A DNA stretch of 64,000 nt, from NCBI GenBank assembly GCA_027067055.1, contig JAMOMK010000129.1:1-64000 (forward strand), read 5' to 3'. Source of the stretch: Lysobacterales bacterium. GTDB lineage: Bacteria > Pseudomonadota > Gammaproteobacteria > Xanthomonadales > Marinicellaceae. Made by a program: the position numbers and the translations under genes. The notes below the pieces were generated by a model. That model worked only from the letters and a program-made list of their open reading frames with translations, searched no databases and was not told where the DNA came from. How positions within the stretch are numbered: position 1 is the first letter of the stretch; the number at the start of each line of letters is the position of its first letter. This document shows, in pieces, positions 1 through 64,000 of the stretch.

Positions 1-430
1 TTTTATTGCTTATGATTTCCGATGCATCTATATCTAGAGTGATGTATTTGATGTCTTTAAGCCCAATACGACAGAGTTCTTTATTGATTGAGGAAATGGC
101 ATTGACTCCTGTTGTTCCCATTCTACGTAACCAATCACCAACAGTACCTGGCGTTGGGATATTTTTCAAACCCAGTAATTTTGTTAGGGTTTCATCTTTT
201 TTGAGGTACTTCAAATCATCTAAACGTATGCCGCCTTCGTGTTGCATTAGTACCAATGAGTTGATAAATACTGATGGTTTGAAACCTCGGTTACTTTTAG
301 GCAATGCAAAATGTTTGTCGATTAGGTTTGTAAGTTTTAGTTTCTGCATTAAGGTGGCGATTGCAAGCAATCCGCCTCTGGATGTTAAAAGTTCATGCGT
401 TGTTGATAGGTTGTGTGGTAATATGTTCAT
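1..430 (-). CDS. IS1380-family DDE transposase, N-terminal 143 residues (partial)
   Basis: The minus-strand frame from ATG at 428-430 stays open to the window edge. The translation has the typical IS1380 order: an N-terminal segment with TSRGGLLAI, then PKSNRGFKPS (about residue 45), LMQHEGG and LDDLKYL, then TPGTVGDWLRRMG, and finally YITLDIDAS near residue 135. The last stretch carries the first catalytic aspartate of the DDE domain. The catalytic core and C-terminus are beyond the window, so it cannot be judged whether the copy is intact. Transcription runs away from the disrupted FG-GAP gene. The plus-strand frame over 6-473 is a shadow of this gene. Confidence 0.85.
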   Translation of the reverse strand, partial: MNILPHNLSTTHELLTSRGGLLAIATLMQKLKLTNLIDKHFALPKSNRGFKPSVFINSLVLMQHEGGIRLDDLKYLKKDETLTKLLGLKNIPTPGTVGDWLRRMGTTGVNAISSINKELCRIGLKDIKYITLDIDASEIISNK

Positions 431-530
431 AAGCCTTGGTTTCACCCTTTGGGTGGTATTTGATTTGTCGTAAAACCATTATACACCAAGGCTTCTAGCT
501 TGTTTTGACTTTTCTATATCGGGATTAGGG
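1..530 (-). mobile_element. IS1380-family insertion sequence, one end only (cut by window edge)
   Basis: The window opens inside an insertion sequence. It holds the 5' part of a transposase gene on the minus strand, and its outer end is taken as 530. The outer 20 bases, read inward on the minus strand, are CCCTAATCCCGATATAGAAA (530-511). The same sequence with one change forms both ends of the MITE at 49939-50101, and this fixes the boundary. Immediately after 530 an FG-GAP repeat protein frame begins in mid-gene, so the element interrupts that gene. The other end and the target duplication lie outside the window. The family call rests on the transposase N-terminus and on IS1380-like ends that begin CC. 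Confidence 0.82.
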
Positions 531-2078
531 TATGTATATAAAAAAACAAATGGTCAATGGCAACAAAACGGTATTCTAACAGGGTCAAACACTGAAGATT
601 TGGATTATTTTGGTTCTTCTGTTGCAATTGATGGTGAAACCATTGTTGTTGGAGCAAGTGGAGAAGCCAGTAATGCAAAAGGAGTAAATAATGATGAAAG
701 TGATAATTCATCTGCTTCCTCTGGCGCTGCTTATGTATTCACACTTATTAATGGTCAGTGGCAGCAACAAGCTTATTTAAAAGCATCTAACACGAATAAA
801 TATAATTTATTTGGATCAACTGTAAAGATATTTGGAGATACTATTGCAATTAGCGCTCCACTCGAAAAAGGTATTGCAACAGGAGTAGGTGGCAATCAAG
901 AAAGTAATTATGATAATACAATAAATACAAGCGACTTTGGAGCGGTTTATATTTTTCAACGAAATAATGGTACTTGGCAACAAAATGCATATATCAAGTC
1001 TATGGACAATAGAAGGTGTGCATCATTTGGATACGAGCTGGATTTAGACTTGGGTATATTGGTGGTTAGCCAGTATCATCAATGTGGTGGAATTCCAGAA
1101 AACTCTCCACCAGAAGTAAAAGGAAAAGTCTTTATGTACGAAAAGGTTGATGGAACTTGGAGGTTTGAAAGTGAATTAATATCTTCAAAATCTATTGCTG
1201 GAGATGCTTTTGGTTCTTCAGTAGAAATATCAGGGTCAAATATTGCTGTTGGAGCAATAGGTAATGATTTAATTAATGGTCAAGAGAACCATTCAGGTTC
1301 TGTTTTTGTGTTTTCCTTCGCTAACAACCAATGGAGTGAAACAGCTTATATAAAATCTTCAAAAGCAAGTGAAGATAATTTTGATTTTTTTGGTCAGTCA
1401 ATTGCATTAAGTGGAGGCACATTAATTGTGGGTGCACCTGAAGATTCATATGATAAGAATGGAAATACGGACAGTAGTGGAAACTCATATCGATCAGGAG
1501 CTGTTTTTGTTTTCACAAGACAAAATAATCAATGGATACAAAGCCAATATATTAAAGCTTCTAATGGAGAAAAATATGATGGATTTGGTACAACAGTTGC
1601 ACTATCAAATCAGAGTCTAGTAATTGGTGCTCCTGAAAAGTCAAATTCTGATTATGGCGCTTCTTATTTATATGAAAACAACTCTTTTGGAATTCAAGTT
1701 GCACACACTGCACTATGGTACAACCCCGAACAAAACGGTCACGGTATTAATGTTCAAATTTTAGAGAATAACCGTTTGTTAATGTATTGGTATGTTTATG
1801 ATTCTATAGGCCAACCTTTATGGTTAATAGGAATTGGTGATTATCAAGGTAATACAGCTTATCTAAATGTGAGTATTCTAAGTGGAGCAAAGTTTCCTCC
1901 TAACTTTGATACAAATGATGTTAATATGCAAGACTGGGGAACGATGGAACTTGAGTTTTCAGGGTGCAATAATGGGACATTTAAATGGACACCACTTGCT
2001 AATGACAAAGGTTATACTGCAGGTGAAATGCCACTGGTGCGCTTAACAAATACCTTGGGATTGGAGTGTTCAGAGTAA
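531..2078 (+). pseudogene. FG-GAP/beta-propeller repeat protein, 5' end removed by IS insertion
   Basis: The frame is open from the IS end at 531 to TAA at 2076-2078 (515 codons). It enters in the middle of a repeat (VYKKTNGQWQQNG), so the start codon, signal peptide and at least one blade are missing; no ATG or GTG lies before the repeats. About six repeats of roughly 65 residues follow. Each has an aromatic (N/D)G(Q/T)W segment, then FGSSVAIDG-like and IVVGAP-like strands, as in FG-GAP propeller blades. From about nt 1690 a separate C-terminal domain begins, with LWYNPEQNGHGINVQ, YDSIGQPLWL, FPPNFD and MPLVRLT motifs and two cysteines. The full-length family is secreted or surface-exposed. 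Expression from an IS-borne or internal start cannot be excluded. The exact function is unknown. Confidence 0.75.
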
Positions 2079-2089
2079 TAAAGGATGTG

Positions 2090-2126
2090 CTAACCCAACA
2101 TGCGGTTGTTGGGTTAGTGTTTTTTT
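2090..2126 (+). terminator. Rho-independent terminator after the FG-GAP gene
   Basis: A perfect 10-bp stem, CTAACCCAAC (2090-2099) with GTTGGGTTAG (2108-2117), has an 8-nt loop and is followed by TGTTTTTTT. It ends at the stop codon of the convergent norF-like gene (2125). Confidence 0.85.
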
Positions 2127-2388
2127 AAGTGAGACTAACGGCATAAGATATAATGATGCCAAGGCAAACAATCGTTAACCAACCGTACATTATGATTCGC
2201 CACATTAATGAAACACCTCGAAGTTCCATAAATTCCCGCATGATTAATACCGCTTTAATAACTGCAGTGACAACAAGAAATAAAACCACTGAAAAGCCAC
2301 TGGTTTGGTAATGCCCAAATAGGTAGGTGCTTAGTGTTAAAAGTATCAGCAGTAACCAAATAGTGTGAATATTATAATATTTTTTCAT
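2125..2388 (-). CDS. norF: Cytochrome c oxidase subunit IV-like / NorF-like membrane protein
   Basis: This 87-residue protein is almost entirely hydrophobic, with three predicted membrane helices at about residues 8-27, 31-50 and 65-85. The FLVVTAVIKAVLIMREFMEL segment is typical of the prokaryotic subunit IV (COX4_pro/NorF) family. NorF supports nitric oxide reductase activity alongside NorE. It lies 4 bp after the norE-like gene, so the two form one transcription unit. No norCBQD genes are in the window. The assignment to NorF rather than an oxidase subunit IV rests mainly on the partner gene and the upstream FNR-type box. Confidence 0.68.
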   Translation of the reverse strand: MKKYYNIHTIWLLLILLTLSTYLFGHYQTSGFSVVLFLVVTAVIKAVLIMREFMELRGVSLMWRIIMYGWLTIVCLGIIISYAVSLT

Positions 2389-2392
2389 GTTA

Positions 2393-2959
2393 TTACCTGA
2401 TGATATAGATAAGAGGGAATAGGATAATCCAGACTAAATCAACCATATGCCAATAAGCACCACCTGTTTCAACACCGGTATAATTCCGCGATGAATAATT
2501 TCCACGTTGTGCTTTTATGGCAACAGCTAATAATATTATCATACCTAAAATGACGTGAAGGAAGTGAAATATGGTTAAGGAAAAATAGAAAAAATAGAAA
2601 TCATTGGTACTCATGTTAATACCATGTGAAAACTTTTCATTAAATTCATAGGTTTTAATCGCTAAAAACAGTCCACCACAAAATAAAGACGCATAAATAA
2701 AGTGAATACAGCGTTTTACATGATTTTTCTTTATGGAATGAACGGCAAGAACAATAAAATAACTTGCTGTGATTAATAACACTGTATTAATTGCGCCAGT
2801 TTCACGATTTAATGTCAGTTGGAACTGATTAAATAATTCTACATTTTGAGTGCGCACTACTGAGTATGTTATAAAAAATATTGCAAAAACTAAAAGTTCC
2901 GCAAAGATAAATATCCATATAGCAAAGTCGCCTGGTAATAGTCGTGGTTCTTTCTTCAT
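2393..2959 (-). CDS. norE: Haem-copper oxidase subunit III-like protein, NorE type
   Basis: The protein has 188 residues and five predicted membrane helices. It starts with LLPGDFAIWIFIFAELLVF, the characteristic beginning of NorE-type subunit III proteins, which are shorter than the ~260-residue oxidase subunit III. Later it has FHFLHVILGM and ETGGAYWHMVDLVWIILFP, the conserved subunit III signature with histidines facing the membrane. NorE is an accessory membrane protein for nitric oxide reductase in denitrifiers. It is followed after 4 bp by the norF-like gene. No catalytic subunit is nearby. The distance from an FNR/NNR-like box at 3047-3060 fits oxygen- or NO-dependent control. Confidence 0.75.
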   Translation of the reverse strand: MKKEPRLLPGDFAIWIFIFAELLVFAIFFITYSVVRTQNVELFNQFQLTLNRETGAINTVLLITASYFIVLAVHSIKKNHVKRCIHFIYASLFCGGLFLAIKTYEFNEKFSHGINMSTNDFYFFYFSLTIFHFLHVILGMIILLAVAIKAQRGNYSSRNYTGVETGGAYWHMVDLVWIILFPLIYIIR

Positions 2960-3019
2960 TAAGCTTGTTGTTATTATACCGTAGGGTTAATAAGTCCTAG
3001 TGATTTTAGTTTAAGTAAG

Positions 3020-3060
3020 ATTTTACCAAGAGTCAACTTGTTGTAATTGATAAGAGTCAA
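3020..3060 (-). promoter_or_regulatory. FNR/NNR-type box and promoter for norEF
   Basis: TTGAT-AAGA-GTCAA lies at 3047-3060. It matches the dyad consensus TTGAT-N4-ATCAA at 9 of 10 positions. On the minus strand a TAAAAT -10 element sits at 3025-3020. This puts the box centre about 40-41 bp upstream of the expected start, the usual class II position for FNR/DNR/NnrR activators. The box is seen in the sequence; which regulator binds is inferred. Confidence 0.6.
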
Positions 3061-3084
3061 GCATGAAATAATACTGTTAAGAGC

Positions 3085-3156
3085 TGTTAAATTCATCATC
3101 AAATACGATATAATAGCACATTAATTTATACTGTTTAACGATATTGTTGTCGTTAA
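3085..3156 (+). promoter_or_regulatory. Promoter and dyad in the thiolase leader
   Basis: TATAAT at 3109-3114 is preceded 18 bp upstream by a weak TGTTAA. Downstream, TTAACGA (3135-3141) and TCGTTAA (3150-3156) form a 7-bp inverted repeat with an 8-bp spacer, just before the thiolase ATG. The dyad could be an operator or an mRNA hairpin; no regulator is identified. Confidence 0.4.
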
Positions 3157-3175
3157 CAACTATTGAGATTCTATT

Positions 3176-4354
3176 ATGACAAAAGAAGTTTATATCATTG
3201 GTGCAAAACGCACCGCTATTGGCTCATTTCAAGGGCAGTTTGCCAACACACCATCACCAACTTTAGCTGCTGCTGCTATTAAGGCAGCGGTAGAACAATC
3301 TGGTGTAAAAACTGTTGATGAAGCATTAATTGGTTGTGTTTTACCTGCGGGAGTCGGACAAGCACCTGCAAGACAAGCAATATTAGGAGCTGGTTTGGAT
3401 AAATCTGTGGTGTGCACAACGGTTAATAAAGTGTGTGGTTCTGGAATGAAAACAGTCATGCTGGCACATGATGCAATTAAAGCTGGATCAGCTAATATAT
3501 TAGTTGCGGGAGGAATGGAGTCGATGACATTAGCTCCTTATATGTTACCAAAAGCACGTAGTGGTTACCGAATGGGGCATGGTACAACTTTAGATCACAT
3601 GTTTTATGATGGCTTACAAAACCCTTACGATAATAACATGATGGGTGTTTTTGCTGAAAACTGTGCTGACAAATATACTTTTACTCGTGAGGCTCAAGAT
3701 GAGTTTTCTGCTGAGTCGGTAAGACGTTCTATGGCTGCTATGGAATCAGGTGCTTTTGATGATGAAATTACCGATGTTGTGGTAAAGAGTCGAAGAGCTG
3801 AAACTGTGGTTAATAAAGATGAAGAGCCACCGCGCTGTAATATTGATAAAATACCAACATTACGCCCTGCTTTTAGGCGTGAAAATGGAACAGTAACAGC
3901 GGCAAATGCCTCTAAGATTTCTGATGGGGCGGCTGCTATGGTGATTGCAAGTAGTGATGTTGTAACAGAAAATAATTTAAAACCTTTGGCTAAAATAGTA
4001 GGGCACACAAGTTTTGCTCATGAGCCAGAATGGTTTACGACCGCTCCAGTTTCTGCCATGCAAAAGTTAATGGATAAGTTAAATTGGTCTGTGCAAGATG
4101 TTGATTTATTTGAAATTAATGAAGCCTTTGCAGTGGTGACAATGGCAGCGATGGAAGAGTTGAAGATACCACATGATAAGGTTAATATTCATGGTGGAGC
4201 TTGTGCTTTGGGTCATCCAATTGGAGCAAGTGGAACACGCATCTTAGTCACTTTGTTATATGCATTAAAACAAAAAGGTTTAAAGAGAGGCATTGCTAGT
4301 TTGTGTATAGGCGGGGGTGAAGCAACAGCCGTGGCTATTGAGATTGTTTCATAA
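3176..4354 (+). CDS. Acetyl-CoA acetyltransferase (thiolase)
   Basis: This is a full-length 392-residue thiolase that condenses two acetyl-CoA to acetoacetyl-CoA, or runs in reverse during degradation. The nucleophilic Cys87 lies in NKVCGSGMK. The catalytic His347 is in GGACALGHPIGASG and the second active-site Cys377 in SLCIGGGEA. NEAFA near residue 315 is also conserved. Length and motifs fit the AtoB/PhaA biosynthetic class better than FadA. It stands alone between the divergent norEF pair and a convergent K+ channel gene, so no operon partner helps to choose between ketone-body, PHB-like or fatty-acid roles. A terminator follows at 4363-4395. Confidence 0.92.
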   Translation: MTKEVYIIGAKRTAIGSFQGQFANTPSPTLAAAAIKAAVEQSGVKTVDEALIGCVLPAGVGQAPARQAILGAGLDKSVVCTTVNKVCGSGMKTVMLAHDAIKAGSANILVAGGMESMTLAPYMLPKARSGYRMGHGTTLDHMFYDGLQNPYDNNMMGVFAENCADKYTFTREAQDEFSAESVRRSMAAMESGAFDDEITDVVVKSRRAETVVNKDEEPPRCNIDKIPTLRPAFRRENGTVTAANASKISDGAAAMVIASSDVVTENNLKPLAKIVGHTSFAHEPEWFTTAPVSAMQKLMDKLNWSVQDVDLFEINEAFAVVTMAAMEELKIPHDKVNIHGGACALGHPIGASGTRILVTLLYALKQKGLKRGIASLCIGGGEATAVAIEIVS

Positions 4355-4362
4355 ATATTCGG

Positions 4363-4395
4363 GCTAGTTTTCTTCAGACTAGCTTGGTTTTTTTT
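4363..4395 (+). terminator. Terminator between thiolase and K+ channel genes
   Basis: GCTAGT (4363-4368) pairs with ACTAGC (4378-4383) and is followed by TTGGTTTTTTTT. It overlaps the stop codon of the convergent channel gene. Confidence 0.7.
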
Positions 4396-5380
4396 GTGTA
4401 TTTCGAATACTTATATGGTCTGAAAAATGTTCTATTTCTATGATTTCATTGCAATGTGGGCAAGCTAATTCAGTCAGCTTTAATTGCATGTGTTTTATTT
4501 CGCGTATAATACTCTGAACCTCAGCTGGAGCAATGGTAAGATCATGAGCAAGTTTATTAAGCTTTCTTTTTTCCTTTTTATCTAAAATACCATCGCTCAA
4601 AAAGTAAATCACTTTATTTTTAAATTGTTCTTTGCGTCTATTTATTTCCTTAGTAAAACCAGATGCCAAAATACCAGCGGGAAGAGCTGCCATACCTATA
4701 CCTGACATTAAAACCACCCAACCGAATGCTTTACCTGCTGCTGTTATTGGCACAACATCACCATATCCTACTGTTGTGAGTGTAACGGTTGCCCACCAAA
4801 TGGCTCTTGGAATGGTGCCAAATTGTTCTGGCTGATCATCTGCCTCAACGATATGCATGCCAGTGGCTGCAATAATAATTAAGATAGATAATACAAAAAA
4901 AGCAGAAAACAAGTTTGGGATTTCTTTCTTCATCACTGCCATCAGTAAATTCATTGAGCGTGAATAGCGAGTTAACTTAAAGACGCGAATTAAACGTAAG
5001 CCACGTAAAATCATAAAGTCTCGATAAACAAATAAACCAAACCAAACAGGCAAAACAGCCAACAAATCAATAATTGCCATTGGCGTAAGCATGTACTTGA
5101 AACGCCCTCTGATTGAGTTGTATTTTTTTACTTCGGCACTCGACCAAACACGCAAAATATATTCAATTGTAAAAATTATTAAAGAAAATATTTCAAGAAC
5201 CTTAAATGAAGTTTTGTGTGTTTCAAATAAAATAGGATCGCTTTCAAGAATTACAGCAGTGACAGTTAGCATGATAAGTGTCATTAAAAAGTAATGAATG
5301 AATTCACCAAAACGTGAGTGATGCTCACGTTCTAGTATTAAATATACGGTCTTACGCAAACTATTTTTCTTAGTAGTCAT
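4379..5380 (-). CDS. Voltage-gated potassium channel (Kv/KvAP type)
   Basis: This 333-residue inner-membrane protein has a six-helix voltage-gated channel layout. Helices S1-S3 fall within about residues 25-115. The S4 voltage sensor has basic residues every third position (R120, R126, R129, R132, K135, R138). Then come S5, the pore and S6. The selectivity filter TTVGYGD is at 202-208, so it should conduct K+. The C-terminal cytoplasmic part (about 245-333) is charged and helical. It carries a CPHC pair near residue 310 that could bind a metal or form part of a regulatory knuckle. Its neighbours give no functional link. Gating direction cannot be read from sequence. Confidence 0.9.
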   Translation of the reverse strand: MTTKKNSLRKTVYLILEREHHSRFGEFIHYFLMTLIMLTVTAVILESDPILFETHKTSFKVLEIFSLIIFTIEYILRVWSSAEVKKYNSIRGRFKYMLTPMAIIDLLAVLPVWFGLFVYRDFMILRGLRLIRVFKLTRYSRSMNLLMAVMKKEIPNLFSAFFVLSILIIIAATGMHIVEADDQPEQFGTIPRAIWWATVTLTTVGYGDVVPITAAGKAFGWVVLMSGIGMAALPAGILASGFTKEINRRKEQFKNKVIYFLSDGILDKKEKRKLNKLAHDLTIAPAEVQSIIREIKHMQLKLTELACPHCNEIIEIEHFSDHISIRNTQKKPS

Positions 5381-5388
5381 TATTTAAG

Positions 5389-6354
5389 TTATTCGAAACC
5401 ATTGGTAAATATTATGCCATCAGAGGACGCAGAAACACCATATCGTAAAGCAACAGAATAAGCATCATTGACACCATCATTATTTTCATCAATATCAAAA
5501 GTAGTTCCAACAGCAATTGCATTGTCACAAAAATCATTAACGCTAGCACAAAAAGAACCGACCGTACAATTTTCAGGAGTTAAACCTGATTGTACGCAAG
5601 AGACAATTATTGTGCCAAAGAAAATAGTCGTACTAATTAATGGCTGATTAGGGTTAACGCCTGCACAACTACAAGTTCTATACTGTGTATCCAGTACACC
5701 TAAAAACTCATCACTGGGCAATATTCCACCAATTTCCATACCACCAATAATTGTGGGATTAATCGCTGGCATGTCATCGGTGTAAATGCCTGTTTCTTTT
5801 CCAATTGGGTTTTCTAGAAGCGTGGCGTTAACCTTGACAGTATTAATTGTTAAGGGTACTAAGCCTTGTTGTGCATCAAATTGTAAATTGAGTAATCCCG
5901 ATATTTCCGTTGCTGTTGCTGTGATTGAACCAAAATTGTTGGTGGCAGTGAACAGGTTGTTGGTTTGACCTGTCGGAATTGAGATTTCAGCAAAGCCATT
6001 AATTCTTTGTAGCAATGTAGCACTTGGATTGTTTATTTGAGCATCTAAATATTGAAAGTTGAATGCTTGGTTGGTTTGAGAAATATCAAAGTTTTGCCAA
6101 TCAAACGCCTTAACAATAGAGTTGTTAAGAATGCCCTGGTTGATGCCATCTTGAAAGTTGCTACTTGATTGAGCTTGTAAGGTTAATAAAAAATCACCGA
6201 GTCCATCGTCTAATGTTCCGTCACTATCATAATCAAAACAACAGATTTCTGATGGATCTGTGAGTGCAGGAAAGTGCATACCCCAAATATAACTAATATT
6301 TTGAGCGTTTGCTAACGAATTTGATAACAGTAATATAAATAATAGTTTACGCAT
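5389..6354 (-). CDS. Exported protein of unknown function with C-terminal IIFTNGFE tail
   Basis: The protein has 321 residues. An N-terminal signal peptide (MRKLLFILLLSNSLANA) is followed by a mature part rich in N, T, S and Q. It contains acidic Asp/Asn-rich stretches (DYDSDGTLDDGLGD near residue 45, DIDENNDGVNDA near 285) that look like calcium-binding loops, and several cysteine pairs that could form disulfides in the periplasm or outside the cell. It ends in DGIIFTNGFE. The 979-residue protein at 40803-43742 has the same kind of end (IIFSNGFE), which suggests a shared C-terminal tag. Its start overlaps the lgt stop by 8 bp, so it is translationally coupled to lgt. I do not recognise a named domain. 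Confidence 0.72.
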   Translation of the reverse strand: MRKLLFILLLSNSLANAQNISYIWGMHFPALTDPSEICCFDYDSDGTLDDGLGDFLLTLQAQSSSNFQDGINQGILNNSIVKAFDWQNFDISQTNQAFNFQYLDAQINNPSATLLQRINGFAEISIPTGQTNNLFTATNNFGSITATATEISGLLNLQFDAQQGLVPLTINTVKVNATLLENPIGKETGIYTDDMPAINPTIIGGMEIGGILPSDEFLGVLDTQYRTCSCAGVNPNQPLISTTIFFGTIIVSCVQSGLTPENCTVGSFCASVNDFCDNAIAVGTTFDIDENNDGVNDAYSVALRYGVSASSDGIIFTNGFE

Positions 6355-7198
6355 TCTTTTTCACCAAAATTCCACTAATAAAAATAAGCCCAACGATAAT
6401 AATTGGAAGTGTTAAAACTTGCCCCATTGTCATCCAATCAAAAGCAACAAATCCTCTGTTTGCATCAGGTTGCCTTAAAAACTCAATAGCAAATCGTGAT
6501 AAACCATAGCAGATAAGGAATGTACCTGAAACAATACCTTTGCGTTTAAATCGTTTGGCAATAAACCAAACAATAATAAATGTTAAAAAGCCTTCAGTAA
6601 GTGCTTCATAAATTGGGGAAGGGTGACGAGCAAATTCATCAAGTAAACCTTGTTGATTTAGTTTTTGTAATTCTTCTATAGGTTTATTCCAAAGATTGGT
6701 AGGTAAAGAGTCGGGGAAAACCATTGCCCATTTGTGGGTGGTCAAGCGTCCCCATAATTCACCATTGATAAAATTACCAATTCGGACTGAACCAATTCCT
6801 AAGGCACACAATGGAGCGACAAAATCAGCAATTTCAAAAAACTTTTTCTTGGTTTTATGTTTAAAATAATACATGGCAACAAAGACACCGATAAGCCCAC
6901 CATGGAATGACATGCCTCCTCCTTGGACTTTGAAAAGCAACAATGGGTCTTCTAAAAATGGCGTATCATTATAAAACAATACCCAGCCAATTCTACCGCC
7001 TAAAATAACACCAAGAGCACCATAAAACAAGAAGTCAGATACCTGTTCTTTAGTCCATGTTGTATCCTCATGTTTAACCTGATAATTGCCAAGCAGTATG
7101 AATAAACCAAAGCCAATCAAATAGGTAATTGCATACCAATGAATTTGGACTGGTCCTAAATTAAGAAAAACAGGATCAAAGTTGACTAAATAATGCAT
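6347..7198 (-). CDS. lgt: Phosphatidylglycerol-prolipoprotein diacylglyceryl transferase
   Basis: Lgt transfers diacylglycerol from phosphatidylglycerol to the lipobox cysteine of prolipoproteins, the first step of lipoprotein maturation in the inner membrane. The 283-residue length is normal. Seven hydrophobic segments are visible. The Lgt signature is present as GSVRIGNFINGELWGR, containing the essential Arg and the Asn-Gly of the family. The conserved N-terminal HWYA motif, GGRIGWVLFYN and SFHGGLIG are also present. It overlaps the downstream NGFE-tailed protein gene by 8 bp. In many gammaproteobacteria lgt sits beside thyA; it does not here. Confidence 0.95.
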   Translation of the reverse strand: MHYLVNFDPVFLNLGPVQIHWYAITYLIGFGLFILLGNYQVKHEDTTWTKEQVSDFLFYGALGVILGGRIGWVLFYNDTPFLEDPLLLFKVQGGGMSFHGGLIGVFVAMYYFKHKTKKKFFEIADFVAPLCALGIGSVRIGNFINGELWGRLTTHKWAMVFPDSLPTNLWNKPIEELQKLNQQGLLDEFARHPSPIYEALTEGFLTFIIVWFIAKRFKRKGIVSGTFLICYGLSRFAIEFLRQPDANRGFVAFDWMTMGQVLTLPIIIVGLIFISGILVKKNA

Positions 7199-7249
7199 TA
7201 AAATAAATTCGAAAGGTTAATTAAGAATTTATTTTAACTTTTTTAGCAA

Positions 7250-7774
7250 CTAGGAGCAAACATTGGATGAAATTGGTTTAGATTGTTTAACTCTTCCTGA
7301 GTTGCTAACAATAACAGCTAATGCTTTTTCTTCACCTCTGGGGTCACAAAAGTTAATGGATAGGTTAGTACCTGGTGAAAAACCGATGTTGGTGTAGCGA
7401 ATTTTTGAGCGATGAGAAGAAGAGAGTGCGGTTATTTGTGAAAGCATTGCGTCCTCGTGTCTTAAGACTGCATCTTCTGGATCTAATTTTCTGTTTGAGT
7501 TTTGATCTAAAAAGATAATCCAGCCTTCATGCCAGTTTGATTGGTTGTCACAGCTATTTCCTGAAAGGCTAGGGCAGATGATGACAGTTGTTTGATTCAT
7601 AATGGAATAAGAGCGAGCTAGTTGCAAAGAGCCAGTTAACCTGTTTCGTTCACTTTCCAGTTGGTTTTTTAGTTTAAATTCGTAAAAGTCAGGTAAAGCA
7701 TAAGATGATAAAATGCTCATAATTGATAGAACAATAATCAGTTCGATAAGTGTAAATCCTCTTTGTTGTTTCAT
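7250..7774 (-). CDS. GspH/FimT-type minor pseudopilin
   Basis: This 174-residue protein has a class III (prepilin) signal: a short basic leader MKQQRG, then FTLIELIIVLSIMSILSSYALP. Cleavage would fall after Gly6, with Phe at +1 and Glu at +5 as in type IV pilins. The mature part has the GspH/FimT layout, with a conserved ARSYSI region about 50 residues in, GWIIFLDQNSNRKLDPEDAVLR and a C-terminal IIVSNSGRV-like strand. Four cysteines are present. It is probably a minor, priming component of a type IV pilus or type II secretion pseudopilus. No other pil or gsp genes are in the window, so it is an isolated fimT-like gene. Confidence 0.82.
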   Translation of the reverse strand: MKQQRGFTLIELIIVLSIMSILSSYALPDFYEFKLKNQLESERNRLTGSLQLARSYSIMNQTTVIICPSLSGNSCDNQSNWHEGWIIFLDQNSNRKLDPEDAVLRHEDAMLSQITALSSSHRSKIRYTNIGFSPGTNLSINFCDPRGEEKALAVIVSNSGRVKQSKPISSNVCS

Positions 7775-7866
7775 AATAAAATCCGTTTAATTAATATCAG
7801 ATTCTATTATAGTTGATTATTAGTTTAGATAGTCCTACAAATGCCTATAGATTTGTAGGAAATATA

Positions 7867-8976
7867 CTATTCATTTCTAGAGTGCATGTATGACTGTGCT
7901 TTTTGCATAATGTTAACAAAAGCTTGTTCTTGATTGTTTTCCACTACCGATATTATACGTTGCACTGCATCTCCAAGCGCATTTAATGTGGATTTTGAAT
8001 AATTGTTTAATTTTTGGATTTCAAAATATAGGTGAGGGTTATCAGAGACGACATTTTCACTAACCGACAATTGGGCATCAAAAGTAGTGCTTGATAATTG
8101 TGCTAAGGTATCGGCAGCTTCTCCTGATTCGGATAAGACGGTCATAAAGGCAATATTCAGAACATGAGATAAGCCCAAAATATAAGCAACCAATCTATCG
8201 TGGTCCTCCAACTGCATATCAATTTGTTCTGCCATTGTTGGTAAAAATAGTTCTTTGGTTTTATCAACAGATAATTTGTCACCTAAATCTATAAATATAA
8301 CGTGCTTGTTTGAAAGTAGTCGCGTATTTGGACCAAACATGGGGTGAATAGAGACAACTTTACATCCAGAATCAGCCAATTGCATTAGTGGTAATTTTAG
8401 AGGGCTTTTAATTGAGCCGACATCCATTACAATCCCTTGTGGTTTTAAATGTGATAAGTCTTGTAAAATTTGAGCACTAGCTGCAATCGGTGCTGAAACG
8501 ATAATAAAGTCATAATCTAATTCGGTAGTTCTATAGTCTATATTGTTTTTAAAATTAGGGTCAATATCTGATATATCTACTCTGAAACCTTGGTTACTTA
8601 AAAACTGTACAAACCATTGCCCCATTTTGCCTAGCCCTCCAATGACGAGTGCAGACTTATGTGAGCCATAATCAGAGGTGTTTATTTTTTGGTTTTCTTG
8701 TTTTTCTAGTGAAGTCTTTATAATCAATGAAAAAATACTTTTTGCGATTTCTGGGTCTATATTTTTTTCTTTGGCAAAATTCATAACATTATCAATGACT
8801 TGCTTTTCTCTTTGGTAATCTCTTGTGGGGCTTTTTGAGGTGAGTTTCACAGAACCAATAGCATCGATATTCATTTGTCGTTCAGATAATAAGCTTATAA
8901 TTTGTTTATCAATTTTATCTAGATTTTTGCGTAAAGCATCAAGTTTTGAAATGTCCATAGGTTTTTGGTTTGACAT
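7867..8976 (-). CDS. tyrA: Bifunctional chorismate mutase / prephenate dehydrogenase (T-protein)
   Basis: This 369-residue enzyme covers the two steps from chorismate to 4-hydroxyphenylpyruvate in tyrosine synthesis. Residues 10-95 are an AroQ chorismate mutase domain (LDALRKNLDKIDKQIISLLSERQ). Residues about 108-369 are an NAD-dependent prephenate dehydrogenase with the nucleotide-binding glycine motif GGLGKMG at 113-119, MDVGSIKSP near 190 and the conserved SIHPMFGP. This arrangement is the enterobacterial-type TyrA fusion. It is a single gene divergent from the csgG-like gene, with a 66-bp shared control region. A separate AroQ-PheA fusion is at 27509-28594. Confidence 0.94.
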   Translation of the reverse strand: MSNQKPMDISKLDALRKNLDKIDKQIISLLSERQMNIDAIGSVKLTSKSPTRDYQREKQVIDNVMNFAKEKNIDPEIAKSIFSLIIKTSLEKQENQKINTSDYGSHKSALVIGGLGKMGQWFVQFLSNQGFRVDISDIDPNFKNNIDYRTTELDYDFIIVSAPIAASAQILQDLSHLKPQGIVMDVGSIKSPLKLPLMQLADSGCKVVSIHPMFGPNTRLLSNKHVIFIDLGDKLSVDKTKELFLPTMAEQIDMQLEDHDRLVAYILGLSHVLNIAFMTVLSESGEAADTLAQLSSTTFDAQLSVSENVVSDNPHLYFEIQKLNNYSKSTLNALGDAVQRIISVVENNQEQAFVNIMQKAQSYMHSRNE

Positions 8977-9042
8977 AAAAAATAATTAGGTTAAGATTGT
9001 AACAATTGTCGTATTAATAAAAAAAACATTTAGGGGAAAATT

Positions 9043-9741
9043 ATGAAAAAAATCTTATTTACATTAACTTTAATGCTACTTGCTAACTATGCAGTTGCAA
9101 AAAATCGACCAGTGGTTGCTGTTATTGACTTTAAAAATGAAACAACTGCACCATGGTGGCAAAATGGCGTAGGTCGAGAACTTAGTGATATGCTTTCCAA
9201 CGAGTTGTTAGGGACGGGTGTCTTTAAAGTTGTGGAAAGAAAAAAATTAGATAGCGTATTAACAGAACAAGACTTGGGTGCATCAGGTCGTGTATCACGT
9301 AGTACTGCTGCAAAAATGGGCAGAATAACAGGTGCTCAATATCTTATTACTGGATCTGTTGCTTCCTATGAAGAGTCTGGTTCAAAAGGGGGAAGGTTTA
9401 GCTTTAAAGGTATTGCAGTCGGAGGAAACAGAAGAACGGTTTCTATGGGGATAGATATTCGAGTTGTAAATGCAACTACTGGTGAAATTGAGTATGCTAG
9501 AACTGTTGAAGCAACAGCGAAAAATGGCGGACTATCAGTTGGTTTATTTAGAGGTGGTTTTGGTGGTACGCTAGGTGGAGAAAAGAAGACTCCTGTTGGG
9601 AAAGCTATTCGTGCAGTGTTAATAGAAGCAACAGATTACCTTGCATGTGTCATGTATGACCAAGATAGTTGTGTAAATGAATATCGAGCAAAAGAACGTA
9701 AAAGACGTTCAAAAACAAGAAAATCCATTCGTTTAGATTAA
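9043..9741 (+). CDS. CsgG/LpoB-fold exported protein
   Basis: The 232-residue protein has a signal peptide (MKKILFTLTLMLLANYAVA) with no lipobox cysteine, then a CsgG-like alpha/beta domain. The VAVIDFKNET start, the GVGRELSDMLSNELLGTGVFKVVERKKLDSVL segment and GAQYLITGSVASYE are the hallmark strands of CsgG family proteins. The C-terminal tail is very basic (about residues 215-230). True CsgG forms an outer-membrane curli secretion pore and is a lipoprotein, and curli genes are absent here. This is more likely a soluble periplasmic CsgG-fold protein of unknown role than a curlin exporter. A terminator follows. Confidence 0.78.
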   Translation: MKKILFTLTLMLLANYAVAKNRPVVAVIDFKNETTAPWWQNGVGRELSDMLSNELLGTGVFKVVERKKLDSVLTEQDLGASGRVSRSTAAKMGRITGAQYLITGSVASYEESGSKGGRFSFKGIAVGGNRRTVSMGIDIRVVNATTGEIEYARTVEATAKNGGLSVGLFRGGFGGTLGGEKKTPVGKAIRAVLIEATDYLACVMYDQDSCVNEYRAKERKRRSKTRKSIRLD

Positions 9742-9763
9742 TAAAGGTTAGTCATTTTTACAT

Positions 9764-9794
9764 AAAAAGCCAGAGATTTTTCTCTGGCTTTTTT
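9764..9794 (+). terminator. Terminator after csgG-like gene
   Basis: AAAAAGCCAGAGA (9764-9776), a TTTT loop and TCTCTGGCTTTTTT (9781-9794) form a 13-bp perfect stem with a U-tract. The A-rich 5' side makes it usable in both directions. Confidence 0.92.
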
Positions 9795-9878
9795 AATGCT
9801 AATATTTATCAATTTCCATAGACTTTGGAAAGTATTGTCGTAATAGTCCATTGGTATTTTCATTTTGAAATCTGTTTT

Positions 9879-10301
9879 TTAGAAGATTTTCAACATAGAA
9901 ATAATTAATATAAGAGACAATATTCCAGTAATTGTTGTGAATATTCCCATTTTTTTTGATTTTGTCCAACCAGCCATAGAAATCACAACCAATAAAGACA
10001 CTGTACCTAAAAGAAAAGCAGACATGCCAATAGTTCCAGGAAAACTCAAATCTTTAATTAGCGCTTTATTTGGATTTCCTTCGGTTGTCATAATAACGAC
10101 CTTTGTCATTGCAAAAACTGAGACAAGAAAGAAATTGGCAGCAAGAATTGATATTGCTAATATATTATTAGTTAAACGAGTTTTTATATCTGAAATTAAT
10201 AAATTTGCGATTACTGCTATTGAAAATCCAGCAAATAATGAACTAACAGTCATTATTTGTACAGCAAATTTATTCATATATTCGAATGTAGTTATAGTCA
10301 T
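9879..10301 (-). CDS. Small integral membrane protein, unknown function
   Basis: This 140-residue protein has four predicted membrane helices (about residues 14-36, 45-68, 89-112 and 118-139) linked by short charged loops (SDIKTRLTNN, KVVIMTTEGNPNKALIKD, TKSKKMG). No known family motif is recognised. The plus-strand frame that overlaps it (9937-10335) reads like the antisense of a membrane gene, so the minus strand is preferred. It faces the 9764-9794 terminator and stands alone. The upstream region (10302-10529) holds no supported gene. Confidence 0.6.
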   Translation of the reverse strand: MTITTFEYMNKFAVQIMTVSSLFAGFSIAVIANLLISDIKTRLTNNILAISILAANFFLVSVFAMTKVVIMTTEGNPNKALIKDLSFPGTIGMSAFLLGTVSLLVVISMAGWTKSKKMGIFTTITGILSLILIISMLKIF

Positions 10302-10529
10302 GTTGTTAGCCTGTTTTTATTTGCAATCAGCTTAAGCGGACTTATTTATTGTAGCTTATTGGTGGTTATTGGGCAATGTGTTAGAAGGTTATTTTACTGT
10401 GAAGGGGTTGAAGATAAAGAAGATTGTTATTTTTGGTTGGCTAAACCCAACTACCCGAGTATGAGTGTTTTTTTAATGGGTGGAGCCAATCTTACGTGGG
10501 ATTAGGTGTTTTTTCTTCCTGTTTTACGT

Positions 10530-11072
10530 TCACTTTTGTTTTAAGTCGAGCCATTCCGATTTTGTTAGATTATACCAATTGTGAGGTATGCCTTCAAATT
10601 CGAATGTTTCAATAAATTTTAAACCGATTTTTCTGAGTATTTTGTTTGAGGCGATATGCTTGACATCTGCAGCTGCACCGATTTCTTTATAGCCTAGTTT
10701 TTCAAAGCCATGGTTAAGTGATGCAATTGCTGATTCTGTGGCAATTCCCTTTCCCCAGTATTTTTTTCTAAACCGGTAACCTAAATCATAATAATTAAAC
10801 TCTTTTCTTACTTCTGTTTCATATTTCAACCCTGTCCAACCAATAAAGTCATTTGTTTCTTTATCAATAACAGCCCAGCGTCCAATTCCATTATCAATAT
10901 ATTGATTTCTGATAAACTCGATCACTTTACTGGCTTGTTCCATTGTTTTGATGGGTTGTTTACCTAAAAATTCATGAACATATGGGTCTGAATCGAGGTC
11001 AAAAATACCCTTTGCATCCTGTTTTTCTAAGTCTCTTATTATTAGTCGCTGTGTTTCTATATGAATTTTCAT
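10530..11072 (-). CDS. GNAT-family N-acetyltransferase (RimJ/RimL-like)
   Basis: This 180-residue protein has the GNAT fold in the RimJ/RimL arrangement: TQRLIIRDLEKQDA at the N-terminus, GWTGLKYE in the middle, and the acetyl-CoA pyrophosphate loop RKKYWGKGIATES near residue 105 (R/Q-x-x-G-x-G/A). It ends with the SNKILRKIGLKFIETF helix-strand that is typical of this subgroup. Such enzymes acetylate protein N-termini, amines or small molecules; the substrate cannot be read here. It lies 57 bp downstream of the M15 peptidase gene on the same strand, and the two may be co-transcribed. Confidence 0.85.
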   Translation of the reverse strand: MKIHIETQRLIIRDLEKQDAKGIFDLDSDPYVHEFLGKQPIKTMEQASKVIEFIRNQYIDNGIGRWAVIDKETNDFIGWTGLKYETEVRKEFNYYDLGYRFRKKYWGKGIATESAIASLNHGFEKLGYKEIGAAADVKHIASNKILRKIGLKFIETFEFEGIPHNWYNLTKSEWLDLKQK

Positions 11073-11129
11073 TTATTGTATCCTGTTTTTATTGGTCGAA
11101 CACATCACAGTGGAGTGATGGAGTGATTT

Positions 11130-11648
11130 TTATTTACGGTAACACCAGTGCCAGGGTTCATAACTTATGCCGGTGCTGTTGTTTTTTGGGTAGCTCATGA
11201 AAAAGCCAAAATTCTCAGCATTTTGTTGTAGCCAATAAAAGGCTTCGGATTGGTCGAACTCTTCTTCTAGTATGGCTTCATTTTTTGCGCCAATGTCGAT
11301 GGCACAGCCTGTGTGGTGTTCGCTGTAACCGGGCAGGGTGTTGACTTTAAGAATGTCATCTATGCTTAGGCCTTTGTCTAATTTATTTTGAATCAATTGT
11401 TTTTGGTAGTCATAACTTCGAAATGCTGAGATGATTTTTAGTTTTATACCGGTTTTTTTGGCAGCTTTCTTCATCTTCTTCCATGCCTTTTTTGCAGCTG
11501 GATGAAGGTAAGTATCACGATCAAACATATCTTTCTTGCATTTTTTTAATCGTTTGGCTTCTGCAAATAGTGAAAAACAATAATTGCTAGTATCGCAAAA
11601 GCCTTTATTGTATTGTTTGATGTATTGTTCTAGTTGTTTTTGTTTCAT
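11130..11648 (-). CDS. M15B (VanY-like) D-Ala-D-Ala carboxypeptidase family protein
   Basis: The 172-residue protein has the zinc-peptidase signature of the VanY/M15B family: ISAFRSYDYQ (about 73-82), SEHHTGCAIDIG (109-120, with zinc ligands His111 and Asp118) and EPWHW (164-168, catalytic Glu164 and ligand His167). These enzymes trim the terminal D-Ala of peptidoglycan stem peptides. No signal peptide is visible; the N-terminus is charged. Export is therefore unclear and a cytoplasmic role is possible. Its start overlaps the stop of the upstream GFA gene by 4 bp, so the two are coupled. Confidence 0.84.
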   Translation of the reverse strand: MKQKQLEQYIKQYNKGFCDTSNYCFSLFAEAKRLKKCKKDMFDRDTYLHPAAKKAWKKMKKAAKKTGIKLKIISAFRSYDYQKQLIQNKLDKGLSIDDILKVNTLPGYSEHHTGCAIDIGAKNEAILEEEFDQSEAFYWLQQNAENFGFFMSYPKNNSTGISYEPWHWCYRK

Positions 11649-12031
11649 GTTATTTTATGGATATTTTGTTCCCAGTTTTTACCATCAAAGTCTTTGACCT
11701 GTATTGCATGTTTGGAAAAGTCATCAAGACAGCGCGCATTAATGCTCCAACAATCGGGATGAGAACGTGGTTGATAAAAAGATTTAATGCCGCACTCTTT
11801 ACAGAAATAATGTTTGGCTATCTTTTTATTAAATTGGTAATTGCTCAGTTTGTCGAAGTCGCAAAGCAGTCTCACATCAGTTTTTGGGATGATTAAATGC
11901 AAATAAGCTGTTTTTTCACACATGCTGCAATTGCACGCTGTGATTGTGGTTTGTTCTAGGCTTTGATGGAGTTTGATTTCAAAGCGAACGGAGTGGCAAT
12001 GGCAACCGCCTGTGTAAAGATACGAATTCAT
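11645..12031 (-). CDS. GFA/CENP-V-type zinc protein
   Basis: This is a 128-residue protein if it starts at ATG 12031; a TTG five codons upstream is the only alternative. It carries the cysteine pattern of the glutathione-dependent formaldehyde-activating (GFA) fold: GGCHCHSVRFE, then CNCSMCEKTAY, and later FCKECGIKSFYQPRSHP. These are two zinc sites in a beta-sandwich. Only a minority of such proteins act on S-hydroxymethylglutathione, so the substrate is not assigned. It overlaps the M15 peptidase gene by 4 bp and is the first gene of that pair. Confidence 0.82.
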   Translation of the reverse strand: MNSYLYTGGCHCHSVRFEIKLHQSLEQTTITACNCSMCEKTAYLHLIIPKTDVRLLCDFDKLSNYQFNKKIAKHYFCKECGIKSFYQPRSHPDCWSINARCLDDFSKHAIQVKDFDGKNWEQNIHKIT

Positions 12032-12093
12032 GCCTAAATCATACAAGTTTTGCGTTAATGTTCAATCATAAGTTATCAATCCAAGTGAAAATA

Positions 12094-12167
12094 TGCGATA
12101 ATCCCGCGACTTTACTATTGGGAATTTTTATACGTCTCTTTAAACGTATTTTTAGGGTTTCCCAATA
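12094..12167 (+). promoter_or_regulatory. yajC-secDF promoter and leader hairpin
   Basis: An extended -10 (TGC then GATAAT, about 12094-12101) predicts a start near 12108. The transcribed leader then holds nested inverted repeats. The outer pair is TATTGGGAA (12116-12124) with TTCCCAATA (12159-12167). The inner pair is ATACGT (12130-12135) with ACGTAT (12144-12149). The hairpin ends 21 bases before the yajC ATG. It is not followed by a U-tract, so it is not a simple terminator. The usual upstream gene tgt is absent here. Confidence 0.5.
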
Positions 12168-12188
12168 CAATTTATTTGGAGAATAACA

Positions 12189-12524
12189 ATGAGTTTTTTT
12201 ATATCTGATGCAGTAGCTCAAAGCGCAACTGGTGCAGCACCTCAAGGTGGTTTAATGAGTTTCTTACCATTGATTTTGATTTTTGGTGTGATGTATTTTT
12301 TGATGATACGCCCACAACAAAAAAAGATGAAAGAGCATCGAGCTATGGTAGATGCCTTGGCTAAAGGAGATGAAGTGACTACTAATGGTGGTATCTTAGG
12401 AAAGATAGTTTCTTTGGATGAATCGTTCGTTACGGTTGAAATTGCGCCAAACGTCACTATAAAGCTACAACGCGTTGCTATTTCGACGATTATGCCAAAG
12501 GGTACAATCAAAGCAATCAAATAA
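12189..12524 (+). CDS. yajC: Sec translocon accessory subunit YajC
   Basis: This 111-residue single-pass inner-membrane protein is part of the SecDF-YajC holotranslocon. It has a short periplasmic N-terminus, one membrane helix (about residues 24-42) and the signature MIRPQQKKMKEH directly after it. The cytoplasmic domain has KGDEVTTNGGILGKI, the YajC family hallmark. It is the first gene of yajC-secD-secF. The gap to secD (114 bp) is unusually long and contains a small repeat element at 12546-12606. Confidence 0.95.
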   Translation: MSFFISDAVAQSATGAAPQGGLMSFLPLILIFGVMYFLMIRPQQKKMKEHRAMVDALAKGDEVTTNGGILGKIVSLDESFVTVEIAPNVTIKLQRVAISTIMPKGTIKAIK

Positions 12525-12545
12525 AAATAGAGCTTTAATGCTCTT

Positions 12546-12606
12546 AGAGGCTTTTGCAAAGCTCTGCAACTTTATTACATGTTCCACGAGTTATGCAAAG
12601 GTCTCT
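12546..12606. repeat. 61-bp MITE-like insert between yajC and secD
   Basis: The two ends are imperfect inverted repeats. AGAGGCTTTTGCAAAGCTC runs from 12546, and the reverse complement of the right end reads AGAGACCTTTGCATAACTC, with 15 of 19 positions equal. CTTA occurs just outside both ends (12543-12546 and 12607-12610). The termini resemble those of IS5-group elements (GAGACCTTTGCA). No second copy was seen in this window, so the call rests on symmetry and position. Confidence 0.45.
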
Positions 12607-12638
12607 CTTAATAATTAGAAAATAACTAAGGATTTAAT

Positions 12639-14522
12639 ATGAACCATTATCCATTATGGAAAAATCTGTTAATTGTCTTTGTTTTGGCAATTGGGGTTTT
12701 TTATGCGTTGCCAAATATCTATGGGCGTAGTGCAGTAGTTCAAACCAGTGCACTTAAAGAACAGGCTGTAGATGAGGCTTTGTTGGCACAGATAAGTGAA
12801 AAGTTAAAAGCGGCTGATATACAGAAGTTTTCAACTGAAATTGATAAAGACACGGTTGTCACCAAGTTTGAAACTTTGGATGATCAATTTAAAGCCAAAG
12901 AAATCCTTGATGGATTAACGGGTTACAAATCCGCATTAAATCTAAAACCAGATGTGCCAGAATGGTTGAGTAATGCGGGTGGTAAAGCCATGACTTTAGG
13001 TTTGGATTTGCGTGGTGGTGTTTATTTTCTTATGGAAGTGGATATGAAAGCAGCACTGGCTAATAAGAATAATCAAATTCGCGGTGATGTGACTCAGATT
13101 TTGAAAAAAGCCAAGATTTCGAAGAAAAGTTTAAAATGGAATAAAGATAAACTAACTGTCAAGTTTAAATCTAAAGAATTTTCTGACAAGGCATTTGAAA
13201 TATTGCGAAAACAAGTGAATGAAGTCAGCTTTAAGCAACGTACAGTTGATGGTGCAGAAGCTATCGTTGGTACTATTCGTCAAAAAGCCATTGATGATAT
13301 AAAGACTAATGCCTTAGAGCAAAATATTTCAACTATTCGTAGTCGAGTTAATGAATATGGTGTGGCAGAACCAATAGTGCAACGTCAAGGCGCTGAACGT
13401 ATTGTTGTACAATTACCTGGTGTACAAGATTCAACTGAAATCAAAGAAACGCTGGGTTCTGTGGCGACCTTAGAGTATCGTGCCGTTGATATGGATCCAA
13501 GTCATAATGCTTTCGAAATTATGCAATCAGGAAAACACCCTCCGTTAGGTTATAAACTCTATAAAGACCAAGATGGTCGACCCGTTTTATTAAGTAAAAG
13601 AACCATTGTAACTGGAGACCAATTGATTGGTGCAACTGCAGGAACTGACCAGCAGTCAGGGAAACCAAATGTTAATGTTCGATTGAATAATATTGGCGCT
13701 AAACGCATGCTGAATTTTACAAAGGATAATGTTGGAAATAATATGGCTGTTGTCTTTAAAGACCGCGTACTGGTTGGTAAGAAAAAAGTTATTGATAAAG
13801 AAACCGGTGTTGAAACTACTCGCAATATTTATAAACCGCGAGAAACAGTGATTAGTAATGCCGTTATTAATGGTGTATTTGGGGATAGGTTTCAAACCAG
13901 TGGATCAATGACATCGAAATTTGCTTCTAAACTAGCTTTACAATTACGTTCTGGTTCATTGGCAGCACCTGTGGATATTGTCCATGAAAAGACTATAGGA
14001 CCTTCTTTGGGTAAGGAAAATATTGATAAAGGCTTTCTATCTGTCTTGGTAGGTTTTGTAGCGGTTCTGTTGTTTATGTTGGTTTATTACAAAACCTTTG
14101 GCTTGGTTGCTAATATTGCACTTGGATTTAATGTTGTCTTGATTATTGCGGTTTTATCCATGGTTGGAGCAACCCTAACTTTGCCTGGTATTGCTGGTAT
14201 TGTATTAACCGTTGGTATGGCAGTGGATGCTAATGTCTTGATTTTTGAACGAATCAAGGAAGAGATGCGAGCAGGAACTCCACCTAAACTGGCAATTAAT
14301 GCGGGTTATGATAAAGCTTTATCCACTATTGCGGATGCCAATATTACGACTTTTATTGCAGCTATTGTTTTATTTGCCTTTGGAACAGGGCCGATTAAAG
14401 GATTTGCAGTGACTCTGAGCATCGGTATTATGACTTCAATGTTTACAGCTATCATGGTTTCACGAGCGATTGTGAATAAAATCTATGGTGGTAAATCTAA
14501 ACTTAAATCACTTTCAATATAA
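12639..14522 (+). CDS. secD: Protein translocase subunit SecD
   Basis: SecD uses the proton gradient to pull preproteins into the periplasm after SecA-driven passage. The 627 residues fit the gammaproteobacterial form. The first membrane helix is at about 8-28 (LLIVFVLAIGVFYALPNIYG). A large periplasmic P1 domain follows, starting with MTLGLDLRGGVYFLMEV. Five helices form the C-terminal third, with GIAGIVLTVGMAVDANVLIFERIKEE containing the conserved membrane aspartate. secF follows 10 bp after the stop, preceded by a strong AAGGAGA ribosome site. Confidence 0.96.
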   Translation: MNHYPLWKNLLIVFVLAIGVFYALPNIYGRSAVVQTSALKEQAVDEALLAQISEKLKAADIQKFSTEIDKDTVVTKFETLDDQFKAKEILDGLTGYKSALNLKPDVPEWLSNAGGKAMTLGLDLRGGVYFLMEVDMKAALANKNNQIRGDVTQILKKAKISKKSLKWNKDKLTVKFKSKEFSDKAFEILRKQVNEVSFKQRTVDGAEAIVGTIRQKAIDDIKTNALEQNISTIRSRVNEYGVAEPIVQRQGAERIVVQLPGVQDSTEIKETLGSVATLEYRAVDMDPSHNAFEIMQSGKHPPLGYKLYKDQDGRPVLLSKRTIVTGDQLIGATAGTDQQSGKPNVNVRLNNIGAKRMLNFTKDNVGNNMAVVFKDRVLVGKKKVIDKETGVETTRNIYKPRETVISNAVINGVFGDRFQTSGSMTSKFASKLALQLRSGSLAAPVDIVHEKTIGPSLGKENIDKGFLSVLVGFVAVLLFMLVYYKTFGLVANIALGFNVVLIIAVLSMVGATLTLPGIAGIVLTVGMAVDANVLIFERIKEEMRAGTPPKLAINAGYDKALSTIADANITTFIAAIVLFAFGTGPIKGFAVTLSIGIMTSMFTAIMVSRAIVNKIYGGKSKLKSLSI

Positions 14523-14532
14523 GGAGAAGAAC

Positions 14533-15465
14533 ATGAATTTATTAGGAAATGTTAAATTTAATTTCATGAGTAAAAGAAAGCTTGCCTTGATTTTTTCAAC
14601 ACTATTGATTGTTATTTCAATTGGCTCAATTGCAACTCGTGGATTAAACTTTGGTTTAGATTTTACTGGAGGAACTTCAGTTGTTGTTAATTTCCAAGAA
14701 ATTATAGAGCTCGATGATATACGAAATGCATTAGAGAGTAATGATTTTATTGATGCCTCAGTACAAAACTTTGGATCAGCTAAATCAGTGCAAATAAAAT
14801 TTCAAACAACTAATGATGATGAATCAACTCAATTAGTCACTCAATTAAAACACATTATTAAACCAATAGACCCGAAAGCTCAAGTTGGCAAGGGTGATTT
14901 TATTGGTTCTCAAGTTGGAAGTGAATTAGTTGAGCAAGGCTCTTTGGCTATATTGTATGCCATTATTGGAATCTTGTTATATGTTACTATGCGATTTGAG
15001 TGGCGTTTTTCATTGGGTTCTGTCATTGCATTGGTACATGATGTCATTATTACTGTTGGTGTATTTTCTGTTGTTCAAATGGAATTCGATTTAACAATTT
15101 TGGCAGCTTTGCTGGCAGTTATCGGTTATTCACTCAATGATACCATTGTGGTGTTTGACCGTGTTCGAGAAAATTTTAGAGGTTTGCGTAAAAAAACACC
15201 TACTGAAGTTTTTAATACTTCAATTAATCAAACAATCTCACGTACCATTATCACTTCACTAACCACTATTCTAGTATTGGTTGCTTTGTTTGTTATCGGT
15301 GGAGCAATGATTCATGGTTTCGCATTTGCCTTGATAGTTGGTGTGATTATTGGTACATACTCATCTATCTTTGTTGCCAGTACGGCAACTTTGTCTTTAG
15401 GTATTACCCGTGAAGACTTGATGCCTGTTGAGAAAGAAGGTGCTAACTTGGATCATATTCCTTAA
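14533..15465 (+). CDS. secF: Protein translocase subunit SecF
   Basis: SecF is the partner of SecD. The chosen start is ATG 14533, because AAGGAGA lies just upstream and the protein then begins directly before the first helix; an in-frame ATG at 14485 would overlap secD by 38 bp and is unlikely. The resulting 310 residues have six membrane helices. The periplasmic signature NFGLDFTGGTSVVV is near residue 35, and the transmembrane motif IGYSLNDTIVVFDRVREN carries the proton-path aspartate/arginine. A terminator at 15492-15522 ends the operon. Confidence 0.96.
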   Translation: MNLLGNVKFNFMSKRKLALIFSTLLIVISIGSIATRGLNFGLDFTGGTSVVVNFQEIIELDDIRNALESNDFIDASVQNFGSAKSVQIKFQTTNDDESTQLVTQLKHIIKPIDPKAQVGKGDFIGSQVGSELVEQGSLAILYAIIGILLYVTMRFEWRFSLGSVIALVHDVIITVGVFSVVQMEFDLTILAALLAVIGYSLNDTIVVFDRVRENFRGLRKKTPTEVFNTSINQTISRTIITSLTTILVLVALFVIGGAMIHGFAFALIVGVIIGTYSSIFVASTATLSLGITREDLMPVEKEGANLDHIP

Positions 15466-15491
15466 AGTGAGAAAATATTGTAAATAGCAAG

Positions 15492-15522
15492 GGCAATTAG
15501 CATGTGTTAGTTGCCTTTTTTT
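15492..15522 (+). terminator. Terminator after secF
   Basis: GGCAATTAG (15492) pairs with TTAGTTGCC (ending 15515) with one mismatch and a short loop, followed by seven T residues. Confidence 0.85.
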
Positions 15523-15535
15523 ATAGAATACAAAC

Positions 15536-16459
15536 ATGTATATTTGGTCAAAAATTCAATCGTTGTTGCAAAGTAACCATAAGCTCTATTTGTTGAGCGT
15601 TGTGCAATCAAAAGGCAGTGCACCAGGTCGTACTGGTTTTAAAATGATTGTTGCAGATAATGCTGAACTGTATGGGTCCATCGGTGGTGGTGTGATGGAA
15701 TTTAATATGGTTGAAAAAGCTAAATGTTTACTTGAACAAGATCAAATTGAACATGACATTATTCAACAAGATCATAATGGAAGCTCCCCTGTAAGTTCTG
15801 GAATGATTTGTTCTGGTTCTCAAATCATTGCATTTAATTATCTTCATCCAGATGACTTGTCTTTAGTTAATTCAATCCAACAGACAACGAAAAATATAGA
15901 ATTCTCAAACAATGGAATTGCATTAATACCAGCAAATATAGAAAGTGGTTTCAAACAAGTAAGTCCTGATAGTTGGTCCTACATAGAATCTATGAATAAA
16001 AAGCCTATTGCTCATATATTTGGAGCTGGACATGTGAGTGTACCCACCTCACAACTATTAACTCAAGTGGGTTTTGATGTGTTTTTGTATGATAATCGCA
16101 ATGATATAAATACTTTTGAAAACAATAAATTTGTTCGTTTTAAACGAATTATTGATTTTAAAAAAGTATTGGAAGAAGTGGTGGTTGATTCTGGCGATTA
16201 TATATTGTTAATGACTCATAAATTTACCGAAGATAAGCTTCTTTTATCTCAATTACTCACCATAAATCATCAATACCTTGGCGTTTTAGGTAGCGATAAT
16301 AAGATTAAAGTGATGTTTGAGGCTTTACTTGGTCAAGGCATTAGCATGGATAAACTCAATAAAGTTCATGCACCGATTGGCTTAAACATTAACAGTCAAA
16401 CACCTGGTGAAATAGCCGTGAGTATTGTTGCCGAAGTGATAAAATATAAAAATCTTTAA
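15536..16459 (+). CDS. xdhC: XdhC/CoxI-family molybdenum cofactor insertion protein
   Basis: The 307-residue protein fits the XdhC family, which binds and sulfurates molybdenum cofactor and hands it to xanthine-dehydrogenase-type hydroxylases. The N-terminal domain has VVQSKGSAPGRTGFKMIV and GSIGGGVMEF. The C-terminal Rossmann-like domain starts with HIFGAGHVSVPTSQLL and ends with APIGLNINSQTPGEIAVSIVAEVI, both family signatures. A probable client is the IorA/IorB-like hydroxylase at 31392-34060, although that is 15 kb away. The stop codon is immediately followed by the palindromic element at 16461-16561. Confidence 0.9.
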   Translation: MYIWSKIQSLLQSNHKLYLLSVVQSKGSAPGRTGFKMIVADNAELYGSIGGGVMEFNMVEKAKCLLEQDQIEHDIIQQDHNGSSPVSSGMICSGSQIIAFNYLHPDDLSLVNSIQQTTKNIEFSNNGIALIPANIESGFKQVSPDSWSYIESMNKKPIAHIFGAGHVSVPTSQLLTQVGFDVFLYDNRNDINTFENNKFVRFKRIIDFKKVLEEVVVDSGDYILLMTHKFTEDKLLLSQLLTINHQYLGVLGSDNKIKVMFEALLGQGISMDKLNKVHAPIGLNINSQTPGEIAVSIVAEVIKYKNL

Positions 16460-16460
16460 C

Positions 16461-16561
16461 TAGTGCTTGACCGAGAAAGGATTCTTAGCGAGGGAAAGCT
16501 GAATTTCTAGACCAAATTCAGCTTTTCCGCAGTAGAATACTTCTTTCTCAGTCAAGCACTA
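16461..16561. repeat. 101-bp palindromic MITE-like element between convergent genes
   Basis: TAGTGCTTGAC (16461) is mirrored by GTCAAGCACTA (ending 16561). The arms continue with GAGAAAG, then a less matched middle, then GAAAGCTGAATTT with its complement around a 7-base loop near 16507-16513. TA stands at both ends, as expected for a TA target duplication of IS630/Tc1-type MITEs, comparable in size and layout to Correia elements. Removing one TA plus the element leaves the xdhC stop (TAA) directly abutting the kinase stop (TAG on the minus strand), so neither product is changed. No coding capacity. Confidence 0.7.
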
Positions 16562-17749
16562 ACTATCACACTTTGAAATAATCTCTGTTAACGCTTGTTT
16601 GTTTAATTCACCTAGGTATTGTCTAGACTCCTTATTGTTGCAATCAAATTTTGTTAACACTATTTTATACAATGCTTCTGCATTATTATACATGCCACGT
16701 TTTCTGAAGACATTGGCTGCTGCTAACTTATCAGCCATTTCAAATTTTTGTTCTTGTGTTAGTTGTTCATTAGTGACTTCAATTACTTCCTGCTTGGACC
16801 ACCAAACACCAATACCTATGACACCAAAGACAATAATAGCAGATAAAACATAAATCAATATTCTATTAGATTTTGTACGTGCCTGTGAAATCGGTATAAA
16901 GCCTTGAGTTGTATGAGAATTGCTCCTATCTAGGCGTTGTATCCATTTTTTAACAATAGCATTTAACTGGTCAGCATTTTGGTAACGATCATCAGGGTTT
17001 TTAGCTAATAATTTATCTAAAATTGGTTGTAAAGCAGATTTTTCATCAGGAAGAGCTGGTGGAGGTTCATGTACATGAGCATAACTCACAGCAAAAGTGT
17101 CTTCTCCTTCAAATAATTTCTTGCCCATTAACATCTCGTACATGACTACGCCTAGAGCATAAAGGTCAGAACGCTCATCAGTATCTTGTCCAAGTGCTCG
17201 TTCAGGACTCATGTAATGGGGAGTGCCGACTACAGCACCAATTCGGGTAAATTCACTTATTTGTCCTTGGGCTTTGGCAATACCAAAGTCGAGTAATACG
17301 GCTTGTCCTTCTTCATTAAACATGATGTTTTCTGGTTTAATATCACGGTGTAAGGTCTTTCTTTTGTGCGAGTGGGCTAGAGCACTACTCATTTCATCCA
17401 TGATTTTTAAGACTTCTCGGTCTTCAAGCGTGTTTTTGCTGAGTTTTTCTTTTAAATCACCACCGGGTAGTATTTCCATTGCAAGGAAATAATTTTTATC
17501 GACTACACCACAGGCGTAGACAGTGACAATGTTTGGGTGGTTAAATTGGGCAACTGTATCGCCTTCACGTTTTAAATCTTCAAGGATTTTAGGGTCAGTG
17601 CTGCTAGGTGAAACAATTTTAATGGCGACTTGTCGCTTTGGTTGCTGTTGTTCACCTAGGTAAACAACAGCCATTCCACCTTGCCCTATTTTTTTAATGA
17701 CAGTGAAATTTGGTATTTGTAATAATTGTTCTGACACTTTCTTGCTCAT
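16559..17749 (-). CDS. Membrane-anchored Ser/Thr protein kinase (PknB/Hanks type)
   Basis: The 396-residue protein has a complete N-terminal Hanks-type kinase domain: glycine loop GQGGMAVVY (22-30), ATP-binding Lys44, catalytic HRDIKPEN (134-141), DFG (154-156), and GTPHYMSPE in the activation segment. One membrane helix at about 297-317 places the kinase in the cytoplasm. The short outer part (318-396) is helical with NAEALYKIVL, resembling a single TPR, and has no PASTA repeats. It is divergent from the wax ester synthase gene. No cognate phosphatase is nearby, so targets are unknown. Confidence 0.93.
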   Translation of the reverse strand: MSKKVSEQLLQIPNFTVIKKIGQGGMAVVYLGEQQQPKRQVAIKIVSPSSTDPKILEDLKREGDTVAQFNHPNIVTVYACGVVDKNYFLAMEILPGGDLKEKLSKNTLEDREVLKIMDEMSSALAHSHKRKTLHRDIKPENIMFNEEGQAVLLDFGIAKAQGQISEFTRIGAVVGTPHYMSPERALGQDTDERSDLYALGVVMYEMLMGKKLFEGEDTFAVSYAHVHEPPPALPDEKSALQPILDKLLAKNPDDRYQNADQLNAIVKKWIQRLDRSNSHTTQGFIPISQARTKSNRILIYVLSAIIVFGVIGIGVWWSKQEVIEVTNEQLTQEQKFEMADKLAAANVFRKRGMYNNAEALYKIVLTKFDCNNKESRQYLGELNKQALTEIISKCDS

Positions 17750-17909
17750 AAACCTCGATAAGATATTTTAACCTGAAAATTGATTAAATGAAAAATTAGG
17801 CATAGATAATATTGATATTTTATGGTTTTTTGTTTCTACACAATATTTATTATCAAAAAAAACAATCACATGCTAAGATTGAATCACTATAGGTTATTTT
17901 TTAAAATAC

Positions 17910-19355
17910 ATGTTTAATTACTTTGATAATGATAAAGAAACTATGCGAAAAGTGGATACTGCATGGTTGCGAATGGAATCTCCCTCAAACTTAATGATGA
18001 TTACAGGTTTGATGTTTCTTGATAATCTTCCTGATTATGCTGTATTTTTAGATATGATTGAGAAGAATTTCTTAAGTTACCGACGATTTAAACAAAAGGC
18101 AGTTATCTCTACGGCAGGCACTTATTGGCAAGACGATGAATTTTTTGATATCAAAGGACACATCAGAAGAGTGGCTTTACCTGGTCAAGCTGACTATGCT
18201 GAATTACAAGATTTTGTCAGTGACTTGGCATCAACTCCTCTTGATAAAGCCAAGCCATTATGGCAATTTCATATTGTTGAAAATTACGACAAAGGCCCTG
18301 TTTTAGTTACGCGCATTCACCATTGTTATGCAGATGGGATTGCTTTGATTCAAGTATTGTTGTCTATGACCAGTTCTAGTCGTAAAAATAGTTTAAATTT
18401 ATCACCTGATAGTAATAATAAGGAATACCACCGCAAATTAGGTGTACTTAAGTCGGTTATTAACCCTGCAAAGAAACAGTTTGCCAATTCAATCAAAATG
18501 GCAAATCAAATAAAGTCTATCGGCTTTGAGGCGTTGCAAAACCCTGCTTTATTGGAAAAAGGTGTCAGTGAAATTACTGATATTGGTTTAGAGTTATTTA
18601 ATGCCCTTACATTGCCAGATGATCCTGAAACGGTCTTCAAATCCAAATTAAGTGTCAGAAAAAATGCTGCATGGGCTGATTCAATAGAGTTATCTGATGT
18701 TAAGGCTATTGCTTATGCGACAGGAACAACGGTAAATGATGTATTGATTTCCAATTTGGCTGGTGCCTTGCGTGAGTATATGCTTAAAATAGGTGAAAAC
18801 CCTGATGAAATCATTATTAATGCAACAGTTCCTGTTAATTTACGTCCTTTAGAACATGCCAAAAACTTGGGGAATCATTTTGGACTGGTGTTTTTGAAGC
18901 TACCAATATTTGAAAGCAACCCACTGAAAAGATTGGAATTTATTCACGAAGAAATGAATGAATTGAAAAAATCCAAACAGGCCATTGTTTCATTTGGACT
19001 TTTAAGTGCTATTGGAATGGCTCCAGCCAAGGTGCAAAATTTATTGTTAGATCAATTTTCAAAGAAAGCCACAACAGTGCTAACCAATGTACCAGGTCCG
19101 CAAGTTCCACTTTATATTACGGGCGCAGAGGTTAAGAAAATTATGTTTTGGGTTCCACAAAATGGCACAATTGGCATGGGAATTAGCATCTTATCTTATA
19201 ATGGTAAAGTGGAGTTTGGTTTAATAGTTGATAAAAACCTAATCTCAGATCCTCAAAATGTTATTAAAGAGTTTCCTAATCAGTTTGAGGTTTTGACTGA
19301 ATGTATGATGATGCATCCTTGGGATGGGCAAGTGCATGCAGATATACTAGAATAA
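17910..19355 (+). CDS. Wax ester synthase / acyl-CoA:diacylglycerol acyltransferase
   Basis: This 481-residue WS/DGAT enzyme esterifies acyl-CoA to fatty alcohols or diacylglycerol, making storage wax esters or triacylglycerol at the membrane. The catalytic motif HHxxxDG is present as HHCYADG (137-143). Other family blocks are PLW (116-118), TVNDVLISNLAGALR, NLGNHFG and TNVPGP. The length is typical. It lies between the divergent kinase and a terminator at 19385-19412, and therefore forms a single-gene unit. The fabI gene beyond the terminator is convergent. Confidence 0.93.
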   Translation: MFNYFDNDKETMRKVDTAWLRMESPSNLMMITGLMFLDNLPDYAVFLDMIEKNFLSYRRFKQKAVISTAGTYWQDDEFFDIKGHIRRVALPGQADYAELQDFVSDLASTPLDKAKPLWQFHIVENYDKGPVLVTRIHHCYADGIALIQVLLSMTSSSRKNSLNLSPDSNNKEYHRKLGVLKSVINPAKKQFANSIKMANQIKSIGFEALQNPALLEKGVSEITDIGLELFNALTLPDDPETVFKSKLSVRKNAAWADSIELSDVKAIAYATGTTVNDVLISNLAGALREYMLKIGENPDEIIINATVPVNLRPLEHAKNLGNHFGLVFLKLPIFESNPLKRLEFIHEEMNELKKSKQAIVSFGLLSAIGMAPAKVQNLLLDQFSKKATTVLTNVPGPQVPLYITGAEVKKIMFWVPQNGTIGMGISILSYNGKVEFGLIVDKNLISDPQNVIKEFPNQFEVLTECMMMHPWDGQVHADILE

Positions 19356-19384
19356 GAATACATTAAGTAATGAAAATTTATACA

Positions 19385-19412
19385 AAAAAACCGTTAAATA
19401 TAACGGTTTTTT
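19385..19412 (+). terminator. Bidirectional terminator between the wax ester synthase gene and fabI
   Basis: AAAAAACCGTTA (19385-19396) and TAACGGTTTTTT (19401-19412) form a 12-bp perfect stem with a 4-base loop. Both sides carry A or T tracts, which suits the convergent genes. Confidence 0.92.
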
Positions 19413-19436
19413 CTTTTTCAAATCTGTTATGTTTAC

Positions 19437-20228
19437 TTAATCGGCATCTAAGCCAGTCATGCCCATGATGTTATAGCCTGCATCGACATAAGTAATTTCA
19501 CCAGTTATACCTTTTGCCCAATCCGAACACATAAAAGTGGCTGCATTGGCAACATCTTCTTGTGATACAGTTGTGCGAAGTGGTGATTTTTCAGCAACAT
19601 GATCGAGCATTTTCTTAAAGTTTCCAATGCCAGATGCCGCTAAGGTTTTGATTGGTCCTGCTGATATGCCATTAACACGAGTACCTTCTGCGCCCAATGA
19701 GTAAGCCATGTATCGAACATTTGCTTCAAGTGCGGCTTTAGCAACACCCATAACATTATAGTTGCTCATGGCTTTGACTGCGCCAAGGTAGCTTAAAGTG
19801 AGCATCGAACCTTTGCGTCCTTTCATCATTGAACGTCCTGCTTTAGCAAGAGCTGCAAATGAGTAGGAGCTAATGTCCATAGCTATATGATAACCTTCGC
19901 GTGTTAAGTTTTGTAAATAATCGCCTTGCAATAACTCACGTGGGGCAAAACCTACCGAATGAACTATAATATCTATACCATCCCAATGTTTTCCTAGTTC
20001 AGTAAATACATTTTGTATTTCTTCATCACTGGCAACATCGCAAGGTAGCATAATACTTGAGCCTGTAATGGCTGCAATTTTTTCTACACGTTTGAGTAGT
20101 TTTTCATTTTGATAGGTGTAAGCAATTTCTGCACCTTCACGATGAAATGCTTCGGCAATTGACCATGCAATTGAACGGTTGCTGGCAACGCCAACAATTA
20201 AGGCTTTTTTGCCTGATAATAAACCCAT
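19437..20228 (-). CDS. fabI: Enoyl-[acyl-carrier-protein] reductase (NADH) FabI
   Basis: FabI reduces the trans-2-enoyl-ACP in the last step of each fatty acid elongation cycle. The 263-residue protein is a divergent short-chain dehydrogenase with [10 protein letters not shown] for NADH binding (13-22). The active-site triad is Tyr147, Tyr157 and Lys164 in [19 protein letters not shown]. Gly93 in HSVGF matches the position known for triclosan contacts in the E. coli enzyme. It is preceded by its own control region (20229-20338) and stands apart from other fab genes. Confidence 0.95.
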
Positions 20229-20338
20229 AGTTGTCCCCTAAAAGTTCGGATTGATAAAGATGTAATAATACGTTAGTTAAGCTGTAATTTCATTAAATAA
20301 ACCTTTTGTAATGAAAGTTTATTTGCACATGCCATTAC

Positions 20339-21121
20339 TTAGAGGTTTAGCCATTCATTATTTTCATCGCCATAAACGATAAAATAGGGGTTTAATAAAT
20401 TATCTTTAGTGTTATAAAGTAATGTTTGGTTATCTAAGGTAACAACGCGACCACCTGCTTGTTCTACAATGCATTGGGCTGCAGCGGTATCCCATTCACG
20501 AGTCAGTCCTAGTCTTGGGTATAAATCGGCTTTCCCTTCTGCGACTAAACAGAACTTAAGCGAACTACCCATCGAGATTAGTTTATGTTCTCCTAGTTTC
20601 TCTAGATAATCAACGACATCCTGTGAGATATGAGAGCGTGAGCCGACTACAATTGGTTTTTTACGGGCGGGTTTTTTTGTATAAATTTGGAATCTGTTTC
20701 CATCTTCTTTTTTGAAAGCGCCATAACCTTTAGCTGCTGAATAAGTAATATCTTTTACAGGGACATAAATAACCGAAAGAATAGGGAGACCCTTTTCAAT
20801 TAATGCTATGTTAACGGTGAATTCACCATTGCGTTTGATAAATTCTTTGGTGCCATCTAATGGGTCGACTAACCAGTATTTATTCCATTGTTTGCGGGTA
20901 GAATAGGGGGTTTTGGTAGACTCTTCTGATAGCACAGGCACATCAGGTGTTATCTTTTGTAAATCAGCCACAATTATTTCATGTGCTGCTAAATCGGCTT
21001 TGGTTAATGGTGAGTCATCTGATTTTATTTCGATACCAAAATCAGCTGATTGGTAGATTTCTAAAATAGCCTGACCAGCCTTTATGGCTGTTTGTTCAAT
21101 TTCTGCTAATAAATTAATCAC
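20339..21121 (-). CDS. cysQ: 3'(2'),5'-bisphosphate nucleotidase CysQ
   Basis: This 260-residue enzyme belongs to the lithium-sensitive phosphatase superfamily and removes the 3'-phosphate of PAP(S) made during sulfate assimilation. Its metal-binding motifs are LSEES (loop after the first helix), WLVDPLDGTKEFIKRNGEFTVNIALIE, and a final REWDTAAAQCIVEQAGG. The KEFIKRNGEF stretch is typical of CysQ rather than plain IMPases. It overlaps the upstream IMPase gene by 4 bp and is the last gene of the rfb-manC operon. A role in handling sugar-phosphate by-products cannot be excluded. Confidence 0.88.
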   Translation of the reverse strand: MINLLAEIEQTAIKAGQAILEIYQSADFGIEIKSDDSPLTKADLAAHEIIVADLQKITPDVPVLSEESTKTPYSTRKQWNKYWLVDPLDGTKEFIKRNGEFTVNIALIEKGLPILSVIYVPVKDITYSAAKGYGAFKKEDGNRFQIYTKKPARKKPIVVGSRSHISQDVVDYLEKLGEHKLISMGSSLKFCLVAEGKADLYPRLGLTREWDTAAAQCIVEQAGGRVVTLDNQTLLYNTKDNLLNPYFIVYGDENNEWLNL

Positions 21122-21906
21122 TTCAATAATGCCAAAGCTTGGTTATAAGAAACATGGTTTCCAGCTAAAACAGATGAAGTTTCTAAATCTATAGCCTCAC
21201 CAGAAAGATCAGTCATAATGCCTCCTGCTTCTTTGACAATAACGCTTAATGCGGCAATATCTAAAATATTTAAATCCGACTCGATAACCAGTTCTAATTT
21301 GCCAGCAGCTAATAAATGATAGTGGTAAAAATCACCATAACCGCGAGTTTTATGAGCAAGGCTCATGATTTGACGTAGTTTTTCCCAATTTTCAGGAGAT
21401 TGTGCAAAGCTTCTTAAATTTCCCGTTGAATAGCAACTTTCTTCAGGCTTGATAAATTCACTAACCTGTAAAATTTCATCGCCAATATATGCTCCAAGTC
21501 CTTTTGCTGCCCAAGCAGTTTCATTAAAAAGTGGAGCATGTGAAACACCGACAATAATTTCATCTTGGTGCATTAACGCAATTTGAGTCGAAAAAAAGCC
21601 GTATTCGCGTACAAAACTTTTGGTGCCATCAATTGGGTCAACTAACCACATAAATTCGGAATCGGTATTGGATTTACCCGTTTCCTCACCATAAAAGCCA
21701 AAATCAGGAAATTGTGCAGCCAAAACCTGTTTAATCACTTGTTCACACTCAATATCTGCTTGAGTGACTGGTGTTAAGTCTTCTTTAATGGTTGTGGCAG
21801 GTGCGCATTTGTAATAGCGTTTGATTATTTGTTCTGCTGATTTTGCGGCGCGTTTTGCTGTTGTTATACAGCTCGTTAAAAAGGCTTGGTTAATCTCTTT
21901 AGTCAT
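21118..21906 (-). CDS. Inositol monophosphatase-family phosphatase (HisN/SuhB-like)
   Basis: The family motifs are visible as FGEE-like FYGEETG, MWLVDPIDGTKSFVREYGFFSTQIAL, and LNILDIAALSVIVKEAGG, where an otherwise common WD is LD. ATG 21906 was chosen as start. It gives 262 residues and an 8-bp overlap with the manC stop; the longer frame to 21981 would run deep into manC. The YGDFYHYHLLAAGKLELVIE stretch resembles histidinol-phosphatase-type (HisN) enzymes. Its place between manC and cysQ suggests a sugar-phosphate or nucleotide phosphatase, but the substrate is open. Confidence 0.8.
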   Translation of the reverse strand: MTKEINQAFLTSCITTAKRAAKSAEQIIKRYYKCAPATTIKEDLTPVTQADIECEQVIKQVLAAQFPDFGFYGEETGKSNTDSEFMWLVDPIDGTKSFVREYGFFSTQIALMHQDEIIVGVSHAPLFNETAWAAKGLGAYIGDEILQVSEFIKPEESCYSTGNLRSFAQSPENWEKLRQIMSLAHKTRGYGDFYHYHLLAAGKLELVIESDLNILDIAALSVIVKEAGGIMTDLSGEAIDLETSSVLAGNHVSYNQALALLK

Positions 21907-23335
21907 GCGTTGTTCTGCCATAGATGTCTTCAAACCTTTCAATATCGTCTTCACCAAAGTAATCACCACATTGCACTTCAATTAAGGCAATGTCTTTATC
22001 TGTCGGGTTTTCCAAGCGGTGTAGAGTGTTTTTAGGGATGTAGGTTGATTCGTTGTTTTTTAAGGTAAACTCATCATCACCTACACGAACTTTTGCCTCA
22101 CCATTGACCATAGTCCAATGCTCAGAGCGTCGTTGGTGTTTTTGCAGTGATAATACTTGCCCCGGTTTAACTGTTAGGCGTTTGACCTTGCAGTCAGGTT
22201 CGTCTTCTAAAATAGTGTAATTCCCCCAAGGGCGATGAACGGTTTGGTGGTAAATCGCTGCATCGTGGTTGTTTGATTTTAAAAATTGCACCACATCTTT
22301 AACCCCTTGTGAACGGTCTTTGTGAGCAACAAGAACAGCATCTTTTGTATCCACTATCATTAAGTTATCAACACCAACAGCAGCAACAATTCTATCACCA
22401 CTACGGATATAACAATCTTTGGAATCAATGGCGATAGCTTTGCCTTCAATTCTGTTACCGTATTCATCAGGATTTGCCAACCCGGCCATAGAATTCCATG
22501 ATCCAATGTCATTCCAATCAAACTTTGAATCAACCACTGCACGTTTTTTAGCGTGTTCCATTACTGCATAATCAATGGAAATATCGGGCATAGCAGCAAA
22601 ACTTTTAGTTTCAAACTCTATTGCTGATTGCTGAATATTCTTTGTTGCAAAACATATCTGCGCCGCTTTTAAAACCTCAGGTGATGTGGCTTGCATTTCA
22701 TCAATTAAGGTTTTTGCACTCAAGGCAAACATACCTGAGTTCCACGTATAATTTCCCGATTCAACGTATTGTTTTGCGATTTGCAAATTCGGTTTTTCTT
22801 TAAATTCATCAATAATAGCAGCATCAAATCCATCAATGCGTTGACCAGCTTTGATGTAACCATAGCCAGTTTCAGGCGAGGTTGGATGAATGCCAAAAGT
22901 AGCGATATAACCATTTTCTGCTAATTTTGCGCCTTCTTTTACGGCTTTTTTGAAGGCTTCTTTATCTTTAATCAAGTGATCTGATGGCATAACAAGCATG
23001 ACAGCATCTTCGCCAAAACGTTGTTTAATCTCTAGTGCCGCTAGAGCAATGGCAGGAGCTGTGTTTCTACCCATTGGTTCAAGCATAAAAATCTGTTTGT
23101 GCATTTCGCCTTTTGCTACTTTGCTATACATGTCGCGGCAGATAAAATAGTAATCACGGGATGTTACTGTCATGACTGTGCCATCATCAGAAACATCCAA
23201 AGCACGCTCAAAGGTGAGTTCAGCCAAGGTGCTGCCATTGGCAAGTTTCATAAAAGGTTTTGGGTAGGCTCTACGTGAAACAGGCCATAAACGCGTGCCT
23301 GCTCCTCCAGATAAAATGACTGGAATTAATTTCAA
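21899..23335 (-). CDS. manC: Mannose-1-phosphate guanylyltransferase / mannose-6-phosphate isomerase
   Basis: This 478-residue bifunctional enzyme makes GDP-mannose for surface polysaccharides. Its N-terminal nucleotidyltransferase starts ILSGGAGTRLWPVSRRAYPKPF, the pyrophosphorylase signature with the catalytic Arg and Lys. It also has VMPSDHLI near residue 117 and the sugar-binding FKEKP. The C-terminal cupin has RPWGNYTILE, LSLQKHQRRSEHWTMVNG and IPKNTLHRLENP, the type II isomerase part. The start overlaps the rfbD stop by 4 bp. It belongs to the same operon as the rhamnose genes. Confidence 0.94.
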   Translation of the reverse strand: MKLIPVILSGGAGTRLWPVSRRAYPKPFMKLANGSTLAELTFERALDVSDDGTVMTVTSRDYYFICRDMYSKVAKGEMHKQIFMLEPMGRNTAPAIALAALEIKQRFGEDAVMLVMPSDHLIKDKEAFKKAVKEGAKLAENGYIATFGIHPTSPETGYGYIKAGQRIDGFDAAIIDEFKEKPNLQIAKQYVESGNYTWNSGMFALSAKTLIDEMQATSPEVLKAAQICFATKNIQQSAIEFETKSFAAMPDISIDYAVMEHAKKRAVVDSKFDWNDIGSWNSMAGLANPDEYGNRIEGKAIAIDSKDCYIRSGDRIVAAVGVDNLMIVDTKDAVLVAHKDRSQGVKDVVQFLKSNNHDAAIYHQTVHRPWGNYTILEDEPDCKVKRLTVKPGQVLSLQKHQRRSEHWTMVNGEAKVRVGDDEFTLKNNESTYIPKNTLHRLENPTDKDIALIEVQCGDYFGEDDIERFEDIYGRTTHD

Positions 23336-24228
23336 TTTGATCTCCTAAGGTTTTGCATGCAAAGTTGTAAAGAAGTTTGCCAATTTGGCATTTTTATTCC
23401 AAGTGTTTCATTTAGTTTTGTACAGTTTAACACTGAATAACTTGGACGTTTTGCTGGGGTTGGGTATTTGTCGGTGGTAATGCCATGTACAATGGGTTTA
23501 CTGTCAATAAGCGACATATGCTGGGCATTAGAAAATATCTTACGGGCAAAATTACACCAGGTAGTTTTGCCCGATGAAGTCATGTGATAGAGGCCGTCTT
23601 GTGGGTTCTGTATGGCAAGTGCTGTGGCAAGTGCAATGGAACTGGCGGAAGTTGGTGAGCCGTACTGATCATCAACGACATTTAGTTCTTTGTGTTGTTT
23701 AGCAAGATTTAGCATGGTTTTCATGAAATTTTTGCCACGATAAGAATAAACCCAAGCCGCTCTAAAAATCATATGGTGACAACCCGAATCTAAGATAGCT
23801 AGTTCACCAAGGAGTTTGGTGTTTGCGTAAATTCCTTGCGGGTTACATTCATCCTCTTCTGTCCATGGTGTATCTTTGTTGCCTGAAAAGACATAGTCTG
23901 TTGAATAGTGTACTAATAAACCATCATTAATAACAGAGTACTTTGCAAATATAGCTGGAGCATCTGCATTGATTCTCTGGGCTAGGCTGTGGTTGACCTC
24001 AGCATCATCAACGGCGGTATAAGCTGCGGCATTAACGATTATATCTGGGTTTATAGCATTGATTTTTTTTTCAATGTCGGCAGAATCAGCAATATTTAAG
24101 GCAAGTGTTGGCATTCCTGCTACCTCATAACCTTTGCTTGTGGTCGGAATCACTTCACCAATAAATTGCAATGTTCTCCATAATTCATAACCAACTTGTC
24201 CACTTGCACCTGTTAATAAAATTTTCAT
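23332..24228 (-). CDS. rfbD: dTDP-4-dehydrorhamnose reductase
   Basis: This enzyme catalyses the last step of dTDP-L-rhamnose synthesis. The 298-residue protein has the Rossmann motif GASGQVGYEL at 7-16, the conserved NAAAYTAVDDAE and HYSTDYVFSG segments, and a YANTKLLGE active-site Tyr-x3-Lys. Length is normal. Both ends overlap neighbours by 4 bp (rfbC upstream, manC downstream), which is typical of a translationally coupled operon. Confidence 0.94.
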   Translation of the reverse strand: MKILLTGASGQVGYELWRTLQFIGEVIPTTSKGYEVAGMPTLALNIADSADIEKKINAINPDIIVNAAAYTAVDDAEVNHSLAQRINADAPAIFAKYSVINDGLLVHYSTDYVFSGNKDTPWTEEDECNPQGIYANTKLLGELAILDSGCHHMIFRAAWVYSYRGKNFMKTMLNLAKQHKELNVVDDQYGSPTSASSIALATALAIQNPQDGLYHMTSSGKTTWCNFARKIFSNAQHMSLIDSKPIVHGITTDKYPTPAKRPSYSVLNCTKLNETLGIKMPNWQTSLQLCMQNLRRSN

Positions 24229-24782
24229 GGTAAATAGAGTGGTAGTTTAGTATTAGGAATATCTTCTAAGCTTAGAGCTTTTTCATCTTTCTCAGATAAA
24301 GATGGGGTATCAATTGGCCAATCTATTTCGATAAAAGGGTCATTCCATATAAGTGAAATTTCATCAGCGGGTGAATAAAAATTGGTGCACATATAAGAGA
24401 ATATAGCCGTATCGGATAAAACACAAAACCCATGGGCAAAACCCTCAGGGATATAAAATTGTTTGTGGTTGTCACCTGTTAAAATTTCGCCATGCCACTG
24501 CCCAAAAGTAGGGGAGCCTTGGCGAATATCAACGGCAACATCAAAAACTTCACCGGTTAAGATTTGCACAAGCTTTCCTTGTGGGTTGGGGTTTTGAAAA
24601 TGTAAACCTCGCAAAACCCCTTTGGAAGATTTGGAAAGGTTAGATTGAACAAAATCAACATCAAGCCCAGCTTCTTTGTAACGCTGTTGATTCCACGTTT
24701 CCATAAAAAAACCACGTTGGTCCCCGAAAACCTTTGGTTCAAAGATTAAAGCACCAGATAATTTTGTTTGTGTTACTTTCAT
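24225..24782 (-). CDS. rfbC: dTDP-4-dehydrorhamnose 3,5-epimerase
   Basis: The 185-residue cupin-type epimerase turns dTDP-4-keto-6-deoxyglucose into the L-rhamno form. The substrate motif [11 protein letters not shown] is near residue 21. The catalytic base region is [18 protein letters not shown], with the His in RGLHFQ, and the [11 protein letters not shown] segment forms the cupin core. It overlaps rfbA and rfbD by 4 bp each. Confidence 0.95.
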
Positions 24783-25657
24783 GAATTCTCTTCAAGTAAG
24801 CGCAATAAATACTGTCCATAACCATTTTTACTGATGGGTTGAGCCAGTCGTGACACATCATCTGCGGTAATCCAACCTGCTTTAAATGCAATTTCTTCAG
24901 GGCAAGCAATTTTAATACCCTGACGTTTTTCGATAGTGGCAATAAAGTTACTGGCATCGGTTAATGAATCGTGTGTACCCGTATCAAGCCAGGCGTAACC
25001 GCGACCCATTAATTCCACCATCAACTCATTTTGTTGCAGGTAGACTTTGTTTAAATCGGTGATTTCTAGCTCGCCACGTGGTGATGGTTTGAGGTTTTTG
25101 GCAATGTCACAGGCTTGATTATCGTAAAAATACAAACCAGTTACGGCATAATTAGAACGCGGGTTTTTAGGTTTTTCTTCTAAATCTATGACTTTGCCTG
25201 ACTCATCAAATTCGGCTACGCCATAACGTTCAGGATCAGTGACTCGATAACCAAAGACGGTTGCACCATTGTTGCGTGCATTGGCTTTGTTTAATAAATC
25301 AACCATACCAGAACCGTGGTAAATATTGTCACCTAGGATTAAGCACGATGGATGATTGTCGACAAATTTTTCACCAATCAAGTAAGCCTGAGCCAAACCA
25401 CCCGGATCAGGCTGGGCTGCATAGGTGATATTGATTCCCCATTGCGAGCCATCACCGAGCAATTTTTGAAACAAAGCTTGCTCGTGCGGTGTATTGATAA
25501 TTAAAATGTCACGAATACCAGCCAACATAAGAGTTGTCAACGGATAATAAATCATCGGCTTATCGTAAATAGGCAGTAATTGTTTACTGATAGAGTGCGT
25601 TAATGGATACAAACGCGTACCCGAACCACCTGCTAATATGATGCCTTTCCTTTTCAT
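24779..25657 (-). CDS. rfbA: Glucose-1-phosphate thymidylyltransferase
   Basis: RfbA makes dTDP-glucose from dTTP and glucose-1-phosphate, the entry step of the rhamnose path. The 292 residues begin [20 protein letters not shown], the nucleotide-binding loop with the catalytic Arg. [21 protein letters not shown] and [20 protein letters not shown] follow in the usual order. The start coincides with the rfbB stop (1-bp overlap). Confidence 0.95.
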
Positions 25658-26727
25658 TAGATTTTTTTACCTACATCTTGACCTAATCGTTGACCTGCAT
25701 AAGAGCCATCTAAAACACGATTGCTCCACTTTTTGTTATCTAAATACCATTGAACTGTTTTTCGGATGCCACTTTCAAAAGATTCAGAAGGAGACCAACC
25801 CAATTGAGTTTGTAATTTGGATGAGTCAATGGCATAACGTTGGTCATGTCCTGGTCTATCGGTTACATAAGTGACTAAATCTCTTCGACATTTACCTGCA
25901 ATAGGTCGTAATTCATCTAAAATATCACATAAGGCGTGAACCACTTGAATGTTTTGTTTTTCTTCATTACCACCAATATTATAAACTTCGCCAACTTTGC
26001 CTTTATTAATAACCGTTTCAATGGCACTGCAATGGTCTTGCACATAAAGCCAGTCGCGAATATTCTTGCCATCACCGTAGACAGGTAATGATTCAAAATT
26101 TAACGCTTTAGTAATAATTAATGGAATGAGCTTTTCAGGAAACTGAAAAGGACCGTAATTATTGGAGCAATTAGTGGTTAAAACTGGTAAACCATAGGTG
26201 TGGTGATAGGCTCGTACTAAGTGGTCTGATGAAGCTTTTGAAGCTGAATAAGGTGAATTGGGCGAATAGGGCGTGGTTTCGGTAAATAAACCCGTATCGC
26301 CTAATGAACCATACACTTCATCAGTTGAAACATGTAAAAACCTAAAATTATCTTTTTTATCATTCGCTAATGACTTGTAATAATTTAAAGCGTGTTTGAG
26401 TAAATTAAATGTCCCCAAAATATTAGTGGTGATAAAATCATCAGGGGCATCAATTGAACGATCGACATGGGATTCTGCGGCAAAATTAACAATCGTATCG
26501 GGTTGGTATTTTTCGATTAAATCAGCAACCAAATCATTATCACAAATATCACCTTGGATGAAAGTATAATTTTCGTTGTTTTCAAGCTGTGCAAGGGTAT
26601 CAAGGTTGCCAGCATAAGTTAATTTGTCCAAATTAATAATTTTACGTTTTTTATCAAGCACTTGTTGCAAAATAAAATTACCACCGATAAAGCCAGCACC
26701 ACCTGTAACTAACCACGTTTGAGTCAT
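25657..26727 (-). CDS. rfbB: dTDP-glucose 4,6-dehydratase
   Basis: This NAD-dependent dehydratase converts dTDP-glucose to the 4-keto-6-deoxy sugar. The 356-residue extended SDR has [10 protein letters not shown] (8-17), [12 protein letters not shown], and the active-site [22 protein letters not shown]. It is the first gene of rfbBACD-manC-IMPase-cysQ, a seven-gene run with overlaps at every junction. A promoter with an extended -10 lies about 30 bp upstream of the ATG. The operon supplies dTDP-rhamnose and GDP-mannose for O-antigen or exopolysaccharide; the glycosyltransferases are elsewhere. Confidence 0.95.
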
Positions 26728-26756
26728 TGATTTACCTAAAATTCAAAAGGGTCGTG

Positions 26757-26817
26757 ATTATAACATAAATTAAGGTTAGTTTTGTTAAAGGAACATTGTT
26801 CCGCAGCGTTAATAACG
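26757..26817 (-). promoter_or_regulatory. rfb operon promoter with two adjacent palindromes
   Basis: On the minus strand TGT followed by TATAAT (26762-26757) is an extended -10. Upstream of it lie GGAAC-ATT-GTTCC (26790-26802) and CGTTA-A-TAACG (26807-26817). The first palindrome is centred about 46 bp before the expected start, an activator-like position. Which protein binds is unknown. Confidence 0.45.
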
Positions 26818-26845
26818 TAAAAATTATATAAAAAGTATCTGGAGT

Positions 26846-27505
26846 TTATTGGTTGATAGTGAGTGCCTGAAATAGTTGTATCAGTTTATCTTTATCAAGC
26901 TTCCCATCGGTTCTCACACTGCTGCATAAATCAATACCAAAAGGTTTGACATGTTCGTAGGCTTGTTTGATGTTTTGTGGGGTGATGCCACCTGCTAAAA
27001 ATAGCGGAACATCAATTTGCTGGCGGATTTTTTTGCTCAAATCCCAATTATGAGTTTTACCTGTTCCACCTAGCTCTTTTACCTTCAAGTTTGGATTGCC
27101 GCTGTCCAATAAAATGGCATCGACATATCGTGAGACTTCGATAGCTTGTTGAACTGAACTTTCATCAATGACATGAATGACTTGGACTAATTTTACATGA
27201 GGTAATATCTGACGAATTTTTTGATAGCCATTATCAGTGAGTTCATCGACTAATTGGATTGTTGTGGTTTGTGCTTTTTGATAATGAGCAATAATATCAT
27301 CAGCATTGGTTTGGCTGGTTAATAAAAAGGTGGAAATTGGAGGAGGGGCTTTTTGTGCAATTTCATGGATTAAATCATCTGAAATTATCCCTGGGCCACT
27401 TGGCATAGCACCAACTAACCCAAGGGCATCAGCACCACATTCGATGGCAAGTTGTGCTTCTTGAGTTGAGCTAATGCAGCAAATTTTAATGCGAGGTTTT
27501 TGCAT
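26846..27505 (-). CDS. Divergent phosphoribosylanthranilate isomerase (TrpF-like)
   Basis: The 219-residue (beta/alpha)8 protein aligns with TrpF. RIKICCIS carries the catalytic-type Cys9, IECGADALGLV follows, AILLDSG holds the general-acid Asp position, then GGTGKTHNWDL, LAGGITPQNI and a final phosphate-binding DLCSSVRTDGKLDKDKL. It differs from textbook TrpF: the SPR arginine motif is replaced by MPSGPG and the QLHG histidine by QLVD. It is 3 bp downstream of pheA, so it belongs to serC-pheA. No other trp gene is present. It may be a true isomerase of a variant subfamily or a related aldose isomerase. Confidence 0.72.
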   Translation of the reverse strand: MQKPRIKICCISSTQEAQLAIECGADALGLVGAMPSGPGIISDDLIHEIAQKAPPPISTFLLTSQTNADDIIAHYQKAQTTTIQLVDELTDNGYQKIRQILPHVKLVQVIHVIDESSVQQAIEVSRYVDAILLDSGNPNLKVKELGGTGKTHNWDLSKKIRQQIDVPLFLAGGITPQNIKQAYEHVKPFGIDLCSSVRTDGKLDKDKLIQLFQALTINQ

Positions 27506-27508
27506 AGC

Positions 27509-28594
27509 CTAAGTCACAGATTTAGGATAAGAGCCTAAAACTTTAAGCTTGGTTGTAATTCTTTCCAACATTCTTAAAGCTTTTGCCATGTTTTCATCAT
27601 CTTTATGTCCATCTACGTCAATAAAAAAGACATAATCCCATTTGCCGCGTTTTGATGGTCGTGATTCGATACGTTTCATGCTAACACCGCAATCATTAAG
27701 TGGTTGCAAAATATGAAACAATGCTCCTGGTTGATCTTTGGCAGCAACCAATAAAGATGTCTTGTCATCACCACTTGGTACGAGTACCTGTTTACCGATA
27801 ACCAAAAAACGGGTAGAATTATCACTGCGGTCTTCAATTTCTTGGTGCAAAACTTCTAACCCATACATTGTGGCAGCACTAATACCTGCAATGGCAGCAG
27901 CATGATCAGTAAATTGTGCGCGCTTGGCAGCTTCTGCATTCGAACTAACAGGAATACATTCGGCATGTGGAATATTTTCTTTGAGCCAACCACGGCACTG
28001 AGCAAGAGACTGACGGTGAGAAAATACGGTAGTAATTTCATTAATATCAATGGTTCTACTCATTAAATTGTGGTGAATGGGTAAATCCAATTCTCCACAT
28101 ATTTTCAAAGGGGAAGACAAAAACATATCAAGTGTGTTATTGACAGCTCCTTCGGTTGAATTTTCTACCGGAACCATGCCAAAATCAGCAATCCCAGCTT
28201 CGACTTCGGCAAAAACCGAGTCAATACTGGTGACAGGCATAGCGGATACCGAATGACCAAAATATTTGTAAGTTGCCATTTCAGAAAATGTTCCTGCAGG
28301 ACCTAGATAGGCAATATTTAATGGTTTTTGCTGTGCTAAACAAGCTGACATGATTTCACGAAATAAACGCACTAAAGTTTCATCTTTAAGGGGACCATCA
28401 TTACGAGCTTTGACAGCACGTAACACTTGAGCTTCACGTTCGGGGCGGTAAAAGGCTCCACCTGATTTACTTTTGGCTTTTGTTTGAGCAACGGATGAGG
28501 CGATGCTCGCACGTTGAGAAATTAACTCTTGAATAGTGGCATCTATGTTATCTATTTTGTCGCGCAGTTTGGACAAGTCTATTTTATTATCCAT
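27509..28594 (-). CDS. pheA: Bifunctional chorismate mutase / prephenate dehydratase (P-protein)
   Basis: This 361-residue enzyme makes phenylpyruvate from chorismate. Its domains in order are AroQ chorismate mutase (about 5-95), prephenate dehydratase (about 95-275) starting NIAYLGPAGTFSEMATYKYFG with the conserved DNSTRFLVIG near the end, and a C-terminal ACT domain (about 280-361) with the Phe-binding ESRPSKRGKWDYVFFID. Feedback inhibition by phenylalanine is therefore expected. It overlaps the serC stop by 8 bp and is followed 3 bp later by the TrpF-like gene. Confidence 0.95.
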   Translation of the reverse strand: MDNKIDLSKLRDKIDNIDATIQELISQRASIASSVAQTKAKSKSGGAFYRPEREAQVLRAVKARNDGPLKDETLVRLFREIMSACLAQQKPLNIAYLGPAGTFSEMATYKYFGHSVSAMPVTSIDSVFAEVEAGIADFGMVPVENSTEGAVNNTLDMFLSSPLKICGELDLPIHHNLMSRTIDINEITTVFSHRQSLAQCRGWLKENIPHAECIPVSSNAEAAKRAQFTDHAAAIAGISAATMYGLEVLHQEIEDRSDNSTRFLVIGKQVLVPSGDDKTSLLVAAKDQPGALFHILQPLNDCGVSMKRIESRPSKRGKWDYVFFIDVDGHKDDENMAKALRMLERITTKLKVLGSYPKSVT

Positions 28595-29684
28595 TTGTCT
28601 TCTCGAATGTTTTCATGTATTCAATTAAGGCATCAACACCAGCAATTGGCATGGCATTATATAAGCTGGCACGCATGCCACCAACAGCACGATGTCCTTT
28701 TATCGCTTTAATACCAACTTTATCGGCACCTGCAATAAAGTCTTCATTGAATTTTTCATCCTTAAGTAAAAAAGTGACATTAACTTTAGAACGGCTTTTG
28801 ACTTCCACTTCATTTCGATAAAAATCACTGTTATCAATAAAGTCATAGAGTTTGCTTGATTTGGTATTGTTACGTGTGGCAATCGCCTCAAGTCCACCGG
28901 TGTTTTTAATCCAGTTCAATACCAAATTCATCACATACCAAGGAAAAGTCGGTGGTGTGTTCCACAAAGAGTCGTGTTTAGAGTAAGTGCGATAATCCAA
29001 CATTAGTGGTAAATTGCTAGGTGCTTTGAGTTGTAATTCTTTTTTGATAATAACAATAGTGATGCCAGCAATACCCAGATTTTTTTGCGCACTTGCATAG
29101 ATTAAATCGTATTTGGATACATCAATAGGGCGAGTCATTAGGTTCGATGTCATATCACAGAACATTGGCACACCCTTGCTATCGGGGACTTCTTGCCATT
29201 CGACTCCTTCGAGTGTTTCATTTGTGGTGTAATGAAAATAATCGAAACTATCATCCAGCTGAGACATGTCGTATTGCGGGATGTGGGTATAAATTTCATC
29301 TTGTTTGTAAGGCACTAGTGGCCTGGCATTACAGAATTTTTGTGCTTCTAAAATAGCAGATTTGCCCCAATGGCCATGAACAAAATACATGGCTTTACCT
29401 GTCAAACTTGAAAAGCTCATTGGCATCATAGAATATTGTAAACGGGCACCACCTGGTGTCATTAACACATCGTAATCATCAGGGATATTCAAGATTTCAC
29501 GAACCAATTCTTCTGTTTCCTTGACCATGCTTCTAAATACGGGTCCTCGATGTGAGACTTCCATAACCGATGATCCTGTGCCACGCCAATTTGGCATGTC
29601 ATCAATTATTTGTTGCTTGACAGAATCCGGTAACATGGCAGGCCCTGGTGCGAAATTGTATATTTTTTGTGTGCTATTTGTCAT
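28587..29684 (-). CDS. serC: Phosphoserine aminotransferase
   Basis: SerC transaminates 3-phosphohydroxypyruvate in serine synthesis and also serves pyridoxal phosphate synthesis. The 365-residue class V aminotransferase begins IYNFAPGPAMLP and has HRGPVF and GGARLQYSMMPMS. The PLP lysine is Lys201 in YASAQKNLGIAG, and it ends with GHRAVGGMRASLYNAMP. It is the first gene of serC-pheA-trpF-like and is divergent from msrP. In related bacteria hisC and aroA usually follow pheA; here they sit 31 kb away at 59630-62054. Confidence 0.95.
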   Translation of the reverse strand: MTNSTQKIYNFAPGPAMLPDSVKQQIIDDMPNWRGTGSSVMEVSHRGPVFRSMVKETEELVREILNIPDDYDVLMTPGGARLQYSMMPMSFSSLTGKAMYFVHGHWGKSAILEAQKFCNARPLVPYKQDEIYTHIPQYDMSQLDDSFDYFHYTTNETLEGVEWQEVPDSKGVPMFCDMTSNLMTRPIDVSKYDLIYASAQKNLGIAGITIVIIKKELQLKAPSNLPLMLDYRTYSKHDSLWNTPPTFPWYVMNLVLNWIKNTGGLEAIATRNNTKSSKLYDFIDNSDFYRNEVEVKSRSKVNVTFLLKDEKFNEDFIAGADKVGIKAIKGHRAVGGMRASLYNAMPIAGVDALIEYMKTFEKTNG

Positions 29685-29755
29685 AATGTTATAAATATGT
29701 GAAAACTAAATTGTTCTGTTGTGTTCTAATGAATACAAGATAATCGGATAATACC

Positions 29756-30703
29756 ATGAAATTTAAAAATAGCATTAAAGAGAATGACGTTACAGACGAA
29801 AGTTTATATAAATCACGTCGTAACTTTATTAAATCAGCTTCAATTATTACATCAAGTGGTATTTTAGGTGCAAAAACTAGTCAGGCATTTGAAATAGGTA
29901 AACACGAAAGTACCAATAAGTGCAATATTAAAAATGAAGCCATTACTGCTGAGAAATATGCGGCTAGCTATAATAATTTTTATGAATTTGCCACTTCGAA
30001 AGATGCACCAGCAGAGTTGGCACACACACTCAAGCCAGAACCTTGGCAAGTCGAAATCACTGGGCATTGTAACAATACAGGACTTTTGGATTTAGATGAT
30101 ATACTTAAAAAACAAACACTTGAAGAAAGAATCTACCGTTTTAGGTGTGTAGAAGCGTGGTCAATGGTAATACCGTGGTTAGGCTTTAGGCTTTCTGATT
30201 TAATCAAACAGTTGGAACCCACTTCAAAAGCGAAGTATATTTATTTTGAAACCTTAAAAGATTCTGATCAAATGCCAGGGCAACATCGAAGAACTATTCC
30301 ATGGCCTTACCGTGAAGGCTTGCGTATGGATGAAGCGATGAATGAATTAAGCTTTATGGCGGTTGGCATGTATGGTGAAAAATTACCCAATCAAAATGGA
30401 GCGCCATTGCGTTTAGTAGTGCCGTGGAAATATGGGTTTAAAAGCATCAAATCTATCGTGAAGATTTCATTTTTATCAAAACAACCAGTCAATTCATGGA
30501 ATCAAATAGCCGATGACGAATATGGATTCTATGCCAATGTTAATCCTGATGTTGACCATCCGCGTTGGTCACAAGCCAGCGAACGTAGAATCGGCTCAGG
30601 ATTTTCATTATTCAATCCACGTATTGATACACTCAAGTTCAATGGTTATGGAAATCATGTTGCGGATATGTATAAGGGGATGAATTTGAGAAGGTATTTT
30701 TAA
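29756..30703 (+). CDS. msrP: Periplasmic methionine sulfoxide reductase catalytic subunit MsrP (YedY)
   Basis: This 315-residue molybdopterin enzyme repairs oxidised methionine in periplasmic proteins. It has a twin-arginine signal with RRNFIKSASI (21-30) followed by a hydrophobic stretch. The molybdenum ligand is Cys131 in YRFRCVEAWSMVIPWLGF, the signature of this sulfite-oxidase-fold family. GAPLRLVVPWKYGFKSIKSI is also conserved. MsrP normally receives electrons from the haem membrane protein MsrQ, usually encoded next to it; no msrQ is adjacent here. It opens a group of molybdenum-linked genes. Confidence 0.93.
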   Translation: MKFKNSIKENDVTDESLYKSRRNFIKSASIITSSGILGAKTSQAFEIGKHESTNKCNIKNEAITAEKYAASYNNFYEFATSKDAPAELAHTLKPEPWQVEITGHCNNTGLLDLDDILKKQTLEERIYRFRCVEAWSMVIPWLGFRLSDLIKQLEPTSKAKYIYFETLKDSDQMPGQHRRTIPWPYREGLRMDEAMNELSFMAVGMYGEKLPNQNGAPLRLVVPWKYGFKSIKSIVKISFLSKQPVNSWNQIADDEYGFYANVNPDVDHPRWSQASERRIGSGFSLFNPRIDTLKFNGYGNHVADMYKGMNLRRYF

Positions 30704-30705
30704 AA

Positions 30706-31323
30706 TTATATGCCTCTTTTTAGGTAGTCTATCCAAGATTCTTTCGTATTCAAATTTATATGGATTGTGTCATCATTAACTTTTTTCCAGAAAATTTGTG
30801 ATTTATTGATTTTTCTCATTTCTTCGTCTAATTGAGAGTTTTTAGGTTTTAATACCAAGTTTTCACAAAGCTTTCGTGAAAGTTTAATAGGATGGCCAGA
30901 TTTACCTCGATAAATTGGCTTGACAACGCTGTGTTTGCTTTCTTTCAACAATATTTCAATTGTTTTTTTTGTAGCTAATGCACTGTCAATGTGTAATATT
31001 AAAGCAAAATCCCATTGACTAGCTAATGCCTTATTCAAAATGGTTTGTAATGTTGAAAATGATCCATTTGCAGGATTTTGGTTGATTGAATAATTGGTTT
31101 TAAAGGTGCTGTTATTTAAACAAAAGGATTTGTCTAGGTATTGATCATTGTTGTAGCCAAGGCCTATAAATGATTCAGACAAACCCAGATTTAAATAGTG
31201 CTTTAATACAATATCAATCCAATAAATATTATGGACTTTTCGTAACCCTTTAATTTCTTCAGCTCTACTGGACTTTCCCCCAGCCAATAGAATTAATACA
31301 GTTCGAGGGTGATTTCTTAACAA
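30706..31323 (-). CDS. MobA/MocA-like molybdenum cofactor nucleotidyltransferase
   Basis: The 205-residue protein begins with the nucleotidyltransferase loop TVLILLAGGKSSR and has HIDSALATKKTIEIL as the metal-binding Asp region. GKSGHPIKLSRKLCENLV resembles the GHPI/V motif of CTP:molybdopterin cytidylyltransferases (MocA). The sequence is divergent: the usual GxPKxL lysine segment reads GLRKVHN. The start is TTG 31323, because no ATG fits before the loop. It is divergent from the IorA/IorB-like genes and convergent with msrP. It could supply the cytosine dinucleotide cofactor for the IorB-like enzyme. Confidence 0.65.
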   Translation of the reverse strand: MLRNHPRTVLILLAGGKSSRAEEIKGLRKVHNIYWIDIVLKHYLNLGLSESFIGLGYNNDQYLDKSFCLNNSTFKTNYSINQNPANGSFSTLQTILNKALASQWDFALILHIDSALATKKTIEILLKESKHSVVKPIYRGKSGHPIKLSRKLCENLVLKPKNSQLDEEMRKINKSQIFWKKVNDDTIHINLNTKESWIDYLKRGI

Positions 31324-31391
31324 TATCTTATATTCTCACAAAATAATTTCATACAAAATGCTATACTATCATAAATTAATAATTAAATAGA

Positions 31392-31853
31392 ATGATGAAA
31401 TCACTAAATGTAAATAACAACAATTATGATGTAGATGTACCTGATGATATGCCCTTGTTATGGGTCCTACGCGATATTGTTAATCTTAAAGGGACAAAAT
31501 ATGGGTGTGGAATAGGGCAATGTGGAGCATGTACTGTGCATATTGACGGTGTGCCCACTAGGTCATGTTTGTTGCCTGTAAGTGCGGCTCAAAGTAAATC
31601 AATAATGACAATTGAAGGATTGGGAGAAGGTGAATTACATAATGTGCAAAAAGCTTGGATAGAATTGAATGTCTCCCAATGTGGTTACTGTCAATCAGGA
31701 CAAATTATGTCGGCAGTTGCTTTAATCAATCAAAATAAGAACCCAAATGATGAGGATATCAATCAAGCTATGTCAGGAAATATTTGCCGTTGCGGAACTT
31801 ATAAACGCATCCGTGCGGCAATAAAATTGGCAGCTAATATGGAGTTGTCATGA
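31392..31853 (+). CDS. [2Fe-2S] subunit of a molybdenum hydroxylase (IorA-like)
   Basis: This 153-residue electron-transfer subunit has two [2Fe-2S] clusters. The plant-type N-terminal cluster uses Cys39, Cys44, Cys47 and Cys59 ([16 protein letters not shown]). The C-terminal cluster uses Cys97, Cys100, Cys132 and Cys134 (CGYCQSG and ICRCGTY). The size and spacing match the small subunit of isoquinoline 1-oxidoreductase and aldehyde dehydrogenase families. It overlaps the large subunit gene by 4 bp (ATGA). Confidence 0.93.
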
Positions 31854-34060
31854 AAAAGACAGTTACTCGCCGTGATTTTATCAAAACTATAGGGATTGCA
31901 TCTGGTGGTTTGCTTATTGGTCTCAATTTGTCTTCTTGTTCAGTAAAAAAACATTATGCTTATGAGAGCAATGCAATTATTCCGAATATATGGATTAGTT
32001 TGCAAACAAATGGTGATACTTATTTAGTTGTTCATCGTTCAGAAATGGGTCAAGGAATTAGAACTTCCTTGGCTGCGGTTTTAGCCGATGAAATGGAAGC
32101 TGATTTATCTAGGGTCAAAATTGAACAAGCCATTGGTGATAAAAAATACGGCAGCCAAAATACCGATGGTTCACGCAGTGTTCGTGATTTCATCAAGACA
32201 TTAAGACTTGCAGGTGCTACGGTCAGAGAATTATTAATAAATGCAGCATCCAAGCAATTGCGGGTCTCAAAAAAGTACTTGTATGCGGATTCTCATTTTG
32301 TTTATGATAATAAATCTGGCAAACAAATAGCCTATGGTGATTTAGTGGAAACAGCAAAAACACTCAATTTACCAAAAAACCCTCAAATAAAAGCAACAAA
32401 AGACTTTAAATACATTGGCACAGAAATTGATAACTTAGATAGTGAGCTATATGTGACGGGCAAAGCTGTTTATGGTAATGATTGTCAGTTAGATGGCATG
32501 GTTTATGCTTCAATTCAAAGAACGCCAATAATCGGAGGTAAGATAAAGTCAGTTAATAAAGACAAAACCTTGGCACTCAAAGGCGTCATTGATGTGATCG
32601 AATTAGAAGGAACCGAAGGTGCTCCCTATTTTTATTCTCTGGCAGGTGTTGCGGTGATAGCTGAAAATAGCTGGGTTGCAGAACAAGGTAAGCGATTATT
32701 AGAAATCCAATGGCAACATGAAAAAGACAATGATAATGTTAATTATGACAGTGACAGCTACCGATTAAAATTAGAAGAATCCGTTATGTCTGAAGGGGCA
32801 GAGTACCGTAATGATGGTGATGTATACTCGGTCTTTGATAATAAGGAATCTAATGATAATGTAATAGAAGCACTTTACTATACACCTCATCTTGCTCATG
32901 CTCCGATGGAAACTCCGACTGCGTTGGCTGTAGTGAAAAAGGATAGGTGTGAAGTATGGACTTCTGTTCAAACCCCGCAAACAGCTCAATCATTGGTTGC
33001 TGATGAATTAAAGCTAGATCCATCAAAGGTGATTATTAATGTTACTTTTTTAGGTGGTGGGTTTGGCAGAAAATCAAAACCAGATTTTGTTGTAGAAGCA
33101 GTTAAATTGGCAAGAATACTGGATAAGCCAGTTAAGGTGCTATGGAGTAGAGAAGATGAAATCAGACACGGTTATTATCATTCTGTAACTGCTCAATACC
33201 ATAAAGCCAGTATTGATAATGACAATAATGTCAAAGCTTGGTTGCATCGATCTGATTTTCCACCAATTGCAGCAACATTTGATTCATCTGCTCGTGGACC
33301 AGCAGCTGGGCTTAAACAAGCTGCAACAAACATGCCCTATGCTATCGAAAATGTGAGGGTGGAAGCAGGCGATGCAAAAGCCCATGTCAGAATTGGGTGG
33401 TTACGTTCTGTCTATAATGTTTTTCATGGCTTTAGCATAAATAGTTTTGTCGATGAGTTAGCTCATGTAAGAAATATAGACCCTTTGCAGCATCAATTAG
33501 ATTTGATTGGTTCTGATCGATTATTGTTCGAAGATTCTGAGCCAGCATTTGAGTTTAATACTGCACGATTAAAAAAAGTTTTATCAAAAGCTGCTCAAAA
33601 TGCCAACTGGGGTAAAACATTACCCGAAGGTCATGGCATGGGTTTAGCTGTTCATTACAGTTTTTATAGTTATGTTGCACAAGTAATAGAAGTATCTGTT
33701 ATCAATAATAAACTCAAAGTACATGAAATAAACTCTGTGATAGACTGTGGGTTGGTTGTTAACAAAGATGCGGTGACTAATCAAATGGAGGGAGCTGCTA
33801 TATTTGGATTGTCATTAAGTTTATTTGGAGAAATTACTGCCAAAGAAGGCAAAATACAACAGTCTAATTTTCACGACTACCCAATGTTAAGAATGAAAGA
33901 TGCACCCAAAGTTAATGTAGAAATACTAGTTACTGACAACCCGTCTACAGGGGTTGGTGAACCAGGAGTGCCACCAATAGCACCCGCATTAGCAAATGCA
34001 TTATTTGCTGCGACTGGTAAAAGATACCGAGAATTGCCGATTAAAATAGAACTAGCCTGA
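31850..34060 (+). CDS. Molybdopterin-binding subunit of a periplasmic hydroxylase (IorB-like)
   Basis: The 736-residue catalytic subunit is of the xanthine oxidase superfamily, IorB/aldehyde oxidoreductase group. It has a Tat-type signal with [14 protein letters not shown] (6-19) followed by SSCS, a possible lipobox. [30 protein letters not shown] and the final [18 protein letters not shown] (with the base Glu) mark the cofactor pocket. The enzyme is probably exported folded with its [2Fe-2S] partner. The natural substrate (aldehyde or N-heterocycle) cannot be read. No cytochrome c subunit gene follows. Confidence 0.9.
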
Positions 34061-34785
34061 TGAATTTACAGAGTCAGAAAATGCGTATACCAATATGTTT
34101 GTTATCTATTTTTCTAATAGCTGTCTTTACCTTTAAGGCTTTTTCTCGCCAACACAGTGCTAAAACTATAATGAATGAGCAAAAGCCAAAGTTGGAAAAA
34201 GAATTAAGTGTTAAAGGTCTGGCTCTTGGATCCGAAGTTTTTATTCGTTTATTTAAGCAAGAAGAGGTTCTTGAATTGTGGGTGGAAAATGACTCACAAT
34301 TTCAACTGTTTAAGACTTATAAGATTTGTACTTATGGTTCACAAGGTTTAGGTCCAAAGCTCAAAGAGGGCGATGGTAAAGCACCTGAAGGTTTTTATTA
34401 CGTTAAAAAACAGCAACTTAATCCAAATAGTTCATATCATTTGTCTTTTAACCTGGGGTTTCCCAATAAATACGACCGAGCTCACGGACGAACTGGTTCA
34501 GCATTAATGGTACACGGCAATTGTGTTTCTGTAGGATGTTATGCCATGACTGATAATAAAATTGAAGAGATCTATACCATTGTTCACCAAGCTTTAGATA
34601 ATGGACAAGAGTTTTTTCGTGTGCATATCTTCCCATTCAAAATGACTCACACAAATATGTTAGAGCACCAAGACTCGCAATGGTCTGGTTTTTGGCAGAA
34701 CCTAAAGTTGGGTTATGATCATTTTGAAAATAGCCATGTACCACCTAATGTAGAAGTCAATAATAAAGTCTATATGTTTGACTAG
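34060..34785 (+). CDS. YafK-like murein L,D-transpeptidase family protein
   Basis: The 241-residue protein has one N-terminal hydrophobic anchor (about 10-30) and an ErfK/YbiS/YafK-type catalytic domain. The active site is visible as ALMVHGNCVSVGCYAMTD, with nucleophile Cys160 and the His eight residues before. GDGKAPEGFYYV and LSFNLGFPNKYD precede it, as in YafK. E. coli YafK (DpaA) detaches the Braun lipoprotein from peptidoglycan. It overlaps the IorB-like stop by 1 bp, an odd pairing of a cell-wall gene with a molybdenum hydroxylase. Confidence 0.87.
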   Translation: MNLQSQKMRIPICLLSIFLIAVFTFKAFSRQHSAKTIMNEQKPKLEKELSVKGLALGSEVFIRLFKQEEVLELWVENDSQFQLFKTYKICTYGSQGLGPKLKEGDGKAPEGFYYVKKQQLNPNSSYHLSFNLGFPNKYDRAHGRTGSALMVHGNCVSVGCYAMTDNKIEEIYTIVHQALDNGQEFFRVHIFPFKMTHTNMLEHQDSQWSGFWQNLKLGYDHFENSHVPPNVEVNNKVYMFD

Positions 34786-34809
34786 CGACACCCATACCTA
34801 TTTTGATCT

Positions 34810-34919
34810 TATAGTATTTTACTATAGGATTTATATCTTCCCTCAAGGTTGATTTAAGCATTTTCTGCTTATTTTTTTAAAACAAATATATTTACTTGCA
34901 TAAGCGATAGTATTACTAT
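34810..34919 (+). promoter_or_regulatory. Two related palindromes upstream of the TetR gene
   Basis: TATAGTA-TTT-TACTATA lies at 34810-34826 and ATAGTA-T-TACTAT at 34907-34919. They share the half-site ATAGTA/TACTAT but differ in spacer (3 versus 1 base between the six-base arms). The second ends 9 bases before the ATG of the TetR-type gene. They are candidate operators for self-regulation; binding is not shown. Confidence 0.45.
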
Positions 34920-34928
34920 TATAATTGC

Positions 34929-35627
34929 ATGCACAAACTATTAATGGCTAATTTAATGCATAATTTAAACATACAAATTGAAATTGATTCAGAGTTGTAT
35001 TCTAAAAATCCTGATTCCTCGGCATTAGGTAGAAAAATAATTAATAACAGTATCGAATTAATCTATGAGATAGGGTTTGATGCATTTACTTTTAAAAAAC
35101 TGGGGACATTAATTAGTTCTCCTGAGAGTTCTATTTATCGATATTTTGATAATAAGCATTCTCTGTTGTTATATTTAACCAGTTGGTACTGGACTTGGAC
35201 TGAATACCAGTTAGCATTTGTGACTACGAATATAGTGTCACCACAGGAAAGGTTGAAAAGATCAATAAAGATGCTAACAAAGTCAGTAGTTGAAGATACT
35301 GCAGTCTCATTTGTAAATGAAGTATTGTTATCAGAGATTATATTTTCTGAATCAATTAAAGCATACCACACTAAAAGTGTAGACGAAGAAAATAAGAAAG
35401 GCTGTTTTAGAGCCTATAAACGTGTCGTTCAACGTGTGAGTGATAATGTTTTAGAAATTAACCCTGAGTTTTTATACCCGCATATGTTGGTATCAACTGT
35501 GATAGAAGGATCTCATCATCAAAAATATTTTTCAGAGCATTTACCTGCTCTGACGGATGTGAAGAAAAATGATAATTCAATCACCAACTTTTATACCGAA
35601 ATGGTATTTAATTTTTTAGAGAAATAA
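34929..35627 (+). CDS. TetR/AcrR-family transcriptional regulator
   Basis: The 232-residue protein has an N-terminal TetR-type DNA-binding domain at about 30-80: IINNSIELIYEIGFDAFTFKKLGTLISSPESSIYRYFDNKHSLLLYL, a helix-turn-helix with the usual SSIYRYF recognition helix. The all-helical ligand domain (about 85-232) is not similar to a recognised subgroup. Its stop is 1 bp before the SulP gene, so it leads the SulP-carbonic anhydrase run and probably controls it. ATG 34929 was used; Met6 or Met10 are alternatives. Confidence 0.83.
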   Translation: MHKLLMANLMHNLNIQIEIDSELYSKNPDSSALGRKIINNSIELIYEIGFDAFTFKKLGTLISSPESSIYRYFDNKHSLLLYLTSWYWTWTEYQLAFVTTNIVSPQERLKRSIKMLTKSVVEDTAVSFVNEVLLSEIIFSESIKAYHTKSVDEENKKGCFRAYKRVVQRVSDNVLEINPEFLYPHMLVSTVIEGSHHQKYFSEHLPALTDVKKNDNSITNFYTEMVFNFLEK

Positions 35628-35628
35628 T

Positions 35629-37458
35629 ATGAAAAAATATTTTGATTTCAGCCACTTAAAAGGCGATTTATTTGGCGGTATTACTGCTGGAATTGTGGCA
35701 TTGCCTTTGGCATTAGCCTTTGGCGTTAGTTCAGGGCTTGGTCCAAGTGCTGGTTTGTACGGAGCTATTTTCGTTGGTTTTTTTGCTGCTCTTTTTGGCG
35801 GTACAAATACCCAAATATCGGGCCCTACGGCACCTATGACTGCGATAAGCATGGTTGTTATAGCAGGAATTTTGGCAGGTTTTGAAGGAGATGTTACAAA
35901 AGCATTGCCCGTAATTTTGACCGTATTCTTACTAGCTGGTGTGATGCAAATAGGATTGGGTTTTTTAGGTCTAGGTAAATACATCAAGTATATTCCTTAT
36001 CCTGTAGTCTCAGGTTTTATGACGGCAATTGGTGTGATTATTTTAGTTACCCAAATTTTACCATCTGTTGGGTATTATCCAAAAGAAGACATGGCATTTG
36101 TTGAAAAGTTTAAACCCTTTGCAGAGGAATCTTTACTTGATGGTATTTTAAAAGATGAAGCAGGTGAGGGCATAATGGTACTTGAAACATTTCAGGAAAC
36201 CATTAAGAGAGCAGGGGAAATCACACAACAACAGATTTTGCAAGAATCCCAATCATTAGCAAACACGGCATCATCGGGAGTTATTGGTTCGTTAAAAGTA
36301 ATGCCAAATGCATTGGCGAATATTAACTGGATAGAATTATCTCTTGCATTAGCTACTATATTGATTGTATTTGGCTTCAAGCGAATAACCAATAAAATCC
36401 CCAGTGAGTTAGTGGCACTATTGGTTGTGTCAGGTGTGGCTTATGGTTTTAGTATAGATTACCGTTCCATTGAACAAATCCCCAGTGGTTTGCCAGTACC
36501 TCATATGGATATTTTTACAGAATTTAGTTTGAGCAGTATAACACCTTATGTATTTACTGCATTGACCTTGGCATTATTAGGAGCTATTGACTCATTATTA
36601 ACGGCAGTTGTCGCTGATAACATGACCAAGACAAAGCACAGACCCAATAAAGAACTTATCGGTCAAGGTATTGGTAATTCAATTGGTGCTGTATTTGGAG
36701 GTATTCCAGGAGCTGGTGCAACGATACGTACTGTTGTAAATATTAATGCAGGTGGTAAGACAAGAATATCGGGCATGATTGCTGGAATATTGTTGTTAGT
36801 CATACTATTAGCCTTAGGGCCGATTGCTTCTCAAATTCCAGCCGCTGTATTGGCAGGTTTATTGGTGACAGTTGGAATCGGAGTAATGGATTATAAAGGG
36901 CTTAAAGCCATTCCTTATATGCCAAGACCAGAAGTCATAATCATGATAGTTGTATTGGTATTATCATCGGTTTGGAATTTAGTCTACGCAGTGGGTATCG
37001 GTTTAGTTTTTGCTTCACTAATGTTCATGAAAAAAATTGGTGATTTAACTGCTACACAATCTGATGTGAAGAATATTCGTGAAGAAAAATCATGGGATGA
37101 CGAAGCAGATTTCCCAGATGAGTTAGCACAATCAGTATTTATTAAACATATCAAGGGACCATTGTTTTTTGGATCAACCAGTGACTTTCAGGCACTAGCA
37201 AAACAAATTCCAGAAACAGCATCAACCGTGATTATTCGTATGGACAAAATGCCCTACATGGATCAATCAGGATTGTATGCAATGGAAGATGTAATCATAG
37301 ACTTGGTCAAGAAAGAAAAATCTGTGCTATTGGTGCATATAGAAGAGCAACCTAAATATATGATGGAAAGAATTGATATCATTCCTGACTTAATACCAAC
37401 TGAGCAAATATTTAATGATTTTAAAGAGTGCTTAGCGTGGATTAGAAGTAATAAATAA
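35629..37458 (+). CDS. SulP-family anion transporter with STAS domain (bicarbonate/sulfate type)
   Basis: The 609-residue inner-membrane protein has the SulP layout. GDLFGGITAGIVALPLALAFGVSSGLGPSAGLYGAI begins the first helices, followed by QISGPTAPMTAISMV, GAIDSLLTAVVADNMTKTKHRPNKELIGQGIGN and GGIPGAGATIRTVVNINAGG. A cytoplasmic STAS domain covers about 490-605 (MDKMPYMDQSGLYAMED). A hydrophilic insert near 150-220 separates two helix blocks. The adjacent carbonic anhydrase gene suggests bicarbonate or a linked anion as substrate, as in BicA-like systems; this is inference. Confidence 0.9.
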   Translation: MKKYFDFSHLKGDLFGGITAGIVALPLALAFGVSSGLGPSAGLYGAIFVGFFAALFGGTNTQISGPTAPMTAISMVVIAGILAGFEGDVTKALPVILTVFLLAGVMQIGLGFLGLGKYIKYIPYPVVSGFMTAIGVIILVTQILPSVGYYPKEDMAFVEKFKPFAEESLLDGILKDEAGEGIMVLETFQETIKRAGEITQQQILQESQSLANTASSGVIGSLKVMPNALANINWIELSLALATILIVFGFKRITNKIPSELVALLVVSGVAYGFSIDYRSIEQIPSGLPVPHMDIFTEFSLSSITPYVFTALTLALLGAIDSLLTAVVADNMTKTKHRPNKELIGQGIGNSIGAVFGGIPGAGATIRTVVNINAGGKTRISGMIAGILLLVILLALGPIASQIPAAVLAGLLVTVGIGVMDYKGLKAIPYMPRPEVIIMIVVLVLSSVWNLVYAVGIGLVFASLMFMKKIGDLTATQSDVKNIREEKSWDDEADFPDELAQSVFIKHIKGPLFFGSTSDFQALAKQIPETASTVIIRMDKMPYMDQSGLYAMEDVIIDLVKKEKSVLLVHIEEQPKYMMERIDIIPDLIPTEQIFNDFKECLAWIRSNK

Positions 37459-37481
37459 ATTAAATTAACAGAGAAATAAAA

Positions 37482-38093
37482 ATGAAAACACAAACTAAAG
37501 AAATTCAAGAAAACTTAACGCCCAAATGTGCTCATGATATTTTGGTAGAAGGAAATAAACGCTTTGTGCAAAATTTAAAAGCACAAAGAAATTTACAAGA
37601 GCAAGTATTTGAAACTAGTCAAGGACAGTTCCCATTTGCAGTGATTCTGAGTTGTATCGATTCACGAGCACCTGCTGAACTGGTTTTTGATCAAGGCATA
37701 GGTGATGTATTTAGCGTTAGAATTGCAGGAAACATTGTTAATGTAGATATCCTTGGTTCAATGGAATATGCTTGTAAGGTTGCTGGTTCAAAAATTGTAG
37801 TCGTGATGGGACACACCAAATGTGGTGCTGTAACAGCTGCATGTAATCATGTTGAGCTTGGTAATATCACAGCACTATTAAGTAAAATTCAACCAGTTGT
37901 AAGTGTTGTGAATACAGAACCATCAGAAATGCACGAAGATGTCATTGAAGAAGTTGCTCATTTAAATGTTGAATTGTCAATTAACCGAATTAGGCAAGAA
38001 AGCCCTATCCTTGCCGAAATGGAAGAAAAAGGAGAAATCGAAATAGTTGGAGCCATGTACGATGTTTCTACAGGGCTTGTAGAATTCATTTAA
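37482..38093 (+). CDS. Beta-class carbonic anhydrase
   Basis: This 203-residue enzyme interconverts CO2 and bicarbonate. The zinc and active-site residues are Cys58, Asp60 and Arg62 (SCIDSRAP) and His111 and Cys114 (GHTKCGAV). The length and ENLTPKCAHDILVEGNKRF start are typical of the soluble bacterial beta class. It sits 23 bp after the SulP gene and has no signal peptide, so it acts in the cytoplasm on the imported or formed bicarbonate. A terminator at 38130-38181 follows. Confidence 0.95.
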   Translation: MKTQTKEIQENLTPKCAHDILVEGNKRFVQNLKAQRNLQEQVFETSQGQFPFAVILSCIDSRAPAELVFDQGIGDVFSVRIAGNIVNVDILGSMEYACKVAGSKIVVVMGHTKCGAVTAACNHVELGNITALLSKIQPVVSVVNTEPSEMHEDVIEEVAHLNVELSINRIRQESPILAEMEEKGEIEIVGAMYDVSTGLVEFI

Positions 38094-38129
38094 TTTTAAG
38101 GTCATAAGTCTATAAACCTAGCACTCATG

Positions 38130-38181
38130 CCTCATACCTATTCTCTCACTCTTTTTATTGAGTCGGTATGAGGTTTGTTTT
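38130..38181 (+). terminator. Terminator after the carbonic anhydrase gene
   Basis: CCTCATACC (38130-38138) pairs with GGTATGAGG (38165-38173), with additional CTCA/TGAG pairing inside, followed by TTTGTTTT. The remaining gap to 38286 holds no gene. Confidence 0.72.
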
Positions 38182-38286
38182 AGTGTTCAGTAAATAAAAC
38201 TCTCATTCAGTTCATGTAAGCCTAACTAACTTTAGCGGCTTGATTTTGAATATTCAACATTGTCACATTAACTTTATTTTAATATT

Positions 38287-39873
38287 ATGAATATATTTAA
38301 AAATTTGAAAGACGATATTCCTGCAAGTATCGTAGTTTTTTTAGTTGCAGTCCCACTATGTTTGGGCATCGCATTGGCATCAGGTGCTCCTCTTTTTGCA
38401 GGACTGATTAGTGGTGTTATCGGTGGTGTGGTCGTTGGAATGCTAAGTGGTTCCGCACTGGGTGTTAGTGGCCCAGCTGCTGGTTTAGCTGTTATTGTTT
38501 TAAATGCTATCACAGACTTAGGTAGCTTCGAAGTCTTCCTAGTTGCTGTCATGTTAGCTGGTGTTATTCAAATTATTATGGGGTTTGCCAAAGCGGGTAT
38601 AATTGCCTATTTCTTTCCATCTTCGGTCATTCACGGAATGCTGGCAGGAATTGGCCTTATAATAATCCTAAAACAAATTCCTCATGCTTTTGGATATGAT
38701 AGTAACCCTGAAGGTGAGATGTCATTCCATCAAATGGATGGGACCAATACATTTGAAAGTTTATTATTGATGTTTGATAACATTAGTGTAGGGGTGGTTA
38801 TTATTTCCTTTATTTCATTGTTTATTCTGTTACTCTGGGAAACAAAATTTATAAAAAGTTATAAATTAACTAAGGTTCTTCAAGGACCATTAGTCGTAGT
38901 AATAATAGGTATAGTTCTGAACAATATATTTAAATCATTTCCTGGTTTGAGCATGCAAAAAAATCAACTAGTCACTATACCTATACCTGAAAGCCTGTCT
39001 GGGTTTTTAGAAAATTTTGCACGACCTGATTTTTCGGCTTTTCTTAGTTCTGATGTCTATATAACAGCAATAATAATTGCTGTAGTGGCAAGTTTGGAAA
39101 CATTGCTTTGTGTAGAAGCTTCTGATAAACAGGATACTTTAAAACGTGTTACACCGACAAATAGGGAATTAAAAGCTCAAGGAGTAGGAAATATTATTGC
39201 AGGTTTTGTTGGAGGCTTGCCGATTACTCAGGTAATAGTCAGAAGTTCTGCGAATCAGCAATCAGGCGGTAAAACCAAGCTTTCAACTATCTTACATGGT
39301 CTTTTTTTAATGATTAGTATTGTTGCCATACCAAGTATCTTAAATATGATTCCGCTAGGAGTGCTTGCAGCAATTTTATTGATGGTTGGTTATAAGTTAT
39401 CAAATATTGGCCTATATCAAAGATTGTTCCGTGAGGGAAGTGGACAGTTTGTTCCTTTTGTCATTACTGTTTTAGGTATTGTTTTTACTAATCTATTAAG
39501 TGGAATTGCAATGGGAATGTTTGTAGCTACTTTTATTATTTTGAGAAATAACTTTAGAATCCCTTTTAACCTTCAAAGAGAGCAACTGGAAGGAAAGGAT
39601 AATATCAGAATTGTTCTATCAGAGGATGTTACCTTTTTGAATAAGGCGACTATTCTGAAAACACTGGAGCAATTGCCAAGTGACTCCCATGTCGAAATTG
39701 ATGCAAGTCTTACAAGGTTTATTCATTTTGATGTATTTGAAATAATAGAAAATTTTATAAGCAGTGCAAAGCATAGAAACATTGCTGTAAAGACAATAAA
39801 TCTCTATGAAAATAAACAAAAATTACCGATTCAACACCTCAAGTTGGCACAACAGAAAAAGGAAAGTACATAA
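38287..39873 (+). CDS. Second SulP-family anion transporter
   Basis: This 528-residue SulP protein is only distantly similar to the one at 35629. It has DDIPASIVVFLVAVPLCLGIALASGAPLFAGLISGVIGG, VSGPAAGLAVIVL, FPSSVIHGMLAGIGLIIILKQIPHA, and SLETLLCVEASDKQDTLKRVTPTNRELKAQGVGN. The latter resembles carbonic-anhydrase-linked SulP proteins. The C-terminal region (about 430-520) has a reduced STAS-like fold (VEIDASLTRFIHFDVFEIIENF). It overlaps the DUF2490 gene by 1 bp. With the first SulP and the anhydrase it suggests dual-component inorganic carbon uptake. Confidence 0.88.
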   Translation: MNIFKNLKDDIPASIVVFLVAVPLCLGIALASGAPLFAGLISGVIGGVVVGMLSGSALGVSGPAAGLAVIVLNAITDLGSFEVFLVAVMLAGVIQIIMGFAKAGIIAYFFPSSVIHGMLAGIGLIIILKQIPHAFGYDSNPEGEMSFHQMDGTNTFESLLLMFDNISVGVVIISFISLFILLLWETKFIKSYKLTKVLQGPLVVVIIGIVLNNIFKSFPGLSMQKNQLVTIPIPESLSGFLENFARPDFSAFLSSDVYITAIIIAVVASLETLLCVEASDKQDTLKRVTPTNRELKAQGVGNIIAGFVGGLPITQVIVRSSANQQSGGKTKLSTILHGLFLMISIVAIPSILNMIPLGVLAAILLMVGYKLSNIGLYQRLFREGSGQFVPFVITVLGIVFTNLLSGIAMGMFVATFIILRNNFRIPFNLQREQLEGKDNIRIVLSEDVTFLNKATILKTLEQLPSDSHVEIDASLTRFIHFDVFEIIENFISSAKHRNIAVKTINLYENKQKLPIQHLKLAQQKKEST

Positions 39874-40553
39874 TGAAATCAAAAACAATCTATTTAATGG
39901 GTGCCTTACTATGTAGCCCTTCTATACTATCAGCAAATGATGATGTAGGTAACTGGTTAATGTACTTTGGCAGTAATAAAATTAACGATAAGTATAGTAT
40001 ACATACAGAATTTCAATTTAGGAATCATACACTGGTTCCTAATAATACTGAACAAATGTTATTTCGTACTGGACTTAATTATCATTTTGCCAAAGACAAG
40101 TTCGTAACCGCTGGTTATGCTTATATTCCTTCCTATGAATTTGGCTCTGAACAGGATGCCCCAGAAGTTGAAGAACATAGAATTTGGCAGCAGTTTATTG
40201 CAAATGAAAAATATGGCAAAGTGAAGTTAGAGCATAGATTTAGGTTGGAGCAACGCTGGGTCGATGGAGACTATAGAGACAGAGTAAGGTATCGTCTGAT
40301 GATGTTTGCCCCTCTTAACCAAAAAACAGTAATGACAGAAGGCAGTTTGTTTTTAGGTCTCTATAATGAAATATTTCTCAATACTAAAAATACCATATTC
40401 GATAGAAATAGATTGTACGGAGCTATAGGTTATCAATACAAGAAAAACATTGGTTTCCAAATGGGTATGATGAATCAACGAGTCAATGACTTTGATAAAT
40501 GGTATTTGCAATTTGGACTGGTATGGAATACGGACTTTTTATCTACCAGGTAA
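39873..40553 (+). CDS. DUF2490-family outer-membrane beta-barrel protein
   Basis: The 226-residue protein has a signal peptide (cleaved near SILSA-ND) and a beta-barrel-like pattern of alternating aromatic strands. DVGNWLMYFGSNKINDKYSIHTEFQFRNH, EEHRIWQQFIA, KLEHRFRLEQRWVDGDYRDRVRYRLMM and the C-terminal WYLQFGLVW are the blocks of the DUF2490 family. The function is not known; an outer-membrane location is likely. Translational coupling to the second SulP gene suggests it serves the same transport system. Confidence 0.8.
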   Translation: MKSKTIYLMGALLCSPSILSANDDVGNWLMYFGSNKINDKYSIHTEFQFRNHTLVPNNTEQMLFRTGLNYHFAKDKFVTAGYAYIPSYEFGSEQDAPEVEEHRIWQQFIANEKYGKVKLEHRFRLEQRWVDGDYRDRVRYRLMMFAPLNQKTVMTEGSLFLGLYNEIFLNTKNTIFDRNRLYGAIGYQYKKNIGFQMGMMNQRVNDFDKWYLQFGLVWNTDFLSTR

Positions 40554-40646
40554 AGTAAGAGGTATGGTAAATTTGTCACACGTTATTTAGGTGTAGCAGA
40601 ATTCGATGTTTGTTAGCCTTGATTTTTTTTGAAATTATTAAAAATT

Positions 40647-40672
40647 AAAACTTGACCGTTGCCAAGTTTTTT
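40647..40672 (+). terminator. Terminator after the SulP-DUF2490 unit
   Basis: AAAACTTG (40647-40654) and CAAGTTTT (40663-40670) form an 8-bp stem with an 8-base loop, continued by TT. TATAAT at 40730-40735, downstream of it, is a likely -10 for the next gene. Confidence 0.65.
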
Positions 40673-40802
40673 GTTGAGGGAGTGGTCACTATATGCGATT
40701 GCTGTCACATTTTTTAACAATTAAGCTTGTATAATTAAGAGTATTAATACTTAATTATAAGCTTAGTATAAAAATAAATAAAAGAATTAGAGGGCATTAT
40801 CG

Positions 40803-43742
40803 ATGAAAAAAATCATCTTGTTATTAATATTATGTAATGCATTATTACTTGAACAGGTAAATGCAGCTCTTAATGTCATCAATTATGATGTTGTTTATGT
40901 TCGACAGGTTCGTTTTGGTGATGATGTTAATACGACTTGGCCTGAAGTTTTCCACCCTGCTAAAATGGATGCAGGAGCAGACCTGATGCTATTACACCCT
41001 GATGGAACTGAAGAAATTTTGGTTGATTGCGATGTGTGCAGTGTAACCGATCCGTTTGTATCTTTTGATGCTCAATGGGTTTATTACAGCCTTTTTCATG
41101 ACATGACACAAATTAACACTCAACGGAAATTGCCTAAGCTCGGTGCTGATATTTTCAGAATAAACCTAACAACACGCGAAATTCAACAATTAACATTTGG
41201 CAAATTTACCCCAAACACAGGTAACGGTAACTGGGATGAAAGTAATCCTTTAGATCCAAGTTCAGAATATAACCGTTTAGGGTATGGCATTTTAAATTTA
41301 GGGCCAATGCCTTTGCCTGATAACAAGCTGGTTTTTTCTAGCAACCGCAATGGCTATGTGCCTACCAGAGGTTTTACCAATCCAAATTTACAGCTTTTTG
41401 TTATGGACATTGACGGCTCAAATATTCATGACATAGCACCTATGACTATTGGTTCTGCCTTACACCCAACTATCCTGCAAGATGGACGTATTATGTTTTC
41501 GTCTTATGAGGCACAAGGAATAAGAGACCAACGCCTGTGGGGTGTTTGGACAATTGACCCAGATGGTCGCAACTGGAATCCCTTGGTTAGTGCCATGACT
41601 TCACCCAATGCCTACCACTTTTTTACCCAAATTTCATCTGGTGAAATTGTTGTTGAACAGTATTATAATCTTAACAATAATGGTTTTGGTGCATTATACG
41701 CCCTGCCTCCGTCACCTCCTGATGCAGAGATGCCTCCTTTTGGTAGTCCTTTTCCTGCATTGAATCCACAGATTGATCAAACAGGCAACTTTGGGCCCAC
41801 AACTTTTCGTGACTCTTTTACTCCACAAGGTTATTATGCCATTACGCCCATGACTCACCCAAATGATAATGCTGCACCATTGTATGATATTGGAGGAGAT
41901 CCAAATGGTCCACGAGTTGGGAAGTTTACTCATCCATCTGGGACAACGAATAATGACTTATTGGTCGCGTGGACATCAGGTCCTGCTAACGACTTAAACC
42001 GCCCAACAACAACCCCTTATTATGACAGCGGTATTTATCTAATTGACAATAGCACGCCGGTTTGGAGTCCAAATGAGCTGATATTGTTAAAAAATGACCC
42101 AAACTATAATGAAGCTTGGCCACGAGCAGTGGTCACATGGAAGGATATACATGGCACAAAAGAGCCTGCCAAAAAAGATTGGTTGCCAAATGATGGTATG
42201 TCCCATACCGAGTTGCCCGCAGGCACAGCCTATGGCTTAATTGGATCTAGTAGTTTTTATAAAAGAGATACTTTTCCTGGTATTGGTGTGAGCAGTTTTG
42301 ATGGTCTTGATGCTTTTAATACCTCTCAAAATAACACCAGTAGCAACTGGTTTTGGCAAGGTGCCGAAGCTGGTAAATATGCAGACAGTGATATCTGGGC
42401 AGTACGCTTGGTGGCAATGGAGCCGATTATGGATAGGCGTTATGGTCCTAATAATGCCCCTTCCAATCGAGCTGGAGATTTCATTAGCCATGCTAATGAA
42501 AAATTGCGTATTATTGGGGAAATTCCATTGCGTAAGTTTGATAGCAGTGACAATCCAATATTGGACGCTGAAGGTAATCCAGACACCAGTTTTTTAGCTA
42601 AAATCCCAGCCGATACTCCTTTCACATTTCAAACCATTGATCGCAATGGCATGATATTGAATGCTTCTCAAACATGGCACCAAGTGCGTCCTGGAGAAGT
42701 ACGCACAGATTGTGGTGGCTGCCATGCTCACAGTCAAATGGGTTTGACATTTGCAGGAACTGCTGCCAGTGCTGTAGATTATCAAGTGTTAAACCTAGCA
42801 AATTCTACGCCATTAATTACGCGTGATGAAGCAGGCAATAACTCTGTAGAAGATATACAGCAGGGTATTGTCGATGTTGAGTTTTATCAAGATATTCGTC
42901 CTTTATTACAGCAAAAGTGTATTAGTTGTCACAATGGTACGCAACAGGCGGGAAACCTGATTTTGGATGATATTACTATATCCAGCAATAAACCAAATGA
43001 TTACGTAAGGTTGGCAGATGATAGTGCTGCAAATTATGGTTATCCGCCGATTATTCACAACCTGATTTGGAGGCAAAGCAATGCCAGTCGTTATATCCGT
43101 AAATTCCAAAGCCGTAGGAGTTTATTGATTTGGAAAATATTTGGGCAACGTCTAGATGGTTGGACTAATGCTGACCACCCCACTGAAACCGTACCAGGAG
43201 ATGTCACTACTTTACCAGTAGGAGCTAATTATAATAATGCAGATTTAGATTTTGTTGCCAGTACCGATCATCCAGCAGGTGGTATGGACACATTAACCAT
43301 GAAACAAAAAATGACTTTTGCTCGTTGGGTTGATTTAGGGGCACCCTTAGATATTTCTCAAACACGAGGAACCAATCTTGGCTGGTTTGTAGATGATGTT
43401 AAGCCGACAATTACAATTAGTCAGCCAAGACAAAACCTTAATTTTCAGACTATTGATAAAATTGTTGTTGGCCTTGCGGATGCTAATTCTGGAATCAATA
43501 TTTCAACTTTGTCTATAAAGGCTGACTTTATTGTTAATGGACAAGCTGCCAATACCGAACTCAGTAGCCTAACCACATTAGTAGCAGCGGGAGTTTATCA
43601 AATACAGTTAAATAATCCTCTTCCTCCTGAATCGATAGAACGACATATCATGGCTGAAATATATGATAATCAAGGCAATGTGAAACGTGTTAATTTACGC
43701 TTTTTTACTTCAGATATAATCTTTAGTAATGGATTTGAATAA
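40803..43742 (+). CDS. Exported propeller protein with two CxxCH haem motifs and NGFE tail (hydrazine synthase alpha-like)
   Basis: This 979-residue protein has a signal peptide (MKKIILLLILCNALLLEQVNAA). Residues about 25-560 look like a PD40/TolB-type propeller: VVYVRQVR, LLHPDGTEE, SFDAQWVYYSLF, LVFSSNRNGY, LFVMDIDGSNIHDIA, GRIMFSSYEAQG. Two c-type haem sites follow, Cys637-x2-Cys640-His641 (CGGCHAH) and Cys706-x2-Cys709-His710 (CISCHNG), the second inside DIRPLLQQKCISCHNG as in Planctomycetes-type cytochrome domains. The C-terminus is an Ig-like strand region ending in IIFSNGFE. This order recalls the hydrazine synthase alpha family, but anammox chemistry is not implied. It is probably a periplasmic or surface redox protein of unknown substrate. 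Confidence 0.72.
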   Translation: MKKIILLLILCNALLLEQVNAALNVINYDVVYVRQVRFGDDVNTTWPEVFHPAKMDAGADLMLLHPDGTEEILVDCDVCSVTDPFVSFDAQWVYYSLFHDMTQINTQRKLPKLGADIFRINLTTREIQQLTFGKFTPNTGNGNWDESNPLDPSSEYNRLGYGILNLGPMPLPDNKLVFSSNRNGYVPTRGFTNPNLQLFVMDIDGSNIHDIAPMTIGSALHPTILQDGRIMFSSYEAQGIRDQRLWGVWTIDPDGRNWNPLVSAMTSPNAYHFFTQISSGEIVVEQYYNLNNNGFGALYALPPSPPDAEMPPFGSPFPALNPQIDQTGNFGPTTFRDSFTPQGYYAITPMTHPNDNAAPLYDIGGDPNGPRVGKFTHPSGTTNNDLLVAWTSGPANDLNRPTTTPYYDSGIYLIDNSTPVWSPNELILLKNDPNYNEAWPRAVVTWKDIHGTKEPAKKDWLPNDGMSHTELPAGTAYGLIGSSSFYKRDTFPGIGVSSFDGLDAFNTSQNNTSSNWFWQGAEAGKYADSDIWAVRLVAMEPIMDRRYGPNNAPSNRAGDFISHANEKLRIIGEIPLRKFDSSDNPILDAEGNPDTSFLAKIPADTPFTFQTIDRNGMILNASQTWHQVRPGEVRTDCGGCHAHSQMGLTFAGTAASAVDYQVLNLANSTPLITRDEAGNNSVEDIQQGIVDVEFYQDIRPLLQQKCISCHNGTQQAGNLILDDITISSNKPNDYVRLADDSAANYGYPPIIHNLIWRQSNASRYIRKFQSRRSLLIWKIFGQRLDGWTNADHPTETVPGDVTTLPVGANYNNADLDFVASTDHPAGGMDTLTMKQKMTFARWVDLGAPLDISQTRGTNLGWFVDDVKPTITISQPRQNLNFQTIDKIVVGLADANSGINISTLSIKADFIVNGQAANTELSSLTTLVAAGVYQIQLNNPLPPESIERHIMAEIYDNQGNVKRVNLRFFTSDIIFSNGFE

Positions 43743-43865
43743 AGTCAAAAGAATTAAGGAGAAAATATATTTAATTTAAAAACAAAAAGGAAGTCAATTG
43801 AAATTCTTCTCTTAGCAATAGAAATTGTAGTGGGAATGATGGCGAGAGGAGGGTGGAATTAGCTG

Positions 43866-44720
43866 TTACTTTTGTTTTAGTCTGTTTATTTTTTCAATGA
43901 GTTTGTTTTTTAAAGATTCAGTCTTAGACTTTATGAAACTAGTCGAGTTATCCTTTATTTCTTGACCTTTTTCTGCCAAATAACGTTTAGATTTTTCTTT
44001 AAGTGTATTAGCTATTCGCTCTTCTTCTTGTTTTTGTTCTTCTTTAAGTTTTGCCTGTAACTTAGCTTCCCTTTTTACTTTTATTTCTTGGTTTAATCTT
44101 AATTGTTCACGAATTTTAGTAATTTCATCTTTGCTAATCGTTTCTTTATACAAATTTTCATTTTGCCCTAACAAATATTTAGCGATTTGATCCATCAAGG
44201 ATTCATTGATCTCAGATTCTTTTAATAGAAATGTGCGTTTTGTAGTTGTGCAGACATTTTTATAAGTGATTTTAAATTGTTTATTATCTTCAAGAATTAA
44301 CTGAAAATGAGAGGGAAATCTATCATTTAATTTAACAGTGTATTCCGTAGTAGACTTATTGTTTATTTGAGAGAGCAGTCCGTCTTTTGACAGTCGTGCT
44401 TGTAAAACTTCGGCAGAGCGTTGGTCTTTTCTTTTAATTGCAATAGGTTTTTGTAGTTTAGTATAATAGACAAGCTCAAGTTTTAACTCTTTTTCATTTT
44501 GAGAGCGACTGATTTCGTATGGACCAGAAATTAAGCAAGTTTTTGAAAGATTGAGAAAAACAAAGTTGAAATTCATCTCAAAGTTATCATTGTCTTTTTG
44601 TAAGATAGAGACAAAATGCTTAAAGTATTTGAAACAGCTTTCCCATAATTCTTTAGGCGTTTTATTTTCAATTTTATTACCTTGTTTTTTGTTGTTTTCT
44701 AATTCTTCTAAAAAATTCAT
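43866..44720 (-). CDS. Unknown protein with a C-terminal coiled coil
   Basis: ATG 44720 was chosen. It overlaps the SDR stop by 4 bp (ATGA) and gives 284 residues; the longer frame to 44771 would invade the SDR gene. The N-terminal part (about 1-190) is mixed alpha/beta with a conserved-looking WESCFKYFKHFVSIL segment. The C-terminal part (about 195-284) is a long charged helix rich in Lys and Glu (REAKLQAKLKEEQKQEEERI), a probable coiled coil. There is no signal or membrane helix, so it should be cytoplasmic. I do not recognise the family. Confidence 0.62.
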   Translation of the reverse strand: MNFLEELENNKKQGNKIENKTPKELWESCFKYFKHFVSILQKDNDNFEMNFNFVFLNLSKTCLISGPYEISRSQNEKELKLELVYYTKLQKPIAIKRKDQRSAEVLQARLSKDGLLSQINNKSTTEYTVKLNDRFPSHFQLILEDNKQFKITYKNVCTTTKRTFLLKESEINESLMDQIAKYLLGQNENLYKETISKDEITKIREQLRLNQEIKVKREAKLQAKLKEEQKQEEERIANTLKEKSKRYLAEKGQEIKDNSTSFIKSKTESLKNKLIEKINRLKQK

Positions 44721-45511
44721 CGTTTTCTGTATTTGTTGGCTTTTCCTGCAAATAAACCGCGAGCAATCCAATCAGGCATAGCACTACTTAGAGCTGCAAT
44801 AACTCGGTTTATTTTACCGTTAACTTTAAAAGGTTTGTTTTTTTCTACCGCATCAATTCCTTGAGAAACAACATCTTTGCTAGACATCCACATAAACTTT
44901 GGCAACTTCGATACCATTTTACGAGTCCCATTGGCATCATGAAATTCGGTGTAAGTAAAGCCCGGGCATAAAGCGGTGACATGTATGCCTTTACCTTTGC
45001 CCTCAAGATGTAAGCTATGCGAAAAACGTATAACAAATGATTTTGTAGCACCATATAGTGTGTGCCCTGCTGTTGGTGGGGCAAATCCAGCCAGTGAAGC
45101 AACGTTTATGATGCGACCATATTTGTTTGTTAGCATTTGTGGATAGAACAGGTGACATAATTCCACTAAAGAATTGAGCATAACTTGTAAAGAATCATTG
45201 TGGGTTTTCCAATTATTTTTCTCAAAATCGCCAGGGACTCCATAACCTGCATTATTGACTAACATCGCAACATCTAACTCCTTGTCTTGGCAATAGTTAA
45301 ATAATTTCACAGGGATAGATTGATCACTTAAATCAGCTGTATAAATACGAATATCAATCCCAAAGTCTCGACCTAATTGTTGAGATAATTCCTTGAGTTT
45401 CTCTTCTCTACGGGCAATAAGCACTAAATTCCAACCTTTCTTCGCCAGTTGTTGAGCAAATTCTTCACCAATACCTGCAGAAGCCCCAGTTATGAGAGCA
45501 TATCTTTTCAT
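44717..45511 (-). CDS. Short-chain dehydrogenase/reductase (classical SDR)
   Basis: The 264-residue protein has ITGASAGIGEEFAQQLAKKGW for NADP binding (the Arg-rich VLIARREEKL after strand 2 favours NADP), NNAGYGVPGDF, and the active site NVASLAGFAPPTAGHTLYGATKSFV with Ser, Tyr and Lys in the usual spacing. It belongs to the group of SDRs close to DltE-like or 17-beta-HSD-like proteins, so the substrate is unknown. It is divergent from cmoA and coupled to the coiled-coil protein gene. Confidence 0.88.
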   Translation of the reverse strand: MKRYALITGASAGIGEEFAQQLAKKGWNLVLIARREEKLKELSQQLGRDFGIDIRIYTADLSDQSIPVKLFNYCQDKELDVAMLVNNAGYGVPGDFEKNNWKTHNDSLQVMLNSLVELCHLFYPQMLTNKYGRIINVASLAGFAPPTAGHTLYGATKSFVIRFSHSLHLEGKGKGIHVTALCPGFTYTEFHDANGTRKMVSKLPKFMWMSSKDVVSQGIDAVEKNKPFKVNGKINRVIAALSSAMPDWIARGLFAGKANKYRKR

Positions 45512-45566
45512 ATTTATTTCAAAATTTTATATCGTAATTTACTATTATTGCATAAAATCATACCCC

Positions 45567-46313
45567 ATGGGAAATGATGATAAAAATAACAGCAAAGATA
45601 CTTTATTTGAACAGCAGTTTGAATCGGTTAAATCTTTTGCTTTTGACCAGCAAGTTACCGATGTTTTTGCAGACATGATACAGCGTTCTGTGCCAGGCTA
45701 TGACTCAATATTGAAATCAATTGCTATGTACTGCATGCAATATGCACAAGATGACAGTAATATTTATGATTTGGGTTGCTCACTTGGAGCGGTTGCAATC
45801 ACAGCTGCACAAGCTACAAAATCCATCGATTGTCATATAATTGCTGTTGATACATCTGAGCCGATGGTCAAAAATTGTCAACAAATTGTTGCTATGAAAA
45901 AGTTAACAGATAGAATTGCTGTTCGCTTAGATGATATTAATAAAATTGCAATTGATAATGCCAGTGTTGTGGTAAGCAATTTTACTTTACAGTTTATACC
46001 GAAAGACAATAGATTGGCTGTTATTGAAAAGATTTATAATGGATTAAATCCTGGAGGTATATTTATTTTATCGGAAAAATTTACAGCAGATGGTAACAAA
46101 GATGAATTTTTGATAAACCATTACCACGCCTATAAAAAATTAAATGGTTATTCAAATAAAGAAATTCAAGCAAAGAGACAGGCGCTTAAAGATGTACTGG
46201 TCCCCGACTCATTGACTGAAATAGAATTACGTTTAAAATCAGTTGGTTTCAATACAACCATCAAATGGTTTCAATGTTTTAACTTTGCCTCATTTATCGC
46301 TATCAAAGACTAA
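45567..46313 (+). CDS. cmoA: Carboxy-S-adenosyl-L-methionine synthase CmoA
   Basis: CmoA makes carboxy-SAM from SAM and prephenate for wobble-uridine modification of tRNA. ATG 45567 was chosen, giving 248 residues; the frame to 45492 adds a hydrophobic leader unlike CmoA. SAM-binding YDLGCSLGAVAITAAQA and the later FTLQFIPKDNRLAVIEKIYNGLNPGGIFILSEKF are family blocks. The stop overlaps the cmoB start by 1 bp, as in many gammaproteobacteria. Confidence 0.94.
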   Translation: MGNDDKNNSKDTLFEQQFESVKSFAFDQQVTDVFADMIQRSVPGYDSILKSIAMYCMQYAQDDSNIYDLGCSLGAVAITAAQATKSIDCHIIAVDTSEPMVKNCQQIVAMKKLTDRIAVRLDDINKIAIDNASVVVSNFTLQFIPKDNRLAVIEKIYNGLNPGGIFILSEKFTADGNKDEFLINHYHAYKKLNGYSNKEIQAKRQALKDVLVPDSLTEIELRLKSVGFNTTIKWFQCFNFASFIAIKD

Positions 46314-47275
46314 TGTTAACTTTATATAAACCATTTTGGAAGAAATTAGAAGCGCTAGGGTTTCCTGAAAATGATGTGTCCTCCTTGCAGAATTTAACAT
46401 CTGCCAAGTTGAAAAATCCAGTACAAGGGGATTATCCACGATGGTTTGAGGCTTTATCAAGCTTACCACCAATTACAGCCAACAATGTAGGTTTTTCCAG
46501 TAATGCGATTACTTGTCAGGGCGATGAATTTGATGGAACATTGATTAAGCAATGTTATCAAGGGTTAATGCCTTGGCGAAAAGGACCTTTTGATGTATTT
46601 GATTGCTTTATTGATTCTGAATGGCAGTCGTGGATGAAGTGGAACCGTATTCAAGATAAATTACCAGAGCTTGAAAACAAACTTATCCTTGATGTTGGCT
46701 GTGGTAACGGTTACTACTTGTTTCGGATGAAAGCTAGTAGACCTTTACTGTTGATGGGTGTTGACCCAGGTTTATTGCAAGTCATGCAGTTTTGGAGTAT
46801 TGAAAAATATGCTCAATCTCAAGCGGCTATTTTGCCTTTGGCGATGGAAAATTTGCCCAAAAACTTAGCTTATTTTGATGTCGTATTTTCAATGGGCGTT
46901 TTGTACCATAGAAAATCCCCAGTTCATCATATTATGGAGCTAGCAACCACTATAAAGCAAGGCGGGCATCTGGTTTTAGAAACACTGATTGTTGATGGTA
47001 ATGAAATGACATGCTTACTACCCACGGGACGTTATGCCCAAATGCGCAATGTCTGGTTTTTACCTTCTGTGCTCATGTTAACTATCATGCTTGAACGTAA
47101 TGGTTTCAAGAATGTTCAATGTGTTGATGTGAGCGAAACAACAATGCAAGAACAGCGTTCCACTAAATGGATGCAATTTCATTCGTTAGATAAGTTTCTC
47201 AGCGAAGACAAGACAAAAACTATCGAAGGTTATGCCTTGCCTAAGCGAGCGACTTTAGTGGCAGAAAAGAAATAA
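46313..47275 (+). CDS. cmoB: tRNA U34 carboxymethyltransferase CmoB
   Basis: CmoB uses the carboxy-SAM from CmoA to convert 5-hydroxyuridine-34 to cmo5U in tRNAs that read NNN wobble codons. The 320-residue protein has the N-terminal CmoB domain (LPPITANNVGFSSNAITCQGDEFDG), KGPFDVFDCFIDSEWQSWMKW, and the methyltransferase motif LILDVGCGNGYYLFRM near residue 125. YFDVVFSMGVLYHRKSPVHHI and a C-terminal RSTKWMQFHSLDKFL are conserved. The convergent kbl gene ends 4 bp later. Confidence 0.95.
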   Translation: MLTLYKPFWKKLEALGFPENDVSSLQNLTSAKLKNPVQGDYPRWFEALSSLPPITANNVGFSSNAITCQGDEFDGTLIKQCYQGLMPWRKGPFDVFDCFIDSEWQSWMKWNRIQDKLPELENKLILDVGCGNGYYLFRMKASRPLLLMGVDPGLLQVMQFWSIEKYAQSQAAILPLAMENLPKNLAYFDVVFSMGVLYHRKSPVHHIMELATTIKQGGHLVLETLIVDGNEMTCLLPTGRYAQMRNVWFLPSVLMLTIMLERNGFKNVQCVDVSETTMQEQRSTKWMQFHSLDKFLSEDKTKTIEGYALPKRATLVAEKK

Positions 47276-47279
47276 TTGA

Positions 47280-48467
47280 TTAATTGGTTACAAATTCTTT
47301 CTTTACTTGAGCAAAGCAAGATAAGGCTTTATCTAAATCTTCACGAGAATGTGCAGCTGAGATTTGTAAGCGAATTCTTGCTTTATCTTTTGGTACTACA
47401 GGGAAGCTAAAACCAATACAATAAATGCCCAATTCCAACAATCTATCTGCCATGTTTTTAGCTAATTTTGCATCATAAAGCATGATAGGAACAATGGCAT
47501 GAACCTCACCGCTGACATCAAAACCCAGTTTGACAATTTCTTCTCTAAAATACTTTGTATTTTCATTCAGTTTATTGCGTAATTCATTGGATTTATTGAG
47601 TAATTCAAAAACTTTAATACCCGCAGCAACTAATGGTGGTGGCAAAGTGTTAGAAAATAAATACGGACGTGAGCGTTGACGAAGTAGGGCAATGATTTCT
47701 TTTTTGCCAGAAGTAAAGCCACCAGAGCCGCCACCTAATGCTTTGCCAAGAGTTGAGGTAAATATATCAATTTTGTCCAAAACCCCACATAATTCAGCAG
47801 AACCACGCCCCGTTGGGCCAGTAAATCCAGTTGCATGAGAGTCATCCACCATAATCATGGCATCGTATTTTTCTGCTAATTCAACAATTTTATCTAATTT
47901 GGCAATAGTTCCATCCATACTAAAAACACCGTCAGTAACAATCAGGCGAATATTGGCATCTTGTGAGTCGATTAAGCATTGTTCTAGGTTGTGCATATCA
48001 CTGTTTTTGTAGCGAAATCGTTTGGCTTTACATAAACGAACACCATCAATTATGGATGCGTGGTTTAATTCATCGCTAATAATAGCGTCATCAGCAGATA
48101 GAATTGTTTCAAAAAAACCACCATTAGCATCAAAACAAGAAGAATACAAAATAGTGTCTTGTGTCCCTAAAAACTCACTAATAGATTTTTCCAGTTCTTT
48201 GTGCAAATCTTGAGTGCCACAAATAAAACGTACCGAAGCCATTCCAAAGCCATGAGTTTGCAATGCATTTGTCGCTGCGGCTATAATTTCTTTGTTATCG
48301 GCTAAGCCTAAGTAATTATTAGCACAAAAATTAATCACACTAGTGCCATCAGGCAAAGTGATATGTGCAGATTGCGGGCTGGTAATTATACGCTCATCTT
48401 TGAATAAACCTGCATCTTTGATTTCTTGGAGGATTTTTTGTAATTGCTGCTGAGTTTTATTGTTCAT
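47280..48467 (-). CDS. kbl: 2-amino-3-ketobutyrate CoA ligase
   Basis: This PLP enzyme cleaves 2-amino-3-ketobutyrate with CoA to glycine and acetyl-CoA, the second step of threonine breakdown. ATG 48467 was chosen over a TTG at 48479, giving 395 residues. [28 protein letters not shown] and the PLP-lysine motif [14 protein letters not shown] are present. Its usual operon partner tdh is at 50409, separated by about 1.9 kb carrying two genes on the opposite strand. Confidence 0.95.
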
Positions 48468-48604
48468 ATTAAAGGGCAAATATTTTAAGAATAGTTTATC
48501 TTAACAAAAATAATGTTGCTAGTTAAATTAATTCAACTTTAAAGAGGGTTTTGCATATCTTTGGAGTATAATAAAATACGAAACCAAACTTTGTATTTAC
48601 CTAA

Positions 48605-49681
48605 ATGACTTTATTAATTCTGATTGCTAGTGCTTCAATATTCTTTTCTTTTTTATGCTCTATTCTTGAAGCTGTTTTACTAAGTGTCACTCCAACATTT
48701 ACTAATATCAAAAAGAAAGAAGGCAAAAAATACGCACATGCCTTAGAGCAACTCAAAAATGACGTTGATAAACCACTCATAGCAATACTAACACTCAATA
48801 CTGTCGCACATACTGTTGGGGCAATTTTGGTAGGTGTGCAGGCTGAAAAGGCTTTTGGTTCTGGCAATAACATCGTGGGTACAGTTTCAGTTATCATGAC
48901 TTTGTTGATTTTAGTTCTTTCTGAAATTATTCCAAAAACTATAGGAGCAACATACTGGAGGGAGCTTGCAGGAATCTCTACTAGAATATTAACATTGCTA
49001 ATTTTTGTCTGTAAATGGACAGGTATCATCTGGGCGCTGCAATTGTTTACAAAGCTTTTCGGTAAAAGTAACCATGGTCAAAGCATTTTAAGCAGGGAAG
49101 ACTTTCACGTAATGACCGATATTGCCCATGAAGAAGGTGTTTTTGAAGAATCAGAGTCTAAAGTTATTAAAAATCTATTGAATTTTAAAAACATTTTGGC
49201 CAAGGATATAATGACTCCAAGAACCGTGTTAAAAACAGCATCAGAGGAACAAACCGCAAAAGATTTTTTCGATAAAAATAAAAATCTACAATTTTCAAGA
49301 ATACCTGTTTATAAAGATGATAGTGATGACATTACGGGTTATATTTTAAAAGATGATGTATACAAAAATGTTGCTGAAGATAATAATGAAATAAAACTGG
49401 CAGATTTAAAGCGTGAGTTATTGATTGTTCTTTTAAATGCACCAATACCTGATTTATTTGAAAAGTTTATTCAGAAAAAAGAACACATCGCTTTAGTTGT
49501 TGATGAGTACGGCTCGACTGCTGGTTTGGTAACTATGGAGGATGTTATTGAAACGTTGCTAGGTCTGGAAATTATGGATGAAAGCGACACTAGCTCCGAC
49601 ATGCAGCAACTGGCTAGGGAAAACTGGCAAAAACGAGCAAAACGTCTAGGGATTATAGATAATAACGAAAAAACTTCATGA
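48605..49681 (+). CDS. CNNM (DUF21)-CBS membrane protein, CorC/HlyC-like
   Basis: The 358-residue protein has a DUF21 (CNNM) membrane domain with four hydrophobic segments (about 1-145), including LTLNTVAHTVGAILVG and VLSEIIPKTIGATYWR. A CBS pair follows at about 190-330, with DIMTPRTVLKTA, LQFSRIPVYKD and HIALVVDEYGSTAGLVTMEDVIETLLG. Such proteins are linked to Mg2+/Na+ homeostasis. There is no C-terminal transporter-associated CorC_HlyC domain, so it is a short form. Its stop overlaps by 4 bp the start of the broken gene at 49678. Confidence 0.88.
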   Translation: MTLLILIASASIFFSFLCSILEAVLLSVTPTFTNIKKKEGKKYAHALEQLKNDVDKPLIAILTLNTVAHTVGAILVGVQAEKAFGSGNNIVGTVSVIMTLLILVLSEIIPKTIGATYWRELAGISTRILTLLIFVCKWTGIIWALQLFTKLFGKSNHGQSILSREDFHVMTDIAHEEGVFEESESKVIKNLLNFKNILAKDIMTPRTVLKTASEEQTAKDFFDKNKNLQFSRIPVYKDDSDDITGYILKDDVYKNVAEDNNEIKLADLKRELLIVLLNAPIPDLFEKFIQKKEHIALVVDEYGSTAGLVTMEDVIETLLGLEIMDESDTSSDMQQLARENWQKRAKRLGIIDNNEKTS

Positions 49682-50400
49682 AAAGTAGTTCTAAATATTT
49701 AATCATAGCTATTGTTACATTTATTGTAGGCTATATTTTTTTAAGACAGGCGTATTTTTCTACCTCAGAGATTCCATTTGCCCAAGAAATCATCTTATTA
49801 GTGTTGGGAACAATTGCTACCATTGCAATTACTGCGGCGCTATTAAATAAACAGAGTGAAATTGAACTAGAAAAAGAGCAACGAGTCAAAATATTTGATT
49901 TAAAATCAGACACCTATTTTGGACTAATCGACTTTATACCCAAATCCCGATATAGAAAGTACGATGATAGCACAAGTCCTTAATGCACCTAGAAAACCCA
50001 GAAAAAGCTTCATCACCAATGAGGTGACTTTAGTTTTTCTTGATTTCCTATGCACATCAGTTACTTGCACTCTCAAACGCATTTCTATATCGGGATTTGG
50101 GTTATAGAAAAAGTGATAATTCAGGGCGAGATAGACAAAAAAGATTTAATCCAACTCGAATTTTTAACTCATAAAATTTCAACAATTGCATCACTTGATG
50201 TCTTAAAAGAGTACTCCAACTTTATTAATGTGATAAAAACGACATCCAGAGACAAACAAATTACTAGCTTAGAGTCAGAAGAGCTGTCCTTAAGTCTAGC
50301 TAAACTATGCGGAATGATACGCTATGATTTAATTGCCAGTGATTCAAAATCTCAAATTGAGATACAAAAACTTATCGAAAACAATATTGATAAAATCTAG
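49678..50400 (+). pseudogene. Small two-helix membrane protein gene interrupted by a MITE
   Basis: The start ATG overlaps the CNNM stop (ATGA). The first 87 codons, to ATA at 49936-49938, encode two membrane helices (about 7-24 and 36-56), then a charged stretch ending YFGLIDFI. A 163-bp element plus a TTATA duplication (168 bp) then interrupts the frame with several stops. From GAA 50107 the same frame continues for 97 codons (EKVIIQGEIDKKDL...) to TAG at 50398-50400. Deleting the insert gives one 184-residue protein. Today only a truncated 101-residue product could be made from the native start. No known family is recognised. Confidence 0.82.
49939..50101. mobile_element. 163-bp MITE with perfect 20-bp terminal inverted repeats (IS1380-type ends)
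   Basis: The left end CCCAAATCCCGATATAGAAA (49939-49958) is the exact reverse complement of the right end (50082-50101). The element is flanked by TTATA on both sides (49934-49938 and 50102-50106), a 5-bp target duplication. The IS end at 511-530 differs from this repeat at one of 20 positions. The 123-bp interior encodes nothing recognisable and shares no clear similarity with the visible IS interior. It was most likely moved by a transposase of the IS1380 type. Confidence 0.88.
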
Positions 50401-50408
50401 AGCACTAA

Positions 50409-51428
50409 TCACCACTTACAAACAACCTTGCCACATTGCCCTGACTGCATTAAGTCGAAGCCTTTTTGGAAATCATTTATGTCTATTGTGTGCGAGTGTG
50501 CTTTGGATAAATCAAAGCCAGTGCGTAACATTTGGGTCATTTTATACCATGTTTCAAACATTCTTCGTCCATAAATACCTTTGACTTCAAGACCTTTGAA
50601 AATAATATCATCCCAGTCTATTTGAGTAGATCGAGGTAAAATACCAAGAAGGGCAATTTTTCCTCCGTGGTACATAGCTTTGAGTAAATCATTAAATGCA
50701 TGTGGGTTTCCTGACATTTCTAATGCCACATCAAAGCCTGTTATATTTAGTTCATCCATGACATCACGTAAACGTTCTTGAGTGACATTAATGGTTCTAT
50801 CGGCGCCAATATTTTTTGCTAGTTTTAAGCGGTAATCGTTGATGTCGGTAATAACAACATTACGCGCACCAACATGTTTACAAATTCCTGCGGCTATAAT
50901 GCCAATGGGACCAGCTCCAGTAATGAGTACATCCTCACCAATAACATCATAAGCTAAAGCACAATGGGCTGCATTTCCATAAGGGTCAAAGAATGAAGCA
51001 AGCTCTGATGATATTTCATCGTGAATTGGCCATAAGTTTTTGGCAGGAACTGAAATGTATTCGGCAAAGGCACCATCACGGTTGACTCCAATACCTATCG
51101 TGTTTGGGCACAAATGTTGAGTCCCTGCACGACAATTTCGACAAACACCACAAGTAATATGACCTTCTGCACTGACACGTTTGCCAATTTCATAGCCACT
51201 AACCTCACTGCCGAGTTCTACAATTTCACCCACAAACTCATGACCAATTACCATCGGTGTTTTGATGGTTTTTTGAGACCATTCATCCCAGTTGTAGATA
51301 TGTAAATCTGTTCCACAAATCGCCGTCATTTCGACTTTTATCAAAACATCATTATGACCGATTTTAGGCATAGGAACATCTTCCATCCAGATGCCTTGTT
51401 TTGGGTGTTTTTTGACGAGTGCTTTCAC
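50409..51428 (-). CDS. tdh: L-threonine 3-dehydrogenase
   Basis: Tdh oxidises threonine to 2-amino-3-ketobutyrate with NAD. The 339-residue zinc alcohol-dehydrogenase-type protein has the catalytic zinc site [16 protein letters not shown] and [12 protein letters not shown]. The structural zinc lobe is [15 protein letters not shown], and the Rossmann loop is [37 protein letters not shown] is a Tdh signature. The partner kbl lies downstream on the same strand but beyond an opposite-strand insert. It is divergent from the MepA-like gene. Confidence 0.95.
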
Positions 51429-51506
51429 TAGAATATACTTGAATGTTAAAAAATAGATTATAGCACTTATCTTGTTGTTGACTAAGCGATATGTTATATT
51501 TCTAAG

Positions 51507-52178
51507 ATGAAAAAAGTCATTATTGTATTGTTATTATTCACCATAACCACTCAAGCAAAGATGAGTCAGTGTTTTGGCACAACATCACAGGGTCGAATTG
51601 AAAATTCGATACAATTACCACCCAAAGGTGATAATTTTATTATTTACAATAGCTTGGGGAGTTTGCTTGGTCGTAACTATGTTCACTCTAAAGTATACGA
51701 TGCAGTGATTAATAGTTATGCAAAACTTACAGAGTCTTACCCAAGAGCTAAGTATAAATACGGTGAAACAGGCTGGCAAAATGGTGGTGAATTCAAACCA
51801 CACAAAACCCATCAAAATGGTTTGTCTGTTGATTTTATGGTTCCAGTTACTGATGAAATAGGTAATTCGGTTTATTTTGATAGTGATTTGTCTAATAAAT
51901 TTGGTTATGGTATTAATTTTGATAAGAATGGAAAATACAAAGCATATACTATTGATTTTGAAGCGATTGCTTTACATTTAGTGCAATTACATCAAGAGTC
52001 TTTAAAGCAAGGCATTGATATTTGGCGAATTATTATTACTCCAGAATACCATTCAAAATTATTCCAAACAACACAAGGTAAATACCTACAAAAAAATCTA
52101 AGCTTTATGAAAAATAAAGCATGGATTCGGCACGATGAACATTACCATGTAGATTTTAAAGTTAAATGTAAAAATTAA
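51507..52178 (+). CDS. MepA-like (penicillin-insensitive murein endopeptidase family) protein
   Basis: The 223-residue protein has a signal peptide ([17 protein letters not shown]) and the metal-binding blocks of the MepA/M74 and related LAS peptidases: [17 protein letters not shown] (about 97-113, HxxHQxGLxVD) and [12 protein letters not shown] (about 208-219). It probably cleaves peptidoglycan cross-bridges in the periplasm. Several regions differ from E. coli MepA, so exact bond specificity is not assigned. It precedes the gdh gene by 65 bp and may share transcription with it. Confidence 0.82.
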
Positions 52179-52243
52179 TGTAAATATATTTTTATGGGAG
52201 TATAATTTCAGTCTGAATTTTACAATATTTTAGGGGACTAAAA

Positions 52244-55200
52244 ATGTTTGGTTTATCAACCGAAGCTCATAAAAAGCACATTCAATCTGTCAAAAGGCAT
52301 ATTAAAAAAATTGACTCATCTTCTCTTTTTCCACTCTATTCAAAAACGACTGAATTATTTTTTGGTGGGATGTCGGGACAAGAAATTCAATTCCATTCAA
52401 ACCAACATTGGGCGCACGTCATCATTGATTTTGTTAAATCAATTAAAAAAATGCCAGAAAACTCATCGGTAATTCGTGTATTTAACCCACAAATGAAGAT
52501 TTGTGGTTATGAAAACAATCACACAGTCATACAAGTGAGTTGTAAAGACATGCCGTTTTTAGTGGATTCTGTAGCATTGGCATTTACTAAATTAGGGTTG
52601 GAAATGGAGCTTATGACACACCCTGTAGCTCATGTGACTCGATCAAATGCTGGTGTCATAAAAGAACTTGATAAAACATCTGAGTCAAAAGAATCATGGA
52701 TGCATATTGAAACACATAAAATTATTGATGAAGCTTTATTGCAAAAATTACAAGCTGAATTAGAGTTGGTCATTAATAAAGTCTCTGCTTGTGTTAGTGA
52801 TTGGAAACAAATGCTGGAGACAATTACTGACGCCAAAAGCTCAATAAATGAATTTGATAACAAAACAACCCACACTAAGCAATTGAAGTTTATTGATTGG
52901 TTGCTCGATGATAACTTCACTTTTTTAGGCTACCAATATTACCAAGTTAATTCTGGTGATAAATCTAAGTCTTTTAGTGCACAGAATAAATCGGCTTTAG
53001 GTTTATTTAAGTCCAAGAAATATTTAACGGATGTTGATTCTTTGATAGATAAACAATACCAAGTTAAAAAGCAATCAGACTTACTTATCATTACTAAACT
53101 CAATGCGCGTCCACGCATACACCGTGAAGGGACTCTTGACTATATTGGCATTGTTGTAGTTGATGATAAAGGCAGGGTCATGGGTGAGCATAGATTCGTC
53201 GGGCTATTTACCTCTGCAGCCATCAATACACGACCTTGGGATATTCCCTATATTAATGAAAAAGTCAAAGGCGTTATTAAACGTTTTAAATTTGAAAGAA
53301 GCAGTCATACTGGTAAGCATATTATTCATATAATAGAAACTTTGCCTCGTGATGAGCTCATGCAATCAAGCAGTGATGAATTGTTCAATACTATATATTC
53401 TATATTGACTATTGCTGAACGCCAAAAATCTAATGTCACCTTTAGGCAGGATAAATTTAAACGCTTTTATGCTTTTTTGGTTCATATTCCTCGAGATAAA
53501 TTTAATACTCAGGTGCGTGAAACCATCCAAGACATTTTGGCTTCAGAAGTTAATGGTACACATATTGAATTCCAAGTTAAGATTGAAGAAACCAATTTAA
53601 CTCGCTTGTATGTAACGGTTTATTCAGAAGAGTTGTATGAACTTGATACGGATTCAATCGAAGATAAAATATCGCAGGCATTACGCTCGTGGCAGGATGA
53701 GTTGGAAGAGATACTCATTGAAAAACATGGCGAAGAATATGGGTATCAACTGAGTAAAAAATATGCCTCTAGTTTTCCAATGGCGTATATTGAAGATGTC
53801 TCACCTAACGTGGCAGCCTATGATGTCGAAAATGCAGCAAAACTAAGTGACAACGACGGCTTGGAATTAAGTTTATATCGACCTAAAGACATCAGTCGCA
53901 ATATATTTAGATTTAAAATATTCAGATGTGAAAACACTATTCCATTAAGTGAAGTGTTGCCTGTATTAGAAAATTTAGGGTTATTAGTTGTTCGCGAACG
54001 CCCGTATAAAATTTCACTTGATAATGATAAACAATTTTGGATTCAAGATTTTGACTTGTCCTTAGTTCGAGGAAAAGAGCTGGAGTTGGATTTAGTCAAA
54101 GACCGTTTTAAAGAGGCCTTTAAAGAGATAGTCAATGGTGTTGTTGATAATGATGGATTTAACAAGCTTTTGATTCTCGGTGGTTTATCTTCGCGTCAAA
54201 TTATTATTTTACGTGCTGTTAGTAAATATTTAAAGCAAACGAACCTGCCATTTTCACAAGATTATATTGAAGAAGCATTGATTGCACAGTCACATATTTC
54301 TCGTTGGTTGATTGAACTATTTAGAGTGCGTTTTGCCATTTTTTTAGAGGATTTGAGTACAAAAGAACATAAGCAATATTTGCAGCAGTTTAAAGGTAAG
54401 TTTGACACTCAATTAAAACATTTGGGCTTAAGTATAACCGAGCACCAACAAAATGCTTTAGATGAATATTTTGGAGCGGCAAAGTTTAATCGTAAACGCC
54501 AAGAGAAAAAAGCACTAAAAGTGATTAGTTCCTTGTTGGATTCTGTTAGTTCTCAAGATGAAGATAATATTATAAGGGCTTATAGCGAAGTTATCTTAGC
54601 AATGCTACGTACCAACTTTTATCAAGAAAATGAAGCGGGTGAATTTAAAGAGTATGTTAGTTTTAAACTAAAGTCTTCCAAAGTACCACAAATGCCAAAA
54701 CCTGTGCCATTTAGAGAGATTTTTGCTTATTCTCCTCGATTTGAAGCGGTTCATTTGCGAATGGGTGAAGTTGCTCGTGGTGGCTTGCGTTGGTCGGATC
54801 GTTACCAGGATTTTAGAACCGAAGTCTTGGGCTTGATGAAAGCACAAAATGTTAAAAACTCTATTATTGTTCCTGTTGGATCTAAAGGTGGGTTTGTCTG
54901 CAAACAACTGCCAAGCAATGGCGATAGAGATGCTTTCATGAAAGAGGGCATTGCCTGTTACCAAAACTTTATCCGCAGCATGTTGGATTTAACTGATAAT
55001 ATTGTCGCAGGAAAAATTGTTCATCCACAAAATGTCATTCGATATGATAAAGATGATCCTTATTTAGTTGTTGCTGCCGATAAAGGAACCGCGACATTCT
55101 CTGATATTGCCAATGGCATTTCAGCAGACTATGGCCATTGGTTAGGTGATGCCTTTGCCTCTGGTGGCTCAATAGGATACGACCATAAAGCCATGGGAAT

Positions 55201-57163
55201 TACCGCGAAAGGCGCGTGGGAATCAGTCAAACGTCACTTTAGAGAGCTTGGAATTGATTGCCAAAGTGAAGATTTTAGTGTGGTTGGTATTGGCGATATG
55301 ATGGGCGATGTATTTGGAAATGGTATGCTGTTATCCAAGCATATTTGTCTAAAAGCGGCATTTAATCACATGCATATTTTCCTTGATCCAAATCCTGATT
55401 CTGCCAAAACATGGAAAGAACGTCAGCGTTTGTTTGATTTGCCACGCTCAAGTTGGGAAGATTATAACAAAAAACTCATCTCAAAAGGGGGTGGAATATT
55501 CTCACGTTTTGATAAGTCAATTCCATTATCTCCAGAGGTTAAAAAAGCATTTGGTATAAGTGTAGATGAAATGTCTCCACAGCATTTGATTCGAACATTA
55601 TTAAAATCAAAAACCGATTTATTATGGAACGGTGGTATCGGAACCTATCTAAAGGCTACAAGTGAAACAGATGAACAGGTCGGTGACAGTGCTAATAATG
55701 CCTTACGTGTCAATGGTAAGGATTTGCGTTGTAGTGTGGTCGGAGAAGGGGGTAACTTAGGTTGTACTCAGCTTGGACGAATAGAATACGCTCAACGTGG
55801 TGGCAAAATCAACACTGATTTTATTGATAATTCGGCAGGGGTTGATTGTTCTGACCATGAAGTGAATATCAAAATATTAGTTCAACAAATGATGGAAACT
55901 GGTAAGTACAATGCTAAAACACGTGTGAAATTACTTGAATCCATGACCGATAATGTCGGTGAGCTTGTATTAAGAAACAACTACTCACAAACTCAAACAC
56001 TGAGCATGATGGAATACCATTCCAGACAAAGACTTGGTGCTAAAGCGCATTTAATTAAAGTACTTGAAAAACGTGGTTTGTTGGATAGAGAGATTGAATT
56101 TTTGCCAACTAACCAAGAACTTAAAAAGCGACAAGCCGAAGGCAAAGGTTTGTCACGACCTGAGTTGTGTGTGCTGTTAAGTTATTCTAAGCTTGCTCTG
56201 TTTGAAGATTTACTGAAATCAGATGCGATAGAAGATGAATATTTTATTTCAACTTTACGTGAATACTTCCCAACTAAATTACAAAAAACAGACATCAATT
56301 TTTTGTTAGGTCACCGTTTGCACCGTGAAATAGTTGGAACAATTCTTACCAGTCAAATTATTGACCGCATGGGGGCGACCTTTATGCAGCGTGCCAATGA
56401 AGACACTGGGGCTTCGGTTGGCGCCATTGCAAAAGCCTATGTGGTGGCTAGTGAGTTGTTTGGTGCTGAAGAAATCTGGAAAGAAATTGAAAGTTTGGAT
56501 TTAGTGGTTAAACCCAGTCACCAAATTGAAGGGGGATTGATTGTATGGAACCACATGCGACAAGCCGTGCGTTGGCTTTTGAACAAATATGGTCACAATT
56601 TTGGCATTACTGCCGTTATTAAAGAACTCAAGCCTGACGTAAATAAATTTATTACGCACTTGGATGAAGTATTACCACAAAAAGATTTGAAATCATTGCA
56701 TAAAACCCAAGATATGTTGGTAGCTTACAAATATCCAAAAGAATTGTCCGAACGTTTATCAGCAATTGCTTTCTCATTTGCTACTCTGGATGTTGTTGAA
56801 ATTGCAAAGAGTACCAAAACTACCGTTGCAAAATCGGCCGCAGCATTCTTCGAATTGGGTGAAAAGCTTAATCTTCTTTGGTTGCGTGATATGATTGAAG
56901 ACTTAGTGGTCATAGGTCCTTGGCACGCCCATGCACGTGGAGTCTTGCGTGATGAATTGTTTGAGAAACACAATGCCTTAACGCAATTACTGTTAAATAA
57001 ATACAAAAAAGATACTGTAAATTCATGGGTGCATGATAATAAAGACAGCGTTAAACGAGTGCGCTCAATGTTGCAGCAAATGCGCAGTGAAAAAGTTTCA
57101 GACTATGCAACGGTAATGGTGGCAGTACGAAGCATAAACAACTTGGTATCTGCTAACTCTTAG
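52244..57163 (+). CDS. gdhB: NAD-specific glutamate dehydrogenase, large (180 kDa) class
   Basis: This 1639-residue enzyme deaminates glutamate to 2-oxoglutarate for catabolism. The N-terminal third carries ACT-like regulatory segments (VDSVALAFTKLGLEMELMTHPV). The catalytic part starts near residue 830 with MGEVARGGLRWSDRYQDFR and VGSKGGFVCKQLP, where the catalytic Lys lies. ADKGTATFSDIAN, YDHKAMGITAKGAW and VVGIGDMMGDVFGNGML form the active-site and NAD regions, and NGGIGTYLKA and VVGEGGNLGCTQLGRIEYA follow. The helical C-terminal domain ends near 1639. It is the longest gene in the window and intact, and it is followed by a terminator at 57181. Confidence 0.95.
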   Translation: MFGLSTEAHKKHIQSVKRHIKKIDSSSLFPLYSKTTELFFGGMSGQEIQFHSNQHWAHVIIDFVKSIKKMPENSSVIRVFNPQMKICGYENNHTVIQVSCKDMPFLVDSVALAFTKLGLEMELMTHPVAHVTRSNAGVIKELDKTSESKESWMHIETHKIIDEALLQKLQAELELVINKVSACVSDWKQMLETITDAKSSINEFDNKTTHTKQLKFIDWLLDDNFTFLGYQYYQVNSGDKSKSFSAQNKSALGLFKSKKYLTDVDSLIDKQYQVKKQSDLLIITKLNARPRIHREGTLDYIGIVVVDDKGRVMGEHRFVGLFTSAAINTRPWDIPYINEKVKGVIKRFKFERSSHTGKHIIHIIETLPRDELMQSSSDELFNTIYSILTIAERQKSNVTFRQDKFKRFYAFLVHIPRDKFNTQVRETIQDILASEVNGTHIEFQVKIEETNLTRLYVTVYSEELYELDTDSIEDKISQALRSWQDELEEILIEKHGEEYGYQLSKKYASSFPMAYIEDVSPNVAAYDVENAAKLSDNDGLELSLYRPKDISRNIFRFKIFRCENTIPLSEVLPVLENLGLLVVRERPYKISLDNDKQFWIQDFDLSLVRGKELELDLVKDRFKEAFKEIVNGVVDNDGFNKLLILGGLSSRQIIILRAVSKYLKQTNLPFSQDYIEEALIAQSHISRWLIELFRVRFAIFLEDLSTKEHKQYLQQFKGKFDTQLKHLGLSITEHQQNALDEYFGAAKFNRKRQEKKALKVISSLLDSVSSQDEDNIIRAYSEVILAMLRTNFYQENEAGEFKEYVSFKLKSSKVPQMPKPVPFREIFAYSPRFEAVHLRMGEVARGGLRWSDRYQDFRTEVLGLMKAQNVKNSIIVPVGSKGGFVCKQLPSNGDRDAFMKEGIACYQNFIRSMLDLTDNIVAGKIVHPQNVIRYDKDDPYLVVAADKGTATFSDIANGISADYGHWLGDAFASGGSIGYDHKAMGITAKGAWESVKRHFRELGIDCQSEDFSVVGIGDMMGDVFGNGMLLSKHICLKAAFNHMHIFLDPNPDSAKTWKERQRLFDLPRSSWEDYNKKLISKGGGIFSRFDKSIPLSPEVKKAFGISVDEMSPQHLIRTLLKSKTDLLWNGGIGTYLKATSETDEQVGDSANNALRVNGKDLRCSVVGEGGNLGCTQLGRIEYAQRGGKINTDFIDNSAGVDCSDHEVNIKILVQQMMETGKYNAKTRVKLLESMTDNVGELVLRNNYSQTQTLSMMEYHSRQRLGAKAHLIKVLEKRGLLDREIEFLPTNQELKKRQAEGKGLSRPELCVLLSYSKLALFEDLLKSDAIEDEYFISTLREYFPTKLQKTDINFLLGHRLHREIVGTILTSQIIDRMGATFMQRANEDTGASVGAIAKAYVVASELFGAEEIWKEIESLDLVVKPSHQIEGGLIVWNHMRQAVRWLLNKYGHNFGITAVIKELKPDVNKFITHLDEVLPQKDLKSLHKTQDMLVAYKYPKELSERLSAIAFSFATLDVVEIAKSTKTTVAKSAAAFFELGEKLNLLWLRDMIEDLVVIGPWHAHARGVLRDELFEKHNALTQLLLNKYKKDTVNSWVHDNKDSVKRVRSMLQQMRSEKVSDYATVMVAVRSINNLVSANS

Positions 57164-57180
57164 AACTATTTGGACTTAAT

Positions 57181-57212
57181 AAAAAACCAGAGTCAAAAGG
57201 CTCTGGTTTTTT
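57181..57212 (+). terminator. Bidirectional terminator between gdhB and hpt
   Basis: AAAAAACCAGAG (57181-57192) and CTCTGGTTTTTT (57201-57212) form a 12-bp stem with an 8-base loop, A/T-flanked on both sides and suited to the two convergent genes. Confidence 0.92.
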
Positions 57213-57232
57213 ATGTATGCAAAAACAGGTAT

Positions 57233-57772
57233 CTATAAATTTAGATAATAAATATCATTAAGGTGACGGAGTTTTTCTTGGTAATCCATGCCGTATCCGA
57301 AGATATACAAATCCTCAACCTCAATAGCAAAATAATCAGGGCGATGATCAGCATAACCACGCTCATGAATTTTGCTGACTAAAACAGCAGATTTAACCGA
57401 TTGTGCTCCTTGTTCATGGCACCATTCATCCACCGCCATCAAGGTATAGCCTTCATCAAAAATATCATCGACAATAATCACATGTTTGCCCTTGAGGTTG
57501 GTTTCACATTGGTGTTTCCAAATTAACTGACCACCGGTTGTTTCCGTACCATAACGACTGACTTGAACATAATCCATTTCCATGTCTAAATCTAATTGTT
57601 TGCTTAAGTCACTGGCGAAAATCATGCCACCATTCATAATGGTTAAATACACAACTTCTTTACCGTCATAGTCATCATTTAACTTGTCAGCAAGCGTCTT
57701 GATTTCAGATTGAATTTTATCCTTGCTAAATAACAAAGTGCAGTTTTCTGGTAATATTTTATTTTGATTCAT
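57233..57772 (-). CDS. hpt: Hypoxanthine-guanine phosphoribosyltransferase
   Basis: The 179-residue purine salvage enzyme couples hypoxanthine or guanine with PRPP. The PRPP-binding motif VIIVDDIFDEGYTLMAV is near residue 95 and the VVYLTIMNGGMIFASDLS loop near 40. The base-binding region is YADHRPDYFAIEVEDLYIFGYGMDYQEKLR near the C-terminus. The family match is closer to Hpt-type enzymes of gammaproteobacteria than to xanthine-guanine Gpt. Confidence 0.88.
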   Translation of the reverse strand: MNQNKILPENCTLLFSKDKIQSEIKTLADKLNDDYDGKEVVYLTIMNGGMIFASDLSKQLDLDMEMDYVQVSRYGTETTGGQLIWKHQCETNLKGKHVIIVDDIFDEGYTLMAVDEWCHEQGAQSVKSAVLVSKIHERGYADHRPDYFAIEVEDLYIFGYGMDYQEKLRHLNDIYYLNL

Positions 57773-57947
57773 AAGGGTTTGTCATGGTTAATGAAATGAC
57801 ATTCTAGCGTATTTAACAGTGAAGCAAAACTATATTTTATCGGAAGAAGTGCTTTTTTAGGGACTTGCAGTTAGATTTATTAGGCTTTTCACTGTATTTT
57901 TACAACATTAGTATATACTCCACGCCATTAGTCACGATAACAAAACA

Positions 57948-59321
57948 ATGAATGAATTAAGCTTTTCACAATTACACCTTAGCAAGCCAGTACTAGGCAA
58001 CTTATCCGAATTGGGTTATGAGAAAATGACTGCTGTTCAAGCACAAAGCTTGCCACATGTTTTACAAAACAAAGATGTCATCGCACAAGCCAAAACAGGC
58101 AGTGGTAAAACGGCTGCTTTTGGTATTGGCTTGCTGAATAAAATTGAGCTAAAAAATTACAGTGTTCAGGCATTAGTCTTATGTCCCACACGTGAATTGG
58201 CAGATCAAGTGACAAAAGAGTTACGCCGGTTAGCGCGCTTTACCGAAAACATTAAGATAATCACCTTATGCGGTGGTGTGGCTATCGGTCCACAAATTAA
58301 GTCTTTGTCTCACCCTGCACACATAGTGGTCGGTACACCTGGACGAATTTTAAAGCATTTAGATAAAAATTATATGCGCATTGATGGACTCAAAACATTG
58401 GTTTTGGATGAAGCCGATAGAATGTTAGACATGGGATTTGTTGAAGACATTCAAAAAATTATTGAATTTGCACCCAATAAACGCCAAACACTATTATTTT
58501 CGGCGACCTATACAGACGAAGTGCGTTCATTAAGTAAAAGCATACAAAACAATGCGGTGACAATTCAGACCGTAGATACCGAAAGTCCCAATAAAATTAC
58601 CGAATGTTTTTATGAAACGGCACCCGATTTAAGTCTTTCCCATTTGGTTAATATCATTGCCAAGCAAGATCCTGAAAATGTGCTTGTTTTTGCAAATACC
58701 AAAATTGATGCCAAAGAAGTGGCACGGCACTTAAGAAACAATGGCATAGAAGCCGCTGCTTTACACGGAGATTTGGAGCAATACCAGCGCAACGATGTCT
58801 TGGTTAAATTCACCAATGGTACCTTGCCAGTATTGGTTGCAACCGATGTCGCGGCCCGTGGTTTGGATATTAAAGAACTCTCTTTGGTTATTAACTATGG
58901 TCTACCCTTTGAGCAAAACGTTTATACGCACAGAATAGGGCGTACAGGCCGTGCGGGCAGTGAAGGCATTGCAGTAACCTTATACTGGGGCAAACAAGGT
59001 TACAAAGCGAAGAAAATGCAAAACTCATCACGTCAATTTGAAAAAGCTTCGATATTACCAAAAGCCAATGGTTATATACTCAAAGCCAGCAATGGAACTA
59101 TAGTCATAGAAGCGGGTAAACGCAATAAGCTACGTGCTGGCGACATCTTGGGTGCACTAACTGGTGATGTCGGACTCAACGGCAAACAAATCGGCAAAAT
59201 CAGTATCTATGACAAACAAAGCTATGTCGCTATAGAGCGTGGGTTAATCAATAAAGCCATTAAAGGCTTGAAACAGTCCGGATTAAAAGGCAAAAGATTT
59301 TCTGTTTGGATTATGAAATAG
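57948..59321 (+). CDS. dbpA: ATP-dependent RNA helicase DbpA
   Basis: DbpA is a DEAD-box helicase that binds hairpin 92 of 23S rRNA and acts in 50S assembly. The 457-residue length is typical. Motifs visible in order: Q motif with EKMTAVQAQSLP, AKTGSGKT (I), PTRELADQV (Ia), GTPGR (Ib), DEAD (II), SAT (III), ARGLD (V) and HRIGRTGRAG (VI). The C-terminal ~75 residues, from KASNGTIVIEAGKRNKLRAGDILGALTG, form the DbpA RNA-binding domain. A TATACT -10 lies about 30 bp upstream of the start. Confidence 0.95.
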   Translation: MNELSFSQLHLSKPVLGNLSELGYEKMTAVQAQSLPHVLQNKDVIAQAKTGSGKTAAFGIGLLNKIELKNYSVQALVLCPTRELADQVTKELRRLARFTENIKIITLCGGVAIGPQIKSLSHPAHIVVGTPGRILKHLDKNYMRIDGLKTLVLDEADRMLDMGFVEDIQKIIEFAPNKRQTLLFSATYTDEVRSLSKSIQNNAVTIQTVDTESPNKITECFYETAPDLSLSHLVNIIAKQDPENVLVFANTKIDAKEVARHLRNNGIEAAALHGDLEQYQRNDVLVKFTNGTLPVLVATDVAARGLDIKELSLVINYGLPFEQNVYTHRIGRTGRAGSEGIAVTLYWGKQGYKAKKMQNSSRQFEKASILPKANGYILKASNGTIVIEAGKRNKLRAGDILGALTGDVGLNGKQIGKISIYDKQSYVAIERGLINKAIKGLKQSGLKGKRFSVWIMK

Positions 59322-59629
59322 TAAGGAGTTGTGTAGGATGGGCCCTGCCCATCGGCAGTATTTCAGTTGCCTCGATAATTAACCAGTTCTAAATTCGGTG
59401 GGCGAGGCAGCACCCTGCAAGAATTTTTAATCTGCTGTGCCGCCGTTTCGTTGTGCGAGTTAAACCATTCTTTGTGGTAATAAATTAATGTAATAAATGG
59501 TGGGCGAGGCCCACCTTACGGGTTTTTAATAACTTATTTTACACGTTCCTTGGCTTTTACAAAATTCTCTTATTGCTTTATCCCCAAAAAAAAGTCAAAA
59601 TATCAGCCATTAGATAACTGTAAAATAAC
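59322..59629. repeat. REP-like palindromic repeat cluster between dbpA and hisC
   Basis: This 308-bp gap holds three related palindromic units. GATGGGC-CCT-GCCCATC lies at 59337-59353, preceded by GTAG. GGTGGGCGAGGC followed by AGCACCC is at 59397-59414 and is interrupted by AG. GGTGGGC-GAG-GCCCACC at 59499-59515 is followed by TTACGG. The first and last are in opposite orientation. They resemble the dispersed GTAGG(A/G)TGGGC family of intergenic repeats. No gene or terminator is evident. Confidence 0.65.
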
Positions 59630-60745
59630 ATGATTGATTACAAACTTTTAGCCGCTAAAGGCGTGCAAAAACTAAGTCCATATATTCCGGGTAAACCTAT
59701 TTCTGAATTGGAACGTGAGATGGGGATTTCTAATATTATCAAACTGGCTTCCAATGAGAATCCTTTGGGTTCTAGCCCTTTAGCTATCAAAGCCATGCAG
59801 GATGTTATTGGCGAGATTGAACTGTATCCGGATGGCAATGGCTTTGCGCTGAAAAAAGCCTTGGCAGCGAAACACAATGTTGATATGGATTGCATTACTT
59901 TGGGTAATGGTTCTAATGATGTTTTGGTTTTATTGGCTGAAGCCTTTCTAACACCAGAGTTAAATGGTGTCTATTCACAGTATTCTTTTGCGGTTTATCC
60001 CATTGCCATTCAAGCGGTTGGAGCGGTGCATAAACAGATTCCTGCTTTGAGTTGGGAGACTGATTCGCCACTTGGGCATGATTTGGATGCCATGTTGAAA
60101 GCGATTGACGATAAAACGCGTATTGTCTTTATTGCTAACCCAAACAACCCAACAGGCAATCACTTATCTGAAAAAGAACTAAAGGGCTTTATTGCTCAGG
60201 TTCCTGAAGATGTAATTGTGGTGGTTGATGAAGCGTATTTGGAATATTCCAACGCTGATGAACAAGTTGATGCCAGCAAGTGGTTAAATGAGTTTCCAAA
60301 TCTTGTCGTTACACGCACTTTTTCAAAAGCCTATGGTTTAGCTGGTTTGCGTGTTGGTTATGCATTAAGCAACTCTGATATTGCTAATGTTATCAATCGT
60401 ATACGCCAACCTTTTAATGTAAATTCTCTTGCCTTGATCGCTGCGGAACATGCCATTGCTGACAAAGAGTTTTTAGCAAAATCCTTACAAGAAAATGCAC
60501 AAGGCTTAAAAATACTCGCACAAACCTGTAACAACTTGAATTTGCGTTTTGTGCCCTCTAAAGGCAATTTCTTATTAATTGACTTTCAGCAAGATGCGGC
60601 ACCAATATACATGGAATTGTTAAAGCGAGGCATAATTACACGTCCTGTTGCCAATTATGGTTTAACCGATGCCTTACGCATAACCATTGGTACACAGGAA
60701 CAAATGCAACGCTTGGATAAAGCAATGGAGCAGGTGTGTGGCTGA
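59630..60745 (+). CDS. hisC: Histidinol-phosphate / aromatic aminotransferase HisC
   Basis: The 371-residue class I/II aminotransferase has the PLP lysine Lys233 in TFSKAYGLAGLRVGYA. It also has LASNENPLGSSPLAI, NGSNDVLVLL, FIANPNNPTGNHLS and a final LRITIGT. It is coupled to aroA (8-bp overlap), so it is more likely to serve aromatic amino acid synthesis (HisC2-type in a serC-pheA-hisC-aroA context) than histidine alone; no his genes are nearby. The upstream gap carries the REP-like repeats. Confidence 0.9.
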   Translation: MIDYKLLAAKGVQKLSPYIPGKPISELEREMGISNIIKLASNENPLGSSPLAIKAMQDVIGEIELYPDGNGFALKKALAAKHNVDMDCITLGNGSNDVLVLLAEAFLTPELNGVYSQYSFAVYPIAIQAVGAVHKQIPALSWETDSPLGHDLDAMLKAIDDKTRIVFIANPNNPTGNHLSEKELKGFIAQVPEDVIVVVDEAYLEYSNADEQVDASKWLNEFPNLVVTRTFSKAYGLAGLRVGYALSNSDIANVINRIRQPFNVNSLALIAAEHAIADKEFLAKSLQENAQGLKILAQTCNNLNLRFVPSKGNFLLIDFQQDAAPIYMELLKRGIITRPVANYGLTDALRITIGTQEQMQRLDKAMEQVCG

Positions 60746-62054
60746 AATTAAAAATACACTAACCTCAACGCCTGTTGAAAATTTAACAGTCACCCAATTT
60801 GTTCGAGTACCGGGTGATAAATCCATTTCGCACCGTTCGATGATTTTGGGTGGAATTGCTCAGGGCACAACGCAAGTGACTGGTTTTTTAGAATCAGCTG
60901 ATTGTATTGCTACCATGAAAGCCATGCAGTCCATGGGTGTTAAGATTGAAAAAAACGGTGATAAATACCTAGTACACGGTGTCGGCAAGCAGGGTTTAAA
61001 AGCACCTGCTGATGGTATTATTGATTGCGGAAACTCAGGAACGGGCATGCGTTTGCTATCAGGAGTCATGGCTGCTCAAAGCTTTGATTCTACCATCACA
61101 GGTGATGCATCGCTTAATTCTCGTCCAATGACACGAATTACCACACCTTTATCCATGATGGGAGCAAAAGTTCAGGCGACAGAAGCTGGCACTGCACCGA
61201 TTAAGTTTAGTGCTGTCGAGCATTTAAAAGCGATAAATTACCAATCACCTGTTGCCAGTGCACAAGTTAAGTCCTGTGTTTTGTTAGCGGGATTGTACGC
61301 TCAAGGCGAAGTGAGTTTAACCGAGCCTAAGTTGTCCAGAGATCATACCGAAAATATGCTGCGTGGTTTTGGTTGTGAACTGCAATCAGAAGATTTAACA
61401 GTAACTATGCAAGGTGGACAAAGCTTAACTGCAACAGATGTTATTGTGCCAGCAGATATTTCTTCGGCGGCATTTTTTATGGTTTTAGCGTGTTTATTAC
61501 CAAATTCAGAAATCACTTTTAAAGATTTATGTGTCAATCCATCACGAACTGGTGTTATTAGTATTCTGCAATTGATGGGTGCGGATATTGAGTTTACCAA
61601 TCAAAGCACTAATGCGGGCGAACAAATCGCCGATGTTGTGGTTAAATCATCGCAATTAAAAGGCATTGATATACCGCACGAATACATTGCCTCAGCGATT
61701 GATGAATTTCCAATTCTATTTATCGCAGCGGCACTTGCTCAAGGTGAGACTCGTTTGACAGGAGCCATGGAACTTCGTAAAAAAGAAAGCGACAGAATAA
61801 CCGCGATGGCCCAAGGCATGACAATCTTAGGTGTTAAATGCCACGAATTAGAGGATGGCATTGTGATTCAAGGGGATTCAACCTTAACCGGTGGAGTTGT
61901 TGATAGTGATGATGATCATCGAATTGCCATGAGTTTTCTTATTGCAGGGCAATTTGCCAGTGGTGTTATTGAAGTCAAAAATTGTGAAAATATCATGACA
62001 TCATTTCCTAATTTTATAACGATTTGTCATGATTTAGGCTTGGCTATACAATAA
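60738..62054 (+). CDS. aroA: 3-phosphoshikimate 1-carboxyvinyltransferase (EPSP synthase)
   Basis: AroA joins shikimate-3-phosphate with PEP in the shikimate pathway. GTG 60738 was chosen: it overlaps the hisC stop by 8 bp and gives 438 residues, whereas the longer frame starts inside hisC. VPGDKSISHRSMILGG, DCGNSGTGMRLLSG, LNSRPMTRITTPL, LSRDHTENMLRGFGC and DSDDDHRIAMSFLIA are the substrate- and PEP-binding blocks. The GNSGTGMRL segment keeps the glycine typical of class I enzymes. Confidence 0.95.
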   Translation: MAEIKNTLTSTPVENLTVTQFVRVPGDKSISHRSMILGGIAQGTTQVTGFLESADCIATMKAMQSMGVKIEKNGDKYLVHGVGKQGLKAPADGIIDCGNSGTGMRLLSGVMAAQSFDSTITGDASLNSRPMTRITTPLSMMGAKVQATEAGTAPIKFSAVEHLKAINYQSPVASAQVKSCVLLAGLYAQGEVSLTEPKLSRDHTENMLRGFGCELQSEDLTVTMQGGQSLTATDVIVPADISSAAFFMVLACLLPNSEITFKDLCVNPSRTGVISILQLMGADIEFTNQSTNAGEQIADVVVKSSQLKGIDIPHEYIASAIDEFPILFIAAALAQGETRLTGAMELRKKESDRITAMAQGMTILGVKCHELEDGIVIQGDSTLTGGVVDSDDDHRIAMSFLIAGQFASGVIEVKNCENIMTSFPNFITICHDLGLAIQ

Positions 62055-62183
62055 ATTTAGCAGAATTGTTAAGTTTATGTTTCCATTTAACGCTGTCTTA
62101 ATATTACTTGTTTAATAATGTAACTTTTAGGGCAATTAGTCGTTAGTAATAAAAGACTATTGTTAAATCTATTGAGGTATTTC

Positions 62184-63149
62184 ATGAAAATATTACTATT
62201 ACTATTTATAAGTATTAATGTATGGGCAGTAAGTGACGAGGCAATTGAAACTGCTTTTGATAACAATGACACGGCAGCTGTTGAGAAACTTGTCAAACAA
62301 ATAAGCAACGAAGATGATAATTACAATAAACGTGATTATTATATGGCTAGGATTTATTTTCGTAAAAATGAATTGGACGAGGCCGAAGAGTATCTAGAAA
62401 AAGCCTTAAAAGCCTATCCACAGGCAGAAACCTACAACTTAGCAGGTGGCATTTATGGCACACAAGCAGGTCAAGCCAGTATTTTTTCTAAACTTGGTTA
62501 CGCCAAAAAATCCAAAAAATACCTACAAAAAGCCTATGAAGCAGATCCAAAAAATGTAGCTTATATTAGTGGTTTAATTCAATTCAATATTCAAGCCCCA
62601 GGTATTGCAGGCGGCGATATGGATGCTGTTGAACCCTTATTAAAGCAAATGGAAAAGCATGATAAAAAACAAGCTATAATCTTGCGTATTCAATATTTAG
62701 TCGAAGAAGAGGATGAAGAAACTGCATTGAAATATTTGGATGAGGAAATCAGTAAAAACCCATCAAATGTTGGACTGGTCTATTCAAAAGGATTTTTGTT
62801 TCAGAGTATGGAAGAGAATGACAAAGCAGTAATAGAATACAACAAAGCCATTGCACAAGAAACAAAAAATGAATCAGATATAAAAGCCCATTATGACGCT
62901 TTGTATCAGCTAGGTCGTTTGGCATCAATAGAAAAGAAATGGTTGCAAGAAGGTAAGCAGGCATTTGTAGAATTTATTAAACATGAAAAAATAGCTGGAA
63001 CGCCACCAAAATCGTGGGCAAATTACCGTTTAGGTCTCATTTATAAAGCGCTCAAACAAAATAAACTAGCGCAACAATCATTTAATGCCTCATTAGCTTT
63101 AAATCCAGATAAAGAATTGGAAAAGAGAATCAAAAAAGCCATGCCTTGA
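62184..63149 (+). CDS. Exported TPR-repeat protein
   Basis: ATG 62184 was chosen because GAGGT lies just upstream and the product then starts with a signal peptide (MKILLLLFISINVWA); the frame to 62160 adds only eight residues. The 321-residue mature protein is a series of tetratricopeptide-type helix pairs, e.g. YYMARIYFRKNELDEAEEYLEKALKAYP, KKSKKYLQKAYEADPKN and SYANYRLG-like ANYRLGLIYKALKQNKLAQQSFNASLALNP at the end. It is a probable periplasmic scaffold; no catalytic domain is seen. Neighbours give no clear partner. Confidence 0.8.
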   Translation: MKILLLLFISINVWAVSDEAIETAFDNNDTAAVEKLVKQISNEDDNYNKRDYYMARIYFRKNELDEAEEYLEKALKAYPQAETYNLAGGIYGTQAGQASIFSKLGYAKKSKKYLQKAYEADPKNVAYISGLIQFNIQAPGIAGGDMDAVEPLLKQMEKHDKKQAIILRIQYLVEEEDEETALKYLDEEISKNPSNVGLVYSKGFLFQSMEENDKAVIEYNKAIAQETKNESDIKAHYDALYQLGRLASIEKKWLQEGKQAFVEFIKHEKIAGTPPKSWANYRLGLIYKALKQNKLAQQSFNASLALNPDKELEKRIKKAMP

Positions 63150-63169
63150 TTATTCAAGAATACATGTAG

Positions 63170-63186
63170 GTTTGGTTCCACCAAAC
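63170..63186. repeat. Small REP-like palindrome
   Basis: GTTTGGT (63170-63176), TCC and ACCAAAC (63180-63186) form a 7-bp hairpin just after the TPR gene, preceded by TGTAG. It lacks a U-tract, so it resembles the GTAGG-type repeats near 59340 more than a terminator. The rest of the gap to 63386 shows no gene. Confidence 0.4.
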
Positions 63187-63386
63187 AATTTAGTACCGTT
63201 TTTTAATCGAGGCATCTAAAATACTGTTTTCAAAGAGAGTTAGGAATAACATACCTTATTAAAAAAGCCATAAAAAGCAATGAAGTAAAAAATATTTTGA
63301 TGAATTGATTTAGGTCATTCGAATAGGAGTTATATTTTAATAGAATAAATCTTATATTTATAATAAAAGTTCATCAGGAGTCTCAT

Positions 63387-63887
63387 ATGTTTGGCTTTTT
63401 CAAGAAAAAACAAAAATCACTTAATTCTCACAGTTTTTCTCATGTTGCACCAGGTACACAAATTCACTATTTTGATAACCTTATTACAGATTTGCAGAAA
63501 GATCATAGGGTCTTATTAGCAACTTTTGAGAATATTCAACTGGCTTTTAAGGAGGAAAAATACAATAAAGTTACTGAACACTTAAAACAATTTAGGAGAA
63601 AAATAACTGATCATTTATTAGCTGAAAATGTACAACTTTATATTTACCTCACCCATGAATTTTCACAAGATGAAATAACTTCAGAATTAGTTAAAGAATT
63701 TAGGCGTGAAATGAATGATATTTCAAAAGTGGTAATGGCCTTTTTATCCAAATACGAAACAATTGGTGTGGATAAATGCTTAGCAAAATCTTTTGCAAGA
63801 GATTTGGCTGCAATTGGATCAGCATTGGTTGAAAGAATAGAGAGAGAAGAGCATACACTTTACCCTTTATATATGCCAAGTTATTGA
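63387..63887 (+). CDS. Hemerythrin-like (HHE) domain protein
   Basis: The 166-residue cytoplasmic protein is an all-helical bundle of the HHE cation-binding type. The expected ligand positions are visible as KDHRVLLATF (about residue 50), HLLAEN (about 77) and REEHTLYPLY near the C-terminus. It could bind a di-iron centre for oxygen or NO sensing, or for oxidative-stress handling. A basic N-terminal FFKKKQK precedes it. The ribosome site CAGGAG lies 9 bp before the ATG. It stands alone; the last 113 bp of the window hold nothing that can be assigned. Confidence 0.75.
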   Translation: MFGFFKKKQKSLNSHSFSHVAPGTQIHYFDNLITDLQKDHRVLLATFENIQLAFKEEKYNKVTEHLKQFRRKITDHLLAENVQLYIYLTHEFSQDEITSELVKEFRREMNDISKVVMAFLSKYETIGVDKCLAKSFARDLAAIGSALVERIEREEHTLYPLYMPSY

Positions 63888-64000
63888 TTGATATGTTTGC
63901 ATAAAAAGTTGAAAATAACCCCTTCTGCATTTGACATCCACGATAACATCGATGAAAATTTATACAGGTACACTGAGTGCCGGTAGGTGATATTGATGTC

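Follow-up and report, generated by a model that had tools for sequence, protein, structure and literature searches.

Small, multi-copy elements bounded by terminal inverted repeats (TIRs) and flanked by target-site duplications (TSDs) include Chunjie in Geobacter, QMITE2 in Coxiella and the Correia elements. The element described here, a 163-bp MITE in a 64,000-nucleotide stretch of a Lysobacterales genome (the whole of which we call the window), shares these features as well as their AT-rich, mostly intergenic sites and stable hairpin. It differs from all three in its TIR, for its own ends tie it to the IS1380 family of insertion sequences. Disruption of genes by such elements has precedents: Chunjie-1 is reported to disrupt one copy of two phosphate-uptake operons (PMC10969869), and in Anabaena sp. 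90 disrupted ORFs are reported to hold 15 of 147 MITEs (PMC3542288). The Anabaena elements resemble ours in disrupting genes and creating pseudogenes, but they were called type II because their genome yielded no insertion sequence with similar ends, whereas such insertion sequences are present here. Rickettsia palindromic elements and the enterobacterial RU (ERIC) repeats are described as being some 100-170 bp long, having open frames and being able to enter genes (PMC10969869, PMC2759123). Our element is like them in all three respects; unlike them, the insertion in the window is not in an open frame and has no coding signature.

ISEcp1 belongs to the IS1380 family. The MITE resembles this family in that its ends are identical or nearly identical to those of IS1380-family elements in own genome and in a Deltaproteobacteria contig, and in its 5-bp target duplications, the latter also being reported for ISEcp1 (PMC2887853), but it is only 163 bp long, lacks a transposase and has an interior that is not detectably related. 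In the available portions of the literature that we searched, we met no link between a MITE and IS1380 ends. We are highly confident in the reading developed below, that a MITE with TIRs and a TSD broke a gene and was most likely moved in trans by an IS1380-family transposase. The MITE family to which it belongs is new but of a familiar type, and the insertion by itself is of no more than local interest.

The element and the gene it interrupts

The initial annotation had described perfect 20-bp inverted ends with TTATA on both sides, and this is correct to the base: the left TIR reads CCCAAATCCCGATATAGAAA and the right TIR is its exact reverse complement (20/20 bp; Table 1). The longest possible frame in the element has 54 codons, and there is no transposase gene. 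Its identity as a MITE is borne out by its small size, by the lack of a transposase gene, by its TIRs and TSD, by its many copies and by empty sites in relatives.

The insertion point follows codon 87 of a 184-codon gene. Leaving out 163+5 bp by script gave one 184-codon frame in which GLIDFI is joined to EKVIIQ, just as the initial annotation had proposed, and the ORFs at 49678-49983 and 50050-50400, which look separate but share a frame, are indeed one broken gene; the annotation should be corrected from two small genes to this one. Four in-frame stops within the element separate the two ORFs (TAA at 49981, TAG at 49990, TGA at 50020 and TGA at 50041), and the element supplies the start ATG of the second (50050). 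The insert amounts to 168 bp, or 56 codons, so the length of the frame is preserved. In the inserted orientation and phase, however, the four stops brought by the MITE would end the product after 101 residues (87 from the gene and 14 from the MITE), and this truncated product is probably dead. Neither half of the gene carries a further lesion.

Table 1. Coordinates and details of the features discussed; positions are those of the window unless a contig is named.
Feature	Position	Strand	Basis or detail
MITE, 163 bp, full-length imperfect palindrome	49939..50101	+	sequence, copies, folding, alignment
Left 20-bp TIR	49939..49958	+	sequence
Right 20-bp TIR	50082..50101	-	sequence
Left TSD TTATA	49934..49938	.	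sequence
Right TSD TTATA	50102..50106	.	sequence
Interrupted 184-codon gene	49678..50400	+	residues 3-27 and 31-58 hydrophobic
Conserved apical hairpin	50012..50028	.	CACC-AATNA-GGTG, A and T tracts alongside
IS1380-family fragment, likely mobilising relative	1..530	-	TIR CCCTAATCCCGATATAGAAA at 511-530
IS1380-family element, 1575 bp, broken	C114:6305-7879 (L098)		TSD TAGAA
Empty site of window copy			spanning ORF 184 codons
Empty site of L145			spanning ORF 184 codons, mid-gene
Empty site of L125			spanning ORF 143 codons, near end
Empty site of L179			spanning ORF 205 codons, near end

The start of the gene overlaps by 4 bp the stop of an upstream CNNM/CBS-domain gene, and the gene is flanked by ORFs that we take, from their sequences, to be kbl and tdh. 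A hydropathy scan finds two hydrophobic segments in the 184-residue product, and the intact orthologue matches no Pfam or NCBIfam family above cut-off. A protein search of 41 genomes gave matches in five, own genome included. Two members of the same genus, G009 and G004, carry the gene whole (residues 1-184, 78% identity) and with no insert, and more distant relatives, likewise uninterrupted, occur in G013 (residues 6-165, 41% identity) and G038 (residues 2-167, 39% identity). The empty site in G009 and G004 reads GACTTTATTGAG and is exact. The initial annotation had predicted an intact orthologue with TTATA once at the junction; the uninterrupted orthologue exists, but the predicted word does not, since in both genomes it is TTATT, present once, against TTATA here, a difference that is silent. 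The view of a broken gene is upheld by these single, uninterrupted orthologues, among which we saw neither of the two patterns named beforehand as contrary to it, namely the same 163 bp at this site in distant species or two separate conserved genes.

Read by eye, the neighbours of the orthologue in G009 look like kbl and tdh and one neighbour in G004 looks like kbl, and in neither genome is the CNNM gene adjacent. Estimates of dN against the two orthologues are 0.14-0.15, with dS undefined (saturated) or 2.7, which argues that the protein was constrained before the insertion. The same protein search found no match in 8 of the 11 genomes of the genus; the gene is therefore patchy and may be dispensable. 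The initial annotation had also called the insertion recent, which is supported, but not dated, by the clean gene halves and by one other copy of the element (in C43) that is 100% identical to the window copy, the remaining near-full copies being 92-99% identical.

Given that both halves are clean and share a frame, and that an ATG stands at 50050, one might suppose that the gene has been split and not destroyed, the second half being expressed from the MITE's own start codon and both halves working together. This we think very unlikely: the orthologues are single proteins, the sole promoter-like site in the region (50357-50385) is located close to where the second ORF ends, and the hydropathy scan finds no hydrophobic segment in the host-derived part of the second half. 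We hold to the reading of a gene broken by the MITE.

Copies, target sites and open frames

A search of the 163 bp across the genome, as the initial annotation had suggested, recovered no fewer than 31 near-full copies, each covering 161 bp or more of the 163 at 92-100% identity, and at least nine partial places, a lower bound because 40 of 112 first-look candidates were scored. The 20-mer of the TIR, with up to three mismatches, occurs at 129 sites in the same genome (65 forward, 64 reverse), compared with none for the reversed control. Among 61 genomes the 163-bp sequence is matched in ten, comprising 10 of the 11 genomes of one genus and none of the 50 other relatives, while the 20-mer with at most one mismatch occurs in 9 of the 11 and in none of 22 genomes from other genera of the family. 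The plasmid and phage collections hold no match to the MITE at E 1e-5.

To describe the target sites we used a sample of 90 copies with paired TIRs, a length of 155-172 and a bit score of at least 75 to the window copy, of which 33 came from own genome and 57 from genomes of the genus and contigs holding the exact 20-mer. Exact 5-bp flanking repeats accompany 56 of the 90 (own 27/33, others 29/57), against a mean of 3.6 and a maximum of 10 in 2000 shuffled-flank controls, and are absent from the other 34; the target consensus is TAWTA. A spanning ORF of at least 143 codons is found at 4 of the 56 empty sites with clean TSDs (Table 1); at the remaining 52 no such ORF exceeds 75 codons. One of the four sites (L145 1001-1163; G000 C96:23102-23264), in the middle of another 184-codon ORF, holds a relative of the MITE that has diverged: its likeness to the MITE is 73% in one orientation, which is no more than that of the element to its own reverse complement. 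At another (L125 1001-1163; G000 C112:4314-4476), close to where the 143-codon ORF ends, the MITE is read in its open frame.

Such readable copies raise the question of whether the element is an in-frame peptide insert, in the manner of the Rickettsia palindromic elements, selected to remain readable. The 163+5 bp make up 168 bp; of the 72 sampled copies that are gap-free at 163 bp, 63 and 52 respectively have a stop-free frame on one strand and on the other; and read-through of the copy in L125 yields a 199-codon ORF, whose neighbour presumably encodes a PIN-domain protein. We aligned the gap-free copies in 66 rows, 65 of them distinct, leaving out L144, L145, L198, L200, L203 and L080 for weak match and doubtful orientation, and in these rows stop-creating changes number 2 against 12.3 expected on one strand and 8 against 14.6 on the other. 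However, the stop-free frames were chosen after looking, and column permutation, uncorrected for that choice, gives p 0.007-0.009 for the first frame and 0.2-0.3 for the second, where the depletion is thus not significant. Stops are depleted on terminal branches too, where no coding role is expected, and among the other four frames, which range from 10 stops against 14.0 expected to 37 against 25.0, the last, a control frame, deviates in the opposite direction. Codon position leaves no pattern (p 0.25), and in neither frame does variability peak at the third position; moreover, insertion sites are mostly outside long ORFs and the window copy itself is read in a frame with four stops. A peptide insert is very improbable on this showing, and a coding role for the MITE was rejected on the missing codon-position signal, although the depletion of stops in one frame per strand is left unexplained. 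We return to the element as a MITE that broke a gene.

The palindrome as a possible hairpin

The whole element folds at -56.1 kcal/mol (z -8.4); the interior of the window copy alone is unexceptional at z -1.5, while two diverged relatives in own genome reach -6.9 and -7.7. An alternative reading is that the element persists as a regulatory hairpin, for instance a two-way terminator, and that the insertion in the window is a by-product. The apex of the element is conserved, and a simple consensus scan marks it as terminator-like on either strand (2 sites, with 0.3 expected from shuffles). Across the 65 distinct copies, 90.6% of cells pair, and 22 pairs have changed on both sides, against 12.9 in shuffled alignments and at most 16 when the structure is slid; counted by cells, 107 have changed at both partners without loss of the pair (32.9 shuffled, at most 53 slid), and 11 interior double changes fall on the same branch of the inferred tree (0-6 slid).

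The counts of pairs and cells are nevertheless made on the window copy's own structure, which favours it over the slid versions, and the consensus structure predicted from the alignment has 25 pairs only, with a covariation term of -0.95 kcal/mol. Of 178 single changes at interior pairs, 43 leave the pairing intact and 87 disrupt it. G-U pairs show no clear excess over A-C mismatches, at 143 cells to 113 and 21 types to 25, so that no RNA strand stands out, and Rfam finds nothing at gathering scores in the window. Nor is there a clear excess of insertions between convergent genes (own 10/33, others 9/57, where such gaps make up 861 of the window's 5106 intergenic bp), and symmetric binding by a transposase or arm-to-arm conversion could equally keep a palindrome. 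The paired changes support some maintenance of the palindrome, though not of a particular RNA strand. In its fullest form the hairpin reading would have a MITE lineage with IS1380 ends, spread across one genus, be held by selection on its structure at 163 bp (the length of 72/90 sampled copies) as a full-length palindrome readable on both strands, a two-way module (terminator or processing site) tolerated by its hosts, its ends unchanged across phyla; were this true, the ends would have stayed constant by tracking a conserved transposase. We judge both the simpler and the fuller version unlikely, but the paired changes across copies make selection on the hairpin testable. The preferred reading is still that of a MITE most likely mobilised in trans, for which the evidence lies in its ends and duplication length.

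Insertion sequences and other elements with the same or nearly the same ends

Insertion sequences with almost the same ends exist in own genome. The 1575-bp element in Table 1 ends in CCCTAATCCCGATATAGAAA and CCCAAATCCCGATATAGAAC, each with one mismatch to the MITE's TIR, and encodes a 308-residue transposase piece that scores 67 bits against PF13701, the IS1380-type transposase domain (cut-off 34.7), and 164 bits against NF033539, which is under the cut-off of 180. At C143:20040-20059 an exact 20-mer adjoins a C-terminal transposase fragment, and the window itself begins in a further IS fragment, inside which the contig breaks, as expected for a repeated IS. Six fragments with such ends, among them the one in the window, share 95-99% identity, as would be the case for recently multiplied copies, and are 84.5-86.3% identical to the 1575-bp copy; for four of them a contig end is no more than 75 bp away. 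L082, a contig with a Deltaproteobacteria label, carries a 1649-bp element with the TSD CGAAT, one exact 20-mer as its end and six mismatches at the other, and a transposase scoring 256 bits against NF033539 (cut-off 180). The duplication is thus 5 bp long in the MITE, in the IS of own genome and in that of L082. Given these nearly identical 20-bp ends and 5-bp duplications, an IS1380-mobilised MITE is the best reading of the element, and judged from shared ends and duplication length it is most likely an IS1380-family transposase that moved it in trans.

A PF13701 profile search of the genomes gave nine matches in own genome, all partial or with a stop, four below the family's cut-off and several at contig ends, and this assembly yielded no intact full-length transposase with these ends. 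The domain is matched in 3 of the 11 genomes of the genus only, as against 10 of the 11 for the MITE. Two full-length IS1380-type transposases (L096 in G009, L097 in G003) have no end within five mismatches in the flanking DNA examined and so seem to belong to another IS. An origin of the MITE's interior by deletion from the IS is not borne out: over 90 bases tested from each IS end there is no similarity beyond the TIR above that of shuffles, and blastn of the whole IS against the MITE returned only the ends and one 14-base match at E 0.10. Within 1.8 kb of these 20-bp ends in two contigs of genus members (L028 and L090) there are ORFs that we assume, from their resemblance, to be REP-associated tyrosine transposases.

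The exact 20-mer occurs in at least 74 stretches from at least 29 assemblies (accession prefixes, counted by hand), for a chance expectation of about 0.5 in 257 Gb at equal base frequencies. Among the matches listed, the window's genus accounts for 6 prefixes; 12 are labelled as Nitrospirae, Nitrospiria or Nitrospira and 7 as Deltaproteobacteria, Thermodesulfobacteriota or Syntrophaceae; the rest comprise another Gammaproteobacterium, one Cyclobacteriaceae and two without a label. The end offers a simple 20-letter probe for IS1380 elements and MITE-sized elements across phyla. Its first 17 bases, on one strand, gave no match in the literature searched. The Cyclobacteriaceae contig (L037, JAMOMJ010000346.1) might suggest horizontal transfer to the Bacteroidota, but it was more likely misbinned in a Cyclobacteriaceae MAG: it carries a 618-residue ORF with 66% identity to one in G008, a member of the genus, and looks like a contig of the window's genus.

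We folded nine MITE-sized elements from outside the genus, which give z -4.9 to -11.1 at full length and -1.5 to -6.2 for their interiors. None of the nine matches the window MITE beyond the ends, and seven have an inverted repeat of the GTCATTGCGAG type while two do not. Since unrelated interiors share the same end, this 20-bp end appears, from the sequences compared, to have bounded several independent MITEs. The words GTCATTGCGAG and CTCGCAATGAC retrieved no bacterial repeat paper by title in the literature searched. Six elements (L031, L052, L069, L070, L088 and L091), from Nitrospirae, Deltaproteobacteria and one unlabelled contig, combine the same ends with interiors of the form GTCATTGCGAG...CTCGCAATGAC, that of L088 differing by one base.
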